This document shows positions 1 through 64,000 of a stretch of 64,000 bases of DNA, in pieces. Positions within the stretch are counted from its first letter, which is position 1. Each line of letters begins with the position of its first letter. The notes below the pieces were generated by a model. The model did not search any database. It had not been told where the DNA came from and saw only the letters and a program-made list of their open reading frames with translations. Source of the stretch: Polystyrenella longa. GTDB taxonomy: Bacteria; Planctomycetota; Planctomycetia; Planctomycetales; Planctomycetaceae. The stretch is taken from positions 1,091,211 through 1,155,210 of the forward strand of contig NZ_CP036281.1 of assembly GCF_007750395.1 (NCBI RefSeq). The letters run 5' to 3'. A program made the translations under genes and the position numbers.

Positions 1-26
1 TGAATATCGAAAAGGACGGAATCCTG

Positions 27-3000
27 ATGCCCGTTTTGAATCGCCTGATTCGTGTGACGCCTCTTCGCTTCTCTTGCTCCCAACTTACCGCAATCGTGTT
101 TTCGACAGCCTTGTTCCTGTCGCTGACTTCCTGTGGTGTTCCTGCCCGCTCTTTCTTGATAGCTGAGGAACCTCCTGTAGAAGAGCTTTCCGAGGAGGAG
201 CAACGCCAGAACCTGATCATGGAGCGGTATCTGTCCATCCTGGAACGGAACCCGCAGCAGGGAACCGCCTTCAGTCGCATCTACTCGATGTACGTCGAGC
301 AAGGGAGGTTGGACGAATTTGTCGAATCGTATCAGGACAAAGTTGAACAGAATCCGGAGGATGGCGCCGCCTGGAAAGTCCTCGGGCTGATCGAGTCGCA
401 GCGTGGGCAGGAAGCAGAAGCGAGTAAAGCCTACGAGAAGGCGGAAGAGTTGCGACCGGAGGATGCCTCTGCCTCGTACTACCTGGGCCAGTCGTTACTG
501 TTGCAGGGACAACAAGCCGCCGCCGTCGAGGCGTTCGAGCGGGCGATCAAGCGAAACCCGCCCGCGAATGAGTTGCTGGAGGTTTATCAGTCGCTGGGAA
601 AAGTTTATCAGCGGATGCAGGAGACCGAAAAGGCACTCGAAGTTTGGAAGCGTTTGGATGAAGAATTCCCCAACAGTCAACGTGTGCAGGAACAGATTGC
701 GATTACGCTTGTGGAGGAATCGGAGTTTGAGGAAGCCCTGAAACGTTATCAGCAGATGGAAAAAGAGACGACCGACGATTACCGGAAAGTCACTTACGGG
801 ATCAAAGTCGCGGAAATGCAGCTTAAGCTGGCTCAGCGCGAAGAAGCATTGGCACAGTTTGAAACTTTAATGAACAATCTAAACCCGAGCAGTTGGTTGT
901 ATCGCCAGGTTCGGGACCGGATTGAAAACATTTTTCTGCGCAATAGCGATCAAGCTGGCTTGGCCGCTTACTACGAACAATGGTTGGAGAAAAATCCGCG
1001 CGATATTGATGCGATGGCCCGTTTAAGTCAGGTTCACTTTCAGCAGGATCGGGAAGAAGACTCGGAGAAGATGTTGCGGAAAGCGATTGAACTCGCCCCG
1101 TCTGATACCGATTTACGGAATCGGCTGATTTCACAATTGATTCAGTCGCGCGAAAATGAGGCGGCGATTGCCGAATATAAGAAACTGAACGAAATTGAAC
1201 CCAATAATCCCGAAACCATTCGTGACTGGGGATTTCTGATTGTTCTTGATCGTTCTCAAAAGAAAGCCGAACGACAGGCAGCGGCGACCGCCGTGTGGGA
1301 GCAGATACTGAAGGAACGGAGCGACGATCCTGTGATTGTTTCTCAGGTCGCCGACTGGCACCGTGAAGCCGAAATGGAAGACAAAGCAATCGCGCTCTAT
1401 AAAAAAGCGATTGAGCTTGCTCCTGAAAATGTGCAGTACCGGGAATACCTGGGCGAATACTATCATCAGCTTGAGCGGAAAGAAGAGGCACTGGCGACCT
1501 GGAAGGAACTGGTCGCGGGGGAGAACCGAACGACACGAAACCTGATTCGACTGGCGGAAGTTCTGCGTGGCTTCGGTTATCAGGAGGAAGGGTTGGCCTA
1601 TATGGAGGAGGCCTGTCAGGACGATGTGGAATACGCTGACCGATTGAACTATTCCCGTATGCTGATGGAAGACGAACAGGCCGAGCCAGCGCTGGCTCAA
1701 CTGGATCTCGCTTTGCCTCTGGCCGAGAACGACGAAGAACGGCATAACATTCTCCGAGAACGAATTCGCGTTTTTCAAGTTGCCGAAACGTTGGTCGAAA
1801 AAAGAACTCAGCTGCAGAAAGAACTGGAAGACGAAGCGAATCAGACGTCAGAAAAATGGACTCGGCTTGCGTTGTACTATGAGGCAGAGGGCAATGCGGA
1901 TGAATCCTACAATGCGGTGCGTGAGGCATTGAAATATGACGACCTGAAATTACCGACGTTGGTCTCGGCAGCACGTATCGCCGAGACGGTGGGTGACTTG
2001 GGCGGGGCAGTGACGATCCAGGAGCGAATGCTCACTCTCGACCGAAAATCTCGTCCCGATTATCTGCGTCAGCTCTCTCAACTGGAATTGCAACTGGGCC
2101 ACCCGGAGAAAGCGATTGACTATGCACAACAATTGATCGCTGCCTCACCGGGATCGGTAGAGGGGTATCTGTTCTACGCGAATCTCTGTTTTGAGTTGGG
2201 ACGCGAGGACGAAGGGTTCAAAACGCTCCGAAAAGCGGTTCGGCTGAATCCAAATGATCAGGAAACCTTATTTGCTCTCGCCGGTGCACTAAGCAGGCAT
2301 TATCGATCTGAAGACGCGATTGAACTGTACTGGAACGCTTTCGATAAGGCGGATGATCTGGATACACAGATTCAAGTGATGGGGCAATTGACCTCGCTTT
2401 ATCAACGTATGGGCAAATTTGAAGAGTTGGTGGAACGGGTTAAATCGAAACAGCAGTCACAGGAGGGGCAGCGAGAAATCAATATGGTGCTCGCGTTCGC
2501 CTATAAAAGCGTCAACGATTTTCAAAATGCTCGCGAAATTCTGGAAGGACTCCTCGAGGCCGAGACACCGGATCCACGCATTCTGGAAGAGTTGGTCGAT
2601 ATCGCGGAGTCGGCCAATGAAATGGAGTTGGCGATTCGGTACATGACCCAGTTAAAGGAAGTCGTTCCCAGTGAACGGAACGAATTCCGATTGCTGCAAA
2701 TGCAGCTCAAAAATGGGGATATCGAACAGCTCGATCTAATCCTGACGCAGTTGACTGTCGGTAATCCTGATCTCGATGAGATTCATCAAATGATCGATTC
2801 GTTGATCGAGCGAAAGGATTTCAACGCAGCGTTGGAAGTGACTCGAAAAATGCGGCCCTCGCATAAGGCTGATTGGGAACTGCAATTGAAAGAAATTCTC
2901 CTGTTACTGGCACTCGACCAGACGGGAGAAGCTCAGGAATTGGTCAGCGACTTTGTTGAACTTGACTTGCCCGACATGGAATATTCTCAAGGGACAGCGA

Positions 3001-6000
3001 AGCAGATCGAACAGCGGAAGAAGACTTACCAGCAACGGGGGATTTCTGAAGAATTCCGGGACTACACTGTTTATCAGCGGCTCAATCGTTTGATGCAGCA
3101 GCCGAGTGCGATCGAGGCGTTGGTCCAAGCCTGGAAACAGAATCAGAATTCAAGTAATTATGCTTTGGGAATGTCGGTAATGTTTACTCGCTCATCCGGG
3201 GGCGTTTCACGACTGTTTGATAACAACTTTCAAACCTATGGCAACGCGAGGGTTCTGGCGATTCAATGGTTGGCTGCCGCCTATGATGCCGAAAAGCGTG
3301 ACGAACTTCTCAGTAAGTTCGAGAAGAAATGGGAATCAGAACCGAATAATTTTCAGGCAATCTGGAACCGGCTCTGTCTGGTCACCCTTCAAGAAGACAA
3401 TACGGCCGCGTTGAAGTTCGCCGCACAATACATTGATCGCCCGGAAATCGAGTTCGCTCAATTCTGCGTTTCCAAGCTCCATGAAATGTCGCCGATCATC
3501 AATAACAATCGCCGTATAAGCTATACAGCGTTAGGAAACACTTCCCAGATTCAGACTAGTGAAGTCTCTTTTAAGCCTGTCTTGACCGATGCACAGCTTG
3601 ATCTTCTCGTTAAATCCTATGAACGACTGATGAAGGAACAAAAAGGGGCGAGTGTCCATTACCAGCAGCAGCTGATCGCTCAGCTGAAGAAACATGACCG
3701 GGAAGAGCAGGCTGATGAGATTTATCAGGAGATGTATGCCTCTGTAAACACTCCTCAGGAGATCCAGTCACTCCTGAGCATAGAGATTCAGAATCAGAAA
3801 TATGATAAATCGCTCGAATTAATGGAGCGGTTGGTCGAAGGCTTAAAGCAGAATAAAAAAGATCAATCCTGGCAGCGGTATTACGACTCTCTCGGACAAT
3901 TTTTTCCTCAACTTATGCTTACGCTGAAGACTGAAAAGAAGATGGATGAGTTCCATCAGCTCTTTGAAATTGCATTGGATCTTTATAGCGATTCTTCTGG
4001 TCAGCCAAATCAACAGGCTCACAATCCGTTTAGAATGCCTATTAGTCAAGTCGGTTCGATGAGCCAGACCCAGTCTGTTGCCGTGATGATTCAAATGAAT
4101 CAATTTGAGCATCGGGAGATCAAATATCCCATTGCAAATGAGATACTTCCCTATGCCCCTATTCAAGCATTCTACAATTTCTTCTTTCAATGTAGTTCTG
4201 AACCAGAACAGGTCGAAAAACTGATCGCAACGGTTGAGAAGAAAATGGCTGCCGCTGCTCCGGAGCAGCAGGTGTACTATCGCCTGGTCGCCTCTTCTTT
4301 CCAGTGGTGGAACAATAAACCGGAAAGTGCACTGGACGAACTTCTGGCCGCGATAGAGCAAATGCCAGAAGTCAGCTACGAGATGCGTGAGCAGCTTGCT
4401 CAACTTTATATCAGCGAAAACGAATTCGAAACCGCTCTGCAATGGCTGGATAAAAGCGAGCCGGACAATATCAAGGACTTGCAGAAAAGAGAGCTCGCCG
4501 CACTGGATATCGCTATTTCAGGCGGAATCGAAGAACGCGCCCGGGTGGCAGCAGAACGCCTGAGTTCCATGCGTCTCGATTTTAATACCCAACTGGAACT
4601 GTCCAGAAAGATGAAGACATTGGGTATGGAGGAACTGGCGGCAGTGACATTGAAACGATCTCGCCAGCAGGCGGGTAGTAATTCGAACAATCTTTTTCAG
4701 TTGATGACTCGGTACCAGACTCATAATCCGGAAATCGCTTCTGAAATTGCCATGCAAATCCTGCAGAATACGACTTTGGGTAACCAGCGTAATTCCAATC
4801 AAGATGTCTACCGACAACAGGCGGTGCGGATTTTGCAATCGCAGAATCGTCTGGCTCCTCTCATTGAGGAAACAGAAGAGAAATTGAAAGCTTCTCCCAA
4901 GTCGATTGAGATTATGGAACATTTACAGGTTTATCTGGAAGCCTCTGGAAAACGGCAACGGTCGGCGGAGATTGAAGAACAGATATTGAAGCTTAAACCA
5001 TTAACGAAAGAAGAACTGGTCGAGCGCGCCGAACGCGCGGCTAACGCCGGGCAATACAATCAGAGCATCAAACTATTCGAACAGGTATTCAAAGAATCAC
5101 CGGAAATAATCGGTCACCGGTTTTACAGCATGGGACGAGCATTCCGTGAAGCGAACCAACTCCAAGAACTGGTTGATTTGTTAGAGGGAGTGGAACTCAA
5201 AAGCAAGATTCATTCTAACGATATCTCCAACTTGATGCAGCAATTTCGTCCTCGGAATAATACCGAAGGTGATGCCGCCGCAAAGCAGGCTGTGCGGCTC
5301 ATAGCGATCTTCTGGGATTCACTTAAAAACGAACGTCTCACATTGTTGAACTCACTCGCAAGCATTCAGCAGAAGGAAGAGTTCTGGCAGAACAAACAAT
5401 TGAAGAAGTACCTGCAAGAAGCGTTTCTGCCCAATGATGTCACGACGGTTCGGCAGAATACCAATTACGAGTTACAGCAAATCCACCTTCAAAATTATGA
5501 TAAAGAGGGCAAAACGACTTCTTTATACAGTCATTTGCTCAACTCGTTCGAAGATAAAAAAGAGATGCTGGCGTTCCGTGACAAGGTGGCCGAAAAGGTT
5601 GGAGAAAATGACTTCTGGATTAACGGAAAGCTTGTACTTTGCCTGCTCGATGTCAAACTTGGTCGGACAGAGGATGCCAAAAAAGACCTGGATGAAATTA
5701 AAGAATCCAGCGTAAGCTTACCAGATCACATCAAGCGGTTTGTCGCTCAGGTGCTGGAGGAATCCCCAGAATTAAGAGACGATGCGATCTCCATTTACGA
5801 AGAACTCGTCGCCAATCCTACTGGAAACAACAATAGCGACTTCCGGTATCGACCCGAAAACCGCTTGCTGCATCTGTATCTGGAGAACGGTCAGAAATCG
5901 AAAGGGGTTCAGTTGCTGGTGAAAGAGCTGAATCGGCCAATGGATCACTCTTCCAATGCAGATTATCAAACCTCGCGTGAGATAAGTCGATTGCAGGAGA

Positions 6001-9000
6001 TCGCCAATCAGTTTGAAGAGCTGGATATGAAGTTCGAGGCCTATGTCCTCAATCAACGTATGCTGATGAATACATCCAAGCTGGAGCGGGCGAGCCGCTA
6101 TCTGGGTTCCACGTTTGTCAATCGTTTGCAGGAAAAACAAGCGAAATTGCTTTTGACAATGGAGAGCGAACAAGTACAAAAATCGCTTGAAAGTGACTAT
6201 ATTTTGGCGCTCGCTGGTCAGAGAAAGTCAGACTTTCCCTTTCTCGTGGAACAGATTCTGGCTACCAATCTCGATGAGTCCGGTGATATGGAACTCAGCA
6301 ATCCTTTTCTGGATCAGCTGACGGAGTCTTTGGATCCGAAGTCAGATTCAAAATCGATGAACATCCAGGGGATAAAGGAAAAAGCAACTCGAAAAGACCG
6401 CATTGCCGCCACACGGAAAGTTCTGGAGATCTTCAATGAATATTTGAAGACAAATGAACTAGAGCAGCCCGAAGAACCGACCTGGTTACTCGCCCGGTTG
6501 CTGTTGCAGACGCTCGATCCGAAATTCTCGGTTAAAACTGCCGATCTTGAGATTCTTCAAAACTACCTCGCCGCGATCTCCGTTTCGGACAAGAAACCGG
6601 GATTGGAAAATACGTCGGATGAAAATATAGAATCGAAGAAAAGCGACGAAGAGACTGTATCGGAAAGATCGATCAATCTGAGAACTGACCAGAAAAAGCA
6701 AGTCATATTCTCCTGTTGGGTTTTGGCGGAAGCACTCTGGAAAGACGAGACCTCTTTGGAGCAGGGGGATGCCCTGTCCGAGTCGGCGCTGAATAATATT
6801 CGCAAGATGATATCACTCTCCGGTGAGAACAGTATAAGCGAAACTGATCGCGAGGCATGGTTGATGAGCCTCCTTCGATCCCGTGGGGCCGAATACCTTC
6901 GTCGTGGAAATAAGGAAGCGGCGGAAAAAGATTGGCGTGAAGTTCTCGATCTGCTGATATCCGCTTCAATGAAACTCAGAAGCAACGTTCTGGAAGTGCT
7001 AATCAATCCAAGGTCAGCTATTCCCACTGTCGCCTCTTCGCCGAAACTGATTGCTAAATCACAATCGATTCAGATCGGCAGTCAGAATAAAACAGAGAAA
7101 GAGGAGAAGGCAGAAGGGAAATCCGAGAAGAAAAATACTCCAAAACCATTAGAGTATGATCGTTTTGAAAAAGTGTTCTCTTTGGCGTTACTGATGGCGC
7201 GGGAAGGCATGCCCGAGCTTTCGTTGGAAGCCGTGGGCAAAGCAATCGATAATGGGATTCCCCTGTATAAGGGAGATGCAATCGTCTACTACGGAAATAC
7301 AAATTGGAGCAGGATTGAACGGCTAACTTTGATGACCGAAGGAGTTCTGTACGACAAGCTTGTCGAATTGGAAGGACTCTGGCGAGAACAGGGTGTTCCG
7401 TTGGCGGATATTTATCGACTGTATCTCAGCATCATCTTTCCTGCTTCAGAACCTGAGGAAATGTATGTTTGCCATCAACTTCCGATACAGTTGCCCAGTT
7501 CCAATACGGCCATGTCGGGCAAGAACCCGCACTTGGTCTTTCCTTCATTCCAATACGATAATGAGGATTCCAATAACCAGGAGAAGTCGGGATCCGCACA
7601 AGATGCTCACGCTGAAGTATCCCATGACGCAGAAACTCATACTGGAAATGGTTGGTCGAAAGTCCATGGAAAAGAATATGACGCTCGCAGCCTGATGCAA
7701 CGAACGCTGTTGTTGTCCGTAGAAATGGATAGTACAGAACAATTTAAGGAAGTTCTCAACGAGAAACTATCGGTCGAATCTCAGGAGCTAGCTATACGGA
7801 CAATCTTGCTTGAGTTAGCGACTGTACAGGACCAGTTTGAGCAGGTGGGTCAACAGCTCGATCTGATTACGCCTCTTCTGGAAGAGAAGCTTTCGACTAA
7901 AGACGTTCGCAAACTTTGTTCGGTTCTCGTTCCCTTGATTCAAGCATCGAAAGAAGTTGACAAGGTCATTCCCATTTATGAAGCGGCGATTGACAGTCTG
8001 GAAACACAACATTCTCCCGAACCGGCTTCCAGTGCGTTAGAGATTCTGGGCAACTATTACATTGAGCAAAATGAGCTACCTAAGCTGCTTGAGGCCTTCA
8101 GTAAACTGATGAAGCATCAGCAAAACGTCCGGCAGGGGACGGTGAACTCCCAGTTCGGAATCCAGACTTATTCTCTCAGTTCCGGGGTGGCGCGGATGTT
8201 TGCCACCATCTTAAAGCACACCGACATCGACACCAGCATGGAATACCTGGCTGTTCTGTACGATGCCGGGAATGGTCGCGTGTCGGGCCTGCGGGAAACA
8301 TTAACGCGTCTGTATTATAAGTTGAAGCAGCTTTCACCTGAGGAACGTTACCCGCTTCTTCACGACTGGGTGTTTGTCGACGGGAAACCGAACGCCGATC
8401 TTCGACACTTTTCAGAATTTATGCCAGCCGATTTCCCGCCCGGGCGATTCATGAAAGTGACCACCGATGATTCTGATCACGAGATCACGGTGACTCACAA
8501 CACGTCTAATGTGTTTGATACGACGCAGTTACTTTGGGAGTCGGCCCTGGAAATTGGAAAAGACCAGGAATTGCTGGCTGAGTTTCAGGCGCTGAGTAAT
8601 AACCATCGCGAGATCAACTTTCAAAACTATCTTCTCGGTCTCTACCAGAATCCACAAAGTAAGCAAGTCTATTTTGAGACTTTGCGAACAGAGATGCAGG
8701 AGCAACTGCTTAATCAACGTAACCTGTTGACTCCCGAAATGATGGCGATTGCCATGGATGCTCTGGTTCAATCCGAACTGCATGAAGAGGCCAAAGAATT
8801 GATCGACGTATTTCGCGTCGCCAGCAGCCGACCCAGCGCAGCAAACCGTGAAAACCTGGTGCGCTCCAACGCGTTTCAATGGGAACATGCGAAACTGAAG
8901 CAACCTGCTTACCAGCATTCCACCGAAACGGCATTGCCCTATTGGGTATCGACGACTCAATTTCATTTTGCCCCCAGTTTGGAAGGGGCCTTTGACGCTG

Positions 9001-10832
9001 CGTTCTATGGCCAGAATGAATACATCAAACACGAAGCGAGTTCTGGTGACAGCTTCATCTTCTTCAAATATCCACTGACAGGCGATTTCGAATTCTCTAT
9101 GGAGACGTTGAATGATCGTTGGTCGGAAGGACACTTCGCTTATGGCGGATTGACCTATCAACTCGAACTCGGAAGCTCGGGTGAGATTTGGGGGATGGGA
9201 CGTCAAGGAGGAGCTATCCTGAGCACGAATACGTTGGAGCGTGCTGTCTTCAACGAATTCAAACTGAAAGTCACGGCGGATAACGTCAAGATGTTTATGA
9301 ATGACGAAGAGTTTTCGAACGAAGATCATCCGTCTCAGACCAGTCCGTGGATTGGTCTGTTCAGCGAAGATGCTGTCCGCAGTTATTTTCGGAATCTGAA
9401 ACTGACGGGAGATATCACCATACCTGATCAGGTCGACCTGGTCGGGCCGTCCGGAATGCGGGGATGGGTTGGATCCTGGTTACAGGAAGAAGTCGAAAAC
9501 GTAGTTCCCGACTATCCCGATGCCCGCGAATCGAATCGTTTGATTCCGGATGAAATCTGGGTAAATCAAAATGGCGTTCTTACTGGAAAACAGAGTTCGA
9601 CGAAGATCTCTCATGCGACGATGCAAAGTTATCTCTACTACCACCGCCCGTTGCTTGATAAAGATGTTGTTACGTATGAATTCTTCTACGAGAAAGGGAA
9701 GATTGACGCTCATCCCGCCCTGGGGCGAATGGCATTTCTGATAGAACCCGATGAAGTTCGTCTCCATTGGATCATTCAGGAAAACGAGACACATTGGTCT
9801 GGTCTGGAATACGACAACAGTGCCGCCCTGAAAGAAGGGGAACAACTGACGGACAAGATTCCTCTCAAAGAGGGCGAATGGAATCAGCTTCGATTTGAAT
9901 TGAACGAGGGGAAAATTCGTCTCACTTTGAACCACGAGCCCATCGTCGAAATCGTGAATGAACAAGAGGGCATTCCGCATTTCGGTTTCTTCCATTACAA
10001 GAATCTGACCGAACTGAAGGCGAGAAACATCGTGCTGACCGGTGATTGGCCCGAGTCGCTGACGGCGGAAGAAGTTCTGAAGATGATGACCACCTATGGA
10101 TCGAAACTCGCTTCTCCCGACGATGCGGCTCAGCAGGCAACTCCTGTGGCTTCGCTGATTCCAGAGGAGATTATCTTTGATCACGTTGAAGATATTCTGA
10201 ACCAGTCGCGGCAACGAGATCCGGAGGCAGCTTATCTGTTCCTTAAGAAGTGGGTCGTTCCCAATGTCGAGCATGACACCTTCCGACTTTATCCAGCAGT
10301 GGTAGGAATGAAGAGGGGCAAAGAAACGTCCAGCACGGAAGAGGTAAACTCAGTTCGCTATCTGGACGCTCCTGTATTTGATTTGATCGAGCAGGCGGAG
10401 CTTACAGGCAAACTGAACGAACTGATTAACGAAGCGAACTCGTTGACGATGGAAACCCCCAATCAGAAAATCAGCCAAACCGGTTTTCTGATTCTGTCAG
10501 AACTTTCCCGAGACAATGCCGAAGCGATCGATAAGCTGTTACCACAGTTTCTAACTGAACTTGACGCTCTGACAGATCCGGAGTTCTTCTGGAATCAGTG
10601 GCCCGGAGTGGTCGTTTATAAAGCCCTGAAAGAGCAGGGGACTTATGCTCCCGAGTTAGAACAACTTGCCAAAGCGATCGAAGCCGTCGGTTCTCCCAGC
10701 GGTCATAACGAATTCTCTGTCATGCGCGACCCGGTTCGCTGGAACGAAGCGTGGGACCATGTCACAAGCGAAGATGCTTCGGCAGAAGAAACGTCTGCAG
10801 AAGAAGCGGAAGCCGTCTCAGAACAAAAATAG
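27..10832 (+). CDS. Giant TPR lipoprotein (3601 aa) with C-terminal beta-sandwich domains
   Basis: The N-terminus has a hydrophobic signal ending in LSLTSC, a lipobox, so a membrane-anchored lipoprotein facing outward is likely. Residues from about 60 onward form long arrays of TPR-like helix pairs (for example NPEDGAAWKVLGL, APENVQYREYLGEYY) that continue with decreasing regularity to about residue 2800. Two lysine/glutamate-rich linkers lie near residues 2195-2220 and 2355-2375. Residues about 2970-3130 and 3160-3345 are two beta-rich segments resembling LamG/DUF1080-like sandwiches, and the layout recalls the planctomycete DUF1581/DUF1583 giant proteins (from memory, not searched). A purine-rich AAGGACGG lies just before the ATG. 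A scaffold role on the cell surface is inference; substrate and partners are unknown. The frame is open for the whole length. Confidence 0.93.
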   Translation: MPVLNRLIRVTPLRFSCSQLTAIVFSTALFLSLTSCGVPARSFLIAEEPPVEELSEEEQRQNLIMERYLSILERNPQQGTAFSRIYSMYVEQGRLDEFVESYQDKVEQNPEDGAAWKVLGLIESQRGQEAEASKAYEKAEELRPEDASASYYLGQSLLLQGQQAAAVEAFERAIKRNPPANELLEVYQSLGKVYQRMQETEKALEVWKRLDEEFPNSQRVQEQIAITLVEESEFEEALKRYQQMEKETTDDYRKVTYGIKVAEMQLKLAQREEALAQFETLMNNLNPSSWLYRQVRDRIENIFLRNSDQAGLAAYYEQWLEKNPRDIDAMARLSQVHFQQDREEDSEKMLRKAIELAPSDTDLRNRLISQLIQSRENEAAIAEYKKLNEIEPNNPETIRDWGFLIVLDRSQKKAERQAAATAVWEQILKERSDDPVIVSQVADWHREAEMEDKAIALYKKAIELAPENVQYREYLGEYYHQLERKEEALATWKELVAGENRTTRNLIRLAEVLRGFGYQEEGLAYMEEACQDDVEYADRLNYSRMLMEDEQAEPALAQLDLALPLAENDEERHNILRERIRVFQVAETLVEKRTQLQKELEDEANQTSEKWTRLALYYEAEGNADESYNAVREALKYDDLKLPTLVSAARIAETVGDLGGAVTIQERMLTLDRKSRPDYLRQLSQLELQLGHPEKAIDYAQQLIAASPGSVEGYLFYANLCFELGREDEGFKTLRKAVRLNPNDQETLFALAGALSRHYRSEDAIELYWNAFDKADDLDTQIQVMGQLTSLYQRMGKFEELVERVKSKQQSQEGQREINMVLAFAYKSVNDFQNAREILEGLLEAETPDPRILEELVDIAESANEMELAIRYMTQLKEVVPSERNEFRLLQMQLKNGDIEQLDLILTQLTVGNPDLDEIHQMIDSLIERKDFNAALEVTRKMRPSHKADWELQLKEILLLLALDQTGEAQELVSDFVELDLPDMEYSQGTAKQIEQRKKTYQQRGISEEFRDYTVYQRLNRLMQQPSAIEALVQAWKQNQNSSNYALGMSVMFTRSSGGVSRLFDNNFQTYGNARVLAIQWLAAAYDAEKRDELLSKFEKKWESEPNNFQAIWNRLCLVTLQEDNTAALKFAAQYIDRPEIEFAQFCVSKLHEMSPIINNNRRISYTALGNTSQIQTSEVSFKPVLTDAQLDLLVKSYERLMKEQKGASVHYQQQLIAQLKKHDREEQADEIYQEMYASVNTPQEIQSLLSIEIQNQKYDKSLELMERLVEGLKQNKKDQSWQRYYDSLGQFFPQLMLTLKTEKKMDEFHQLFEIALDLYSDSSGQPNQQAHNPFRMPISQVGSMSQTQSVAVMIQMNQFEHREIKYPIANEILPYAPIQAFYNFFFQCSSEPEQVEKLIATVEKKMAAAAPEQQVYYRLVASSFQWWNNKPESALDELLAAIEQMPEVSYEMREQLAQLYISENEFETALQWLDKSEPDNIKDLQKRELAALDIAISGGIEERARVAAERLSSMRLDFNTQLELSRKMKTLGMEELAAVTLKRSRQQAGSNSNNLFQLMTRYQTHNPEIASEIAMQILQNTTLGNQRNSNQDVYRQQAVRILQSQNRLAPLIEETEEKLKASPKSIEIMEHLQVYLEASGKRQRSAEIEEQILKLKPLTKEELVERAERAANAGQYNQSIKLFEQVFKESPEIIGHRFYSMGRAFREANQLQELVDLLEGVELKSKIHSNDISNLMQQFRPRNNTEGDAAAKQAVRLIAIFWDSLKNERLTLLNSLASIQQKEEFWQNKQLKKYLQEAFLPNDVTTVRQNTNYELQQIHLQNYDKEGKTTSLYSHLLNSFEDKKEMLAFRDKVAEKVGENDFWINGKLVLCLLDVKLGRTEDAKKDLDEIKESSVSLPDHIKRFVAQVLEESPELRDDAISIYEELVANPTGNNNSDFRYRPENRLLHLYLENGQKSKGVQLLVKELNRPMDHSSNADYQTSREISRLQEIANQFEELDMKFEAYVLNQRMLMNTSKLERASRYLGSTFVNRLQEKQAKLLLTMESEQVQKSLESDYILALAGQRKSDFPFLVEQILATNLDESGDMELSNPFLDQLTESLDPKSDSKSMNIQGIKEKATRKDRIAATRKVLEIFNEYLKTNELEQPEEPTWLLARLLLQTLDPKFSVKTADLEILQNYLAAISVSDKKPGLENTSDENIESKKSDEETVSERSINLRTDQKKQVIFSCWVLAEALWKDETSLEQGDALSESALNNIRKMISLSGENSISETDREAWLMSLLRSRGAEYLRRGNKEAAEKDWREVLDLLISASMKLRSNVLEVLINPRSAIPTVASSPKLIAKSQSIQIGSQNKTEKEEKAEGKSEKKNTPKPLEYDRFEKVFSLALLMAREGMPELSLEAVGKAIDNGIPLYKGDAIVYYGNTNWSRIERLTLMTEGVLYDKLVELEGLWREQGVPLADIYRLYLSIIFPASEPEEMYVCHQLPIQLPSSNTAMSGKNPHLVFPSFQYDNEDSNNQEKSGSAQDAHAEVSHDAETHTGNGWSKVHGKEYDARSLMQRTLLLSVEMDSTEQFKEVLNEKLSVESQELAIRTILLELATVQDQFEQVGQQLDLITPLLEEKLSTKDVRKLCSVLVPLIQASKEVDKVIPIYEAAIDSLETQHSPEPASSALEILGNYYIEQNELPKLLEAFSKLMKHQQNVRQGTVNSQFGIQTYSLSSGVARMFATILKHTDIDTSMEYLAVLYDAGNGRVSGLRETLTRLYYKLKQLSPEERYPLLHDWVFVDGKPNADLRHFSEFMPADFPPGRFMKVTTDDSDHEITVTHNTSNVFDTTQLLWESALEIGKDQELLAEFQALSNNHREINFQNYLLGLYQNPQSKQVYFETLRTEMQEQLLNQRNLLTPEMMAIAMDALVQSELHEEAKELIDVFRVASSRPSAANRENLVRSNAFQWEHAKLKQPAYQHSTETALPYWVSTTQFHFAPSLEGAFDAAFYGQNEYIKHEASSGDSFIFFKYPLTGDFEFSMETLNDRWSEGHFAYGGLTYQLELGSSGEIWGMGRQGGAILSTNTLERAVFNEFKLKVTADNVKMFMNDEEFSNEDHPSQTSPWIGLFSEDAVRSYFRNLKLTGDITIPDQVDLVGPSGMRGWVGSWLQEEVENVVPDYPDARESNRLIPDEIWVNQNGVLTGKQSSTKISHATMQSYLYYHRPLLDKDVVTYEFFYEKGKIDAHPALGRMAFLIEPDEVRLHWIIQENETHWSGLEYDNSAALKEGEQLTDKIPLKEGEWNQLRFELNEGKIRLTLNHEPIVEIVNEQEGIPHFGFFHYKNLTELKARNIVLTGDWPESLTAEEVLKMMTTYGSKLASPDDAAQQATPVASLIPEEIIFDHVEDILNQSRQRDPEAAYLFLKKWVVPNVEHDTFRLYPAVVGMKRGKETSSTEEVNSVRYLDAPVFDLIEQAELTGKLNELINEANSLTMETPNQKISQTGFLILSELSRDNAEAIDKLLPQFLTELDALTDPEFFWNQWPGVVVYKALKEQGTYAPELEQLAKAIEAVGSPSGHNEFSVMRDPVRWNEAWDHVTSEDASAEETSAEEAEAVSEQK

Positions 10833-10853
10833 CTCCCTGGCGGATTATCGCGA

Positions 10854-12035
10854 TTAACCCAACGTCGCCACTTCCGTCTGCACCGGGCCGCCGGTGACAT
10901 GAACGTTGTTATCGTGGTCGATATAGACATTCACCTCGCTGCGAATCCCGAACTCGGGGAGATAGATCCCGGGTTCGATGGAGAAGCAGGTGCCGGGTAG
11001 GAGGTGCCGTTCTTCGTGGGTTTCCAGGTCGTCCATGTTAGCCCCATTGCCGTGGGTTTCTTGGCCAATGCTATGGCCCGTGCGGTGAATGAAGTACTCA
11101 CCGTAACCGGCCTCGTTGATGACGTCGCGTGTCCAGCGGTCGACCTGCCAGCCCTGAACCGGTTTGCCCGCTTTGCAGTGAGCTTTGATCTCGCTAATCG
11201 CCTTGTCTCGCGCTGCGGCGACAATTTTGAAAACATCATTGTACTGCTGCGGAGCTGTCGGACCGACATAGGCGACGCGGGTCAGGTCGCTGTAGACTCC
11301 TTTGGGTTTATCCATCTTGGCCCACAGGTCGAGTAACACGAACGAGTCTTTTCCGATCAGTGTTTGCGTTCCCTGTCCTGTTTCGTAATGCGGGTTCCCG
11401 CTGTTTTCATTGACGGCGACGATCGGAGGGTGATAGGTCGTCATGCCATTCTTCGCGAAGTGATCCATAATCAGATCGCTGACTTCCTGTTCCTCCACAT
11501 GTTCGCCACTCTTCGCCACACTGTGAATGAAGTCCCACGCCAGATCGAAAGCTGCTGTTGTGTGTTTCTCCGCCTCCAGGTGGAGTTGCCACTCCTCTTC
11601 GCTCCAACTCGCTTCAAACATCTGGATCAGGTCGCCTGAAGAGATGACATCCAGAACGTACCGGCGTATGAGCTCAATCGTCCCGGCATCCACGCGTGCG
11701 ACATAGGGATTAGATGCCAGTGGAGCGTATTCCATGGCGACCTGATCGACATTGCTGAGGATGGCTTCCAAGTGCTGTTCCAGTTCTTGCCAGGCGAGGT
11801 AGACTTTTTTGTCGCCGGGTAAATGATCGAGCACGCCCGATTCAATCCGATGGACCAGTTTGATCGGTTCGCCAGTTTGCGGAATGAAGTAGAAAAACCG
11901 TCGAGAGCTGACTTCCTTTTCTGACAGTCCCAACACCCGCCGGGCGAGAACGTTGCTTCCACGGAAATCGTACAGCAGCCATCCCGAAACGTTCTGATCG
12001 GCAAGGGCCTGTTGAATCTGTTGGAGGTCAAACAT
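10854..12035 (-). CDS. M24 family metallopeptidase (Xaa-Pro aminopeptidase-like)
   Basis: A 393-residue pita-bread metallopeptidase that is expected to remove N-terminal residues, typically before proline, from peptides in the cytoplasm. Residues 1-150 are the creatinase-type N-terminal domain and 155-390 the catalytic domain. The five expected metal ligands can be placed: D236 and D250 in the segment LLDLWAKMDKPKGVYSD, H321 in HRTGHSIG, E354 in SIEPGIY and E367 in GIRSEV. There is no signal peptide. It converges on the giant TPR gene with only 21 bases between the stops and lies downstream of the SPFH gene, from which a terminator separates it. The exact substrate preference cannot be read from the sequence. 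Confidence 0.93.
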   Translation of the reverse strand: MFDLQQIQQALADQNVSGWLLYDFRGSNVLARRVLGLSEKEVSSRRFFYFIPQTGEPIKLVHRIESGVLDHLPGDKKVYLAWQELEQHLEAILSNVDQVAMEYAPLASNPYVARVDAGTIELIRRYVLDVISSGDLIQMFEASWSEEEWQLHLEAEKHTTAAFDLAWDFIHSVAKSGEHVEEQEVSDLIMDHFAKNGMTTYHPPIVAVNENSGNPHYETGQGTQTLIGKDSFVLLDLWAKMDKPKGVYSDLTRVAYVGPTAPQQYNDVFKIVAAARDKAISEIKAHCKAGKPVQGWQVDRWTRDVINEAGYGEYFIHRTGHSIGQETHGNGANMDDLETHEERHLLPGTCFSIEPGIYLPEFGIRSEVNVYIDHDNNVHVTGGPVQTEVATLG

Positions 12036-12086
12036 GGTTAGTTCCTGTTTGGGGTCTTACTTATTCGTGAAATGTTTGCGTCATCA

Positions 12087-12117
12087 TAAAAAGAAGCGAC
12101 CCCGGAAGGTCGCTTCT
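12087..12117 (-). terminator. Rho-independent terminator after the SPFH gene
   Basis: A perfect 10-bp stem (AGAAGCGACC with GGTCGCTTCT, six-base loop) is followed on the minus strand by TTTTATGA. It lies 25 bases beyond the stop of the SPFH-GYF gene and separates it from the peptidase gene. Confidence 0.85.
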
Positions 12118-12141
12118 GAATTTCAATAACGATTTTCTCCG

Positions 12142-13257
12142 TTACCCTGCGGGTGGTGGGGGAGGAGGCGTCGCTCCGCTGGCGAAGTAAGCGGCCAGAG
12201 CGGGGACCTCTCCAGCAGGTTTCCAGGCGTCCATTCCGGCGGACCAGACGTTGGTTGATTTATTGATGTTACCCGCCTGAATGGCACCAGCCAGATTTTC
12301 GAGACCGACAGGACCTTGCTGTTTACCATCCATATAAATATGCCATTGAGCGATGGGGGGAGGAGGAGGCGCCATGCCGAATCCACCATTTCCCCCGAGG
12401 GCCGGTTGCTGTGCCATACGGTTGGCCATGGCGAAGCCCATACCGAGACCCATGCCTTCAGCCGCTCCACCACCAGATGGGTTGTCGGCTGCGGCCATCA
12501 TTGCTTTGCCCATCTGGAATTGCTGGTATTGATTCATATCGCCGATGACGCCCATGCTGGAACGGGTATCGAGAGCCTTTTCGACTTCTTCCGGCAGAGA
12601 GATATTCACGATGATTAACTGCGGAAGCGCCAGTCCGTATTCATCGTCAATTTGCTCGGCCACATGCTGCCGTAACGTATCGGATAGAGCCCGGTAGTTC
12701 GAAGCCAGGTCCAGAGCGGCAATTTGCTGTTTACCGAGCATGTCGGCCATGGACGAGACGATCATCGAACGGATCAGCTCCGTGATTTCGTCGGTCTGGA
12801 GTTCCTGATCAGTTCCAACCAGTTCCTGTAGCAACGCTTTGGGATCGGTCGCTTTGAGGGAGTACGTTCCGAAGGCACGCAGTCGGATTGGACCGAAATC
12901 GGGGTCCCGCAGCATAATCGGGTTGGGGGTGCCCCATTTCAGGTCAGTCACCTGGCGAGTGCTGACAAAGTAGACCTCGGAGCGGAAAGGGCTGTTAAAG
13001 CCGTATTTCCAACCTTGCAAGGTGCTCAAAATCGGCAGGTTATCGGCGGTCAGCGTGTAACTGCCCGGTTCGAAGATGTCCGCGATCTGTCCGCGATGCA
13101 CGAATACGGCCTTCTGGCCGGGGCGGACGATCAGCTGGGCGCCGTTCTTGATTTCGTTGTGATAACGGGGAAACCGCCAGACAAGCGTGTGCCGAGAGTC
13201 ATCGAGCCACTCGATGATATCAATCAATTCATTGGTGAGCTTTTCAAACAATCCCAT
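12142..13257 (-). CDS. SPFH domain protein with C-terminal GYF_2 domain
   Basis: The 371-residue protein has an SPFH/Band-7-type fold over residues about 40-250 (VRPGQKAVFVHRGQ and the later LPQLIIVNISLPEEVEKAL segment), as in the YdjI/virion-core-protein-like subgroup. A glycine/proline-rich linker around 265-300 leads to a GYF_2-like domain at about 303-360 (QWHIYMDGKQQGPVGLENL, WKPAGEVPALAAYF) and a polyproline tail. GYF domains bind proline-rich peptides, so it may assemble with itself or with partners; that is inference. No transmembrane segment is evident, so it probably sits on the membrane peripherally. It is a single gene with its own terminator. Confidence is high for the SPFH assignment and moderate for the role. 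Confidence 0.88.
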   Translation of the reverse strand: MGLFEKLTNELIDIIEWLDDSRHTLVWRFPRYHNEIKNGAQLIVRPGQKAVFVHRGQIADIFEPGSYTLTADNLPILSTLQGWKYGFNSPFRSEVYFVSTRQVTDLKWGTPNPIMLRDPDFGPIRLRAFGTYSLKATDPKALLQELVGTDQELQTDEITELIRSMIVSSMADMLGKQQIAALDLASNYRALSDTLRQHVAEQIDDEYGLALPQLIIVNISLPEEVEKALDTRSSMGVIGDMNQYQQFQMGKAMMAAADNPSGGGAAEGMGLGMGFAMANRMAQQPALGGNGGFGMAPPPPPIAQWHIYMDGKQQGPVGLENLAGAIQAGNINKSTNVWSAGMDAWKPAGEVPALAAYFASGATPPPPPPAG

Positions 13258-13968
13258 CGGGCAGGCTCCTTTCGCAACATATTAGGTGTGCAACTGGCTG
13301 AAACGGGAAGCCATCTCAATTTCGAATCAGATTATTCTGGCTGCAGTGAAAATGGCGGACTCAGAAGTAATCGTCATAAAAGAGTGAGGCTGCTTCGAGG
13401 TGAGAAAAAAATCTCGAATTCCGGATCTGGACTCAATCTTCTCTACATGAGTAACGAATGATGATCAGAAACAGATCACCGAAAAATGGCAACTTATCGA
13501 GGATAACTTCTTTCAAGACAGACAGATAGTGAAAAAAGGCCTTCCAGAGGTGGATGTATGTCAATCGGACGTCGTCAAGTAGACGGGATGGAGGGGGCGT
13601 ACGGACAGGATCCGTCGAAAACGCCATTTACAGGAGAATCAACGCTCGAAATTCGTGCCATTCTCTTCTAAAATGAATGAACCTCGAAGCCGGAACCCCC
13701 TCTCTAAATAATATTCCGCACAACTGCACTTGGGGTCTGTACCTTTCCCGGTCGATGGAGAGTAACGGACGGTGCAATTGATCGCGTCTGAGAAACTCCT
13801 ATTCCGGCTTTCTGCTGATTCGATTTTTTCATCAATCTCGTTCCGTCGTCGTCGACGATGGTTCAGGCTGTGACCACCTTGACGCGATGATTATCTGCGG
13901 GTGGACCCAAACTGACTTCGGGCAGCTTGATCAATACATTTAGATTCTATATTCGTGAGGATAGTTAC
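13258..13968. other. Gene-free region between the SPFH gene and ilvB
   Basis: This divergent intergenic region should hold the promoters of both flanking genes. Short open frames exist on both strands but none has a convincing ribosome site or protein-like composition. Two short frames just before ilvB (10 and 18 codons, beginning near 13858 and 13887) contain a few Val, Leu and Ile codons, but there is no attenuator hairpin with a T-run, so a leader peptide is not supported. Confidence 0.6.
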
Positions 13969-15747
13969 GTGGCATCAGTTAAACCGGAAACCGAATTAAA
14001 AACTACCAACGGTGCCGAAATCCTGGTCGAGGCTTTGAAACATCAGGGGGTGAAGCTGGTCTTTGCTTATCCCGGAGGTGCCAGCATGCCTTTACACCAG
14101 GCATTACGCAAAGCCCGCGAGGAAATTCGGACCATTCTTCCCCGACATGAACAGGGAGGAGGATTCGCCGCTCAGGGAGTTTCCCGAACCAGCGACGAAG
14201 TTGGTGTCTGCATGGCGACGAGTGGCCCCGGAGCGACCAACCTGGTCACCACGTTGGCCGATGCCAAGCTCGACAGTATTCCGATGGTGGCCATTACTGG
14301 ACAGGTGCCGCAATCGGTTATCGGTACAGATGCGTTCCAGGAAACTCCCATTGTGGAAGTCAGCCGGGCGATCACCAAACACCATTTCATGATCACCAAA
14401 ATCGAAGACGTCGCCCGCATCGTGAAGGAAGCGTTCTACATCGCGAAAACGGGCCGACCCGGCCCCGTCTTGATCGACGTTCCTAAAGACATTCAGCTCG
14501 GCACGATCACGGGGGAAATCGATTACGATCCTCCCATGTACCTTCCCGGTTACCGTCCCGAACTGCGTAAAACAGCTCCCGAGCAACTGAAACAAATTCT
14601 TGCGGCCGTGAAACGATCCCGCAAACCGATTCTGTATGTTGGTGGTGGCTGTGTGGCGTCTGGTGCGGCGGAAGAACTGAAAAAATTCGCCCTTAAAACC
14701 AAAATCCCTGTGACCACAACCGTCATGGGACTGGGCGTTTTTCCTGGTGACCATCCACAGAGCCTCGACATGCTTGGTATGCACGGAGCGGCCTACGCCA
14801 ACTATGCGATCAACGATGCGGACTTGCTGCTCGCTTTGGGTGTTCGTTTCGACGACCGCGTGACGGGCAAACTGGAAGAGTTCGCCAAACATGGAAAAAT
14901 CATCCACGTCGACATCGACCCTTCCGAGCTTAACAAAAACAAAGAAGCTCACATTCCCATCATCGCCGATGTGAAAGAAGTCCTGCAGGGACTGAACGCG
15001 ATGATCACTGACGACGATCTGCCCGAAATTTCCGAGTGGACGGAGCAGACCAACAAGTGGAAAGAACAGTATCCTTATAAGTACGAGGATATGGGCGATG
15101 TGATTCAACAGCAGTACGCGATTGAAGAACTTTGCCGCCAGACGATCGAACGAAATCCCTACGTGGCCGTGGGAGTGGGACAGCACCAGATGTGGGCCGC
15201 CCAGTACTACAAGTTCCGCACACCGAATCACTGGCTAAGTAGTTCTGGCTTGGGCACGATGGGCTTCGGTCTTCCGGCTGCTATGGGTGTGCAGGCTGCG
15301 CATCCGGGCGAACTGGTCATCGACATCGATGGGGACGGTTCCTTCCTGATGAACGTTCAGGAATTGGCGACGCTGCATTGTGAACAGTTGCCGGTTAAGA
15401 TTCTTCTTCTGAACAACCAGCACCTCGGTATGGTGGTTCAATGGGAAGATCGTTTCATGGAAGGACGTCGTGCTCACACTTACCTGGGTCCAGTCGACAA
15501 ACCGGAATGGCTGGGTGATGGTGATGGTAGCCACTACGCCGAGACCTACCCGAACTTCGTGCAGATTGCCGAAGGGTTTGGACTGAAATCCAAACAGGTT
15601 CGCAGCAAGAAAGAATTCCCTGCCGCCCTGAAGGAAATGATCGAGAGCGACGAACCTTATCTGCTGGACGTGATCTGCTCCTACCAGGAACAGGTTCTCC
15701 CGATGATCCCCAGCGGCGGCACCGTCAAAGACATGATCCTCGACTAA
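13969..15747 (+). CDS. ilvB: Acetolactate synthase large subunit
   Basis: This ThDP-dependent enzyme joins two pyruvates, or pyruvate and 2-ketobutyrate, in the first common step of valine, leucine and isoleucine synthesis. The protein has the three-domain ThDP enzyme layout: PYR domain with catalytic E61 in LPRHEQGG, central FAD-binding-like domain, and PP domain with the metal/ThDP motif GDGSFLMN followed by [12 protein letters not shown] chose GTG at 13969, giving 592 residues, because GAGGA sits seven bases upstream; an in-frame TTG at 13927 would add 14 residues with no ribosome site. A strong terminator follows directly and no ilvN regulatory subunit or ilvC lies behind it, so the small subunit must be encoded elsewhere if there is one. 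Confidence 0.96.
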
Positions 15748-15791
15748 GGGGAGAGGTGTGCTCTGCCAATTTGCTGAATTAAATCAAAAAC

Positions 15792-15823
15792 CCGTCGTGA
15801 GGCAACTCACGACGGATTTTTTT
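15792..15823 (+). terminator. Rho-independent terminator after ilvB
   Basis: A perfect 10-bp stem CCGTCGTGAG/CTCACGACGG with a GCAA tetraloop is followed by ATTTTTTTG. It starts 45 bases after the ilvB stop and closes the transcript. Confidence 0.95.
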
Positions 15824-16228
15824 GTTGCGCGGTAAACGGACCAAGATTCGACATTCTTAAGCGTCCAAAAGATGTGCATTGAGTTCCGTTGCCTTGACGC
15901 ACTGCACACTATCCTCTGAGTGTTTAGAGTTAACATGAATTCTCTATTGCAGATTCAATGAACATCATGACGAGGTATTTGTCATGCGTTCCCGACTCTT
16001 TATTTTTTCCATCCACGGGGAGGCCACCACGCCGATCCTCCGTCACGATGGTGAATAAATCCGATGGGAGCGAGGATATCAATTAAAGATCTCGGCGCGT
16101 AGAGAGAACTTCAACGGGCTGTTAGGCGTGTTATTCATGTCTCATTACAACGACTGTTTTCTTTAGAACCCCACTCACATCCACCTGCCACGCTCCTCGA
16201 CTGCGGAACACATCGTATGATCAATGTG
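15824..16228. other. Gene-free region between ilvB terminator and the next minus-strand gene
   Basis: About 400 bases without a supportable gene. A 24-codon frame near 15984 and other short frames have no protein-like features. The region marks the start of the AT-richer accessory stretch. The sequence CATGTCTCAT at about 16136 also begins both copies of the 85-bp repeat further right, but similarity stops after those ten bases. Confidence 0.5.
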
Positions 16229-17476
16229 CTAGCCCGTAGACCTGTCTCTCCGCTTTTTCATGACATATATACATATTCCGACGAGTACAAACAGGTTAAG
16301 CAATGCAACTGGGTGTGTTAAAAAGGTGCCCACGAAGCCATTTGCACCTTTTTGCCCACTAGCCTGGCGCGTGGCCATAACCGTACCCGGGTCCACTCCT
16401 TCCAGGTAGCTATGCGCCACCGTTGGCTCGTCATTCTGTATGGGTGGCGTTTCTATCTCATAAACTGGCATACCGTCAGGAATGTCGATCTTACTAAAGT
16501 AGCTATCGTCGAAATCAGGACTATAGTCCATGTTTTTAATGACTATTTCATCTGTCGCGGTCGATTTTTCCTGAACAACGTTTAAATGATTAATATTGTC
16601 AACGTAACTATGCAACAATATGCGCTCTGGATAAAAAATATTTGATTCTATCTCACCCCATTCGACCACTTCGCCAACCATCGTCGGCTTATCAGAATTC
16701 TCATACTTTCTCTCATACACCTCATATCTCTCTGGTATATAGTTTTTAGTTTTATTTATAATAATTACCTCCGTGAGGATAGGCTCTACCTCTTTCGATG
16801 GCGATGCATCGTAGTATGAAAATTCTAAAGCAATCGTGTCGCTGCGATCACTATTTTTGTTATCACGAACACGGACCTGGTATGGGAACTGTAGTTTGGA
16901 TTGATTTCCCTGCTCCGAGAGGGCGAGATCATATCCTCTCACGGCGGTTGATAGCTTCACACCATTCAATTGAGAGTACTTAAACATAAGCATGTAAGGA
17001 AATGAGCGAACGAAAGGTAATTGTTTGTAGTGACAAATGTTTGCGTACGTATCTTGCGCAATTGATGTTGTCAAATCGCCATCATATTGAGTCTTGAACT
17101 CCAAGCGAATTCTCCCGGCCTTGATTTTATCGAGAAGCGATTTGTCAGATTCTTTATCCAACTGTGAAGCCGTTGCGTCCGTTTCCCAATCGGACGTACT
17201 GTATACAAAGAATCTGCCTGCTTGGAAGACGCAATGAAGACGTTCAGTCGAACGGGAGGATGGAAGCATAACACCACCAGATTCGCCAAGCCGCTTGACA
17301 GCTGGCATCTTAATATTGCTTGTACGTTCATATATTACATCATATGCAATATCTGAGGAATAAAACTCTTCGTTGGCGGAAATCGCCTCGGCAAGCTCCA
17401 CTTCCCAACTGCTTGCTATTACAGGCGAAACTCCTACTATAATGATAACGATCGACGTCCCTAACTTTCCCCACAT
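16229..17476 (-). CDS. Exported protein of unknown function with C-terminal membrane anchor
   Basis: The 415-residue product is not recognised. Residues 1-22 are a signal peptide (GTSIVIIIVGVSPVIASS), and residues about 382-405 form a hydrophobic segment (NLFVLVGICIYVMKK) followed by the basic tail KKRRDRSTG. That pattern suggests a protein held by its C-terminus with most of the chain outside the cytoplasm. The middle is rich in beta-type alternation and reminiscent of LolA-like outer-membrane sorting proteins, but this is only an impression. AAAGGTGG lies six bases before the ATG. Codon use is more AT-rich than in ilvB. It stands alone, facing away from the transposase remnants. Confidence 0.8.
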   Translation of the reverse strand: MWGKLGTSIVIIIVGVSPVIASSWEVELAEAISANEEFYSSDIAYDVIYERTSNIKMPAVKRLGESGGVMLPSSRSTERLHCVFQAGRFFVYSTSDWETDATASQLDKESDKSLLDKIKAGRIRLEFKTQYDGDLTTSIAQDTYANICHYKQLPFVRSFPYMLMFKYSQLNGVKLSTAVRGYDLALSEQGNQSKLQFPYQVRVRDNKNSDRSDTIALEFSYYDASPSKEVEPILTEVIIINKTKNYIPERYEVYERKYENSDKPTMVGEVVEWGEIESNIFYPERILLHSYVDNINHLNVVQEKSTATDEIVIKNMDYSPDFDDSYFSKIDIPDGMPVYEIETPPIQNDEPTVAHSYLEGVDPGTVMATRQASGQKGANGFVGTFLTHPVALLNLFVLVGICIYVMKKRRDRSTG

Positions 17477-17705
17477 GGTATACCACCTTTAGAAAACGGA
17501 CTTAGCAAATTCTCAACAAGACATCCGCCGAGAGGCTATGAACACCTGGTCGCGCTGGACATTACCGTTATGCGCGTAGTGTTTTATGGATAACGAGCCT
17601 CCACATTTGTGCTAAATGCCATAGGCGAGATGTATAGGTGCAAGAAGCAGTCATAGCTGAAAATCATTATTGTAAAAAACACTCCACAGGAGGGGCCAGG
17701 TCAAA

Positions 17706-17986
17706 CGCATGAAGTTATGCTGTGATTCCCGTTAGATAGGGTAACAGATTTTCGAAACGCCAGCTGGCTTTGAGGCGTTTCGCCCGGAGGCTTCTTTTTT
17801 CACTCTGGTCGCGTTTGACCAGCGACAACGCCAGACGCCGGAAGATCGCCGCGTTTGCCGCATCCTCTCCCTTTCGAATCCGGCTCGCATCTTCTGCCAA
17901 AGTTACATCCAGACTCCAGGGTAACTGGTTTTCAATCCGCCAGTGATCACGCACTTAACGCGCGAGCAATCGCACTTCCTGTGGCA
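17706..17986 (-). pseudogene. ISAs1-family transposase 3' fragment, copy A
   Basis: The fragment encodes the C-terminal part of a DDE transposase of the ISAs1 family (HWRIENQLPWSLDVT, EDASRIRKG, RRLALSLVKRD). In this copy a TAA replaces the histidine codon just before the MRDHW-equivalent segment, and the rest of the transposase is absent. It is 281 bases long and differs from copy B at only about eight positions. The intact element is not in the window. Confidence 0.88.
17706..17986. repeat. 281-bp direct repeat, copy A
   Basis: Left member of a pair of 97% identical direct repeats made of the end of an ISAs1-type element. The second member is at 19353-19633. Together they bracket the lipoprotein gene at 18157. 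Confidence 0.93.
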
Positions 17987-18156
17987 CGCAAATACAAAAT
18001 GGTCCTCACACAATAAGGATATACGATAAAACAGGTAGGTCAGAAAGTTCTCTGTTTTGCCGTTCCAAAATGAGTTAATGTGGATGATTCATGGCACGAC
18101 TGGGCCACGCAAGTGTTTTCACAACAAGACCATTGACCCGAGAATGGGTGTCACTT

Positions 18157-19281
18157 ATGAGATATGTATTTGCAAATCAAATATTTCGTCTAATAACCAT
18201 GTTCGTCATTTGCTGCTGTCTCTTAATGGGATGTAAGAAGATTACTAATTATGAGTCGATATATAAAGAAGATGTATTCTGCGATGGAAACTCTGTGTCT
18301 GTTGTGATTTCAAAGTCCACTGGTGCGAGAAGCGAGGATCCTCTCTCTCACAGCACTAGCGACCTTGTTTTTGAAATAAATGATTACTGGTTGTTAAATT
18401 GGTCTGTCTCAGATAATTCAGCAGATATTTGTAACCCAGAGACTCAATATTTGGGATGGAATAAAAGAGGGGATTACAATATCGAAGGAGAAACGCGAAA
18501 CCAATACGCGGAAGTCGAGAATCATACCAAAGGCATTGGAATTCCTGGTTTCGCACTCACTTTCGGAAAGGAAGTGGGGATCTTGAAACAAGGACATAAG
18601 AAACATTATGCTCATCACGCCGCATCAAAAGGGTCTATTATATCAAGAACTCGAAAGTATGTGTTTTGCTGGCAGCCGGCACCGGTTATTTACACGATTC
18701 CCGACATGGAGCCGGTTGTGAAAATTCATCAAAGTGAGGCATTTGAAAAGTTTAAAGAACGGTTTCTATGGCGTTCTAACAACGTAAGTGAAATTCTTAC
18801 TGACGATCTTAAATACTTGATTGTTGTACCTCGTAATGGTGTGTCAGAAGTTAACGATAGAGGATACAAGGATTCAAAAGCGTTTTGTTACGACATCAAT
18901 AGTGACAAATATTTCACGTTCATGATTAATCAGCCCGGTGATTATCGAATTGAAGACGCTGGATTAATTCGTGGTGAACTACATTGGTTAGCTTACAAAT
19001 TTAAAAATACTGCTATTGGGCATGAGGGCTATACATATAACATTTACAATTCCGAGTCGCAGCTTGTTGATAAATTCTCTCTCTCGTCTGATTATCTTGA
19101 CAATTTATATTGGCAGCCAGAGGAACAACTGATTTGGTTTGTCAAGAACGTCACAATGGACCTTATGGAGGGTATAGGGGTTGTTGAGGCAGTTACTGTA
19201 GTGAAATTCAGTATTCGTGACGGATCAACCGAAGAAATTAGTTTACCAGTACCGGACAAGTTGTTGGTGCCAACTCAATAG
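18157..19281 (+). CDS. Lipoprotein of unknown function
   Basis: The 374-residue product begins with a basic start and a hydrophobic stretch ending in CCCLLMGC, a good type II signal peptide with lipobox. I place the start at the ATG at 18157 because it begins the signal peptide; the upstream in-frame ATG at 18091 would put 22 extra residues before it. The mature part has no recognised domain; later segments (YNIYNSESQLVDKF, LYWQPEEQLIWFV) suggest a beta-propeller-like repeat, which is uncertain. The gene is AT-rich and is flanked on both sides by the same truncated transposase sequence, consistent with acquisition or with duplication around it. Confidence 0.78.
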   Translation: MRYVFANQIFRLITMFVICCCLLMGCKKITNYESIYKEDVFCDGNSVSVVISKSTGARSEDPLSHSTSDLVFEINDYWLLNWSVSDNSADICNPETQYLGWNKRGDYNIEGETRNQYAEVENHTKGIGIPGFALTFGKEVGILKQGHKKHYAHHAASKGSIISRTRKYVFCWQPAPVIYTIPDMEPVVKIHQSEAFEKFKERFLWRSNNVSEILTDDLKYLIVVPRNGVSEVNDRGYKDSKAFCYDINSDKYFTFMINQPGDYRIEDAGLIRGELHWLAYKFKNTAIGHEGYTYNIYNSESQLVDKFSLSSDYLDNLYWQPEEQLIWFVKNVTMDLMEGIGVVEAVTVVKFSIRDGSTEEISLPVPDKLLVPTQ

Positions 19282-19352
19282 GAATGTCTGGTGTTGATTC
19301 CTTATTGTTTACCATCTGCATCCAGCACACCTTACCCCAGTATCAGGGCAAT

Positions 19353-19633
19353 CGCATGAAATTATGCTGTTATTCCCGTTAGATAGGGTAACAGATTTTC
19401 GAAACGCCAGCTGGCTTTGAGGCGTTTCGCCCGGAGGCTTCTTTTTTCACTCTGGTCGCGTTTGACCAGCGACAACGCCAGACGTCGGAAGATCGCCGCG
19501 TTTGCCGCATCCTCTCCCTTTCGAATCCGGCTCGCATCTTCTGCCAAAGTTACATCCAGACTCCAGGGTAACTGGTTTTCAATCCGCCAGTGATCACGCA
19601 TGTGACGCGCGAGCAATCGCACTTTCGGTGGCA
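19353..19633. repeat. 281-bp direct repeat, copy B
   Basis: Right member of the pair of direct repeats with 17706-17986. Homologous recombination between them would remove about 1.65 kb including the lipoprotein gene. Confidence 0.93.
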
Positions 19634-19650
19634 GCGAACTGATGAAGTAG
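19353..19650 (-). pseudogene. ISAs1-family transposase 3' fragment, copy B
   Basis: This copy keeps slightly more of the transposase C-terminus than copy A: YFISSLPPKVRLLARHMRD, then HWRIENQLPWSLDVT and the usual end. It has no stop inside, but the upstream two thirds of the transposase, including most catalytic residues, is missing. The break lies at about 19650, exactly where an 81-bp palindromic repeat begins. Confidence 0.88.
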
Positions 19651-19730
19651 AACCCATCCTGAAACCCGGTTGTGGTTCACTTGGAGCCTTTAGAATAAGG
19701 TTGGTTTTGACCCATCAGAGGGTTTCAGGA
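19650..19730. repeat. 81-bp palindromic intergenic repeat, copy 1
   Basis: The ends are inverted: TCCTGAAACCC near the left and GGGTTTCAGGA at the right form an 11-bp perfect stem. A second copy of identical length lies at 35932-36012. The outer 27 and 22 bases match at 24 and 18 positions, while the 32-base centre is largely different. This fits a small non-coding mobile or structural element. Confidence 0.7.
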
Positions 19731-19747
19731 CCGCTTGTATTGTAAGT

Positions 19748-20416
19748 TCAGTCGCTATTACCTTCTCTCGATTTTGAATAAAGGGCTTTCTGCCGATTCA
19801 TCCATTCGATGCCTGACAGCCCATTAAAGATATCTTCCGTCAATGTGAGATTAGCTTCTTTCTTCAAGGTGTCGTTCAGTTCCTTGGCTAATATCCAGGA
19901 CTCAAAGGAATTGAAATTGGTAGGATACGTTGTCCCCATATTAAAGCTCAGGTAACCGACGCCGATGACCAACTCTTCATCAGCGGTTTTAATAAACAAT
20001 GTCCCCAACTGCCCTCCATGACCCACGGATATATAAATGTTCGAAAAATCAGAATAAGCTTCTCGTCTCATGTTGGATATTCGTAAAGCATTTTCAAAGC
20101 GTTCCAGATCGTCTTTATCACTGACCAGAATATGTATGTCCTTCTTGTTATTGAGGTTGCGAAATCCTCTTATCTCGATGGATACGATTTCCAGCCCATC
20201 AATGGGAATCGCATCCCAGTTTGCACAACACGTTTTCTCGCGGACACGTTCAAAGTCTTTCTCATCTGGTATGAGACAAGAACCGTAGGCTTTTCCAGGA
20301 TGGTAATCATCGCCGTCTTGCTCACTTTCTGCAAAAAGAGTTCCGAAGAAAAGGTGATGGCATAGTAGCATGCAAGTGGTAACTAAACAGAATAAGCAGA
20401 GCTTACTGCTGGCCAT
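19748..20416 (-). CDS. Exported protein of unknown function
   Basis: A 222-residue product with a signal peptide (SSKLCLFCLVTTCMLLCHHLFFGTLFAES) and no recognised domain. The chosen ATG at 20416 has GGAG seven bases upstream; another in-frame ATG at 20438-20440 would add eight residues that already lie inside the 85-bp repeat. The mature part has a possible central beta-strand (LEIVSIEIRGF, DIHILVSDKDD) pattern and a C-terminal helical tail. It is another member of the set of exported unknowns in this AT-richer stretch. Confidence 0.72.
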   Translation of the reverse strand: MASSKLCLFCLVTTCMLLCHHLFFGTLFAESEQDGDDYHPGKAYGSCLIPDEKDFERVREKTCCANWDAIPIDGLEIVSIEIRGFRNLNNKKDIHILVSDKDDLERFENALRISNMRREAYSDFSNIYISVGHGGQLGTLFIKTADEELVIGVGYLSFNMGTTYPTNFNSFESWILAKELNDTLKKEANLTLTEDIFNGLSGIEWMNRQKALYSKSREGNSD

Positions 20417-20437
20417 TATTCTTCTCCCAGTTTTTGT

Positions 20438-20522
20438 CATGTCTCATCGATCCCCAAGGTGATCATTACGATTCTAGAATACGGGACCCACAGCAAAACT
20501 CAACGCAAAACTCACGGAAGAC
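20438..20522. repeat. 85-bp degenerate repeat, copy 1
   Basis: It aligns without gaps to 22489-22573, with 63 of 85 bases identical by my count; similarity ends sharply at both sides. Both copies are in the same orientation and start with CATGTCTCATCGAT. Copy 1 lies just upstream of an exported-protein gene. Confidence 0.65.
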
Positions 20523-20686
20523 CAGTGGTTACTGATTCAGCACTGATTTCTCTCGCGAGTTCTAGGACAGATTCTCGTCGACAGATTTCGTCCATTGGTT
20601 TGCATTGTCCTATCGCGTGTATGAGATCAAATTCGGCAAGTGAGTCTAGCCCAGGTAGGCAGCAAACTCTTGCCCGGCACCGTTGA

Positions 20687-22243
20687 TTAATTATGAGTGA
20701 ACTTGAGCGAGTAGAGATCGCACTCTCTCATCACGAATCTCAATCGGACAGGTCGGCCTGCTTGTGCTCCCAGTGTAGATCCTTGCTTCCAACTGACTTT
20801 CTGTTCGATGCTGTCTCCCACAATCGGTGTGCAGTCCTCCAGTGTGAGACTGGGAAGAGGCTTTCCGTTCTCGTCTTGAACTTCAACCAGCAGGCTGCCA
20901 GCGGCCGAGGTGCTGACATTGAGGATCAACTCATCTCCTTCGAAGACCAGCGGCCTCGTCAGCAATTCACCTTTCTCAAGACCAGCGTGGACGGACACAA
21001 ATCCATCTGTGCGCAATACGTGCCGTACACCGCTCTTGGCATGATAGATGGACATCTCGGTTTCGCTTGTGGGGATGACTTTTCGGGCTGCATAGTTGGA
21101 ACGGTTTCCCCAGCGATCCCGGGAGAGTCCCGGACGGATGAATGCGTCTTTGAACAGTCGGCTGTAGGATGTTGAGCCTGCTCTGGTTGTCATAAACAGA
21201 ATATCGGTAGAGGAACCGCGATCAGGCATGTAGCGGGTTGGAGTCGATATGTAAATATGCGGAGCGCGAAAATAGGCGTGAGTCTGGCTCGTGTAGAGGT
21301 GCTCTCCGGGTAGATTTGGTTCCATGGCGACCGGCTCGCTCCACTCCTTGAAATCAGACGAGGTAGTGCGGCTGATCGTGCGCAAGCCATTCTGGATACC
21401 ATTTCCTCCCGTATGTGGATCGCGCCAGGTGCGCACATAAGCGACGTATTGGTTTTCGGCTTCCGACCAGAAGGCGACGTTTTGAGAGTCAAATGCTTTC
21501 CCCTCGGGAACCGGGATGACTGGCTTGTCGCTGCTGCGATTCCAGCGAATACCATCGGGTGATACGAAGGTAAAAAGGCCTCCAGGCAGGCCGTCGGTAT
21601 ATCCATATCTTTTCAACTCAGCATCTGTTGCTCCATTTTTTCGAAGCGATACTGTGTAATACTCGCTGGTCCGTTCTACTCCCGCCAGGGCTTTAAAACG
21701 TTCTTCCGGTGGGCAGTCCGGGTGCTCATCCAGAAAGGGGGCTAAGTTGTGAGTAAAGGGAGCTGCTGTCCAGATCACATTGTTCACATCACTTTTGTCT
21801 TTCATCTTGAATAGATTCAGTTCGGGTTTCGTCCATTCATGTCCGTCTCTGCTTTCAGCGTAGCGGTAGAGTTCCTGTGGCCCGCCAGTTCCTTTGCCAC
21901 CATGCCTTTTTCCTGCAACCGTATAATCCGGGTCTTTGGTGCGATACCAGGCTCGGTAGAGCACCCCTTTTTTGTCGCTGTCCTTAACGACCGTCGCGTA
22001 ATCACCAATCAGCGGTGATTTTGCAATAGGCATTGGCTGGGGATGATGTAACTGGAACTCCACACCTTCCATCTTGTCGACGAGTAACTGATCGACAAAC
22101 AGCTCCAGTCGAGAACCAATTTCAATTCCCTTTCCGGGGGCAGGCGATTCTGCCTGCGTCACACCTGCAGACAATGCCAAATAGAGAACCATCACTTTGC
22201 TGGCGTTCACGAGTGTTCCAAGATTAAATTTCATGCTGTGCAT
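20687..22243 (-). CDS. Secreted protein of unknown function, probable beta-propeller (glycosidase-like)
   Basis: The 518-residue product has a signal peptide (NASKVMVLYLALSAGVTQAES). The body resembles the large planctomycete family of secreted five-bladed-propeller proteins related in shape to GH32/GH43 or sialidase-like enzymes: repeated segments such as YRAWYRTKD, RYAESRDGHEWTKPEL, FVSPDGIRWNRSSDKPV and TISRTTSSDFKEWSEP look like propeller blades. Residues about 420-515 form a C-terminal beta-sandwich (LILNVSTSAAGSLLVEVQD). Catalytic residues cannot be assigned. I prefer the ATG at 22243, preceded by AGAAAGAAGAAA, over a GTG at 22276. A role in polysaccharide binding or breakdown outside the cell is inference. 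Confidence 0.85.
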   Translation of the reverse strand: MHSMKFNLGTLVNASKVMVLYLALSAGVTQAESPAPGKGIEIGSRLELFVDQLLVDKMEGVEFQLHHPQPMPIAKSPLIGDYATVVKDSDKKGVLYRAWYRTKDPDYTVAGKRHGGKGTGGPQELYRYAESRDGHEWTKPELNLFKMKDKSDVNNVIWTAAPFTHNLAPFLDEHPDCPPEERFKALAGVERTSEYYTVSLRKNGATDAELKRYGYTDGLPGGLFTFVSPDGIRWNRSSDKPVIPVPEGKAFDSQNVAFWSEAENQYVAYVRTWRDPHTGGNGIQNGLRTISRTTSSDFKEWSEPVAMEPNLPGEHLYTSQTHAYFRAPHIYISTPTRYMPDRGSSTDILFMTTRAGSTSYSRLFKDAFIRPGLSRDRWGNRSNYAARKVIPTSETEMSIYHAKSGVRHVLRTDGFVSVHAGLEKGELLTRPLVFEGDELILNVSTSAAGSLLVEVQDENGKPLPSLTLEDCTPIVGDSIEQKVSWKQGSTLGAQAGRPVRLRFVMRECDLYSLKFTHN

Positions 22244-22276
22244 TTTCTTCTTTCTGAATGTTTCTCTGCCGAACAC

Positions 22277-22746
22277 CTACCGCCATTTATTAAAATCAAA
22301 TTGCTCCCAATGATAGACGGTCTACGGTTCAGTTAGTTAGCTCAGCATTTAAAGAGACTCTTTTCAGTACATGAGCTTGAGTGTGTAGTTAGTATTTAGC
22401 AACTCAGAGACAGTTTCAAAGGCATAAGACAACAGAACAGATTGGCTTGTTGATAGCACTGAAGGTGATCCTAACAGGAGGACATACTCATGTCTCATCG
22501 ATTCCCGCGGTAATTAGTATGATTTCAGAATACGTGTTCCCTGTTGGAACTCAAAGCAAAACTGATGGAAGACAGAGTTCATTTAGTAAAGTGATTCCGC
22601 TGGATATGAACAGGTCAATGACGACAACGAATGTCTCGTAAACACGATCTCTATGGGAGCGGAGGCGTTTGCTTAATCGGTACCCTGCCATCATTCTCTG
22701 GCCGGACAGATGTGAGTTTCCATAGGTTTTTAAGGCCAGACTCTAA
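22277..22746. other. Gene-free region containing repeat copy 2 and a 7-codon frame
   Basis: Besides the second 85-bp repeat it holds a perfect AGGAGG at 22476 followed eight bases later by ATG and seven codons (MSHRFPR, 22490-22513) ending in TAA. The longer frame across it (64 codons from 22447) has no protein-like features. Confidence 0.55.
22489..22573. repeat. 85-bp degenerate repeat, copy 2
   Basis: Gapless partner of the copy at 20438-20522 (about 74% identical). The three-base periodicity of the differences is weak, so it is unclear whether the ancestor was coding. Both copies end the frame starting at their shared ATG after seven codons. Confidence 0.65.
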
Positions 22747-23364
22747 GTGGAAATGGAAATGATGACGATTTTAAAGCATGATGAATTAGGTTTTGAAGCC
22801 AATTATGCTGTTCGTGAATCATCCGCCCAACAGTCGGCGATTTTCCAGCGATACATTTTTGACCGGCAGCGGTCGGAGGCAAAGCCAGATGAATTACAGT
22901 ACGAGACTTGGTCTGGCGGATCACTTGTACTTGAAGTCTACCCGCCAGCTGGCGACCCATGGATTGGACATTTTCGCAGCGGTAGGAACGGTATCAATGG
23001 TGTCTTCGGAACCCCTTCCCCAGATGTTGTCTGCGTTGTTGCAGAAGGGCAAGGGTACTTGATTCCAGTTTCCCAACCAGATCAATTTATAGAGATCCAA
23101 AGCTCGCCGATGCTGCACATTTTCTCCATTCCAAGCTGCCAGCTGATCTGCTTTGGAGACTTCACTGTAATAGAAGCGTATGGTCCCAAAGGTCGTGTAT
23201 GGATGACGGAGCAATTGTCTTGGGATGGCTTGGAAATAATAGAAGCTACTGAAATAGGCATTCGCGGGAATGCTTGGGATGCACCTGCTAACAAATATGT
23301 CAAATTTATCGTTGATCCCAGCGACGGAACACATGTTGGCGGGGCAAGGCCAGATCGCTATTAA
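22747..23364 (+). CDS. Hypothetical protein, 205 aa
   Basis: Not recognised. No signal peptide or membrane segment is seen, so it is probably cytosolic. The composition is globular, rich in Trp, Gly and Pro (SGGSLVLEVYPPAGDPWIGHF, VWMTEQLSWDGLEII), which suggests a compact alpha/beta or beta fold. The start is uncertain: GTG at 22747 and ATGs at 22753, 22759 and 22762 are all in frame, with only weak purine-rich sequence before them. It is the last gene of the AT-richer stretch before the transporter gene. Confidence 0.65.
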   Translation: MEMEMMTILKHDELGFEANYAVRESSAQQSAIFQRYIFDRQRSEAKPDELQYETWSGGSLVLEVYPPAGDPWIGHFRSGRNGINGVFGTPSPDVVCVVAEGQGYLIPVSQPDQFIEIQSSPMLHIFSIPSCQLICFGDFTVIEAYGPKGRVWMTEQLSWDGLEIIEATEIGIRGNAWDAPANKYVKFIVDPSDGTHVGGARPDRY

Positions 23365-23514
23365 GGTAAACCTGCAATTCTGGAAATCACTGATATGGAC
23401 ACCGTTTTATTTGAGCCCACTATGAAATCTTCAGATTGCTGAGCAGTGTGGCCGGCAAGAACCGCGTAAGCGACTCACCGCTGAAGAACAAGTGCCTCCT
23501 ACATCCAAAACACA

Positions 23515-25107
23515 TTACCCCAGCATCGACGCTATCGAGTCTTTGAAGATGACTTCAAACATGAGCCAGGCCATGAAGAGGGTGAGGGCCAGGTTGATGG
23601 ATTGGCCGATGAGGTAGAGGACCAGCGGTTTGCCTCCTTCGATGAGTCCGGCCAGCTCTTTGAAGTTGGTCTCCAGGCCGATGCTGACGAACGCGAGGCA
23701 GAAGAACCAGCCGCGCAGGACGTCGCTGCTCCCTTTGTACATGCTGGTGATCAGCGTGTCGCCCGCAGGCAAAGTGGCGGCCAGGTACGAGAAGACGAGC
23801 GAAGCGCCGATGAACCCGAGTACGAATTTCGGGAAGCGGTACCAGATTTCCCAAACAGTGGGTTGAGGTCCGTCAATCGCTCCGGTTGCACTGCGAGGCT
23901 CGACTTTAATGACCCAGTAGATCGCGACGAAGAAGGCAATCACGCCAATCAGAATGTTCTGGATCATCTTAACCGTGATGGCGACTTCTTCTGCCAGGGG
24001 ACCAAGCAGGGAACCGGCTGCGGCGACGGCACCGGTGGCGTCAATCGTTCCTCCCATCCAGGCGCCTCCCAGGACTTCACTCATTCCCAGCGCCTTGATG
24101 ATGATGGGCATCACGAACATCATGATCGCGGTGAAGGCGAGCGAGAGGCCAATGGCAAGCGAAAGCTCTTCCTTCTTTGCCCGGCAGGCGGCGGCGGTCG
24201 CAATGGCGGCCGAGACTCCACAGACCGACATGTCGGCCGAGATCGTCATGTTCAAACTTTTGGAACTGATCTTTAAGACACGCTGCCCAATCATATAAGT
24301 CGAGACCAGCACGATGGGGGTCACGACCCAGGCGACGAAGACTCCCGGTACCCCGAGGATTAACAGTCGCTCCAGCAGGATTTTCGCACCCAGCAGAACT
24401 AGACCGGTTTTAATGTAGAACTCGGTCTTCACCCCCGGTTTCAGCCAGGCGGGGGTGCCGATGGTGTTACTGATCAATAAACCGACCAGCAAGGCCCAGA
24501 GTGGGTATTCGATGCCAGCCGCTTTGATCGATGCCTGTGACGCGAGAACGTAGGACAGAATCGCGAGTAGAAAGATCACGGGAAACGCACGCAGGAATGC
24601 GGCCCCTTTCCCATCCATGCATTGAATTCCGAGACCAAAGAGCAGGGCACTGACAAAAAAGACAACCAGGATGGCGGGTACAATGCTTGTGGGTGCATCG
24701 TCGTCTGTTTTGCCAGGACTGTAGAACGCGTCAAGTGGGGACGACTCCCATTTTTGGAGCTTCGTCAGCCACGGTTTCACCGGGTTGGGGGCGATTGATT
24801 TTTCGATCAAGACAACCTCGTCCCGTTTCGCCTGGATCGCCTCCGTGTCCGGCGTGTCGGCTTCTTTGAGTTCCCGAATCTCGGAGCGGAGCGTGTCGAT
24901 CCGAGCGGACTGCTCGACCACATCGGCGGGCCGGGCGGCATACACCGCGAGAAAGCTGACCGTCAGAATGATTGCCCCCAACCAGATCGCCCACCAGTCC
25001 TCTTTACGATAGAGATCACTCCAGGAAGGCGTTCCCGCCGTGGTTACGATTTCTTCAGAGGGAGAGTCGTTAGAGGAGGGGGTTTGGCCAGAGGGTGTTT
25101 CAGACAT
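23515..25107 (-). CDS. YeiH/UPF0324-family putative sulfate exporter
   Basis: A multi-pass inner-membrane protein of the Cons_hypoth698 family, which includes putative sulfate exporters; transport of sulfate or sulfonates is assigned by family only. Typical segments are LVGLLISNTIGTPAWLKPG, KTGLVLLGAKILLERLL, MTISADMSVCGVSAAIATAAACRAK and GAWMGGTIDATGAVAAAG. At 530 residues it is longer than usual (about 340-480): residues 1-30 are polar, a membrane segment follows at about 38-58, and residues 65-110 form a charged coiled-coil-like stretch (RIDTLRSEIRELKEADTPD) with a loop before the next helices. It is a single gene divergent from fliD. Confidence 0.9.
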   Translation of the reverse strand: MSETPSGQTPSSNDSPSEEIVTTAGTPSWSDLYRKEDWWAIWLGAIILTVSFLAVYAARPADVVEQSARIDTLRSEIRELKEADTPDTEAIQAKRDEVVLIEKSIAPNPVKPWLTKLQKWESSPLDAFYSPGKTDDDAPTSIVPAILVVFFVSALLFGLGIQCMDGKGAAFLRAFPVIFLLAILSYVLASQASIKAAGIEYPLWALLVGLLISNTIGTPAWLKPGVKTEFYIKTGLVLLGAKILLERLLILGVPGVFVAWVVTPIVLVSTYMIGQRVLKISSKSLNMTISADMSVCGVSAAIATAAACRAKKEELSLAIGLSLAFTAIMMFVMPIIIKALGMSEVLGGAWMGGTIDATGAVAAAGSLLGPLAEEVAITVKMIQNILIGVIAFFVAIYWVIKVEPRSATGAIDGPQPTVWEIWYRFPKFVLGFIGASLVFSYLAATLPAGDTLITSMYKGSSDVLRGWFFCLAFVSIGLETNFKELAGLIEGGKPLVLYLIGQSINLALTLFMAWLMFEVIFKDSIASMLG

Positions 25108-25442
25108 AGGGCGGGCTTTGATTATCTGAGGGATTAAGGCAGGGGTAGATGCAGTCTGTTTGGAAAAAGTTCTGCAGCATTATTGTCGTTATTTATCAAA
25201 AAATTTCAATTAACCCGGTTTTTGAAGTGTGCATGGACGTTCAGTGTTGGCGTGGGGGCCATGTCATAGTCGGTAAAACCGGCATTTCGAGCATTTTTCA
25301 CGCAGGTTACTCATTCGGAACGGACAATTCATGAAGTCGTCAGGCGATCTTTGCCGAAATGATACGAATGGCTGCGGAAGGACTTCGCGCAGTCTGTTAA
25401 GTACGCCCGAGGCTTTCGAGTTTCACTCTCTGAGTTCAATCT
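25108..25442. other. Divergent intergenic region between the transporter gene and fliD
   Basis: No gene is seen. GCCGAAAT at about 25354 resembles the -10 part of a flagellar sigma-28 promoter, but no matching -35 element stands at the right distance, so a promoter is not called. GTAAAACCGGC lies in a small hairpin (CCGG-type) near 25270. Confidence 0.4.
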
Positions 25443-28400
25443 ATGTCTGGTATATCTTCATCTGTCGGCTTGATCAGTGGAATTAACAGCGCTGATCTTG
25501 TAGACCAATTGATGAGTCTGGAACGCCTGAAGGTGGACCGGCTGGAGTCGCGCGTCACGACTTTCGAGTCGACGCAAAACGGAATTGAATTACTGGAATC
25601 GAACCTGTCTGTCTTTGAAGGCATGTTCACCAGCCTTAGTACCAAAACAACTCACGAGCAGATTAAGACTACCGTGAGCGATACTGCTCAGATGACGGTG
25701 ACGACGTCCGGGTTGGATGCGATCGGCAATTATTCGCTGCAAACGCTCCAGCTGAGTGATAACGATCAATATCGATCCAAAGGGTACTCCGATCGCGATT
25801 CGAGCACGCTGGGGACAGGCAGCATCACGATTGCCTCCGATGGGTTTCTGAATGAACCAACATTGATCGAGGAATTAAACGGCGGTGCAGGCATTCGCCG
25901 GGGTAGCTTTGAAATTACCGATCGCAGTGGAGCTAAAGCGGAGATCGATATCTCCGATGCTTATACGGTTGATGAGATACTGACGGCCATCAATAGCGCC
26001 GAAGAAATTGATGTGGAAGCCTTCGCGGAAGGGGACAAGCTGGTCCTCCGCGATCGTACCGGAAGTACGACCAGTAATCTGATCGTCAAGGACTTGAAGG
26101 GAGGAGGAGCGGCTGCTGACTTGGGAATCGTGGGCTCGGTCAGTGCTGATAAAATAAGCGGATCATCCATTTTCGAACTGACGGCTGATTTCAAACTGTC
26201 CGCCTTGAACGATGGAAATGGCCTGCGGCTGGATTCAGGGACGGAGGATCTGGTCATCACGTTAACGGACGATACGGTAATCAATATTGACCTCGAAGAT
26301 GTTACCAATATTCAAAGTTTCCTGAATGCAATTAATGATCATGAGGATAATGGAGGCAAAGTGCTGGCCTCGTTTGAGAACGAACGCTTCAAGCTGGAAG
26401 ACCTTTCTGGCGGTGGTGGAAGCAGTAGTTTTCAGGTGGAGAATGGGGCGAATTCCGAAGTTCTCGCGCAGCTAGGACTCGATGTGACCGAGAGCGGGGG
26501 CGTCATTACCAGCCGCAAACTGACCGGTGGGATGAATTCGGTCCTGCTGCGAAATCTCAATGGGGGATCGGGAATCGGAACGTTGGGGACTCTCGACTTG
26601 ACCGACCGCGCAGGGAATACGGCAACGGTCGATTTATCCAACGCTGAATCGCTCGATGAAGTATTAACTGCCATCAATGATGCTGAAACGGGTGGCGGGA
26701 CCAAGCTGCAGATTCGCGCTTATGTTAATAGCGACGGAACGGGTATCACGATTGAAGATTTCTCGGGAGCGACCGATTCCAATCTGGTTGTTGCGGATTC
26801 CGGCGGAGGAACAATCGCGGCTGATTTAAATATCGCCGTCGATGCGGCAGAGACTTCCGTCGAGTCGGGAGCTTTGAATTTGCAATATGCCAACGCTGCT
26901 ACCAAATTAAGTGATTTCACTCAGAACGATGCTCTCTCGACAGGCAGTATAAGGGTAACCGATGCGGCGGGCCGTGATTTCACCGTCTCTGTCAGTTCGA
27001 GCGTGACCGATATTGGTGACTTGATCGAACGTGTTGCATTGGAGCAAGGGGATATCACAGGCAGTGCCGAAGTCTTGCTTTCCAATTTAAATGGTGGGGA
27101 AGGTGCAGGAACTCTGGGTTCCATTGATGTGACCGACCGGTCGGGCAAGACGGCAACGCTCGACCTCTCCGGGGCGACTACACTGGACGACGTTATTACG
27201 GCCATCAACAACGCGCAAGACGCCGGGCTAAATGATCTTTCTCTGGAAGCACGTATTAACAGTGCGGGGACGGGGATCATTATTGAGGATAACTCGGGGG
27301 CGACGGCCAGCAATCTGGTCATTGCCGATGTGGGTGGCTCCACCCTGGCAGCGGAATTGAACATCACTGTTGATGCCGCGCAGAAATCGATTAACAGCGG
27401 CGACTTGAATCATCAGTCTGTTCGCGTTCAGCTCAACGAGTTCGGCGACGGTTTTACACTGGTTGACTACTCGGGTGGTGCGGGCGATCTGGAAGTAGAA
27501 GAAATCGATTCGGATACCGCCGAAGACCTGGGCATTCTTGGTTCAGGGACGACTGGAGGGGATGGCCGATCGCAGATTCAGGCCCGTCTTTCCACAGTTA
27601 TCGAAGTGGAGGCGGATGATACACTGGACGATATTCTCGCTAAACTGGGTTCAGATACTCGTAATGCGACAGCTAATATTTTCAACAGTGGTTCGAATTT
27701 CAATCCGTTCCATTTGAATATCAGTTCCGAGAATGGTGCAGAGAACCGGCTGGTGATTAATACCTCTGGTATCGATTTCAAGTTTGATCAAACGAGTGTT
27801 GCTAAGGATGCCCGATTACGTCTGGGGGAAGAAGCGAGTACAGGATTTGTACTTTCGTCGAACGATAATACTTTCGACGACGTTGCTGGATTTCTGGACG
27901 TGACGGTAACCAAAGTCGCCACGACAGTGAGCGAAGTGACGGTGACACGAAATACCAACAGTATCAAGTCGCAGTTGCAAACGTTCGTCAGCGCGTTTAA
28001 CTCTCTCGTGGATACGACGAATCAACTGACCAAGTTCGATATTGAAGAAAACTCAAAAGGGATTTTACAGGGAAGTGGCCTGGTGCTGCGAATTCGTCAG
28101 CGAATGGATTCCCTGATCAGCAAAACCTTTGGTTCTAATACAGCGGTCAAAGACCTGTCCCAACTGGGAATTACCTTTACGGAAGGTGGGAAGGTTGCTT
28201 TTGATGCTGCCAAGTTCGATTCCATCATCGCTTCCAATCCGGATGATGTTCGAGACTTCTTCCTGAATGAAACCAGAGGGTTTGCGAAATCGGGAACGAG
28301 CGTGGTTGAGTCAGTAACGGGAGATCAGGGAGCCGCCACTCTGGAAAAAGAGGCGCTTCAAAATTCAATCGACGACCTGAATACTCGAATCGAACAACTC

Positions 28401-28526
28401 GACGAAATTCTCGCGGTTCGTAAACAGCGTTTGCTGATCCAGTTCGTCAACATGGAGAACATTCTGGGCGATCTCCAGTCGCAACAACAGACGTTAACCC
28501 AGATCGCGACGCTCAGTAAATCTTGA
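25443..28526 (+). CDS. fliD: Flagellar filament capping protein FliD, enlarged
   Basis: FliD forms the cap at the filament tip under which flagellin subunits fold. The N-terminal region (SSVGLISGINSADLVDQLMSLERLKVDRLESRV) and C-terminal region (residues about 860-1027, including QLGITFTEGGKVAFDAAKFDS and the coiled coil with ILGDLQSQQQTL) are typical of the FliD_N and FliD_C domains. At 1027 residues it is about twice the usual length. The extra part holds three copies of a module opening with L-N-G-G-x-G (residues about 141, 367 and 545), each with a TDR-G-TATVDLS and a later SNLVVAD segment, like flagellin hook-IN motifs. It is followed 118 bases later by fliS. Confidence 0.95.
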   Translation: MSGISSSVGLISGINSADLVDQLMSLERLKVDRLESRVTTFESTQNGIELLESNLSVFEGMFTSLSTKTTHEQIKTTVSDTAQMTVTTSGLDAIGNYSLQTLQLSDNDQYRSKGYSDRDSSTLGTGSITIASDGFLNEPTLIEELNGGAGIRRGSFEITDRSGAKAEIDISDAYTVDEILTAINSAEEIDVEAFAEGDKLVLRDRTGSTTSNLIVKDLKGGGAAADLGIVGSVSADKISGSSIFELTADFKLSALNDGNGLRLDSGTEDLVITLTDDTVINIDLEDVTNIQSFLNAINDHEDNGGKVLASFENERFKLEDLSGGGGSSSFQVENGANSEVLAQLGLDVTESGGVITSRKLTGGMNSVLLRNLNGGSGIGTLGTLDLTDRAGNTATVDLSNAESLDEVLTAINDAETGGGTKLQIRAYVNSDGTGITIEDFSGATDSNLVVADSGGGTIAADLNIAVDAAETSVESGALNLQYANAATKLSDFTQNDALSTGSIRVTDAAGRDFTVSVSSSVTDIGDLIERVALEQGDITGSAEVLLSNLNGGEGAGTLGSIDVTDRSGKTATLDLSGATTLDDVITAINNAQDAGLNDLSLEARINSAGTGIIIEDNSGATASNLVIADVGGSTLAAELNITVDAAQKSINSGDLNHQSVRVQLNEFGDGFTLVDYSGGAGDLEVEEIDSDTAEDLGILGSGTTGGDGRSQIQARLSTVIEVEADDTLDDILAKLGSDTRNATANIFNSGSNFNPFHLNISSENGAENRLVINTSGIDFKFDQTSVAKDARLRLGEEASTGFVLSSNDNTFDDVAGFLDVTVTKVATTVSEVTVTRNTNSIKSQLQTFVSAFNSLVDTTNQLTKFDIEENSKGILQGSGLVLRIRQRMDSLISKTFGSNTAVKDLSQLGITFTEGGKVAFDAAKFDSIIASNPDDVRDFFLNETRGFAKSGTSVVESVTGDQGAATLEKEALQNSIDDLNTRIEQLDEILAVRKQRLLIQFVNMENILGDLQSQQQTLTQIATLSKS

Positions 28527-28644
28527 TCGCTGACGTCTGAATGAAGGCGAACAATGGGGGCAGTTGACGCTCTTATTGTTCAGTTTCCTTGTTTATTACA
28601 TGTGTATCACTCTTTTCTGAATTTGAGTTGGTGAAGGATAACCC

Positions 28645-29070
28645 ATGAATCCTGCAAACGAATATCTTGAAAATCGTGTCATGACTGCCACGCCGGAGCA
28701 ATTGCACCTGATGGTTGTTGACGGTGCGATCAGAAAAGCGAAACAGTCCCATATAGCGATGGAAGCCAACGATTATGAAGCGGCTCATTACACATTGAAC
28801 GAAAGCCGGGATTTCGTGATGGAGATCATCACCGGCATGAAGTATGCGGGCGATTCCGAATTGATCCTGCATCTGAAATCGCTGTTTGCTTTTGTGTATA
28901 AGCGGTTAGTAGAAGCGGATATGGAGCGTTCTTTAGGTCATATTGCGGAGGCTCTCGAGGTATTAGAGCATCACCGCGATACCTGGATGCGACTTTGTGA
29001 AGAAGTTCAATTGCAAAAAAAGGGAGCTACCACTCATGAGCTCAATGGTCCGCACGGTTGGGTTTCGTAA
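28645..29070 (+). CDS. fliS: Flagellar export chaperone FliS
   Basis: FliS binds the C-terminus of newly made flagellin in the cytoplasm and keeps it from polymerising before export. The 141-residue helical protein opens with the typical NEYLENRVMTATPEQLHLM, followed by the helix pair MVVDGAIRKAKQSHIAMEAND. GAAGGA lies six bases before the ATG. The position directly behind fliD is the usual one; no other flagellar gene is present in the window. Confidence 0.95.
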   Translation: MNPANEYLENRVMTATPEQLHLMVVDGAIRKAKQSHIAMEANDYEAAHYTLNESRDFVMEIITGMKYAGDSELILHLKSLFAFVYKRLVEADMERSLGHIAEALEVLEHHRDTWMRLCEEVQLQKKGATTHELNGPHGWVS

Positions 29071-29205
29071 CGGTATCATTAAGGTGAAGAGAATTTTCAT
29101 CTACGGATCGGGAGTTCTCCACGATTATCGATGAGTGGGGTGTTTCCAATTGGGAGTGAATTGAAGTAAAATAAGGGGAATAGTCAGCTTGCCCGTCTCT
29201 TCCCA

Positions 29206-31164
29206 ATGAGACCTCTTCATAGAAGTTCCCGGAATCTTCAGCTTATGTCCGCCTTCCCCACATCAGCCGATCTCTCCGTACCGGAGAGACTGCATCAGTT
29301 ACCGGATGAACAGTTTGCTCAAATTTTGATTGATGAAGGCTGGTTGAAGCCGCTGTCGGTGAAAGCAAATCGCCAAATCAAGTCGCCACTGGGAGAACAA
29401 CTGGCGCAACGGATTCAGAGAGAATGGATCAAGTCGAACCTGATTAAACGGGCTCATCGTTTACTTCCGGTAGAGATGGTTGCCTGGTCCGCGGAATCAC
29501 TACTCAGTCCCGTTCTGGATGTTTCTCCCGAATCCCAATTTCTTCTGGCTCAAGAAGAACTGACCCAATTGACGGGATCTTCCGCTCGCATCAGCTCCAA
29601 AAAACGGTTGTTGATTTCAATACAACTTTCTGAATGCCTGACCTACCTCGGAAGCAATCAGCCCGAGTTTCTCCCAGCGACGTCTTATCAGCTTCTCAGT
29701 ATGGTGGAGATCCTGATTAAAGGAGGCGCGATCTGGTCGCCTGCCGAGTTCTGGGAACTCTACCGTTGGGTAACCACCCAGTTCCTGCGACTGCTTGCGA
29801 TGCGCGAGGAGAATTTAGGCGCTCAGGCGACTCCCGTGCAGGTTCTGATTCTAGAAGGGGAACTTCCCTGGCTGTCGGGACTGCTCTTCTCGAAGGCAGA
29901 GGTATTCAAAGAGTTTGGCAAGTCAGGACAGAAGACGCTGAAAAAAGCGTTGAAAGGGCACCTCGATAATGATGGTACGCCCCAGGCAGTATTGATCGAA
30001 AACTTTGGCGACTGGTTGGCTCCCTTGGTTCGCAGCCAGTTCTGGGGAGCAGTGTTCGACAAGTCGTTGTGGAAGCCAAAACAGAGTGACTTGTATGACG
30101 TTCTCTTGGAGCGGGCCGCACAACTTTGTCATCCCTCCGGGCGTCTTCTCTTTTCTGCTGGTGGAGACTGGCTGCAAGCGGGAATGCTACAAAGCGCGAT
30201 GCGTCTCACAGGTTTTGCCAATGATAGTAAACCTCTGAAATACGTGACGCAAATTGCTTCGACTCCTGTCGAAAGCCGGAACGGTCTGGTGGTCAAAAGC
30301 CGTAAATGGGGAAGCGTCAAAAATTCAATCTCGTCTCAGTCCGATTGGGCGGAATTGGCAGTGATGCGATCGAACTGGGCGCTCGATGCCGATACGATCG
30401 CCGTCGCGCACCATCAACTTTTTCCCAAACTGGAAATGAGCATCGCCGGAAACAAACTGTTTCAAGGTGACTGGGAAATCGAAGTCCGACTGCAGGGCCG
30501 TAAGCGAAAACTATCCGGAGAGTGGGAATGTTCCTGCTGGTATTCCGATCGAGAGATTGATTATCTCGAATTGAGTTTACCCATCACGGAAGAAATCGCC
30601 ATCAATCGTCAGATCGTGCTCTCCCGTGAAGATCATTTCGCGATGTTGATCGAGTCGGTATCGCAGGCGGGCGATCAACAGGTCGAAATCTACTCCAGGT
30701 TGCCGCTGGCGACGAATGTTGAATTGGATCCGGACCAGACATCGCGTGAATGGCGACTCAATGCGGGCACTAAGCCAGTTCGGATTTTCCCATTGGACGA
30801 ACCGCAGTTTAAAGTCAATAAAACTGATGGCGAACTTCGCTGCGAAAACGGCATGTTGGAACAAAAGCAGAATGGGATAGGAGCAGCAATCAATGTCCTG
30901 TTCCTTGACTGGCACCCGCGTCGGAACCGCGAGCGAGTCGAATGGCGTAAGCTGTCAGTCACCGAAAACCGACGTCTACTTCCTACTGGCGAAGCGTTTG
31001 CCGCCCGGATTCGATTGAAAAATCGACAGTGGTTGTTCTACCGGTCACTGAAAACGGGCTGGGAGTGGCCTCGAGCGGTCTTAGGGCTACACACGAACTA
31101 CGAGACTGTTCTCGGCCGATTCGACTCCAAAGGAAATATTGTCCCGCTGGTCAACGTGGAATAA
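29206..31164 (+). CDS. Hypothetical protein, 652 aa (planctomycete type)
   Basis: Not recognised. No signal peptide. Residues about 20-260 are helical and include a hydrophobic repeat (LLISIQLSECLTYLGSN), while residues about 370-650 are beta-rich with many aromatic residues (WELDADTIA-like, LEMSIAGNKLFQGDWEIEV, WLFYRSLKTGWEWP). The second half has the look of the C-terminal sandwich of heparinase-II/III-type proteins, but the helical toroid cannot be confirmed. An internal ATG at 29245 is an alternative start. It follows fliS by 135 bases in the same direction, so it may share a transcript; any link to flagella is unproven. Confidence 0.78.
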   Translation: MRPLHRSSRNLQLMSAFPTSADLSVPERLHQLPDEQFAQILIDEGWLKPLSVKANRQIKSPLGEQLAQRIQREWIKSNLIKRAHRLLPVEMVAWSAESLLSPVLDVSPESQFLLAQEELTQLTGSSARISSKKRLLISIQLSECLTYLGSNQPEFLPATSYQLLSMVEILIKGGAIWSPAEFWELYRWVTTQFLRLLAMREENLGAQATPVQVLILEGELPWLSGLLFSKAEVFKEFGKSGQKTLKKALKGHLDNDGTPQAVLIENFGDWLAPLVRSQFWGAVFDKSLWKPKQSDLYDVLLERAAQLCHPSGRLLFSAGGDWLQAGMLQSAMRLTGFANDSKPLKYVTQIASTPVESRNGLVVKSRKWGSVKNSISSQSDWAELAVMRSNWALDADTIAVAHHQLFPKLEMSIAGNKLFQGDWEIEVRLQGRKRKLSGEWECSCWYSDREIDYLELSLPITEEIAINRQIVLSREDHFAMLIESVSQAGDQQVEIYSRLPLATNVELDPDQTSREWRLNAGTKPVRIFPLDEPQFKVNKTDGELRCENGMLEQKQNGIGAAINVLFLDWHPRRNRERVEWRKLSVTENRRLLPTGEAFAARIRLKNRQWLFYRSLKTGWEWPRAVLGLHTNYETVLGRFDSKGNIVPLVNVE

Positions 31165-31491
31165 ATCCGTTAGTTGACGTCGAATAGGACCTTTCTAATA
31201 CCCTGTGGGGCAGGCTTTGCCGCTGACTATCTAATTGTGTCCATTCCTGACGAATATAGCCGGATTCTTTTTTTACTCCGGCAGGCTCTTTTCATTTGGT
31301 CACCTCCTGCGAAATAATGGTGATAGGGTTTGTCGCGAGCAACTGCCGATCGAATTGGTGCGAGTAGCTACGCGATAGCCCATACATGATGAATCGTCCC
31401 TCAGCCCGGTTTCGTTTTGGGAAACCGACCCTGTGATGAGGGGCTGAGTTACACAAAATAAATAATATTCAAAATAGATGAGGTGTTTACC
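31165..31491. other. Gene-free leader region before the PSP1-like gene
   Basis: About 325 bases hold no gene. The right part contains the structured leader at 31400-31448. A short dyad GCCGGA/TCCGGC around 31257-31282 encloses a T-run and is not a standard terminator. Confidence 0.55.
31400..31448 (+). promoter_or_regulatory. Nested stem-loop in the 5' leader of the PSP1-like gene
   Basis: CTCAGCCC at 31400-31407 pairs with GGGCTGAG at 31441-31448, and inside it GGTTTC at 31408-31413 pairs with GAAACC at 31421-31426, leaving a one-sided bulge of about 14 bases. No T-run follows, so it is not a terminator. It ends 43 bases before the ATG and just before the ribosome site, a position suitable for control of translation or RNA stability. 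It matches no riboswitch family that I recognise. Confidence 0.45.
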
Positions 31492-32037
31492 ATGAGTACG
31501 GCAAGCACAGAAGTCGCACTACAAGTCCTGATACGTTACGGGACGATCTCGCAAGTCGAACGTTGCACCGTGATGACGGCAGAGGCGATTCCTCGCGGTG
31601 CGAACGTAGTGGTGCAAACGGAGCGGGGTGAGGAACTGGCTGAACTGCTGCAATCAGTGCCTGAAGGCCAACAGGCTTCCGAAGACGAAGCTGCGGGTAC
31701 GCTACTGCTCAGAATTGCGACCGAAGAAGAAGTTACACAGGCTCGGAAGCTGACTGAAAAATGCGAAGAGGAATTCCCTCTATGGCAAAAACGAATTGAA
31801 GATTGGAAACTGCAGCTGGAATTGATCGATCTGGAACGGACGTTGGATGATTCGCTGCTGATCCTGTATGTACTGAATGACCGTGGACCGGACTGTACGA
31901 AACTGGCGTTACGCGTCTCGGCCGAGGGACTCGGGAATGTCAAAGTGCAACCTGTCGATGCGGACGGCCCTGTCGCGGTAACGGCGGCTGTCGGCACCGG
32001 TACCTGCTCTTCCGGCGGTAGCTGTGGTTGCCGGTAG
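31492..32037 (+). CDS. PSP1 C-terminal domain protein
   Basis: A 181-residue cytosolic protein with the PSP1/YaaT-type domain: an N-terminal strand region (LQVLIRYGTISQVERCTV), residues about 70-135 with the conserved helix (ARKLTEKCEEEFPLWQKRI) and a cysteine/glycine-rich tail (TGTCSSGGSCGCR) typical of this family. YaaT relatives act in regulation of signalling or RNA turnover complexes in Firmicutes; the role here is unknown. I use the ATG at 31492, with GAGGTG before it, rather than the GTG nine bases earlier. It stands 53 bases ahead of the next unknown gene and probably shares its transcript. Confidence 0.85.
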   Translation: MSTASTEVALQVLIRYGTISQVERCTVMTAEAIPRGANVVVQTERGEELAELLQSVPEGQQASEDEAAGTLLLRIATEEEVTQARKLTEKCEEEFPLWQKRIEDWKLQLELIDLERTLDDSLLILYVLNDRGPDCTKLALRVSAEGLGNVKVQPVDADGPVAVTAAVGTGTCSSGGSCGCR

Positions 32038-32090
32038 CTGAATCTGGTATCTCTCTCGCTTTCTACCTTTGATATTTAGATCCCATTCTT

Positions 32091-33239
32091 ATGAGTCTGT
32101 TTGCTGAACTGAAAGATTGTCACCAGTCCCACACGCCTGAAGAACTGGTGCAATTGTTGATTACCCGCCTCGAAGAACAGCAGGAATACAACAAGCTGTT
32201 CGATGCGTTGATGGTGCAGGTCCGTCTGAAACGGGGATTGCCCCTGTCGAACCCGACGACCTTCGAAGCCGTTCCGAGTGACCAGCAAACCGAGTTCGAA
32301 GAAGAATATGTGAACTCCGCCCGCCGGGTAGGGGAACTCTTTCTTAAACAGGGAAGTATTCCTCAAGGATGGGTATACCTGCGCACCATTGGGGAGCAGG
32401 ACAAAGTCAAACAGGCTCTGGAAGAATTGGAACTGGAAGGGCTCGACCAGGATTACGGGGACGAAGTCATTAATGTAGCCCTGTACGAAAATGCTCACCC
32501 TGTGCGCGGTTTGGAAGTGATGCTGAAGATTCGCGGGACGTGTAACACGATTACCGCCTGTGATCAGGCGATGGCCCAGATGTCTGCCGAAGAGCGAGTC
32601 GTCGCGGCCCGTCTGCTGGTGAATCATCTTTACACCGAATTGCAAGGTTCGCTTCTGTACGCGATCGAGCGGAAGGAAGAGAAAAGCCCGGAACTCGTCT
32701 CGATACGCGAATTGATGATCGATCGCGACTGGTTGTTCGCCGATGGAAATTACCACATCGATGTCTCTCATCTTCACTCCGTCGTACGGTTCGCCCGATT
32801 TGTTGAAGCAGGCGATGACGAACTGGATAAGGCTCGCGAATTGACAGAATACGGTACCCGCCTGGCGGAACCGTTTCAGTATCCTTCGGAAGCTCCATTC
32901 GAGGAATACTATCCCGCCCACCGGGCCTTCTTTGATGTGCTCTCTGGCGATGGTCGCGATGCGGGCATCGCTTACTTCGAGAAGAAAGTGGAAGAGGCAG
33001 CCGACGAACGGGACGCGGCGATGTCCGCCTATGTGCTGGTCGACTTACTTTGCCGCATCAAAGATTACTCCCGGGCGATTCCTCTGGCCGAGAAGCACCT
33101 TAAGGAGATCGAAGACCCGAACGGATTTTCGTTTTCGCGCCTCTGTCATCTCGCGCAAGATTACGAGACATTAAGAACGACTTCGGAAGCGAATAACGAT
33201 CCGGTTGGATTTACTCTGGGCCTACTGGGTTCGAAATAA
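32091..33239 (+). CDS. Hypothetical helical-repeat protein, 382 aa
   Basis: Not recognised by name. The chain is largely helical and acidic, with segments such as ELKDCHQSHTPEELVQLLI, RDAGIAYFEKKVEEAADER and DYSRAIPLAEKHLKEI that look like TPR-type helix pairs near residues 310-360. No signal peptide or membrane segment is present. The gene follows the PSP1-like gene by 53 bases in the same direction and precedes a methyltransferase gene by 64 bases, so the three may form an operon. A protein-binding scaffold role is inference. Confidence 0.8.
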   Translation: MSLFAELKDCHQSHTPEELVQLLITRLEEQQEYNKLFDALMVQVRLKRGLPLSNPTTFEAVPSDQQTEFEEEYVNSARRVGELFLKQGSIPQGWVYLRTIGEQDKVKQALEELELEGLDQDYGDEVINVALYENAHPVRGLEVMLKIRGTCNTITACDQAMAQMSAEERVVAARLLVNHLYTELQGSLLYAIERKEEKSPELVSIRELMIDRDWLFADGNYHIDVSHLHSVVRFARFVEAGDDELDKARELTEYGTRLAEPFQYPSEAPFEEYYPAHRAFFDVLSGDGRDAGIAYFEKKVEEAADERDAAMSAYVLVDLLCRIKDYSRAIPLAEKHLKEIEDPNGFSFSRLCHLAQDYETLRTTSEANNDPVGFTLGLLGSK

Positions 33240-33303
33240 CCAGGTGGATATAGATCTGATGCGGATAAAGATTGGATCGTGTTGTGCGTGAAAGCGGGAT
33301 TGC

Positions 33304-34107
33304 ATGTCGTTTTACAAGAAGAATGAGCACGCCTGGGACCAGCTCGCTGTGCAGCGAAGCCAGTTCACCCGTCTCGCTACAGACGAAGAATGTGCTGCAC
33401 CGCTGAAAACCTTGGACAGCCGGGGTTGGTTACCCGAATCGGTCGTCGGTAAGAAAGTCCTTTGTCTCGCCTCGGGGGGCGGCTGGCAGTCGATCCTGTA
33501 TGCCTGTGCCGGCGCCGAAGTGACAGTCGTCGATTTGAGCAGTCACATGTTGCAACTCGATCGACAGGAAGCTGATCGTCGTGATTTGAACGTGACCATC
33601 GTGCAGACCTCGATGGATGATCTCTCCATGCTGGAAGATGATCAGTTTGATATTGTTCATCAACCGGTGAGCACCTGTTACGTCTCCGATCTGCTTAAGG
33701 TCTACGAACAAATTGCCCGCGTCTCTCGTACAGGCGCGATCTATATCAGCCAGCACAAACAACCCACAAGCTTGCAGATCTCTCACCGTGACGCGCAGGA
33801 TCGCTATGTCCTGGGGCTTGAGTATTACCAGCGCGGGGCGCTTCCCCCTGTTGAAGATAAGAGCTACCGAGAAAAAGGAGCGACCGAGTTCCTGCATCGT
33901 TGGGAAGATCTGGTCGGTGGTTTATGCCGCACCGGTTTTGTCCTGGAAGACCTACGGGAACCTTGCCGCGCCGACTACAGCGCCCCCGCCGGGCACTTCC
34001 GCCATCGAGGCCGGTACGTCGCCCCCTACGTCCGCTTAAAAGCAAGACGCCTTCCCCGAGAAGTGGAAACGCATACCACCCGCAAACAATTGTGGACCCC
34101 GGAATAG
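33304..34107 (+). CDS. Class I SAM-dependent methyltransferase
   Basis: The 267-residue protein carries the Rossmann-type SAM site: motif I VLCLASGGGWQSI near residue 56, an acidic strand end VTVVDLS near 80, and DQFDIVHQPVSTCYV near 118. It is of the broad Methyltransf_11/25 type; the substrate is not readable from the sequence. The C-terminal part is basic and proline-containing (APAGHFRHRGRYVAPYVRL). It sits at the end of a possible PSP1/helical-repeat/methyltransferase transcript. No signal peptide is present. Confidence 0.88.
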   Translation: MSFYKKNEHAWDQLAVQRSQFTRLATDEECAAPLKTLDSRGWLPESVVGKKVLCLASGGGWQSILYACAGAEVTVVDLSSHMLQLDRQEADRRDLNVTIVQTSMDDLSMLEDDQFDIVHQPVSTCYVSDLLKVYEQIARVSRTGAIYISQHKQPTSLQISHRDAQDRYVLGLEYYQRGALPPVEDKSYREKGATEFLHRWEDLVGGLCRTGFVLEDLREPCRADYSAPAGHFRHRGRYVAPYVRLKARRLPREVETHTTRKQLWTPE

Positions 34108-34360
34108 GTAAGCGGGGTTTTATCGTACTTAATCTGGCGACGGGCGTTATTTGTTTGTCCTGCTGCTTCTGTTCAATCGATTTATGTCAGTTGAATTGCA
34201 AATTGCTTTTTGAAACACGTAGGAACAACCAGTCAATTAACGGTAGACGGAACACAACGGCATTTCTCCCTTATCTCCGTAGTCGAGTTCCTCGCAGAAG
34301 ACAGCATGATACAATCAACAGGCCGAATTGTTCCACCATTTTAAAGCGATGTCGCAACCT

Positions 34361-35551
34361 CTACGCCACTTGTTTTTCGGCTTGAGGTTGGGTGGGGAGT
34401 GGCTCGGGTTTGGTGGTTTGTTCGAGTCTGGGGGCCTGTAGTTCTTCTTCTGTGACGATAGGTTCTAATGTTCCCGCCCACCATTCTTTGAGCAGTTTCA
34501 GTTCTTCCGCTCCGCCTAATTTAGTTCCGATGGCCGCGGCGAGAACCAGGCCGCAGCCAGTCCAGGAAAGCCACTCCCATTGCAAGTAAGACCCTGCGAG
34601 CGTAAAGCCTGCCATCAACCCGGAAAGCGCAGCGATGCACGTCGTGACCTGAGCGGGTGAGAACCCCCGGTTCAATAACTGGTGATGAATGTGGAGGCGA
34701 TCGGGTTCCGCAATGCTCCGCTGGATTAACATTCGTCGCAAGATGGCGAGGGCGGTATCAAAGGCAGGCAAGCTGAGCAGCACGATGGGAACGGACAAGG
34801 TCAGGCCTGTGACCGTCTTGGTGGAGCTGACGAGTGCGAAGGCACCGACCCAGAACCCGAGCAGATGACTTCCCGAGTCGCCCAGATAAATCCGGGCAGG
34901 GGCCCAGTTGTGAATCAGAAAACCGGCCAGGCTGCCACTTGCAATCATTAACAGCGTGGCGACGTCACTCGAACCGATTAACGTGGCGTGAATTGCAGCG
35001 GCAATGAAGACGATCAAACTGACAGTGCCCGCCAGACCATCGACGCCATCAATGAGGTTCAGGGCGTTGATCGCCGCAATCAGAAAGAGTCCCGTGAATA
35101 ACCAACCGACCGAACCAAGAGAGACCGTGACGCCCAATAATTGAATGGACGGGATCACCGGGCAAAGAATCAGGTAAGGGAGAATCGCCAGAATCTGGCA
35201 GACCAGTTTGTGTTTGGGGCGTAAATGATGCAGGTCGTCATACAGTCCGAGACCACAAAGCAGAAGAGAGGTTATCCCCAGGCCCAACCATTGGCTGGTC
35301 GGAATTTCAAAGGGGAAAATACCCAGAGAATGCGTTAACAGCACAGAGACTGATAATCCGACAAGGATGCTCATTCCACCGAGAAGAGGAACGGGGGCTT
35401 GGTGCAACTTCCGTTTGCCATCAGGTTGGTCAAACCAACGGAAGTTCTGCGCGAGCGGAATCGCCAAGCGACAGGCGAGCCAGGTCATTCCCAGCGCCAG
35501 TGTGGTGGCGATGCCCAGATCGAGATTGTCGAGGAGGAAAGAGTATGCCAA
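34361..35551 (-). CDS. MraY/WecA-family polyprenyl-phosphate sugar-1-phosphate transferase
   Basis: An inner-membrane glycosyltransferase of family 4 that moves a sugar-1-phosphate from a UDP-sugar to undecaprenyl phosphate, beginning glycan assembly. The hallmarks are visible: KRKLHQAPVPLLGGMSI, the D-D pair in GLYDDLHHLRPKHKL, NLIDGVDGLAG, YLGDSGSHLLGFW and the cytosolic loop HIHHQLLNRGFSPAQV. About ten hydrophobic segments fit the family. The position among genes for other surface glycans (GT2 at 37144) suggests WecA-like rather than MraY activity, but the sequence does not settle it. The start is a TTG with AGGGATCAGG upstream. A glutamine/proline/threonine-rich tail of about 45 residues ends the protein. 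Confidence 0.92.
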   Translation of the reverse strand: MAYSFLLDNLDLGIATTLALGMTWLACRLAIPLAQNFRWFDQPDGKRKLHQAPVPLLGGMSILVGLSVSVLLTHSLGIFPFEIPTSQWLGLGITSLLLCGLGLYDDLHHLRPKHKLVCQILAILPYLILCPVIPSIQLLGVTVSLGSVGWLFTGLFLIAAINALNLIDGVDGLAGTVSLIVFIAAAIHATLIGSSDVATLLMIASGSLAGFLIHNWAPARIYLGDSGSHLLGFWVGAFALVSSTKTVTGLTLSVPIVLLSLPAFDTALAILRRMLIQRSIAEPDRLHIHHQLLNRGFSPAQVTTCIAALSGLMAGFTLAGSYLQWEWLSWTGCGLVLAAAIGTKLGGAEELKLLKEWWAGTLEPIVTEEELQAPRLEQTTKPEPLPTQPQAEKQVA

Positions 35552-36037
35552 AAGCCTGATCCCTGGCGATATCGGTGCGTCGTGCGATTGTATAAGTAGG
35601 CGATAGCGAGAGGTTCTAAAGCCGAGTTCGAAGTCTGTCAGAAGAATTAACAGAATCTACTGAAATCGAGTATAGCCTGAGAGCCCGTCGCGTCAACATA
35701 TTACCACGATTCCGGCCAAGGATTATAGAGAGCGGCTACGACAGACGTTTGGAAGAGGCTCGCCCATCGTTGACATTCCCCGGAAACTGCTCTACCTTGG
35801 CCGGTTGTCGTATTCGATGTTCACCGGCGGTCCGTTATTCCTGCGCGGCAGGTTTGTTCGCTACGTTCATCAATCGCCATCTTTATACATCACTCGATTC
35901 TGATCCTCGCCAATGCCGATTGGAATCGTTAGAACCTATCCTGAAACCTCGTTGTGGTATTTGTTGAGCTGGCAAATTAAAGGCTCACGTGACTCATCAG
36001 AAGGTTCCAGGGCTACTTTCGAAAGAGGGACAGAATC
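35552..36037. other. Divergent gene-free region with the second 81-bp palindromic repeat
   Basis: About 485 bases without a supportable gene. The repeat occupies its right end, so the isomerase leader consists mostly of that element. Short frames running through here are not protein-like. Confidence 0.55.
35932..36012. repeat. 81-bp palindromic intergenic repeat, copy 2
   Basis: Same length as the copy at 19650-19730, with strongly matching ends and a diverged centre. Here the terminal inverted repeat is weaker (CTGAAACCT against AGGTTCCAG), suggesting decay. It ends 25 bases before the isomerase start codon. Confidence 0.7.
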
Positions 36038-37033
36038 ATGGGCAGACCCGTCACACTTTTTACCGGTCAGTGGGCCGATCTTCCGTTGGAGGAACTGTGT
36101 CGTAAAGCTCGTGAGTTTGGGTATGATGGGCTCGAACTTGCCTGCTGGGGTGACCATTTTGAAGTCGACAAAGCGATCTCAGATGACACGTACTGCTCGC
36201 GTAAGCGGGAACTGCTCGAAAAATACGACCTGCAATTGTTCGCCATTTCCAATCACCTGGTAGGACAGGCTGTTTGCGATAACATCGACGAACGCCACCA
36301 GGCCATCCTGCCCGAATATGTCTGGGGTGATGGTAACCCAGCTGGTGTGCGCGAGCGGGCCATTGAAGAAATGAAAAACACCGCACGGGCGGCGCGCAAG
36401 TTGAACGTGAAGACGGTGAACGGGTTCACCGGTTCCAGCATCTGGCATCTCATTTACGACTTCCCTCCGACACCCGCGTCCATGATCGACGCCGGTTACC
36501 AACTCTTCGCGGACCTGTGGAATCCAATCATGGATGTCTTCGGCGAATGTGGTGTGAAGTTCGGGCTCGAAGTTCATCCAGGTGAAATCGGCTTTGATAT
36601 TTATTCCGCCGAACGGACTTTGCAGGCGATTGATCGTCGTGAAGAGTTTGGTTTCAACTTCGATCCGAGCCATCTGATTTGGCAAGGGATTGATCCGGTC
36701 GAATTTATCCGCTACTTCCCGGATCGCATTTATCACGTCCACATGAAAGACGCTTCAGTTACGTTAAACGGTCGCAGCGGGATTCTGGCAAGCCACATTC
36801 GCTTTGGTGATCCCCGTCGTGGTTGGGATTTCCGTAGCGTCGGTCGAGGTGGTGTTCGCTTTGAAGAAATCATTCGTGCGCTCAACGCGGTCAAATACAA
36901 TGGCCCTCTTTCGGTGGAATGGGAAGACTCGGGAATGAACCGGGATCAAGGGGCTAAAGAAGCAGCTGACTTCTGCCACAACGTCGACTTCCAACCTTCC
37001 GATGTCGATTTCGACGCCGCCTTTGGCGACTGA
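36038..37033 (+). CDS. Sugar phosphate isomerase/epimerase (AP endonuclease 2-like TIM barrel)
   Basis: The 331-residue cytosolic protein belongs to the xylose-isomerase-like TIM-barrel family, which interconverts sugars or cyclitols. Metal-ligand motifs stand in the usual order: [40 protein letters not shown], and [17 protein letters not shown] precedes the ATG by six bases. It is a single gene closed by a strong terminator. The substrate cannot be derived. The upstream palindromic repeat may influence its expression. Confidence 0.9.
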
Positions 37034-37060
37034 GTCGGACTTGAGTGATCAAACATTAAA

Positions 37061-37096
37061 AACCGCCGCAGGATTTTCCTCGCGGCGGTTTTTTTG
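37061..37096 (+). terminator. Bidirectional terminator between the isomerase and GT2 genes
   Basis: A 9-bp stem AACCGCCGC/GCGGCGGTT with an inner AGGA/TCCT extension is followed by TTTTTTT. The left flank ATTAAAAA gives a U-rich run on the minus strand too, so it can also end the convergent GT2 gene. Confidence 0.92.
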
Positions 37097-37143
37097 TGTA
37101 TCAACAACGATGAACAACGATCAGCACTGGACGACGACGGTCG

Positions 37144-38139
37144 CTATTCTCCATCGGTTGCGGGGGTTGGCATGTTGGTAACGGGAGACGTCCGTTCGGA
37201 GACGCTGTAGGTTTGCGATTCGCGGCCGGTGTAGGCGACGATCAATTCCGCAAGCAGACCCAGGGTGAGCGCTTGAGCTCCGAGCAGCGTGAAGGCGACA
37301 GAGTAGGCGAGCAGGGGCCGGTTTCCAATGGGGGCGAAGTCTAAGCCCAGAATATTCGTGAGAATCCAAACGCCTAGCAGAAAAAGCAGGCCGACAGAGC
37401 CAATCGAAAAGGCACCCAGACCGAATGCGCCCAGCATATGTTGGGGGCGATAACCGTAGCCGGTCAGGAATTTGACGGTCAGCAAATCCAGGAACCCTCG
37501 CAGGAAACGTCGAATACCATATTTGGACTGACCGAATTGACGAGAGCGATGGTGCACGGAAAGTTCGGCCACTTTGAACCCGCGCGAGTGGGCCAGCACG
37601 GCGATAAACCGGTGCAATTCGCCGTAGATGCGAAGTTCGGAAGCGACTTCCGAGCGGAACATTTTCAAACCGCAGTTATGGTCATGGAGGTCGAGTCCGT
37701 TCAGTTTACTGACCATCCAGTTGAAGACTTTACTGGGATAGACTTTGTGCCACGGATCGAGGCGACGTTCCTTCCATCCATTGACGACATCGTATCCCTG
37801 ATCGATTAACTCCAGCATGCGGGGAATCTCGGCTGGGTCGTCCTGTAAGTCGGCGTCCATCATCATCAGGATACGGCCCGAAGCGGCACGCATACCGGCC
37901 ATGAGTGCCGCTGCTTTACCGAAGTTCGTGCGAAAACGAATGCCGTTTACACGTTCATCTTTGGCCGCTAGTTCCTGCACGATTTCCCACGACCGATCGG
38001 TGGAACCGTCATCGATCATGATGATTTCAAATTGCAGGTTATGCTCGGTAGCCACTGCGGCGATTTCGTCGTGTAATTCGCGCAGACTTTCTTCTTCGTT
38101 AAACAACGGAATGATGATCGAAAGTTTTTGCATGGCCAC
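37144..38139 (-). CDS. GT2 glycosyltransferase (DPM1/GtrB-like) with two C-terminal membrane segments
   Basis: The 331-residue enzyme is expected to move a sugar from a nucleotide donor to polyprenyl phosphate at the cytosolic membrane face. The family-2 core has [11 protein letters not shown], the DGSTDRSW loop and the metal-binding MDADLQDDP. Residues about 240-260 and 275-310 are hydrophobic helices, the arrangement of GtrB/ArnC-like enzymes. The start is GTG at 38139 with an ATG two codons later. The upstream gene (38188) is an LPG-synthase-like membrane protein, 48 bases away, so the pair probably forms an operon for membrane lipid or glycan modification. Confidence 0.94.
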
Positions 38140-38187
38140 ATCAATTCAATTCGAGAGAGTCGTAACGTAGTCAGGTGTCGTAGGGGA

Positions 38188-39201
38188 TCAGTTCGACGTG
38201 AGCGAGGACTTATTACCACTATAGTATAAGCCAACCGCAGCGAGGATTTCAAAAGTTAACCAGACCAACCGGAGCAAAACAGCGGCGGCAACTGCCTGGG
38301 CTGGGCTGATTTCCGGGATGGCAGCGAGGCTCCACATCAGAAGACCTTCCCGCACACCAACACCGCCCGGAGCAAAGAGAGCCAGAAACCCGATGGAAGT
38401 TGCCACGGCAGAGGCGGCCACAAAAGTCCAGAAATGCTCAAGCAAAGATAAATCGGGTTGCAAGCTTTTGAGGACGAGTCCCAGGCTGATTCCGAGGGTA
38501 ATCCAGCAGACGCCAAACAGAAACAGACCCCGAAACAGCAGTAAGGTCCGAATATGAATAGGCTGTTCGAGCTGGTATTCCGGGGGTGTCATTTTGCGAC
38601 TAACCACCGTCACCATCCGGGCGATTAATGGAAGCAGCAATAGAGTCGTTCCAATGACCAGTGCAGGCAGCAACCAGGGGTGAATGATGAGTGGTTGCAG
38701 AAATGCCGGCAGGCGCGATTGTTGCTCCATCGTAAAGACCAACGGAAATAGACTCCCGACCACTACCAAGCCAGTTCCCATCATCATTAATGTTTCACAG
38801 GTGGCGGTAATTGCGGCCAGAGCAGGAGGGCAATGTTTCTTGACGAGGGCGGTTCGGATGACAAGCACCATCGCTTTGCCCGGAACATACTTTCCGAGAT
38901 GACCACAGTAATAGGCTCGGATTGTCGGTCTCCAAGGGACATCTGCTCCGCAGGATCGCATCAACGCACGCCAGAACCAAACTGAAGGCATCCAGCCAGC
39001 GAGATAGACGATACCGGCGAGGAGTAGCCAACTATAGTCGATGTGTAACTCGCTCAGTTCTTCTTTGCTGCTGAGTTGGTAGCCCTGGTAGATTACGAAG
39101 ACCAGTACAAGCAAGCAGAGCCCCCATTTCAACATCGCGAAAAGCAATCGCTTGTTCGGAATGGACGAGGGGGCGATGGTGGGAGGGGATTCTTCAGACA
39201 T
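38188..39201 (-). CDS. LPG_synthase_TM (UPF0104)-family membrane protein
   Basis: A 337-residue polytopic membrane protein of the family related to the flippase-like half of MprF. It shows about eight hydrophobic helices and the conserved RAYYCGHLGKYVPGKAM, GLLVVGSL and LALFAPGGVGVREGLL motifs. The family moves lipids across the membrane or acts as undecaprenyl-linked accessory; which applies here is unknown. It lies upstream of the GT2 gene, suggesting joint work on a lipid-linked glycan. It has no lysyl-transferase domain. Confidence 0.9.
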   Translation of the reverse strand: MSEESPPTIAPSSIPNKRLLFAMLKWGLCLLVLVFVIYQGYQLSSKEELSELHIDYSWLLLAGIVYLAGWMPSVWFWRALMRSCGADVPWRPTIRAYYCGHLGKYVPGKAMVLVIRTALVKKHCPPALAAITATCETLMMMGTGLVVVGSLFPLVFTMEQQSRLPAFLQPLIIHPWLLPALVIGTTLLLLPLIARMVTVVSRKMTPPEYQLEQPIHIRTLLLFRGLFLFGVCWITLGISLGLVLKSLQPDLSLLEHFWTFVAASAVATSIGFLALFAPGGVGVREGLLMWSLAAIPEISPAQAVAAAVLLRLVWLTFEILAAVGLYYSGNKSSLTSN

Positions 39202-39309
39202 CGTCAGGGGATTCTGCGTCAGAGAGACGCCAATAGCAGCGATCGTAAAATAGTTAGATTTACAGTGACTCTATCAGAAATTACCTTCCATCGCGTGATC
39301 CCTTTGAGC

Positions 39310-39356
39310 AAAAAGAAACCTCTTCTGATGGTCAGAATGACCTGCCAGAAGAGGTT
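39310..39356 (-). terminator. Terminator of the coiled-coil/microprotein cluster
   Basis: An 11-bp stem AACCTCTTCTG/CAGAAGAGGTT is followed on the minus strand by TTCTTTTTGC. It lies 73 bases after the stop of the 46-residue protein and closes the three-gene cluster. Confidence 0.85.
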
Positions 39357-39428
39357 GGATGGGGTGTTTTTTTTTGATTCATGCTGCGATATGTAGCAGC
39401 GTATTGCATCAACGTAGGAAGCGAGGGA

Positions 39429-39569
39429 TTAATTCCCCATGTCCCAGTTATACTCATTCAGTTTAAGAATAAGGAAGATGATGCCGGTGACCAGCGCACA
39501 CATGGAAAGGAAGAGTAATCCTTCATAGATGGTGGCTGATTTTTTGTTTTCAGAGTTTTGTTGTGACAT
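39429..39569 (-). CDS. 46-residue single-pass membrane protein
   Basis: A short gene not previously evident from longer frames. It encodes a polar start (SQQNSENKKSATIYEG), one hydrophobic segment of about 20 residues (LLFLSMCALVTGIIFLILKL) and a short end NEYNWDMGN. GAGG stands five bases before the ATG. The first 20 bases overlap the end of the coiled-coil gene in another frame, so translation is probably coupled. The codon composition and membrane segment argue for a real protein. The function is unknown; association with the two membrane-anchored coiled-coil proteins upstream is inferred from position. Confidence 0.72.
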   Translation of the reverse strand: MSQQNSENKKSATIYEGLLFLSMCALVTGIIFLILKLNEYNWDMGN

Positions 39570-40419
39570 TATCGCCTCGCGCTATGATACCGTTTTTCGT
39601 GTTCAGTACGAGTCGACCCACCGAACGGTCGGGAGTGACTTTAATAATTTCGACTTCGCCCAGATATTGAGCAGGGGTGCCGTCTGCTGCCTGTGGACGA
39701 GTGATGTACATCTTGTGACCGAGAGCGAGCCCATCATCGCTACCAACAGAAACTTCAACCAGTTTGGTATTGTTCCGTGTGATAGTGATGGTGTCCAGAA
39801 CGAGTCCCTCTACTGAGGGGGGAGGGGCGGTCAAACCTTTATGGGTTTCTGGATCCGGATCGATATTGTTGTGGGCCAGTACTTCTTTGAGAGTGGCATA
39901 TTGAAATAACAGACGCGATTGCTTTTCTTTGATAGTGGCAATTTCGACGTCGCGGTTATAAACCTCATCGTTCGACTGCCGATTCTGTTTCGACAATTCG
40001 TTGATGTCCGTATGGAGTTTGGCAATGACTTGGCGAAGACGTTCGGCTTCCAGACGTTTGAATTCGGCTTCCTGGTTTGCGATGTCAGACTGTCGAATGG
40101 AGACGTCGCGTTCCTGGCGGGTGCTGACCAGTTCGTTTTCTTTCTGCTCGTTTTCATCCTGCAGTTGGTCAACAGAGGCTTCCGCTTTGTTTGCACGGTC
40201 GTTTGCTTCTTCGAACTTCTGGTTCAGGTCCATCTGAACATTCGCCAGTTCGTTTTCCGATCGTGCGATTCGTTGATTGGCTCCAGCCAGCTGTTCGCGT
40301 AGGCCGTTTGCTTCCGATCGCCAGTTTCGTCCCGCCGTGTACACGGCGCTCGCAAACATCATCAGGCAGATGCTTAGCAGGGCGATGATAACGGTAAGTG
40401 TTTTGCCGAGTGTTGTCAT
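39550..40419 (-). CDS. Membrane-anchored coiled-coil protein with C-terminal beta domain
   Basis: The 289-residue protein starts with one membrane helix (TLTVIIALLSICLMMFASAVY) followed by a coiled coil from about residue 30 to 175 rich in Glu, Gln and Arg. Residues about 200-285 form a beta-rich domain (VEVSVGSDDGLALGHKMYI, GEVEIIKVTPDRSVGRLV, IIARGDNV) like those at the end of FlgT or in MreC-type proteins. The topology would put the coiled coil and beta domain outside the cytoplasm. It overlaps the microprotein gene and lies 64 bases downstream of a second coiled-coil gene. The function is not known. Confidence 0.82.
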   Translation of the reverse strand: MTTLGKTLTVIIALLSICLMMFASAVYTAGRNWRSEANGLREQLAGANQRIARSENELANVQMDLNQKFEEANDRANKAEASVDQLQDENEQKENELVSTRQERDVSIRQSDIANQEAEFKRLEAERLRQVIAKLHTDINELSKQNRQSNDEVYNRDVEIATIKEKQSRLLFQYATLKEVLAHNNIDPDPETHKGLTAPPPSVEGLVLDTITITRNNTKLVEVSVGSDDGLALGHKMYITRPQAADGTPAQYLGEVEIIKVTPDRSVGRLVLNTKNGIIARGDNVTTKL

Positions 40420-40483
40420 CGGAAGGCTCCGGGGTATTTCTGTCGTTCTCTTGTGACTGTTATGGGTAGGGATTGGAGAGGAA

Positions 40484-41155
40484 TCAGTTGGCTTCGGCGA
40501 CGGTGTCGACCTCTTGCTTTAATTGTTCCTGTCTCCGCTTCAGGGCCCGAGCGATCTCTTTGTAACGTGTTACCAGATCCACCAATTTTATTTTTTGTTC
40601 CTCCAACCGGAAATCTTCTGTTTTGATCTCATCCAGTTGGGCGTTCAGTCGGGCGATGTCTTCTCGTCGTTTTTGGGCGTCTACCAGGGTCTCGTTTGCT
40701 TCCGTAGTTAACGTGACCAGTTGGACAGACAAATTCTGGGTCTGTTCCAGCGTCTGCTCAATTTCCGCCTGTAGCTCTGTGATTTTTTTATCGAGACCTT
40801 TTCGGTCCGTTTCGATCATTGCTTCGTAGCTGGTGATTTTTTTGTTGACGGCGTCGATCTGTCTTTTCAGATCGGCGTTGGCTGCACGCAGTTTATTCGT
40901 CTCATCTTTGATCGTGGCCACCAGTACCTCAGGGAGGAATGAAATGCTACCCACCGTTTGATTGGTAACATTGTCCGTTCTCTGGTAGCGATTACCTTCA
41001 GGACCATCGACTGGCAGGATCGTGTAATTCTCAACCGTAGCGATTTTTTCCTGCCAGTTATAACTACCGTAATACAGATTCATCGCAGCCATCATAAATA
41101 TGATGCTCGCGATGAAGGTAAGGACAACCAGTACTTTACCGAGATTCGTCTTCAT
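40484..41155 (-). CDS. Membrane-anchored coiled-coil protein
   Basis: The 223-residue product has a single N-terminal membrane helix (VLVVLTFIASIIFMMAAMNLYYG), a short globular part, and a long coiled coil from about residue 75 to the end (NKLRAANADLKRQIDAVNKK, QLKQEVDTVAEAN). I use the ATG at 41155 because it begins directly before the helix; an upstream in-frame ATG at 41203 would put 16 unrelated residues in front. Its architecture parallels the next gene, suggesting that the two products pair through their coiled coils. No recognised domain is present. Confidence 0.82.
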   Translation of the reverse strand: MKTNLGKVLVVLTFIASIIFMMAAMNLYYGSYNWQEKIATVENYTILPVDGPEGNRYQRTDNVTNQTVGSISFLPEVLVATIKDETNKLRAANADLKRQIDAVNKKITSYEAMIETDRKGLDKKITELQAEIEQTLEQTQNLSVQLVTLTTEANETLVDAQKRREDIARLNAQLDEIKTEDFRLEEQKIKLVDLVTRYKEIARALKRRQEQLKQEVDTVAEAN

Positions 41156-42831
41156 AAGACTCTCAAATGAGGTGGAGTGAAGGCAACGGGAGGGAAAATT
41201 CAAATCGGACGTTAGATCATGTTAAAAGCTGCCTAACACATGATCTACTTTACCCGTTAGAACAAACCGAAGAGAACGGGAAAGTTCGTAAAATAGGCGA
41301 AATAGTCCTTTTTTTGCGACCCGGGAGATGGCCTAAACCCAATTATCGAAATATTTAGTAGTGGACTTATGGTCACTGTGTTCGTTGCCGGATTGGCGAT
41401 CTGCTCCGAACTGGATCGACCAGTCCGGAAGACTGGATTCCATCCAGCAAACCTGTTGTGACTATCAATAAACGTGACAAGCTACAGTCACTATGTATTT
41501 ACAGAGGGTCCAGCATCAATTGGTAGATAGCGCGCAAACGCTGTAGGGTAAGGAGAACCGACCCTGTTTATCAAAGCTCGGCTGTTGAGAAATAGATCTG
41601 AGGGAAACCTCGTAAAAAAATCGATACAGCGAAAAATCGTCAAAAGCAATCTTATTCTTCGGGTTGTGCGGAGGGATTTCTGCCTGATGATGAAATATCA
41701 CCCTCAGTTAAACAGTGAGTCAACTTTTCAAAATCATTCTGCCGAGCTATTGAATGAGCGGCTGCAACTCGACATGATAGTAGAAGGTTTCCGGTAGAAA
41801 CGGACTGGCAAGATCAGAAAGTTTTTCCATCGTGCATTCTCTGCATGATTCAACGAAGCCATCCACTTCAACCGGTAGGTTCTCCCTTTTCTTCCTCGGT
41901 TTTTCACATCGTTCTCAAGCTATCTCCCTTTCAGCTGTAACGCTTTTGCAGACAGAGTTTTTCTGGCTGCCGAATCTGTTTGCTCATTCAGGTAAGATAA
42001 TACGACTCCCAAGTCGTTGGCAGAGGTTAGCGGTTGTGGTCGGCCCGGGTAGTTTACCAATCTCATGATGTTTCATGCTTTCTGTTTCTACTAAAGAGAA
42101 GCGGCAGGGTTCCATTCCTGCTCACGGCTTTGAGACAGCACCTGAAACGGTCGTCGGTATCACCTCTACGAGTTATCCACTCAATATTATAAACGATTCT
42201 GAAACTCTCTGATGGTTTAAAACAGCCCTTGTTTTACAGGGTCTGGAATAACCATGATCGGGTTTCAAAATGGGCTCCAGTACTCTTTCTTGCCTTGAAT
42301 CTTGCATTCGACTTAATCACCCAGAGTGATCAGGACGACTGTCATCGGATTTTCCTATCCGTGTGATCTAAGGTGGTGGAGGTGCGAAATAGCAGCCCAC
42401 ACATCCTAAGATTTTCCTGATTTTAACATATCGTCTTTCATGTTTTTGCATAAAGATTCTGTATCTCTGATCAAAGTTCGGTAGCCTTTACGCATGATCG
42501 ATTTTGGTTTTGCTCGATGAGCAACATCGGCGATAATCGAAATCGAAACGGCGTCAGGGAAGAGTTTTCGTGGTTACTGAAGTCGGCTACTATTCCATAT
42601 TCCATTGAACCGTCGCAGAGTGCTGTTGTCGGTTATGCAGTTACTTAATTATCATACAGTCTGAAACCGTACTGGAGTTCGTCCTCGGTGAAAGCACCTT
42701 GGAAGTCGATTTCAATGGAGGCGACTTGTTCCCCTGTAGGTTCTCTGGCTGAAAATACAGATATATTTATTCAACTTTCTGCGGGCCCTTCGACCGCTGA
42801 CTTTTCTATCTCCAACTCGGGAGAGGCAACT
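41156..42831. other. Long region without a supportable gene
   Basis: About 1.65 kb upstream of both neighbours holds only short, unconvincing frames. The best is 36 codons (41687-41797) with GGAGG about a dozen bases ahead and a C-terminal AELLNERLQLDMIVEGFR of helical character. A CCAGTC/GACTGG hairpin occurs at about 41430. The size is unusual in this otherwise dense window, so an unrecognised RNA or regulatory region is possible. Confidence 0.45.
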
Positions 42832-43500
42832 GTGACGTCGAGCAATAATCCTTATTATTTCGAGCAGGGTAACGGCTACTCTGTAATTACCCTGACTCCG
42901 GAACTGAATGACGCTCAGTGGAGTGACATCGAGAAAGTCGGCTCCGATCTTCTCGTACAGTTAAAAGATCATAAATCTCCCGCTTTTGTTGTCGATCTAT
43001 CATCCCTGAATTACATGGGAAGCGCCATGGTGGCGTTGATTGTGCGGCTTTGGAAATCGGTGAAAGACGAAAAAGGCCGAATGGTCGTCGTCAATCGAGA
43101 GAAACTCGTTTATGAAGTCCTCGAACTGGCCGGGTTGCATAAAATCTGGGTGATTGTGGAGACCCGTGAAGAAGCACTTAAGAAACTTGGGTTTCGCGCT
43201 TCGTCACTCTCTTCGTCCGGGTCTTCAAGTGCGACCAGCAGCGTATCAGAAGACAGCAAGCTGGCTCCAGCCCTCGTCATTCTGGCGACCTTGGGAGCAA
43301 TCGGAGGACTGATCTGGCTATACAACGCAAATGATCAAAAAATTCCTCTGGTTCTCACTATTGTTGCCGCCCTCGTGGCGATCATTTTTGGCACGTTGTC
43401 CGCCACAAGTTTTAAAACAGCCATCAAAGCGCTCGGCCTGGCCGGCGTGGTGACAAACCTAATACTGATTGTGGTGGCGGTCTTGGAGATTACATCTTAG
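42832..43500 (+). CDS. STAS-domain protein with C-terminal membrane segments
   Basis: Residues about 8-110 are a STAS (anti-sigma-factor antagonist-like) domain: GYSVITLTPELND, the FVVDLSSLNYMGSAMVALI core, and VVVNREKLVYEVLELAGL. The expected phospho-acceptor serine region (MGSAMV) is present. A Ser-rich linker near 125-145 leads to three membrane helices (APALVILATLGAIGGLIWL, VLTIVAALVAIIFGTL, VVTNLILIVVAVLEI). I prefer the GTG at 42832, with GGAGAGG upstream, to the GTG at 42688, which would add a low-complexity N-terminus. It may sense or relay signals at the membrane; no kinase or phosphatase partner is adjacent. Confidence 0.82.
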   Translation: MTSSNNPYYFEQGNGYSVITLTPELNDAQWSDIEKVGSDLLVQLKDHKSPAFVVDLSSLNYMGSAMVALIVRLWKSVKDEKGRMVVVNREKLVYEVLELAGLHKIWVIVETREEALKKLGFRASSLSSSGSSSATSSVSEDSKLAPALVILATLGAIGGLIWLYNANDQKIPLVLTIVAALVAIIFGTLSATSFKTAIKALGLAGVVTNLILIVVAVLEITS

Positions 43501-43793
43501 TCATAAGGCTCCCACCAAAAAATATATGCCGCATTTGCGGAAGAGAAATAACTTGATCTGTCGCCGACCTCACTGCCATGCAATTGTCGTGCGATGACTT
43601 TTATAATCGAATATTTTAACCGCAGACCGGTCACAGAAGAATTTCAGCGGCCTTTGCCCGATTGACCTGTTCCTCTGTTTCCTGAAGCACCAGTGATCGT
43701 TTTTCGTTTCGGATACGAATGGAGGAGACTCCTGCCGTCCGGTCGGTGAACGTGCAATTACAACATGGGCCATTTCATCGGGAGTTACTGAGG

Positions 43794-45092
43794 ATGACCG
43801 ATCGTCAAACATCAGCAGAGTCCAAATCATCGGACAGTTCAAAGCCGAATAGCGTCAACAAGCTACCTCCAGGTGATGTCCGCCAGAAAGCGCTAGAGGA
43901 AGAGTTGAAAGGGCTCGTCGATGTCGTCGGGCCCGGTCCGCTGGTCGACCTCCTACTGGAACGTGCTTTCCAACTGAAGGCCACTGACATCCATCTCGAT
44001 CCGACTGATCGGGGCCTGCTGGTCCGGTTGCGGGTGGATGGTCTTCTCCACAACGTGCTGGAGTTGCCTCCGAATGTGACGTCGCATGTGATTTCCCGTA
44101 TCAAATTACTGGCAAACATGGACATCACGGAGCGTCGCCTGTCTCAGGATGGTCATATCTCTAACGCGGTCTTACAACATCAGCGTGATATTCGTGTGGG
44201 CAGTGGCCCCACAATTCACGGTGAACGTCTCGTACTGCGACTGATGCCCGATAACCGCGAGTACGTCGAACTGGGAGAATTAGGATTTGACGAAGGTCAG
44301 ATTAAAATTCTTCAGCGCTGTATCGAAAAACCGTACGGCATGATTCTCAGTGTCGGACCCGTCGGTTCCGGTAAGAGTACCACGATGTACTCCTGCCTGC
44401 AGAAGTTGAGCGATCCGACCAAAAGCCTGGTTACCATCGAAGATCCAGTCGAACGCCGGATGGAAAACGTGAACCAAATTCAGGTCGACCCGAAAATCGA
44501 CTTTGGATTCGTCGAAGCCCTGCGTGGTGTTCTGCGTCAGGACCCGAATGTGATGATGGTGGGAGAGATTCGCGATCCCGAGACCGCTCATATTGCCTGT
44601 CGTGCGGGCCTCACCGGGGTCGTGGTACTGAGTACGCTGCACGCCAACGACACTGCGGCGACGATCGACGTCTTCCGGGAATTTGGTATTCCTCCGATGT
44701 TCATTGCCGACTCACTTCAGGGAATTATCTCTCAACGACTGCTGCGAAAAGTCTGTCGCGAGTGTGCCGAAGATATCAAACTCGACGACAAGCACATTCG
44801 CATGCTGCAACTTTCCGATGAAGAAGTGGATAAGTGCCAGCTCAAGTCGGGCAAAGGATGTGGAGTCTGCTTTGGCACCGGTTACGCCGGACGAACGGGG
44901 GTCTTCGAGATCATGGAAATGGACTCCGAAATTCGAGAAGCCGTTCTGCATGGTCGTTCACACGATCAGATGATGGCACTCGCCCAGACCAAGGGAATGG
45001 AATCGCTCGAAGAAGCGGCTCGTCAGAGAGTCATCCAGGGAGTGACGGACATGCAGGAAATGCACCGCGTGTTGACCACGTTCCCTACCTGA
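43794..45092 (+). CDS. GspE/PilB-type secretion ATPase, short form
   Basis: A 432-residue ATPase of the type II secretion/type IV pilus superfamily that powers assembly of pseudopili at the membrane. Residues about 45-160 form the second N-terminal domain ([31 protein letters not shown]). Walker [11 protein letters not shown] lies near 187, the Asp box IEDPVER, Walker [10 protein letters not shown], and His box LSTLHANDT follow. Four cysteines near the C-terminus (CRECAEDIK and CGVCFGTGY) make the zinc site. The first N-terminal (MshEN) domain of full GspE/PilB is missing. The start at 43794 has GGGAG before it. It stands alone without pilin or platform genes, so its machine is elsewhere. Confidence 0.92.
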
Positions 45093-45141
45093 TCCTATTC
45101 TGAAACAGTTTGACCTTAAACCGTTTGATTGTATTCAACAA

Positions 45142-45186
45142 AAAACCTCTCCACTGCAATGGTTTCGCAGGGGAGAGGTTTTTTAT
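45142..45186 (+). terminator. Terminator after the secretion ATPase
   Basis: A long stem AAAACCTCTCC/GGAGAGGTTTT with an inner CTGC/GCAG extension is followed by TTTTTTA. The AAAAAA run on the other side makes it effective in both directions. Confidence 0.9.
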
Positions 45187-45654
45187 GCCTACTCGTGGGA
45201 CTGAGTTCGGCAGGATTGTTTTGAGTGTCGTCGTTGGGCTTGGCACCGCTTAATGAGGCGGGGGTCTTCAATGCTGGCAGCAGTTGATGCGTTACCAGTA
45301 TTTTCTGGTAGGCAAGCAAGCCGTCGTTGATTGTGGGGAGTTGTAAGTAAAACCCGGCGAAAGAAAAAACGGCATCCATGCCGAAGGACACCCTCCATGG
45401 CATTTGTCTTATCGCAGAGAATCAGCCGATTCAGAGCAGAGTGAACAGTCGTGCTTTCTTCCGGCCGGGTTTCGTAAATCTGAAAGGCATACCATTGCCA
45501 ATCAGAAGTGGTGCATGCATACAAAGCGTAATTTGGGTCGCGACTTCGAGATCGCGTTGGTAGGGAAGATAAGTATAGAGCTGGCAGTCAGTTTTCATCT
45601 GACAGGACCACCGCTGGCCGTTACCTGGATGTTCTGAGTAAACAGTGAAGAACG
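45187..45654. other. Region between terminator and mraZ with only broken minus-strand frames
   Basis: Three overlapping minus-strand frames in different phases (45116-45403, 45189-45524, 45431-45721) have partly protein-like composition, for example YACTTSDWQWYAFQIYETRPE, but none has a clear start or an identifiable domain. A decayed gene is possible. Confidence 0.4.
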
Positions 45655-46137
45655 TTACTCGGACAGATCCCGGAAGAGCGGATTGAACTCTGGCATCTCT
45701 TGCTGGAGCGTTTCGAGCCACGCATCCGGATTCCAGATTTCCACGCAGATGGCTGCTCCTACAATCATGACTTCCTGATTCACGTCCACGTTCAGAAACT
45801 GTCTGAACCCTTCGGGAATTAACAGGCGCGAACGATTGGCTAATTTAACCGTCGTGGAGCGGGTCGAAAGTAAACGTCCGAGACGCTGAACTTCTCCCCA
45901 TCGTTGCTCCATTCGACCAGCAGATACTTTCTGCTTGATCAGGTTAACGCCGACGTCGACTCGCTTCTGCCATTCGGCAGCAGACCAGAGTGACAGGCAG
46001 CCATAACGCTCTTTGGTCAGGATCGTTTCCCCGGCTGGATCGGTGACCGCTTCTGCCATTTCATTCGGCAATGAGAGACGAAAACGATCGTCGATCGTTC
46101 GTTTCACTTCGCCGGTGATAAAGGTTTCTGCGGACAT
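45655..46137 (-). CDS. mraZ: MraZ-type transcription regulator (orphan)
   Basis: The 160-residue protein has the two AbrB/SpoVT-type half-domains of Mra[20 protein letters not shown] and [21 protein letters not shown], and the [15 protein letters not shown] segment typical of the family. MraZ binds TGGG-type repeats and represses the division/cell-wall operon in other bacteria. Here no rsmH, ftsL or murein gene follows; the gene stands alone. Its own upstream region carries two equal 15-bp palindromes with TGGGT and TCCCA arms, suggesting autoregulation. A GAGGAGG precedes the ATG at 46152-46158. Confidence 0.92.
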
Positions 46138-46183
46138 GCGTTCGGTGCCGATAGAGGAGGTTTAAGTTGCCTGTCTATCTTAC

Positions 46184-46198
46184 TGGGTCGATATCCCA
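46184..46198 (-). promoter_or_regulatory. Candidate MraZ operator, proximal palindrome
   Basis: TGGGTCGATATCCCA: TGGG-type half-sites facing each other across five bases. It lies 47-61 bases upstream of the mraZ start. Known MraZ sites are direct TGGGN repeats with a five-base gap, so the inverted orientation is a variation. Confidence 0.55.
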
Positions 46199-46225
46199 CA
46201 ATCAACTAGTTGTTAAAGATCGCTG

Positions 46226-46240
46226 TGGGTAATTATCCCA
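46226..46240 (-). promoter_or_regulatory. Candidate MraZ operator, distal palindrome
   Basis: TGGGTAATTATCCCA, identical in the arms and in spacing to the proximal site, which starts 42 bases away (about four helix turns, so on the same face of the DNA). It lies 89-103 bases upstream of the mraZ start. Confidence 0.55.
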
Positions 46241-46494
46241 CTTCTGTTCTCACGATACCGCCATCAATTTGAAACTTCAAATGGTTTGGGGTGATTTTTC
46301 CGATTTTGACGGTTTTAGTCAGGGTCTTATTTCTGGTTTAAAAAACGATGTCTACGCGTTGTCTGTTGACAGTCAATAATCACAGCAAGTTGGTCCCGGT
46401 TAAACATCGTACGAGTGCTTCGGGTATGTTCTCAAAGCACGCACCGATACACGCAAAAGTATCCAGGAAATATCGCAAAAGGGGGGAGAGTGCC

Positions 46495-48585
46495 CTATAG
46501 CCAGCGGTTTTTTAAACCATCACGAATGGAGCGACTGTCGATTCCAGTGGAGCGATAGCTCTCCAAGTCGTCGGCATCAATTTCGAGATCGGCATTGATG
46601 ATCTCGCAGCATTCCAGCACCGAGTCACTCAGGAAGCGACTCTTGCGAACAGATACGTTTCGGCCACCGGGAAAGCTGTTGTTTCGCGTAAAGTAACGAC
46701 GTGGGCAACCGACATACAGCCAATGTTTAGCACGCGTCAGCGCGACATAAAACAGACGGCGTTCTTCTTCCAGGTCGTCACCCGAACGGAGTGCCATTTC
46801 AGAGGGCAGACAACCTTCGATGGCTTGCAGGAGATAGACGACATCCCACTCAAGTCCTTTAGAAGAATGAATGGTACTGAGCACCAGACATTCCTCATCA
46901 GCATCTTGCGTCTGGTCCTTAAGTTCCATCATGGACGTCGGTGGTTCCAAGGCGAGGTCCGTAAGGAAGCTGGCCCGATTGACGTAACGATCCGAAATTC
47001 GCTCAAGCTGATCGAGATCATTTTCACGCGCACGCAGGTTGTCGTATTTTGATTCAAGAATCGGTTTGTAAAATCGGCGGACGAGTTTCAGCTGTCCCGA
47101 CATCGGTTCGTCGTCACTCCTTTTCAGGGACAGTGATTGGATCAGGGCGATGAAGAGAGGCCAGTGATCGCGCGTAGCTGCAGGCGGCTTAAAGTCTTTC
47201 CAGCCAGCGGTGATATCACTTTGCCCTTTACTCATCTCCATTAACTGCGCCCCTTTCTTGCGACCGATGCCGGGGAGCATGGTCAGCACGCGCATGACGG
47301 CGACTTCATCACGCGGGTTCTCCGCTATTCGGAGAAAGGAGAGCAGGTCTTTGGCGTGGGCTGTTTCAATAAACTTGAGGCCACCATACTTGGCAAAGGG
47401 AATATCCCGATGCCCCAGTTCGATTTCCAATGGCAAGCTATGATGCGATGCGCGAAAGAGAACGGCCTGTCGGTTAAGGGGAACACCATTCTCGCGATGT
47501 TCCAGAATCTGGGAGATCAAATAATCTGTTTGAACATCTTCGTTGTCACTTTCCACAATAATCGGCCGCGGACCTTGTTCTCGATCAGACCAGAGGTTTT
47601 TCTCGAACCGCTCCGGAGCCATGGAAATCACTCGGTTCGTCATCTCTAGAATAGGCTGAGTGGAGCGGTAATTCTGTTCCAGGGCCACAATGGTGGTGTT
47701 GGGGAAATCCTGAGGGAAATCGAGAATGTTTCGGACCGTTGCAGCGCGAAAAGAATAAATTGACTGGGCATCATCGCCAACGACGGTCACTCCCTGTCCT
47801 TCCGGAGAGAGCAACTGCAGGATACTGGATTGAAGAACGTTGGTATCCTGGTATTCGTCAATAAGAACGGCGTCGAACTGGCTGCGGATCATCTCTGCTC
47901 CCGTGTCAGAATCGAGCAGGGCTCTCCAGAAAACAAGCAGGTCGTCGTAGTCAAGAACTCCCTGTAGCTCTTTGCGATCTACGAAGGCGCGGAACAGTCC
48001 TTTAAGTTCATCTTGATATTCGGCACACCAGGGAAAATCAAATTGCAGGACTTCTTCGAGTCGCCGCTGAGAATTCATGCAGCGACTGTAGATGTCGAGG
48101 CACGTTCCCTTAAGCGGGAACCGCTTCTTGCTGTCCGCGAGATTCATGTCTATGCGCAGTAGTTGCAATAAATCTTCGGAGTCCGTTCGGTCGAGAATCG
48201 TGAACTGTGAATCGAGACCGAGTGCGTTTCCATATTTACGCAGCATACGTGCCGAGATGGAATGGAAAGTTCCTCCCCATACACCCCGACCAGGTCGTTT
48301 GCGTCCCGTTCGATCGGCATGATGGTCCAGACCTGAGAGAATCGCCTCGACTCGTCGCAGCATTTCATTGGCTGCGCGTCTCGTGAAAGTAAGCAGCATA
48401 ATGCGACGTGGGTCGACGCCGGTTGCGATCAACCAAGCGACTCGGTGTGCCAAAGTGGTCGTTTTACCAGTACCAGCTCCGGCGACGATTAGGAGCGGAT
48501 TGAGATCGTGCTCGACCGCCACTCGCTGTTGGTCATTCAGCTGTGAAAGTAGCGATTCCAGATGATCATCATCGGCTTCAACCAT
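46495..48585 (-). CDS. UvrD/PcrA-like ATP-dependent DNA helicase
   Basis: The 696-residue protein is a superfamily 1A helicase that unwinds DNA in repair and replication conflicts. Motif I AGAGTGKTTT lies at residues 35-44, then LTFTRRAANEM, the DEYQDTN Walker B box, GDDAQSIYSFRAA, EQNYRSTQPIL, STIHSSKGLEWD and LFYVALTRAK. The 696-residue length is close to typical UvrD/PcrA; the extreme C-terminal tail is short. I use the ATG at 48585, with AGGA six bases upstream, because the longer upstream frame from 48765 adds a sequence without helicase features. Confidence 0.94.
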   Translation of the reverse strand: MVEADDDHLESLLSQLNDQQRVAVEHDLNPLLIVAGAGTGKTTTLAHRVAWLIATGVDPRRIMLLTFTRRAANEMLRRVEAILSGLDHHADRTGRKRPGRGVWGGTFHSISARMLRKYGNALGLDSQFTILDRTDSEDLLQLLRIDMNLADSKKRFPLKGTCLDIYSRCMNSQRRLEEVLQFDFPWCAEYQDELKGLFRAFVDRKELQGVLDYDDLLVFWRALLDSDTGAEMIRSQFDAVLIDEYQDTNVLQSSILQLLSPEGQGVTVVGDDAQSIYSFRAATVRNILDFPQDFPNTTIVALEQNYRSTQPILEMTNRVISMAPERFEKNLWSDREQGPRPIIVESDNEDVQTDYLISQILEHRENGVPLNRQAVLFRASHHSLPLEIELGHRDIPFAKYGGLKFIETAHAKDLLSFLRIAENPRDEVAVMRVLTMLPGIGRKKGAQLMEMSKGQSDITAGWKDFKPPAATRDHWPLFIALIQSLSLKRSDDEPMSGQLKLVRRFYKPILESKYDNLRARENDLDQLERISDRYVNRASFLTDLALEPPTSMMELKDQTQDADEECLVLSTIHSSKGLEWDVVYLLQAIEGCLPSEMALRSGDDLEEERRLFYVALTRAKHWLYVGCPRRYFTRNNSFPGGRNVSVRKSRFLSDSVLECCEIINADLEIDADDLESYRSTGIDSRSIRDGLKNRWL

Positions 48586-48744
48586 GAAGCATCCTGAGGT
48601 AAGGAGGTTGTGAGTGAATAAGCTTGATACCCAAGCGGTCGTATTGCAGCATTGAAGGTCTTGGACGGCAAGATAATCATAGCAGCCGACGGTTCCCGCT
48701 CCTACCCCCCGGAATTTCTCAAGCGGGTTCGGGGAAACCAAACA

Positions 48745-48781
48745 ATAAAAAAGCCCTCGCTGCAAAGGGCAGGAGGGCTTT
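48745..48781 (-). terminator. Terminator after the alpha-glucan phosphorylase gene
   Basis: On the minus strand the stem AAAGCCCTC/GAGGGCTTT is followed by TTTTATTG. It lies 37 bases after the glgP stop and separates it from the helicase gene. Confidence 0.88.
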
Positions 48782-48817
48782 GGATTTTACTTAAACATTC
48801 AGGCGTTATTCGCGGAA

Positions 48818-50962
48818 TTAGAACAACTCGCTGGAAGTTCCACCACCGGCAGGAATATACGTTTGTGTGACATAATCCATTACCATTCGGTCGGCATTAA
48901 ACCGCCAACCGAGCGAGCGAATCGCCCGTTTCATGCGGTAAATCCACTCTTGCGGCAGGTCGTCTTTGTCGCGAGCGTAGTACATCGGGATGACTTCATC
49001 CACCAGCGTGCTCATCAGGTTTTCAGCATCACGTTGGTCTTGAATTTCGACATTGGAATGAACACGTCCCGGACCGATAGCGAAGCCGTTGGCTCCGTCA
49101 AAGGCTTCCGCCCACCAACCATCCAGAATAGAGCAGTTGAGGCCGCCGTTTAGCACGACTTTCTGTCCACTCGTTCCCGAGGCTTCCAGCGGACGTCGAG
49201 GATTGTTGAGCCACACGTCAACGCCTTGAACCAGATGTCGACCGAGGTTGATATCGTAGTTGTCGAGGAACAGAACGCGGCCACGGAAGCGGTCTTCCTG
49301 TGTCAGCTTGAAGATTTTCTGCAGGATCACTTTTCCGTTGTCATCTCGCGGGTGTGCTTTCCCAGCAAAGATGAACTGCACTGGCTTGGTACTGCTGTTG
49401 ACCAGTTTGGCAAAGTTCTCAAAGTCTCGCAGGACAAGGTCGGCTCGTTTGTAAGGAGCAAAGCGGCGAGCAAACCCAATGGTCAAAAACTTAGGATCGA
49501 GGATATCGGCCAGTTTTGCCACCTGTTCTTTAGGGGCACCGCGGCGTTCTGCCTGTTGCATTGCGCAACTACGAGCGTAAATGATCAGCCGGTTTTTGAG
49601 TGACTGGTGTGTCTCCCATAGTTCGGCGGGATCGACTTCCATGAAACTTGACCAGACCTCGGGTTCACCCGTGTGCTTATGCCAATCCAGCGGGAGAATG
49701 CGGTCATAAAGAGCACGCATCTGGGCCGCCAACCAAGTCGGTACGTGCACCCCGTTTGTAATATGACCGATCGGAATTTCGTCTTCGCCTCGCCAGGGCC
49801 ACAGATTCGACCACATGCTGCGGCTGACTACACCGTGCAGGTTCGAGACGGCGTTGGCTTTGCGACTCAGTTTGAAGGCGAGGACCGTCATGCAGAAGGT
49901 TTCAGAGTGGTTCTGCGGGTCGACACGGCCAAGGGCCATCAGGCCTTCATGATTCAAACCGAGTTGATCGGCGAGCGGGCCAACATGTTCTTCGACGAGC
50001 CCCGAATCAAATCGGTCGTGACCGGCTGGGACAGGAGTATGCGTCGTGAAGACACCGGAGCGAGCGACTTCACGCATGGCATCGTCGAACGAAAGTCCAT
50101 CGGCCTGCATGCGAAGTCGGATGAATTCCAGCGGAGCGAAGGCAGAGTGTCCTTCGTTCATATGGATCACTCGAGGGTCGATCCCCATGGCGGTCAGTGC
50201 GCGAGCTCCTCCGATACCGAGCAGAATTTCCTGTCGGATACGAATCCGTTGATCGCCACCGTAAAGACGGGCAGTCAGATCGCGAACTTCTTCCGCGTTT
50301 TCCTGCACGTTCGTGTCGAGCAGGTACAGTTTGATGCGACCGACATCGACTTCCCAGACTTTGGCGTGGATCGTTTCGTTCCGGGTCGGAACGTTGATCA
50401 TGACAGGTTTACCATCGACACCAAGTGCTTCCCGAATCGGGAGGACTGATTTATCCAGTGTTGGATACGATTCTTCCTGCCAGCCATCTTTGTTAATGTT
50501 CTGAATGAAGTAGCCTTCGTCGTAATAAAGACCGACGCCGATCAACGGTGCTCCTAAATCGGAGGCACTCTTCAAGTGGTCCCCCGCGAGAATTCCCAGC
50601 CCACCCGAGTAGATCGGGAAGGATTCATGGATACCGAATTCAGCCGAGAAGTAGGCGACGGGGCGATGTTGCAGTACCCCTCCCTGGATATTTCCCCAAG
50701 TATCCTCTTCATTCATATATTCCTGCCAGGCTCGGTAGGCCCGGTTGATGCTGGAATGGAGCGCGAGATCCGAGATTCGTTTTTCAAGCTTGTCCGCGTC
50801 GTATTCTCGCAGCATCTTGAAGGGATTGTGTCTTTGTTGCGACCAGAGCAGCGGGTCGATTTGTCGGAAGATGTTGGTGATGTCGGGTTGCCAGCTCCAC
50901 CAGAAATTCGAGGCAAGTGCCGAGAGTTTCTCATGCACAGTCGTATTGTATTTTTCAGCCAT
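48818..50962 (-). CDS. glgP: Alpha-glucan phosphorylase (GT35, short DUF3417 type)
   Basis: The enzyme cuts alpha-1,4-glucans such as glycogen with phosphate, giving glucose-1-phosphate. The 714-residue chain has the N-terminal DUF3417 domain ([18 protein letters not shown]), then the catalytic part with [34 protein letters not shown], and the PLP-lysine loop [17 protein letters not shown]. The phosphorylase core [13 protein letters not shown] is also present. I use the ATG at 50962, preceded by AAGGAAG, rather than the frame from 50998 with 12 more residues. It is a single gene with its own terminator. Confidence 0.95.
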
Positions 50963-51526
50963 GAATATTTCTTCCTTCCCTTTCAAGGCCCGGTTCATTT
51001 AAACATTCGCGGAAATTCAGGTCACGAAAGTTCCGGCGAAAATCTGGATTACGATTGTCTAATTCACTGTCGCTGAAGGGGGATCGGCACTCTTTATCCG
51101 GGAGGGATAGCGTGGATAATGAGCAGAGCCCTTCAACGTGCGCGATGAAAACAGGCCTGGAAAAATTGCAGAGGACCACAAGCGCCATCCTGGAAGGTTG
51201 GTTCCTGAGATCGGGGATATGAGTTGGATCCCGCAGGCAGCGAATTCGTCGTTAGCCTGTTGTCTCCATACTTTTAGCAGTATAGCCAAGAAAATCGAGT
51301 GGTCGAGTGAAATGCATCTTGAATCGTTCTCTCGTAGGAGAATGAACTGCAATTAGTTGGAAGGATAGGAGGAATACGGGGAGCAGCTGAAATCATTAGC
51401 TTCTCAAGTCCCCTCACAAACAATCTGAGGCGCAAAAAATAACCGTCCTTTCCCACCGATGCAGGGGAGGACGGTCGATTCAAATGTGATAGCGCTGTGA
51501 GCAGAGCTATGTCCGTGTGGGACCAG
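50963..51526. other. Region between glgP and the HNH gene
   Basis: Apart from the terminator of the HNH gene, about 560 bases hold only short frames without ribosome sites or protein-like composition. Confidence 0.5.
51433..51475 (-). terminator. Terminator after the HNH gene
   Basis: The stem ACCGTCCT/AGGACGGT (with a GGGAAA-rich loop) is followed on the minus strand by TATTTTTTG. It lies 52 bases after the HNH stop. Confidence 0.85.
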
Positions 51527-52123
51527 TTACTCTTCGAGTTCGACGTTCCAGTAGGCTTCGCTCATGAATTTGGACCAGCTGTCGATCCGCTTTCCGAAGG
51601 AGGCGTAGATCGGCTTCCAGGGAGGTCGGACTGGTTCGGCGAGCAGCGGCATGTGTGCCTCTTTGGGCGTTTTGTCCGCTTTCCGCTTATTGCAGTTGAT
51701 ACAGGCCAGTACACAATTGTCCCAGCTGGAGACTCCACCTCGAGAACGAGGCAAAACGTGGTCGATCGTCAGTTCCGCACTACCGGGCTGTTTGCTGCAG
51801 TACTGGCAGGTGAACTTGTCACGACGGAACAGATTTCTTCGGCTGAAGGCGACTGTCCGTTTAGGAATACGATCGTAGCTGGTCAGCGTCACGATTTCAG
51901 GGACACGCAGACGCGAGTGGTTCGTGACGATGCAAGGTTCATCATGCTCGGGATCAAGTTCGGCCCAGTCATGCCAGGTGTAGGTGGCATAATTTTCAGG
52001 GTCGACAATATGGGCGGATTCGTTCCAGACCTTAATGAGCGCCCGTGAGACCGGCACAATTCCGACCGGCTGCCAGTTCCTGTTCAGAACCAGCGTAGGA
52101 CGCGATAGCGATGAGGTTACCAT
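51527..52123 (-). CDS. HNH endonuclease (McrA-like)
   Basis: The 198-residue protein has an HNH nuclease domain at about residues 100-150 with zinc cysteines C106, C109, C141 and C144, and the core D121-H122 in IDHVLPRSRGG and N136 in SWDNCVLACINCNKRK. An N-terminal part of about 95 residues (VNRNWQPVGIVPVSRALIKVW) matches the common bacterial 'HNH endonuclease' proteins. It stands alone and has no methyltransferase or toxin-antitoxin partner beside it, so a role in restriction is not supported. I use the ATG at 52123, with GGGAG upstream; a GTG six bases earlier is possible. Confidence 0.92.
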   Translation of the reverse strand: MVTSSLSRPTLVLNRNWQPVGIVPVSRALIKVWNESAHIVDPENYATYTWHDWAELDPEHDEPCIVTNHSRLRVPEIVTLTSYDRIPKRTVAFSRRNLFRRDKFTCQYCSKQPGSAELTIDHVLPRSRGGVSSWDNCVLACINCNKRKADKTPKEAHMPLLAEPVRPPWKPIYASFGKRIDSWSKFMSEAYWNVELEE

Positions 52124-52890
52124 ATTCACTTTCTCCCGAGACGGGTAGGACGATATACGAAGTGAGTAGAGGGGCGATGCACTCCAGATTGGCGATTATC
52201 AAACGTAATTCACCACCAGACACCAGGACGGGTATCCGCAGACAACGCCTTCTGAGAACAAGGTTTCGCGATAAACGAGGTAAACCTTCTTCAGCAAGGA
52301 AGTTGCTGTTGTTGATGATTGATATCGAACCTGAAGTTTTCTAGTTGTCAGATAGATATTAATTGGACGCAAGTTGGATTTGACTCATCTCACGAAATCT
52401 TAAGAATCTTCTGCAGGAGTTTCTCTGAAATTCATCAGTTGAAAACTCCCCATGTAACTGTTCTAGATATGCGAACGCGGAACAGCACCCGAGTGTATAT
52501 GGTTTTCTGAAGGAAGTTGCGGCGGACGCCGAATCATTCAGGAGGTAATCTGGTAGGGCATTCGATTCAAACTGCTGTCTAACGACGTCAGCGAAAGAGC
52601 CGAACGTATCTCATCCTCGAATTGTGAAAATCTCAATTCACTGCGATTTCTACGCAAATAGAGGATCGCATTAATATGAACTCTGGAAGGTGCTGTGGCA
52701 AGGTGTTCTCTGTTCAGCAGAAACCACCCCTTTGCTCAAGCATCCTAGAGTCATATTTATACAAGAGGTTCACAGGTTCAGGAAAATAATTCAAGTCTGA
52801 ACCCGAAAAAAGAAGCCTGTTCTTCGTCCCGACTCGGGGAAGAAAAACAGGCTTTTTAGATTATTATTCATCCGCTGCAGGGCCGGGGAA
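52124..52890. other. Gene-free region between HNH and fumC
   Basis: About 765 bases that hold only the fumC terminator at the right end. AT-rich throughout. No frame has a convincing start or domain. Confidence 0.55.
52805..52856 (-). terminator. Terminator after fumC
   Basis: The stem AAGCCTGT/ACAGGCTT with an inner CTTC/GAAG pairing is followed on the minus strand by CTTTTTTCGG. It lies 34 bases past the fumC stop. Confidence 0.88.
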
Positions 52891-54315
52891 CTACGCCTGG
52901 GGTTCCGTCATGCTGAACGGATCGAGTGCTTCCTCGAGCTGTTCTGGTGGCAGAATATTCTGCTCAGTGCAGAGTTCTCGAATGGTCTTATTCGTTTTGA
53001 AGGCTTCTTTCGCCAGCGCCGAAGCTTTCTCGTAACCGATGTACGGGTTGAGACTCGTGACCATCGACAGGCTTTTTTCGACGGCGTCGTTACACGCTTC
53101 TTCGTTGGGCTCCAATCCGTCCATGCAGAACTCGACAAACGCGTCGGTAGCCTTGCTTAGCAACATAATGCTTTCGAGCGTCGTCTGGCCCATCATGGGC
53201 ATCATGATGTTCAACTGGAATTGGCCTCCCGAAGAACCGCTGATGGCGATCGCCTGATCATTCCCCATGACGCGGGCTGTGACCTGTAACATACTTTCGC
53301 ACATCACGGGGTTTACTTTCCCGGGCATAATGGAACTACCTGGCTGACGATCTGGGATTTTGACTTCGTAATATCCACATCGAGGGCCAGCACCCAGCCA
53401 ACGGATGTTATTCGCCACGTTGAACAGGGTGGAGGCAATCGTTTTCAACTGGCCATGGCATTCCACTAGTCCATCACGCTGCGCATTCGCTTCAAAGTGA
53501 TTGGCCGCTTCCACAAAGGGAACGCCGCTCTCTTTGGCCAGCTCTTCAGCCACTCGGCCGCCGAATTCGGGGTGGGTATTGATTCCGGAACCGACAGCTG
53601 TGCCACCGACGGGCAGTTCGAGAATCGCTTCGATGGCCCGTTCAGCCCGATCAATTGACAACTCCAACTGGCGGGCGAATCCGCCGAATTCCTGACCCAG
53701 GCGAAGAGGGGTGGCATCGGCAAGGTGTGTCCGGCCAATCTTGATGATTTTGTCCCAGGCGACGGCCTTGTCTGAAAGACTGACGGCAAACTTCTTCAGA
53801 GCAGGGATCAAATGATTTCGAATCGACATACCTACAGCAACGTGAATCGCAGTAGGGAAGGTATCGTTAGTGCTCTGTCCCATGTTGACGTGATCGTTGG
53901 GGTGGATCTGTTTTTCAGCTGCGAATCGATCCCCCTTCATGATCTCAATTGCCCGGTTGGCAATGACTTCGTTGCAGTTCATGTTACTCGACGTTCCCGA
54001 TCCCGTCTGGAAGACGTCGATGGGAAATTGGTCATTGTAATTTCCGGCAGCAACCTCTTTGGCGGAAGCGAGCATCGCTTCGACTTGCTTGTCGCTCAGT
54101 GGGTTTTTTCCCGTTCCGGTCAGTTTGCCAAGATCACGGTTGGCGACTCCACAGGCGTATTTGACGAGTCCCATTGCCTGAATCAGTTCGGGCGGGAGTG
54201 TCCAACCGGAGATTGGGAAATTCTCGACCGCCCGCTGCGTCTGCGCACCGTAATACGCCTGAGCAGGAACCTGTACATCACCCATCGAATCTCGTTCCGT
54301 CCGAAACTCAGCCAT
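52891..54315 (-). CDS. fumC: Class II fumarate hydratase
   Basis: Fumarase C converts fumarate to L-malate in the citric acid cycle. The 474-residue protein shows the family's signature GSSIMPGKVNPV, the TGSGTSSNMNCNEVIANRA segment, the HPNDHVNMGQSTNDTFPTA site, and RTHLADATPLRLGQEFGG. The start at 54315 has GAGAGGTG before it and gives MAEFRTERDSMGDVQVP, normal for FumC; a frame from 54408 would add 31 residues unrelated to the family. It is a single gene with a terminator. Confidence 0.97.
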   Translation of the reverse strand: MAEFRTERDSMGDVQVPAQAYYGAQTQRAVENFPISGWTLPPELIQAMGLVKYACGVANRDLGKLTGTGKNPLSDKQVEAMLASAKEVAAGNYNDQFPIDVFQTGSGTSSNMNCNEVIANRAIEIMKGDRFAAEKQIHPNDHVNMGQSTNDTFPTAIHVAVGMSIRNHLIPALKKFAVSLSDKAVAWDKIIKIGRTHLADATPLRLGQEFGGFARQLELSIDRAERAIEAILELPVGGTAVGSGINTHPEFGGRVAEELAKESGVPFVEAANHFEANAQRDGLVECHGQLKTIASTLFNVANNIRWLGAGPRCGYYEVKIPDRQPGSSIMPGKVNPVMCESMLQVTARVMGNDQAIAISGSSGGQFQLNIMMPMMGQTTLESIMLLSKATDAFVEFCMDGLEPNEEACNDAVEKSLSMVTSLNPYIGYEKASALAKEAFKTNKTIRELCTEQNILPPEQLEEALDPFSMTEPQA

Positions 54316-54441
54316 CGAAATACACCTCTCTCGTTCATTGGATATCAGTAAAAGCAAATGGAGAGCCGGTAAAACCGACGTCTCCCCCTGATCATATCGC
54401 GCCATCATTTTTTGACAATGAGCCCGGCTGAGAAGATTCAG

Positions 54442-54516
54442 GGAACCACGAAATACACGAAAGAGATGAAATCAGAAACCGGAAATCTGTGTTTATCTGT
54501 GTCTATCTGTGGTTCC
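54442..54516. repeat. 75-bp palindromic repeat with ATCTGTG array
   Basis: The ends GGAACCAC and GTGGTTCC are a perfect 8-bp inverted repeat. The right half holds three spaced copies of ATCTGTG (ATCTGTGTTTATCTGTGTCT, then ATCTGTGG), the left half holds AATACACGAAAGAG. Repeats of this type are dispersed in many environmental bacteria. The right end of the element forms the C-terminal codons and stop of the methyltransferase at 54493-55359. Confidence 0.72.
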
Positions 54517-55359
54517 AACCAACCCAGCCGGATCTCGTCGTTTCCAGATCATCCCATAGGAAAGAGACTGCACGTCGCCCAGGTCGAATTCACCATCGCC
54601 TGAGGGATGTTGAGAGATAATTTCGTAGTGAGAAGAGAGGATGTCGCACAGTTCATTGTGGTCCAGGAACCAGGCGGGGTAGCTTTGGGGGGAACCGTAG
54701 ATAGAGGCGGGAACGTGCTGTAGGGTGAGCCGATTGCATTTCTGAAAGAGTAAGGGCGTACGGTCAATTACGATCCAGGGAATCTCTGTGTTGGCAATCA
54801 TTCGGAGAAACGAGAACGGCTCTTGCAGATAAGGAAGCACGCCCGAGAGGAGCAGTAAATCGACGGGCCCCTGCGCGAGTCGTTCCTCTATGGACGGAGA
54901 GAACTTTAACTCCGATGTGGTAAAATCGTCGCGGCCCGCTTGAATCAGCGCGGGTTGTTCGACGATCGTCCAGTCAAATTTCAAATCCACCGGTGCCGCA
55001 TGGCGACAGCGATCATAAGTCGATCCCAGAGCACCGCCGAAGTCGATTACTGAGATAGACTTCGAGTCCTTTTCCAGTCCAAGATGATATAGCACAGAAA
55101 GCAAACGGAGGGGTGGGCAGGCCGAATCAATGACAACACCATCCTGAGCAAACAGTCCTTTTCCAGCCCGTACTTGTCGCTGCGCGTCGATCACTCGCTT
55201 TTGAATGAGTTCCGAGTCGTATCCCGATGCGTCCGCGAGTGCCGTTTCGAAATTAGGGTAATCGCCGGTGAACCGAATTAAATTCGGATTCCACCGTCGT
55301 CGCCAACGAAGCAAAGCAGGAGGAAGCCATGACCTCAGGTGTTCGCGCCACTTCGTCAT
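54493..55359 (-). CDS. TIGR04325-family methyltransferase
   Basis: The 288-residue protein belongs to the TIGR04325 group of putative methyltransferases often found in polysaccharide loci. The SAM site VIDFGGALGSTYDRCRH lies near residue 105, and the typical later segments LLLSGVLPYLQEPFSFL and SYPAWFLDHNELCDIL follow. The acceptor is not known. Its ATG overlaps the stop of the upstream kinase-like/methyltransferase gene by four bases (ATGA), so translation is coupled. The last residues VGTTDRHR and the stop are encoded by the inserted palindromic repeat. Confidence 0.86.
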   Translation of the reverse strand: MTKWREHLRSWLPPALLRWRRRWNPNLIRFTGDYPNFETALADASGYDSELIQKRVIDAQRQVRAGKGLFAQDGVVIDSACPPLRLLSVLYHLGLEKDSKSISVIDFGGALGSTYDRCRHAAPVDLKFDWTIVEQPALIQAGRDDFTTSELKFSPSIEERLAQGPVDLLLLSGVLPYLQEPFSFLRMIANTEIPWIVIDRTPLLFQKCNRLTLQHVPASIYGSPQSYPAWFLDHNELCDILSSHYEIISQHPSGDGEFDLGDVQSLSYGMIWKRRDPAGLVGTTDRHR

Positions 55360-56798
55360 GGCTCATTCCGTCTCTGTCGGCAGACAACCAGATATCGACC
55401 CGCGGGTGACGAGTCCTGAACGTCGACCTCTTCGAAATATTGTCGGGCAATGTCGCAGAAGTTTTCCAGCGTGTACCAGTCGTACGAATCGTTCCACCAG
55501 GTTTTAACGTACTCATCATCCCGGCTGACAAATTCGACGATCAAATCCTTCCTGGTAAATTGACTGAGTGCCCCAAAGATAAAGGGGAAGTCGAACATTT
55601 CAGTGAAAACGAGATGGTGAGTCAAACCGAGCGCCAAGACGCAGTCAGCCTGCAGACGCTGCTCTACAGCGGTGTAAAGCCGGCTACCTCTTGCATCGAT
55701 TGTTCCGTGCGGACCGACAGGATTCACGATGTTGAGATACGCCAGAGACATGCCGGAGTTCGACGACTGTTCTCTCTGAAAGAGTTGGTTGAGTGCCAAG
55801 TCGTCATTGTCTGTACAGACAACCTGTCGTCCCTGTCGGCAGGCGAGTTGTGCGTACCAACCGCTGTTACCCGCCAGATCATGAACAGTCGCGGGAGCCA
55901 GTTCTTCCAAGACTTTCGCGACCGTTATTTGTTTCTCCGACCATGTCTCCGGCTGGGCGTGATCTGGGTAATCCTCCGCGTAATAATGTGACCAGAATGT
56001 ACGCTGGCGAGGGAGACGAACTCGTTCCACGCGACGTTTCCAGCGTTCGAGTCCTTTGATCCAGATCTCGGTTGATGGTTGTCGTTGCAGATGAAATCGG
56101 TTCAGCCTCGCCAGCTTTTGAGCCCCACGTCCCAGGCGACTGTGACCGCGGGATTTCGCCAGCCTGAGCCAACCCCGTCTCCAGAGATAACGCAAACCGG
56201 GAAGTTCATCTTCCTGAATAGGTTGGGAATACTCCTGCATCAAAGTTCGTGCGAGTCGCCCGTGGCCACTGGTCATCAACTGCAGGGGATACCAGAACTG
56301 GGCACGGAATTGATTGATAAAATCGGCTCGGTGAATCTGTTCCAATGGGACGAACGAACCATAGTCGACGAACAGAGGAGTCGTTCCATCAAACACGAGA
56401 TTCCAGGGATGGGCGTCGGAAGTCGCCAGTCCTGATTTCGCGAGACGAATATTTAATTCCAGGAACTGAATTGCCGCTGACTGAAATGCAGCAGAGCACC
56501 ATTCGTAAGGATAACTCACAAACGGAATTCGATCGTGTTTAAGAACGAGTGCTGCACCCTCCAACTGAAGGTCAGTCTCTCTGGTTTCGACAAAGAGTCT
56601 TTCATGGATCAACTCTTGCAGCAAGCCCTCTTCCGTGAGCTGTTTCCACATGGGCAGGCTCGATTGTGGAATTGATCGGTAAAGTTCTCCCTGCCAGGTG
56701 AAAATGCGTGCCGTATGTGCCGGCGAGGCAGAGGTCGCGTATTCAATCTCAGCGGGAGGAATACGAATCTTTCCCGTTGTGGTGATTTCAGTTGCCAT
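55356..56798 (-). CDS. Kinase-like domain fused to SAM methyltransferase
   Basis: The 480-residue protein combines two parts. Residues about 30-150 carry a kinase-like catalytic region: D128 and N133 in ATSDAHPWNLVFDG correspond to the catalytic-loop pattern of aminoglycoside-kinase-like folds, and D145 in FVDYGSF to the DFG metal site. Residues about 295-480 carry a methyltransferase with motif I VHDLAGNSGWYAQLA (D307) and acidic D330 in VVCTDND. The arrangement is like WbdD chain terminators but in the opposite order; NoeA-like proteins are another relative. The ATG at 56798 has GGAG five bases ahead and overlaps the ABC ATPase stop by 11 bases. It overlaps the next gene by four bases. Confidence 0.85.
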   Translation of the reverse strand: MATEITTTGKIRIPPAEIEYATSASPAHTARIFTWQGELYRSIPQSSLPMWKQLTEEGLLQELIHERLFVETRETDLQLEGAALVLKHDRIPFVSYPYEWCSAAFQSAAIQFLELNIRLAKSGLATSDAHPWNLVFDGTTPLFVDYGSFVPLEQIHRADFINQFRAQFWYPLQLMTSGHGRLARTLMQEYSQPIQEDELPGLRYLWRRGWLRLAKSRGHSRLGRGAQKLARLNRFHLQRQPSTEIWIKGLERWKRRVERVRLPRQRTFWSHYYAEDYPDHAQPETWSEKQITVAKVLEELAPATVHDLAGNSGWYAQLACRQGRQVVCTDNDDLALNQLFQREQSSNSGMSLAYLNIVNPVGPHGTIDARGSRLYTAVEQRLQADCVLALGLTHHLVFTEMFDFPFIFGALSQFTRKDLIVEFVSRDDEYVKTWWNDSYDWYTLENFCDIARQYFEEVDVQDSSPAGRYLVVCRQRRNEP

Positions 56799-58038
56799 CG
56801 AGACTCCAATCCTGCTCCAGGAGGAAGAGAGTCTCGTTTCGTTCAAAGCAGCGTCCCGTGTGATAAAAGTCGGCCGGTTGCACTTCGATTTCCGCCGCGT
56901 GGGCCAGGTGGTCTGCGATCTGACCTTCCGCCAGAACGGCAATGTTCACATAGCAACTACCGGCAGTCAGGTTAAGCCCACCCGTCCGGCAGACGATCGT
57001 TCCCGATGCAGGGAGTGTCCCTTCCAGTTGTGCCGTCTTATCACTGTCGAGTCGAAAGAGGGACGTATCAAGTGGGTCATAAATACCAACAAGAAAACGA
57101 AGCCGCCGCGGGGTGTCGTCGCTGCTTGAATAGTGGAAGGTGAAGGTTAACTCCTCTCCCGCTTCAATTCGTTCGTTCCCATCCGGGCCCGTGATCTTCA
57201 GCTCTTCGAAACGGACCAGCCCTGAACCGCGTCGGTCCTGGCGATCGCTGATATTGATCTGTCGGATTGGTTGAGACGAATCGAGATACCGGTTGATCGC
57301 TTCATCGATTGTACCATCATAGGCCAGTTTTCCCTGATCGATATAGATACCGCGCTGGCAGAGATTCTTCATGGCCGTCATCTGATGACTGACAAACAAC
57401 ACTGTCCGGCCCGAACGTGAGACGTCTCCCATTCTGTTCAAGCATTTTTTCTGAAATGCGGCGTCGCCGACTGCCAATAGTTCATCAACAAGAAGAATCT
57501 CAGGTTGTAGATGGGCGGCGACGGAGAAGGCCAGACGCATATACATCCCGGAGGAGTACCGTTTGACAGGCGTGTCGAGAAACCGATCAATCTCGGCGAA
57601 GGCAACAATCTCATCAAAGCGGTCTCGCACTTCCTTCTGACTCATTCCGAGGATTGAACCATTAATGAAGATGTTTTCCCGGCCGGTCAATTCGGGATGA
57701 AATCCCGTCCCCACTTCCAGCAGCGAACCCACCCGTCCATACATCGTTGCCCTACCGGATGTGGGTTCAGTGACACGAGAAAGAATCTTCAGAAGAGTGC
57801 TTTTGCCAGCTCCATTGTGTCCGAGAATTCCCACCGCTTCCCCAGCGGAGACATCGAACGAGACCTCGTCCAATGCCCAGACATGAGGATTCGCTTCAGC
57901 CGATGGTATCATTTGTTCGCGAGTGAAGGGCTTTTTAAACCAGCGCGTCAATGAATCTCGCAGCGCGTAATAGGGTTCACGCGTTCCGAGTTCGTAACGC
58001 TTCGAGAGTTGTTCAACACGTAACGCGAGATCCGTCAT
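56788..58038 (-). CDS. Polysaccharide ABC transporter ATP-binding protein (Wzt-like)
   Basis: The 416-residue cytosolic subunit drives export of a polysaccharide or teichoic-acid-type polymer with the permease encoded upstream. Walker A GHNGAGKS lies at 73-80, the signature YSSGMYMRLAFS and Walker B ILLVDELLAVGD follow. Residues about 265-400 are a C-terminal beta-rich extension (QDRRGSGLVRFEELKI, AGEELTFTFHYSSSD) as in Wzt, whose extension recognises a modified polymer end. The stop overlaps the following gene. About 100 bases separate it from the permease gene. Confidence 0.94.
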   Translation of the reverse strand: MTDLALRVEQLSKRYELGTREPYYALRDSLTRWFKKPFTREQMIPSAEANPHVWALDEVSFDVSAGEAVGILGHNGAGKSTLLKILSRVTEPTSGRATMYGRVGSLLEVGTGFHPELTGRENIFINGSILGMSQKEVRDRFDEIVAFAEIDRFLDTPVKRYSSGMYMRLAFSVAAHLQPEILLVDELLAVGDAAFQKKCLNRMGDVSRSGRTVLFVSHQMTAMKNLCQRGIYIDQGKLAYDGTIDEAINRYLDSSQPIRQINISDRQDRRGSGLVRFEELKITGPDGNERIEAGEELTFTFHYSSSDDTPRRLRFLVGIYDPLDTSLFRLDSDKTAQLEGTLPASGTIVCRTGGLNLTAGSCYVNIAVLAEGQIADHLAHAAEIEVQPADFYHTGRCFERNETLFLLEQDWSLDGN

Positions 58039-58139
58039 CGGATTTAGTTTTTCGATTCTCGACCACCGACAGTGCCCCGATGGTTAAAACAAATATGATC
58101 AATTCCCTCACCGCACACGGCCGAACAGTCTGCTGTGAT

Positions 58140-59039
58140 TTATAGGTGATCCGCTAGCGTCCGCTGCATCTGTTGAAAGTAATACATCCCACTGATGAAT
58201 AACAGGCACGTTACTAAACTCGACATTACGACGAGTGCCATTGGAAATGGTCCGTCGGTGAAGATCGTCCAGCGAAAACCTTCGATTGCTCCCGCGATGG
58301 GATTCATTCCGTAGAGAACTGTTCCGGGCAGCCCCCATTTTTCTTGAACCGCCTCCGCCGGATAAACGATGGGTGAAGCGAACATCCAGAGCTGCGTCAA
58401 AAACGAAAGCGTGTAGCGCACATCCCGGTAATTCACATCTAATGCGGACAACCAGAGCCCCACTCCCATTGCGGCAACGAAAGTCAGTATGACGAACAGC
58501 GGAGCAAACAAAATCAGTAACCCGGGCCAGAGTCCCGACCCAATCAAAAAGCAGCCCAGGATCAGAGAAGCGATTAGAAAATCAGGCAGCCCCGCCAGAA
58601 TGACGGAGGTAGGAACGAGAATGCGGGGGAAGTACACCTTCGTTACGACTCGTTCGTTCACAACCAGGCTGGTGCTCGCATCGGTTAGGGATCTGGCAAA
58701 GAACTGCCACATTACCAGACCAGTAAGAACAAACAGATAGTAGGGGACGCTGCTGTCAGCCGGTTGAATATATCGACCCAGAAAAAGGGTGAAAATTGTC
58801 ATCAGCGCGAGGGGTTGGATAATCGTCCAGAGCAGACCGAGTACCGTTTGTTTATAGCGAACTTTCAAATCTCGCAGAATGAGCATCCACAGCAATTCTC
58901 GATAGCGCCACAGTTCACCCCCGTCAGGAAGGCCCCAGCGAGAGCTCGGTTTGATTTCAATTCGATGACGAGGAGCTTCATCTCTGTTCCCGGTTTCATT
59001 AGTCCCGGGGGCGAGAGTTTGCTCAGGCGAATCGGACAC
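58140..59039 (-). CDS. Polysaccharide ABC transporter permease (Wzm-like, ABC-2 type)
   Basis: The 299-residue inner-membrane subunit has six hydrophobic segments after a polar N-terminus of about 55 residues. Typical ABC-2/Wzm motifs are present: RDLKVRYKQTVLGLLWTIIQP near residue 55, VVNERVVTKVYFPRILVP near 130, and VNYRDVRYTLSFLTQLWMFASPIVYP. It is the first gene of a four-gene minus-strand operon. The polymer it carries cannot be named. Confidence 0.93.
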   Translation of the reverse strand: MSDSPEQTLAPGTNETGNRDEAPRHRIEIKPSSRWGLPDGGELWRYRELLWMLILRDLKVRYKQTVLGLLWTIIQPLALMTIFTLFLGRYIQPADSSVPYYLFVLTGLVMWQFFARSLTDASTSLVVNERVVTKVYFPRILVPTSVILAGLPDFLIASLILGCFLIGSGLWPGLLILFAPLFVILTFVAAMGVGLWLSALDVNYRDVRYTLSFLTQLWMFASPIVYPAEAVQEKWGLPGTVLYGMNPIAGAIEGFRWTIFTDGPFPMALVVMSSLVTCLLFISGMYYFQQMQRTLADHL

Positions 59040-59450
59040 GTCAGCGACTCCTGGCTGAACAAAGCAGCATGAATGGATCGAAGAGAAAATAACGGAGAAA
59101 TGAGAAGGCGAACCACTTACAAGCAGGGTTTACAGCAGCGAAATGCATCGTAACCAACCCTGCTCGTCAGGAACATGATTCGAGCTCCTCTTTTCTCGAA
59201 GTCACCTCAGTCCGGTGGGCTTCCCTATTTAGACGAAACTCGGTTTTTTGATCAATGACGGGTCGATTTAGAATAATCGTGTTTGACGTAGATCAATAAC
59301 CAGATTAGAGTTAGGGCTGCATTTCAGAAAAAAAGTCTGTTTCGAAATGCTGCGGGCAATAATTAGTCATCACATCGTTCCAGACCTGTTTCTCCACGCG
59401 GAACCGGTTTCGGACTCGGCCCCGCGTTTAAAGGTTGCATCGATAGTCCT
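59040..59450. other. Divergent region between the export operon and the FHA gene
   Basis: No gene is seen. The region must contain the promoters of both directions and carries one FNR/CRP-like palindrome at 59283-59296. The left part has the GATTCGAGCTCC and TTTGATCAATG segments with no clear function. Confidence 0.45.
59283..59296. promoter_or_regulatory. FNR/CRP-family-like box
   Basis: TTGACGTAGATCAA matches the TTGAT-N4-ATCAA consensus of FNR/DNR-type regulators at nine of ten positions. It lies 155 bases before the FHA gene and 244 bases before the export operon on the other strand, so which promoter it might serve is open. One such site can occur by chance. Confidence 0.35.
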
Positions 59451-59861
59451 ATGTTAGGCGAACTGATTCCATGTGGTGGAGGGGATGTCATTCCCCTGAT
59501 GAAACCACTCCTGCTGATTGGTCGGCGGAGTAGCTGCGATATCTCTCTGCGCTTCCAGAACGTCTCTTCACATCATTGCGAACTCGAACTGATCAACGGT
59601 TACTGGCAAGTTCGCGATCTGGGTTCCCGCAACGGGCTCAAAGTGAATGGGGAAGGTTGTGACTTGAACTGGGTCATGCCAGGAGACATTCTGAGCATCG
59701 CCAAACACCACTACGAAGTGAACTACACCCCGCTCGGCGACGCACCTCCTCCAGCAGAGATCGATCCGATGTCCATTCCACTCATGGAAAAAGCAGGACT
59801 CGTGAAACGACGCCGCGAACGCCAGCAATCTTCTTCAGAATCCCACGCGAACCTCGACTGA
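59451..59861 (+). CDS. FHA domain protein
   Basis: A 136-residue cytosolic protein consisting almost entirely of an FHA domain: LLIGRRSSCDISLRFQNVSSHHCEL carries the phosphothreonine-binding GR and SSHH residues, followed by WQVRDLGSRNGLKVNG. FHA domains bind phosphothreonine peptides, so it should report protein phosphorylation; the kinase partner is not nearby. No clear ribosome site precedes the ATG. The tail is basic and polar. Confidence 0.92.
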   Translation: MLGELIPCGGGDVIPLMKPLLLIGRRSSCDISLRFQNVSSHHCELELINGYWQVRDLGSRNGLKVNGEGCDLNWVMPGDILSIAKHHYEVNYTPLGDAPPPAEIDPMSIPLMEKAGLVKRRRERQQSSSESHANLD

Positions 59862-59997
59862 TTGTCGTCAGTCTGTAAGAATGGGATGCAGCTCGGGGAT
59901 GACCTCGCGCTCTGGAGGCGTCTTCGGTTTTTACGAAGCTCCCCTTTACTTCATTCGCATCGCTGACTTCAATTTCATTGAGGGAGAATAAACGCGC

Positions 59998-61155
59998 TTG
60001 GCTCGTAAAAAGTCTGACAAAAAAGGTCGTAAGGTTCGTGTCGAGTTCCGGAAGAACCGGGGCAAGAAGAGCCGCAAACGGGATTTCACGCGCGAAGTCA
60101 ACGCGGGAGAAAACGTCGAAGACCTGAAAGCCTCCGAACGCGTCACTGGACGCAGCGATCAGACGCGCTATCGCACGATCATCGCCGATACCAACGATAA
60201 AGGAGAACTCCAACTCGATATCGACGAAAGCGAATGCTTGCGTGGGCGGGTACTCTCGGCGATTGGCCTGAACTGCTCGGTCGAAGGAGAGGATGGCAAA
60301 CAATATTTGTGTACCGTTCGCAGAGTTCTCAGAACTTTATCCCGCGACGCGCGAAATGCAGTCGTTGCCGGTGACCGCGTTCTCTTCCGTCCCGATGGAG
60401 ACGAGCAGGGAATGATTGAACGGATTGAACCCCGTAAAGGAGTTCTCTCCCGTACCAGTAACAATCGAGAGCATATCATCGTCGCCAATATTGATCAGAT
60501 TCTGATAGTGGTGACTGCGGATCAATCAACACTCAAAACCAATCTGATCGACCGGTTTCTCATCAGCGCGGAAAAAGGAGGGACAGAGGCGATCATCTGC
60601 ATTAACAAAGCCGACTTGATTGATCCCGTCGATCTGCAACCGATTCTCGGTTTATACGCGCAGCTTGGTTACCGGGTGTTGGCAACCTCGATCATCAACC
60701 GAATGGGCCTGGAAGAACTCCGCAAGCTGCTAAAAGGAACTCAAACGGTACTCACTGGCCAAAGTGGTGTCGGTAAGTCATCCCTGATCAACGAAGTTGC
60801 TCCCTCTATTGATCTCGATACACGCGAAGTCAATGCGATATCAATGAAAGGAAAGCATACCACCCGCACGACGCAACTGTTACAGCTCGACTTTGGTGGC
60901 TGGGTCGTCGATACACCCGGTATTCGCCAGCTTGAACTGTGGGATGTCATTCCTGAAGAGGTCGAAGGGTACTTTATCGAGTTCCGGCCTTACGTCACCT
61001 ACTGCAAATTCCCTGACTGCAGCCACACGCACGAAGAAGGCTGCGGAGTGAAGACGGCCGTCGAAAACCGCGAAATCAGCATGATGCGTTACGAAAGCTA
61101 CCTCCGCCTGATCGACGAAAACTACGTGAAGGCGGACTCCGCCGAGAAACGATGA
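59998..61155 (+). CDS. rsgA: Ribosome small subunit-dependent GTPase A (RsgA)
   Basis: RsgA checks late 30S ribosome assembly. The circularly permuted GTPase order is visible: OB-type region near 85-150, G4 INKAD near 200, then G1 GQSGVGKSSL near 253 and G3 VDTPGIRQLEL, followed by a zinc site with cysteines and a histidine (YCKFPDCSHTHEEGC). The first about 80 residues are an unusual basic/acidic extension (KKSDKKGRKVRVEFRKNRGKK). The start is TTG at 59998 with GGGAG upstream; the chain is 385 residues, longer than the usual 290-350. Confidence 0.95.
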   Translation: MARKKSDKKGRKVRVEFRKNRGKKSRKRDFTREVNAGENVEDLKASERVTGRSDQTRYRTIIADTNDKGELQLDIDESECLRGRVLSAIGLNCSVEGEDGKQYLCTVRRVLRTLSRDARNAVVAGDRVLFRPDGDEQGMIERIEPRKGVLSRTSNNREHIIVANIDQILIVVTADQSTLKTNLIDRFLISAEKGGTEAIICINKADLIDPVDLQPILGLYAQLGYRVLATSIINRMGLEELRKLLKGTQTVLTGQSGVGKSSLINEVAPSIDLDTREVNAISMKGKHTTRTTQLLQLDFGGWVVDTPGIRQLELWDVIPEEVEGYFIEFRPYVTYCKFPDCSHTHEEGCGVKTAVENREISMMRYESYLRLIDENYVKADSAEKR

Positions 61156-61274
61156 TTTTGGGTGAATAGTAGATTAGTGGTGAAAATATTAGTGGGGTTC
61201 CGTTTAAGCATAATTGCAGGTAATGTGATTTTGAAATTCATGTTTGAGTCGAGTAATTTATTTGGAATCAGTGA

Positions 61275-62036
61275 ATGTCAGATTTGAAAAATCAGAAGTC
61301 CCGATATATATCTTTTCTTGATGAGTCTGGCGACCATTCCTTGGATAACACTGATCCAGATTTTCCGATATTTGTGCTGTCACTCGTACTGATTTCTCGT
61401 AAAGACTATGAGAAGAATGTTATTACGGCGGTTAACAGGCTCAAACTACGGTTCTGGGATCACGAAGGAATTAATTTCCACAGTCGTGACATCAGAAAAC
61501 GACAGGGAGCTTTTAGTGAACTAATTGCTCGGAATAACTATCGAGATTTTGTGAGCGAGCTTTCTCAATGTATGGAAGATATGCCGTACACTCTTTTTGT
61601 CAGTGTTATACGTAAGGATATGTTAAGCCAGAAATACAAATATGCTGAAAATCCGTATGACCTCTCGCTAAAGTTTCTTTTAGAGCGAGTGCTCGATTTT
61701 GTGAAAGCGAAAGGAATAAAAGAGTTGCCTATCATCGCTGAAGCTCGTGGCAAGAATGAGGATAATCAATTGAAGGCAGAATTCTTCGATCTACTGGGCA
61801 GGGGAACCGGTTTTGTTAAAAAAGAAGAATTTCAGAAGTGCAACTTTCAATTGGAGTTCCAAAAGAAATCCAATAACTTGGCTGGGATTCAAGTTGCAGA
61901 TTTGTGTGCTTATCCCTGTGCTCGGTATGTAATTGACCGGAGTAAACCAAATCCTGCATTCGACGTAGTTCGCAAACATATCTATCGTCCGCATTGTGGT
62001 TTAGGCGTAGGGTTTGGCTGGAAGATTTTTCCATAA
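61275..62036 (+). CDS. DUF3800 domain protein
   Basis: The 253-residue protein shows the DUF3800 signature at the N-terminus (YISFLDESGDHSL) and the matching IIAEARGKNEDNQ and GIQVADLCAYPCARYV motifs, which resemble an RNase-H-like nuclease fold. Such proteins are common near mobile elements and defence loci; the role here is unknown. The gene is noticeably more AT-rich than rsgA and the hydrolase on either side, suggesting transfer. It ends within the terminator of the convergent hydrolase gene. Confidence 0.9.
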   Translation: MSDLKNQKSRYISFLDESGDHSLDNTDPDFPIFVLSLVLISRKDYEKNVITAVNRLKLRFWDHEGINFHSRDIRKRQGAFSELIARNNYRDFVSELSQCMEDMPYTLFVSVIRKDMLSQKYKYAENPYDLSLKFLLERVLDFVKAKGIKELPIIAEARGKNEDNQLKAEFFDLLGRGTGFVKKEEFQKCNFQLEFQKKSNNLAGIQVADLCAYPCARYVIDRSKPNPAFDVVRKHIYRPHCGLGVGFGWKIFP

Positions 62037-62070
62037 AAAAACGGATAACTCCGTTATCCAGAGTTATCCG
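62035..62070 (-). terminator. Terminator of the hydrolase gene
   Basis: A 10-bp stem CGGATAACTC/GAGTTATCCG is followed on the minus strand by TTTTTTTATGG. The T-run lies over the stop region of the DUF3800 gene, so the convergent genes overlap in their 3' ends. It lies about 140 bases after the hydrolase stop. Confidence 0.8.
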
Positions 62071-62210
62071 CCGACCGGGATATCCCCAATCCATCTACCA
62101 TTATCGGTGCCACAGATTCATTTGTCAAGTGGAAATATCAAATCACAAGTGTTTTGGGATATTATTCTCTAGAATTCTTGGAACTCGTACATAGACGGAA
62201 TCCAATCAAA

Positions 62211-64000
62211 CTACTCCCCCTCAAACCCCAACTGCGCCTTCAGAAACTCCGTCGTCCCCACCAAGTTAATCTGATGCGGACCGTCGAAGTATTCGATGGT
62301 GGTTTGAGCATTCAGGCCCATCTGGTTGTAGTGACGACGGACTTTGGCGTATTCGGCGGCTACCCACCGGTCGGGGGCGACGCCGTCGTTGTGGCCTCGC
62401 TCCACCATAAATGGGCGCGGAAAAATGAGTGTTGCCAGTTCGGCGTAGTTGGCCAGATTTCCCATGTTCCATTCGAAGATTTCGTATTCACCGTGGAAGA
62501 CGTAGCAGTACCGTTCGCTGTTGCAGGCAATCTTGACGATCCATTCATCAAAGTCACCCGAACAGATCGACAGGCAGTACTCATCCACAAATGGCGGAAC
62601 TCGCATCGCCGTCTTCCCACCATAAGAGAGGCCATAAAACGCCATTCGGTTCGCATCGACATAAGGAAGTTTTCCCAACCAGCGTAACGTCTGCCGATGT
62701 TGAGGAATGATGTAGCTGAAAAGCGAGCGTTTAAGTAGGTTCGATTTCAGTTGCAGCGTACGGAATTGATCTTTCCCTCGATACGGGTTCTGAGGCGAAT
62801 AGGTGATGAAGCCCTGTTTGGCCAGCTCGGACGCGAAGGCTTTGTAATACCTGAATCGGTCTTCTTCATAGGTAACACAATCCATCGCCAGCCCTTCCAA
62901 CCCATGCTGGCACACGACGAGCGGTCGTTCTTCGCCTTCTGGAATGTGATGCGGGACGAGTAGAATTCCCCCGGCAATGACTTCAGGAAAAACGTCGAAT
63001 ACCACTTCGTAACCGGTGAAGTGTTCGTTCTCCATGATTTTCCGTGTGCGAACATTCGGAGCAGACAGGGGGAGGTCAATCTTCCCGATGAAGCCGGTCT
63101 CCATTTGCTCTTTCAACTTGGCGGTTGATTTGGTCCACGCTTCAGGACTCGAATGATCAGCACTGCTCCACAGTTGCTCTCGCACCTTATGGCACTCGTC
63201 GAGCAATCCCTGGGTGAAGTTGGTCAATTCAGCAACCTGCTTCTGTTGTCGCTGGTTAAGTTCATCGTCCTTCGGTGTCTGCAGTATCTTGAGGTTGGTG
63301 TTGGACGAAGAATTCTTCTGTGGATCAATATTGGCGACGGCCGCAATGACCTCGGGTTGAATCGAGTTCGCCGCCGCTTTCTCCCAGACCATCAACTGAT
63401 CAGGAACATTCAATTGTTGAAAATAAGTTCCCGCCAGTTTCAGTTCCGCTTGCACGGACGTCCCCGGTGATTCTATTCGACCTGGCGCGGCAGTGCTGTG
63501 ATGCCCCTTGATTGCCTCAGGGGGGCCAGCGACTTCGGGGGATGCGGTATTCACGACGATCAACTCTCTTGGAGCGATCATCCCGGCGAGTTGAGCGTCG
63601 CCAAACTTGGTGAGCAGTCCCCATACGTTGCGATAAATCGGTTCCTTCCAGACCGATTCCCGTTGGTCGAAGTAACCCGCACAGATCGTCGTATCAATCC
63701 GCTCATCAATCGCGCCACTGTAAAGTGCGAGTAGTCCACCTTCGCCAATTCCAGCAATGACGGATTGCTCGGTTGTCCCAAGTTGTTCCAGTGCGTCCAG
63801 CCCCGCGAGAACTTTCTGGACTTCATAACCGATGATGTGCCGACCGAGTATGAATGCCTGCCGGTAGATCCATTCCCGGTGGGGTTGGTTGGTGAAGAAG
63901 ACATCCTCGTGCCCGGACCAGGTCTGCTCCCGATTGACGAGCGTCGGGACGAGGACCCGGTATCCAGCCTGCGCGAGAAACAGAGGGAACCGGCCTTGCT
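62211..64000 (-). CDS. Two-domain alpha/beta hydrolase, 5' end beyond the window
   Basis: The frame is open without a start codon from the window edge to the stop and continues into the next 419 bases, so the protein is longer than the 456 residues from the first internal ATG. The first domain (partial) has RVLVPTLVNREQTW, a nucleophile elbow GIGEGG in which the usual serine is absent, and TTICAGYFDQRE. The second domain, about 290 residues, has an intact elbow YGLSYGGK, the strand GGILLVPHHIPEG and a later GHNDG with the likely catalytic histidine. It resembles acetyl-xylan esterase/dienelactone-hydrolase-type enzymes common in planctomycetes. The signal peptide, if any, is outside the window. 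Confidence 0.85.
   Translation of the reverse strand, partial: QGRFPLFLAQAGYRVLVPTLVNREQTWSGHEDVFFTNQPHREWIYRQAFILGRHIIGYEVQKVLAGLDALEQLGTTEQSVIAGIGEGGLLALYSGAIDERIDTTICAGYFDQRESVWKEPIYRNVWGLLTKFGDAQLAGMIAPRELIVVNTASPEVAGPPEAIKGHHSTAAPGRIESPGTSVQAELKLAGTYFQQLNVPDQLMVWEKAAANSIQPEVIAAVANIDPQKNSSSNTNLKILQTPKDDELNQRQQKQVAELTNFTQGLLDECHKVREQLWSSADHSSPEAWTKSTAKLKEQMETGFIGKIDLPLSAPNVRTRKIMENEHFTGYEVVFDVFPEVIAGGILLVPHHIPEGEERPLVVCQHGLEGLAMDCVTYEEDRFRYYKAFASELAKQGFITYSPQNPYRGKDQFRTLQLKSNLLKRSLFSYIIPQHRQTLRWLGKLPYVDANRMAFYGLSYGGKTAMRVPPFVDEYCLSICSGDFDEWIVKIACNSERYCYVFHGEYEIFEWNMGNLANYAELATLIFPRPFMVERGHNDGVAPDRWVAAEYAKVRRHYNQMGLNAQTTIEYFDGPHQINLVGTTEFLKAQLGFEGE

Follow-up and report, generated by a model that had tools for sequence, protein, structure and literature searches.

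A stand-alone second MraZ paralogue of the class Planctomycetia and a conserved pair of candidate inverted-repeat operators upstream of its gene

The 64,000-nucleotide stretch of the Polystyrenella longa genome that we analysed (hereafter the window) carries a gene for an MraZ-like protein, here called mraZ2, which is flanked by a uvrD-like gene and by a gene for a type II/IV secretion ATPase. Between mraZ2 and the uvrD-like gene (46495-48765), both of which lie on the minus strand, are two exact copies of TGGGT-N5-TCCCA whose starts are 42 bp apart, equal to 4.0 helical turns at 10.5 bp per turn (Table 1). A preliminary description of this DNA had pointed to two such sites, 42 bases apart on one face of the helix, and both are present exactly. 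Read along the gene strand, the block consists of the distal site TGGGATAATTACCCA, a 27-bp stretch that contains GATCTTTAACAA and ends in TTGATTG, the proximal site TGGGATATCGACCCA, a single G and the hexamer TAAGAT. These two are the only exact matches to the 15-mer in the whole window, and a scan allowing up to two mismatches gave 49 matches, the number expected by chance (mean 50.6). The exact pattern occurs 17 times in the 6.13-Mb genome and a reversed control six times; running ARAGORN on seven of these 17 loci showed that four overlap tRNA genes (L005, L013, L015 and L018). Elsewhere in the window, an inverted repeat with flanking runs of A and T (45139-45190) sits where mraZ2 and the secretion-ATPase gene converge and looks by eye like a two-way terminator, which the terminator scan did not list, and a 3601-residue open reading frame (27-10832) contains many degenerate repeats that appear TPR-like by eye.

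Table 1. Coordinates of mraZ2 and of the candidate regulatory features upstream of it (window positions)
Feature	Position	Strand	Basis
mraZ2, MraZ-fold paralogue, 160 aa	45655..46137	-	ORF; Pfam; AlphaFold2; structure matches
Predicted -10-like hexamer TAAGAT	46177..46182	-	TANNNT at the same place in 101/123 family loci
Proximal candidate operator, gene strand TGGGATATCGACCCA, inside the predicted promoter spacer	46184..46198	-	Exact; matrix score 19.2; conserved
Predicted -35-like hexamer TTGATT	46200..46205	-	TTG at the same place in 105/123 family loci
GATCTTTAACAA element between the two candidate operators	46210..46221	-	TCTTT between the sites in 112/123 family loci
Distal candidate operator, gene strand TGGGATAATTACCCA	46226..46240	-	Exact; matrix score 16.8; conserved

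The preliminary description called the gene an orphan mraZ, which is apt for the locus but not for the genome, where a second, canonical mraZ adjoins a homologue of rsmH/mraW. This copy, mraZ1, lies at C1:3361 kb and is followed by the gene for the MraW homologue, then by genes for a LysM protein and a PBP transpeptidase. Because mraZ1 stands beside rsmH in the same genome, we rejected the idea that mraZ2 is the canonical (dcw) mraZ displaced from its operon; what had been described as a dcw mraZ standing alone is a separate paralogue, which does not occupy the dcw-head position before rsmH/mraW. In a tree of 90 sequences, comprising 60 of 180 MraZ2 proteins drawn at random by group together with 30 MraZ1 proteins, the two types are split with an SH-aLRT value of 100. 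Near full-length matches to MraZ2 (E up to 3.4e-61; 59-89% identity, the query itself apart) were found in 128 of 150 genomes of the family Planctomycetaceae, which NCBI taxonomy places in the class Planctomycetia, and 131 of 297 sampled genomes of the class match it at E up to 1e-20. Among 245 genomes sampled from the phylum, every MraZ2 match below E 1e-50 belongs to Planctomycetia. Strong matches to MraZ1 outside the genus show only 35-54% identity, and MraZ2 is on this ground the slower-changing of the two paralogues. We conclude that mraZ2 is a stand-alone second MraZ paralogue of the class Planctomycetia.

Ten family genomes, each at least 96% complete, have MraZ2 but yield nothing better than E 3e-7 for MraZ1 (G004, G009, G013, G021, G027, G048, G050, G055, G060 and G086). 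In the four of these with a listed place the weak MraZ1 match is MraZ2 itself, and a very diverged MraZ1 could be missed in the ten. Fourteen other family genomes that are at least 96% complete, mostly of genus g34, show the opposite pattern.

Several lines of evidence place MraZ2 within the MraZ family. The protein matches the Pfam MraZ model (PF02381) with 53.5 bits (cut-off 23, E 2.4e-14) in one stretch, residues 95-154, and it falls below the equivalog cut-off of TIGR00242 in NCBIfam (46.1 bits against 98.35) as well as below the cut-offs of the four further NCBIfam MraZ models listed. An AlphaFold2 monomer model, built with 75 orthologues in the alignment, has a mean pLDDT of 95, and when it was used as a Foldseek query all 16 matches at E up to 0.001 were MraZ or UPF0040 chains, including promoter-bound MraZ (9r4j and 9sz7). 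Comparison of the model with MraZ structures by VIA gave Z scores of 16.1-16.3 and an rmsd of 2.7-3.0 over 138-141 residues; the lower-ranked Foldseek and VIA rows, which are weak matches to other proteins, were left out. By its predicted structure, then, MraZ2 is a member of the MraZ fold and family, and by analogy with other MraZ proteins it probably forms a ring oligomer.

We determined how well the paired sites are conserved by reading the DNA upstream of mraZ2 in other genomes, allowing spacings of 30-54 bp and preferring few mismatches and then nearness to 42. Among the 128 family loci, 123 have a pair of TGGG-N7-CCCA sites, neither with more than one mismatch. The spacing is 42 bp in 67 of these and 41 bp in 56, and the remaining five loci have a two-mismatch partner at 41 or 42 bp. 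When exact sites were counted at any spacing, 79 pairs fell at 41 or 42 bp and every other spacing had at most five. The pair was absent from the control stretches searched, namely the coding region (128 loci) and the region from -1400 to -920 (123 loci); since all 128 family loci hold a second site at 41 or 42 bp, the pair exceeds chance. Outside the family we read 59 loci whose proteins have 43-58% identity, of which 56 were counted, L283, L291 and L303 lacking upstream DNA. The pair lies at 41 or 42 bp in 45 of the 56 and a two-mismatch partner lies there in nine more; L306 has only a half-site at 42 bp and its best pair at 52, and for L307 neither 41 nor 42 bp yields a partner. The conservation check proposed in the preliminary description thus came out in favour of the palindromes, which are kept upstream of mraZ2 orthologues at 128 of 128 loci in the family and 54 of 56 outside it.

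That description had also contrasted the inverted form with the direct repeats known for MraZ, and the contrast is borne out within single genomes. The P. longa mraZ1 gene is preceded by TGGGG-N5-TGGTG-N5-TGGGG, that is, by GTGGG direct repeats spaced by 10 bp. In 30 MraZ1 loci, which are the best-scoring ones rather than a random sample, TGGG-N7-CCCA does not occur within 200 bp of any, while 23 have exact TGGG repeats at a spacing of 10 or 20 bp and the rest show degenerate GTGG repeats by eye. In place of TGGG-type direct repeats at intervals of about 10 bp, mraZ2 has the inverted pair at 41/42 bp upstream. The mraZ2 sites conform to the consensus GTGGG-WWWYNNR-CCCA. Its asymmetry shows at position 4, an A or T in 113 of 123 distal and 106 of 123 proximal sites, and at the mirror position 10, where G or A, mostly G, stands in 117 and 120, respectively; the distal and proximal sites share one orientation.

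A sigma-70-like promoter is predicted here, and the proximal site occupies the whole of its 17-bp spacer. With eight matching bases out of 12, against a cut-off of nine, the promoter is missed by a plain consensus scan, and the call rests on conservation: TTG and TANNNT hexamers bracket the proximal site in 101 of 123 family loci. Both hexamers are missing in 18 of the 123, and at the family's places both hexamers occur in none of the 45 pairs from outside the family, from which the TCTTT element is likewise absent (0/45). Blocking of the spacer therefore cannot be the general mechanism, and the operator outlives the promoter sequence that surrounds it, since the pair persists without the hexamers or TCTTT.

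To define how exclusively the pair belongs to mraZ2, we searched all 150 family genomes. The exact pair (gap 26-27) was found in 81, at a single place in each, and the reversed control was found in none; of the places listed, for 75 genomes, 74 are at mraZ2 by by-eye comparison and one, in G054, is elsewhere. We considered tRNA genes as a source of the pair and rejected them, as G054 holds the only listed place that overlaps such a gene, a predicted tRNA-Sec. The exact pair is present in 79 of 128 genomes with MraZ2 and in two of 22 without (G054 and G110, the latter without a strong MraZ2 match and with its place among the six unlisted), which corresponds to a Fisher p of 3e-6 with genomes counted as independent and kinship uncorrected. 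The promoter-embedded form of the pattern has 73 places in 72 of the 150 genomes, 72 of them at mraZ2 by eye, against one in the control; the remaining place, in G076, is inside an open reading frame.

The preliminary description had further proposed that the palindrome might define a regulon, and among the genomes scanned no wider regulon is evident beyond mraZ2. A strict single site, GTGGGWWWNNNRCCCA, has 407 matches in 101 genomes compared with 94 for its reversed control. The first 83 of these 407 (18 genomes) comprise 23 at mraZ2 by eye, 35 that are tRNA-like, as judged by the ending GAACCCA, and 25 others, and in these 83 the others amount to 1.4 per genome, compared with 0.93 in the control; any excess is weak at most. 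Apart from those at mraZ2, the two best sites noticed in the P. longa genome are inside open reading frames (L016; window position 11053). A direct-repeat pattern is present in 61 genomes, in some at MraZ1 and with most listed places elsewhere, and we drew no regulon from it. We think that MraZ2 has very few strong targets besides itself. A further strict match lies about 230 bp beyond the end of mraZ2 in one genome (G026:C59:78198-78213).

The genes around mraZ2 vary. In flanks of 1.5-3 kb, shorter at contig ends, from which open reading frames overlapping mraZ2 were excluded, the largest cluster of neighbours covers 29 of 185 loci, and a same-strand, BLAST-supported frame directly downstream of mraZ2 was found at six of 185. 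The two biggest initial clusters (101 loci each) were discarded, being taken as mostly antisense frames over mraZ2. The UvrD or secretion ATPase of the window is near mraZ2 at 12 of 128 family loci, and no conserved neighbour such as a toxin gene emerged from these flanks.

From these sequence patterns we infer that MraZ2 is the protein that binds the pair and that it represses, and we consider it likely that mraZ2 controls itself in this way through two phased inverted-repeat operators. An oligomeric MraZ2 would bind both pseudo-palindromes (GTGGG-WWWYNNR-CCCA) from one side of the helix and, with one of them in the -35/-10 spacer and the other just upstream, four turns away, would shut the mraZ2 promoter. 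One palindrome would be read by the two unequal halves of one subunit, through DNA-contact loops that would be altered relative to those of MraZ1, and the oligomer would couple the two sites. At promoters of the family form, polymerase would thereby be blocked; other lineages have a different promoter geometry and perhaps a different mechanism.

Self-repression has to be weighed against other uses of the same block. MraZ2 might bind the pair and activate, or switch between activation and repression, given that the distal site would lie about 56-70 bp ahead of the transcript start expected near 46170, a usual position for activators. It is also the better kept of the two sites, free of mismatches in 110 of the 123 pairs compared with 87 for the proximal site, and outside the family the pair occurs without the same framing hexamers. 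However, the proximal site fills the hexamer spacer, the usual place of a repressor, in most family loci, and known MraZ proteins repress their own operon, which leaves activation an unlikely reading. Control of mraZ2 by some other DNA-binding protein, whether MraZ1 or an unrelated regulator, could draw on the TGGG half-site that is common to the MraZ1 repeats; we regard it as more doubtful still, since the exact pair is kept in all ten of the genomes at least 96% complete that have MraZ2 and no clear MraZ1, is present in none of the 14 equally complete genomes that lack MraZ2, and is found almost exclusively at mraZ2.

The block might instead act as RNA, forming two small hairpins around a boxA-like element as a signal for antitermination or processing. 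We take GATCTTTAACAA to resemble an rRNA boxA or an UP element (a 16S search of the P. longa genome, made for comparison of the rRNA leader with boxA, gave no match, perhaps because of masking), and the 57-nt stretch folds somewhat better than shuffled sequences (z -2.47). The proximal site would, though, precede the expected transcript start, and the pair outlives TCTTT outside the family with its phase kept. In the 123 pairs, moreover, none of the arm changes is compensated: all 20 G-to-A changes remain opposite C, and of 29 changes to the outer pair 14 give T-G, which an RNA could tolerate. Because these pairs were picked at no more than one mismatch per site, compensated double changes would escape the count, and one of the five two-mismatch partners, at L107, is complementary on both changed sides. 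With that caveat and that exception, the uncompensated changes favour recognition as DNA, and we give the RNA reading very little credence.

MraZ2 resembles canonical MraZ in its predicted fold, in its two-half architecture and in having sites upstream of its own gene, and within the same genomes its sites share the TGGG core with the MraZ1 repeats. The two differ in that the MraZ2 sites are inverted and 41/42 bp apart whereas canonical boxes are direct and about 10 bp apart, and in that mraZ2 stands alone. E. coli MraZ and its promoter repeats were reportedly described by Eraso et al. in 2014. AbrB/MazE-type swapped-hairpin regulators and antitoxins have a DNA-binding fold related to that of MraZ, and inverted-repeat operators and self-control are common in these systems. 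Unlike them, MraZ2 has two unequal halves in one chain, its gene showed no conserved neighbour such as a toxin in the flanks read, and its site is asymmetric with constant polarity. A passage of PMC8475190 gives direct repeats AAAGTG[T/G] for M. genitalium MraZ and reports the motif once, at mraZ, as a single target, a habit that MraZ2 appears to share. PDB entries 9r4j and 9sz7 are described as MraZ bound to its promoter. A literature search covering few subscription journals returned no title or abstract on a second MraZ or on inverted-repeat MraZ sites.

MraZ, a regulator linked to division, is widespread, yet the Planctomycetota reportedly divide without FtsZ; passages of PMC12283558 and PMC10632474 state that Planctomycetes lack it, and the word mraZ is absent from the main text of PMC10632474. 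A slower-changing second MraZ with its own class-wide operator offers a testable entry to planctomycete gene control, and two paralogues per cell provide a natural experiment in which one fold would move between direct and inverted repeats.

How the fold might have made this move is suggested by the DNA loop of MraZ, the region that contacts DNA, in which a DxxxR motif is expected in both halves of the protein. Counts for MraZ2 are from 180 proteins, excluding L283, L303 and the loci where the first codon falls on a stop (L138, L139, L150, L153 and L297). Its first-half loop has the motif, reading DxRxR in 100% of the 180 (D16, R20), and its second-half loop does not, reading AxRxR with A100 in place of D (A100 90%, R102 91%, R104 100%). 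MraZ1 has DxKxR as its first-half loop and DxQGR as its second-half loop, with the D, K, Q and R present in 30 of 30. From these loop sequences we infer that the two halves of MraZ2 may have grown more alike in their contacts with bases, a likeness that would fit the reading of an inverted repeat by a single subunit. We offer, as a tentative and perhaps doubtful extension of self-repression, a switched mode of recognition in which the two halves of one subunit, each with an RxR loop, would read the two arms of one asymmetric palindrome. The ring would join the two sites four turns apart and, through looping of the DNA, would in some lineages also take in a third site lying 84-324 bp further upstream, MraZ2 being the more strongly conserved MraZ and kept where a canonical MraZ was not found.

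Within the window the site matrix lists no third site upstream of mraZ2. Among the 123 family loci, 32 have one 112-366 bp upstream of the proximal site, with 19 sites in the 200-250 bp bin, compared with four sites in total in the stretches beyond 400 bp upstream and in 1 kb downstream. The third-to-distal distances (84-324 bp) cluster in helical phase, with R 0.50-0.53 at periods of 10.3-10.5 bp and a Rayleigh p of 0.001-0.004, in the 23 loci that remained of the 32 after by-eye removal of five near-copies and of four loci with reverse-strand or two sites; as the loci are related, this phasing is no more than suggestive. The third site may be an auxiliary operator for looping. Examples are found at L025, L081, L082 and L062.
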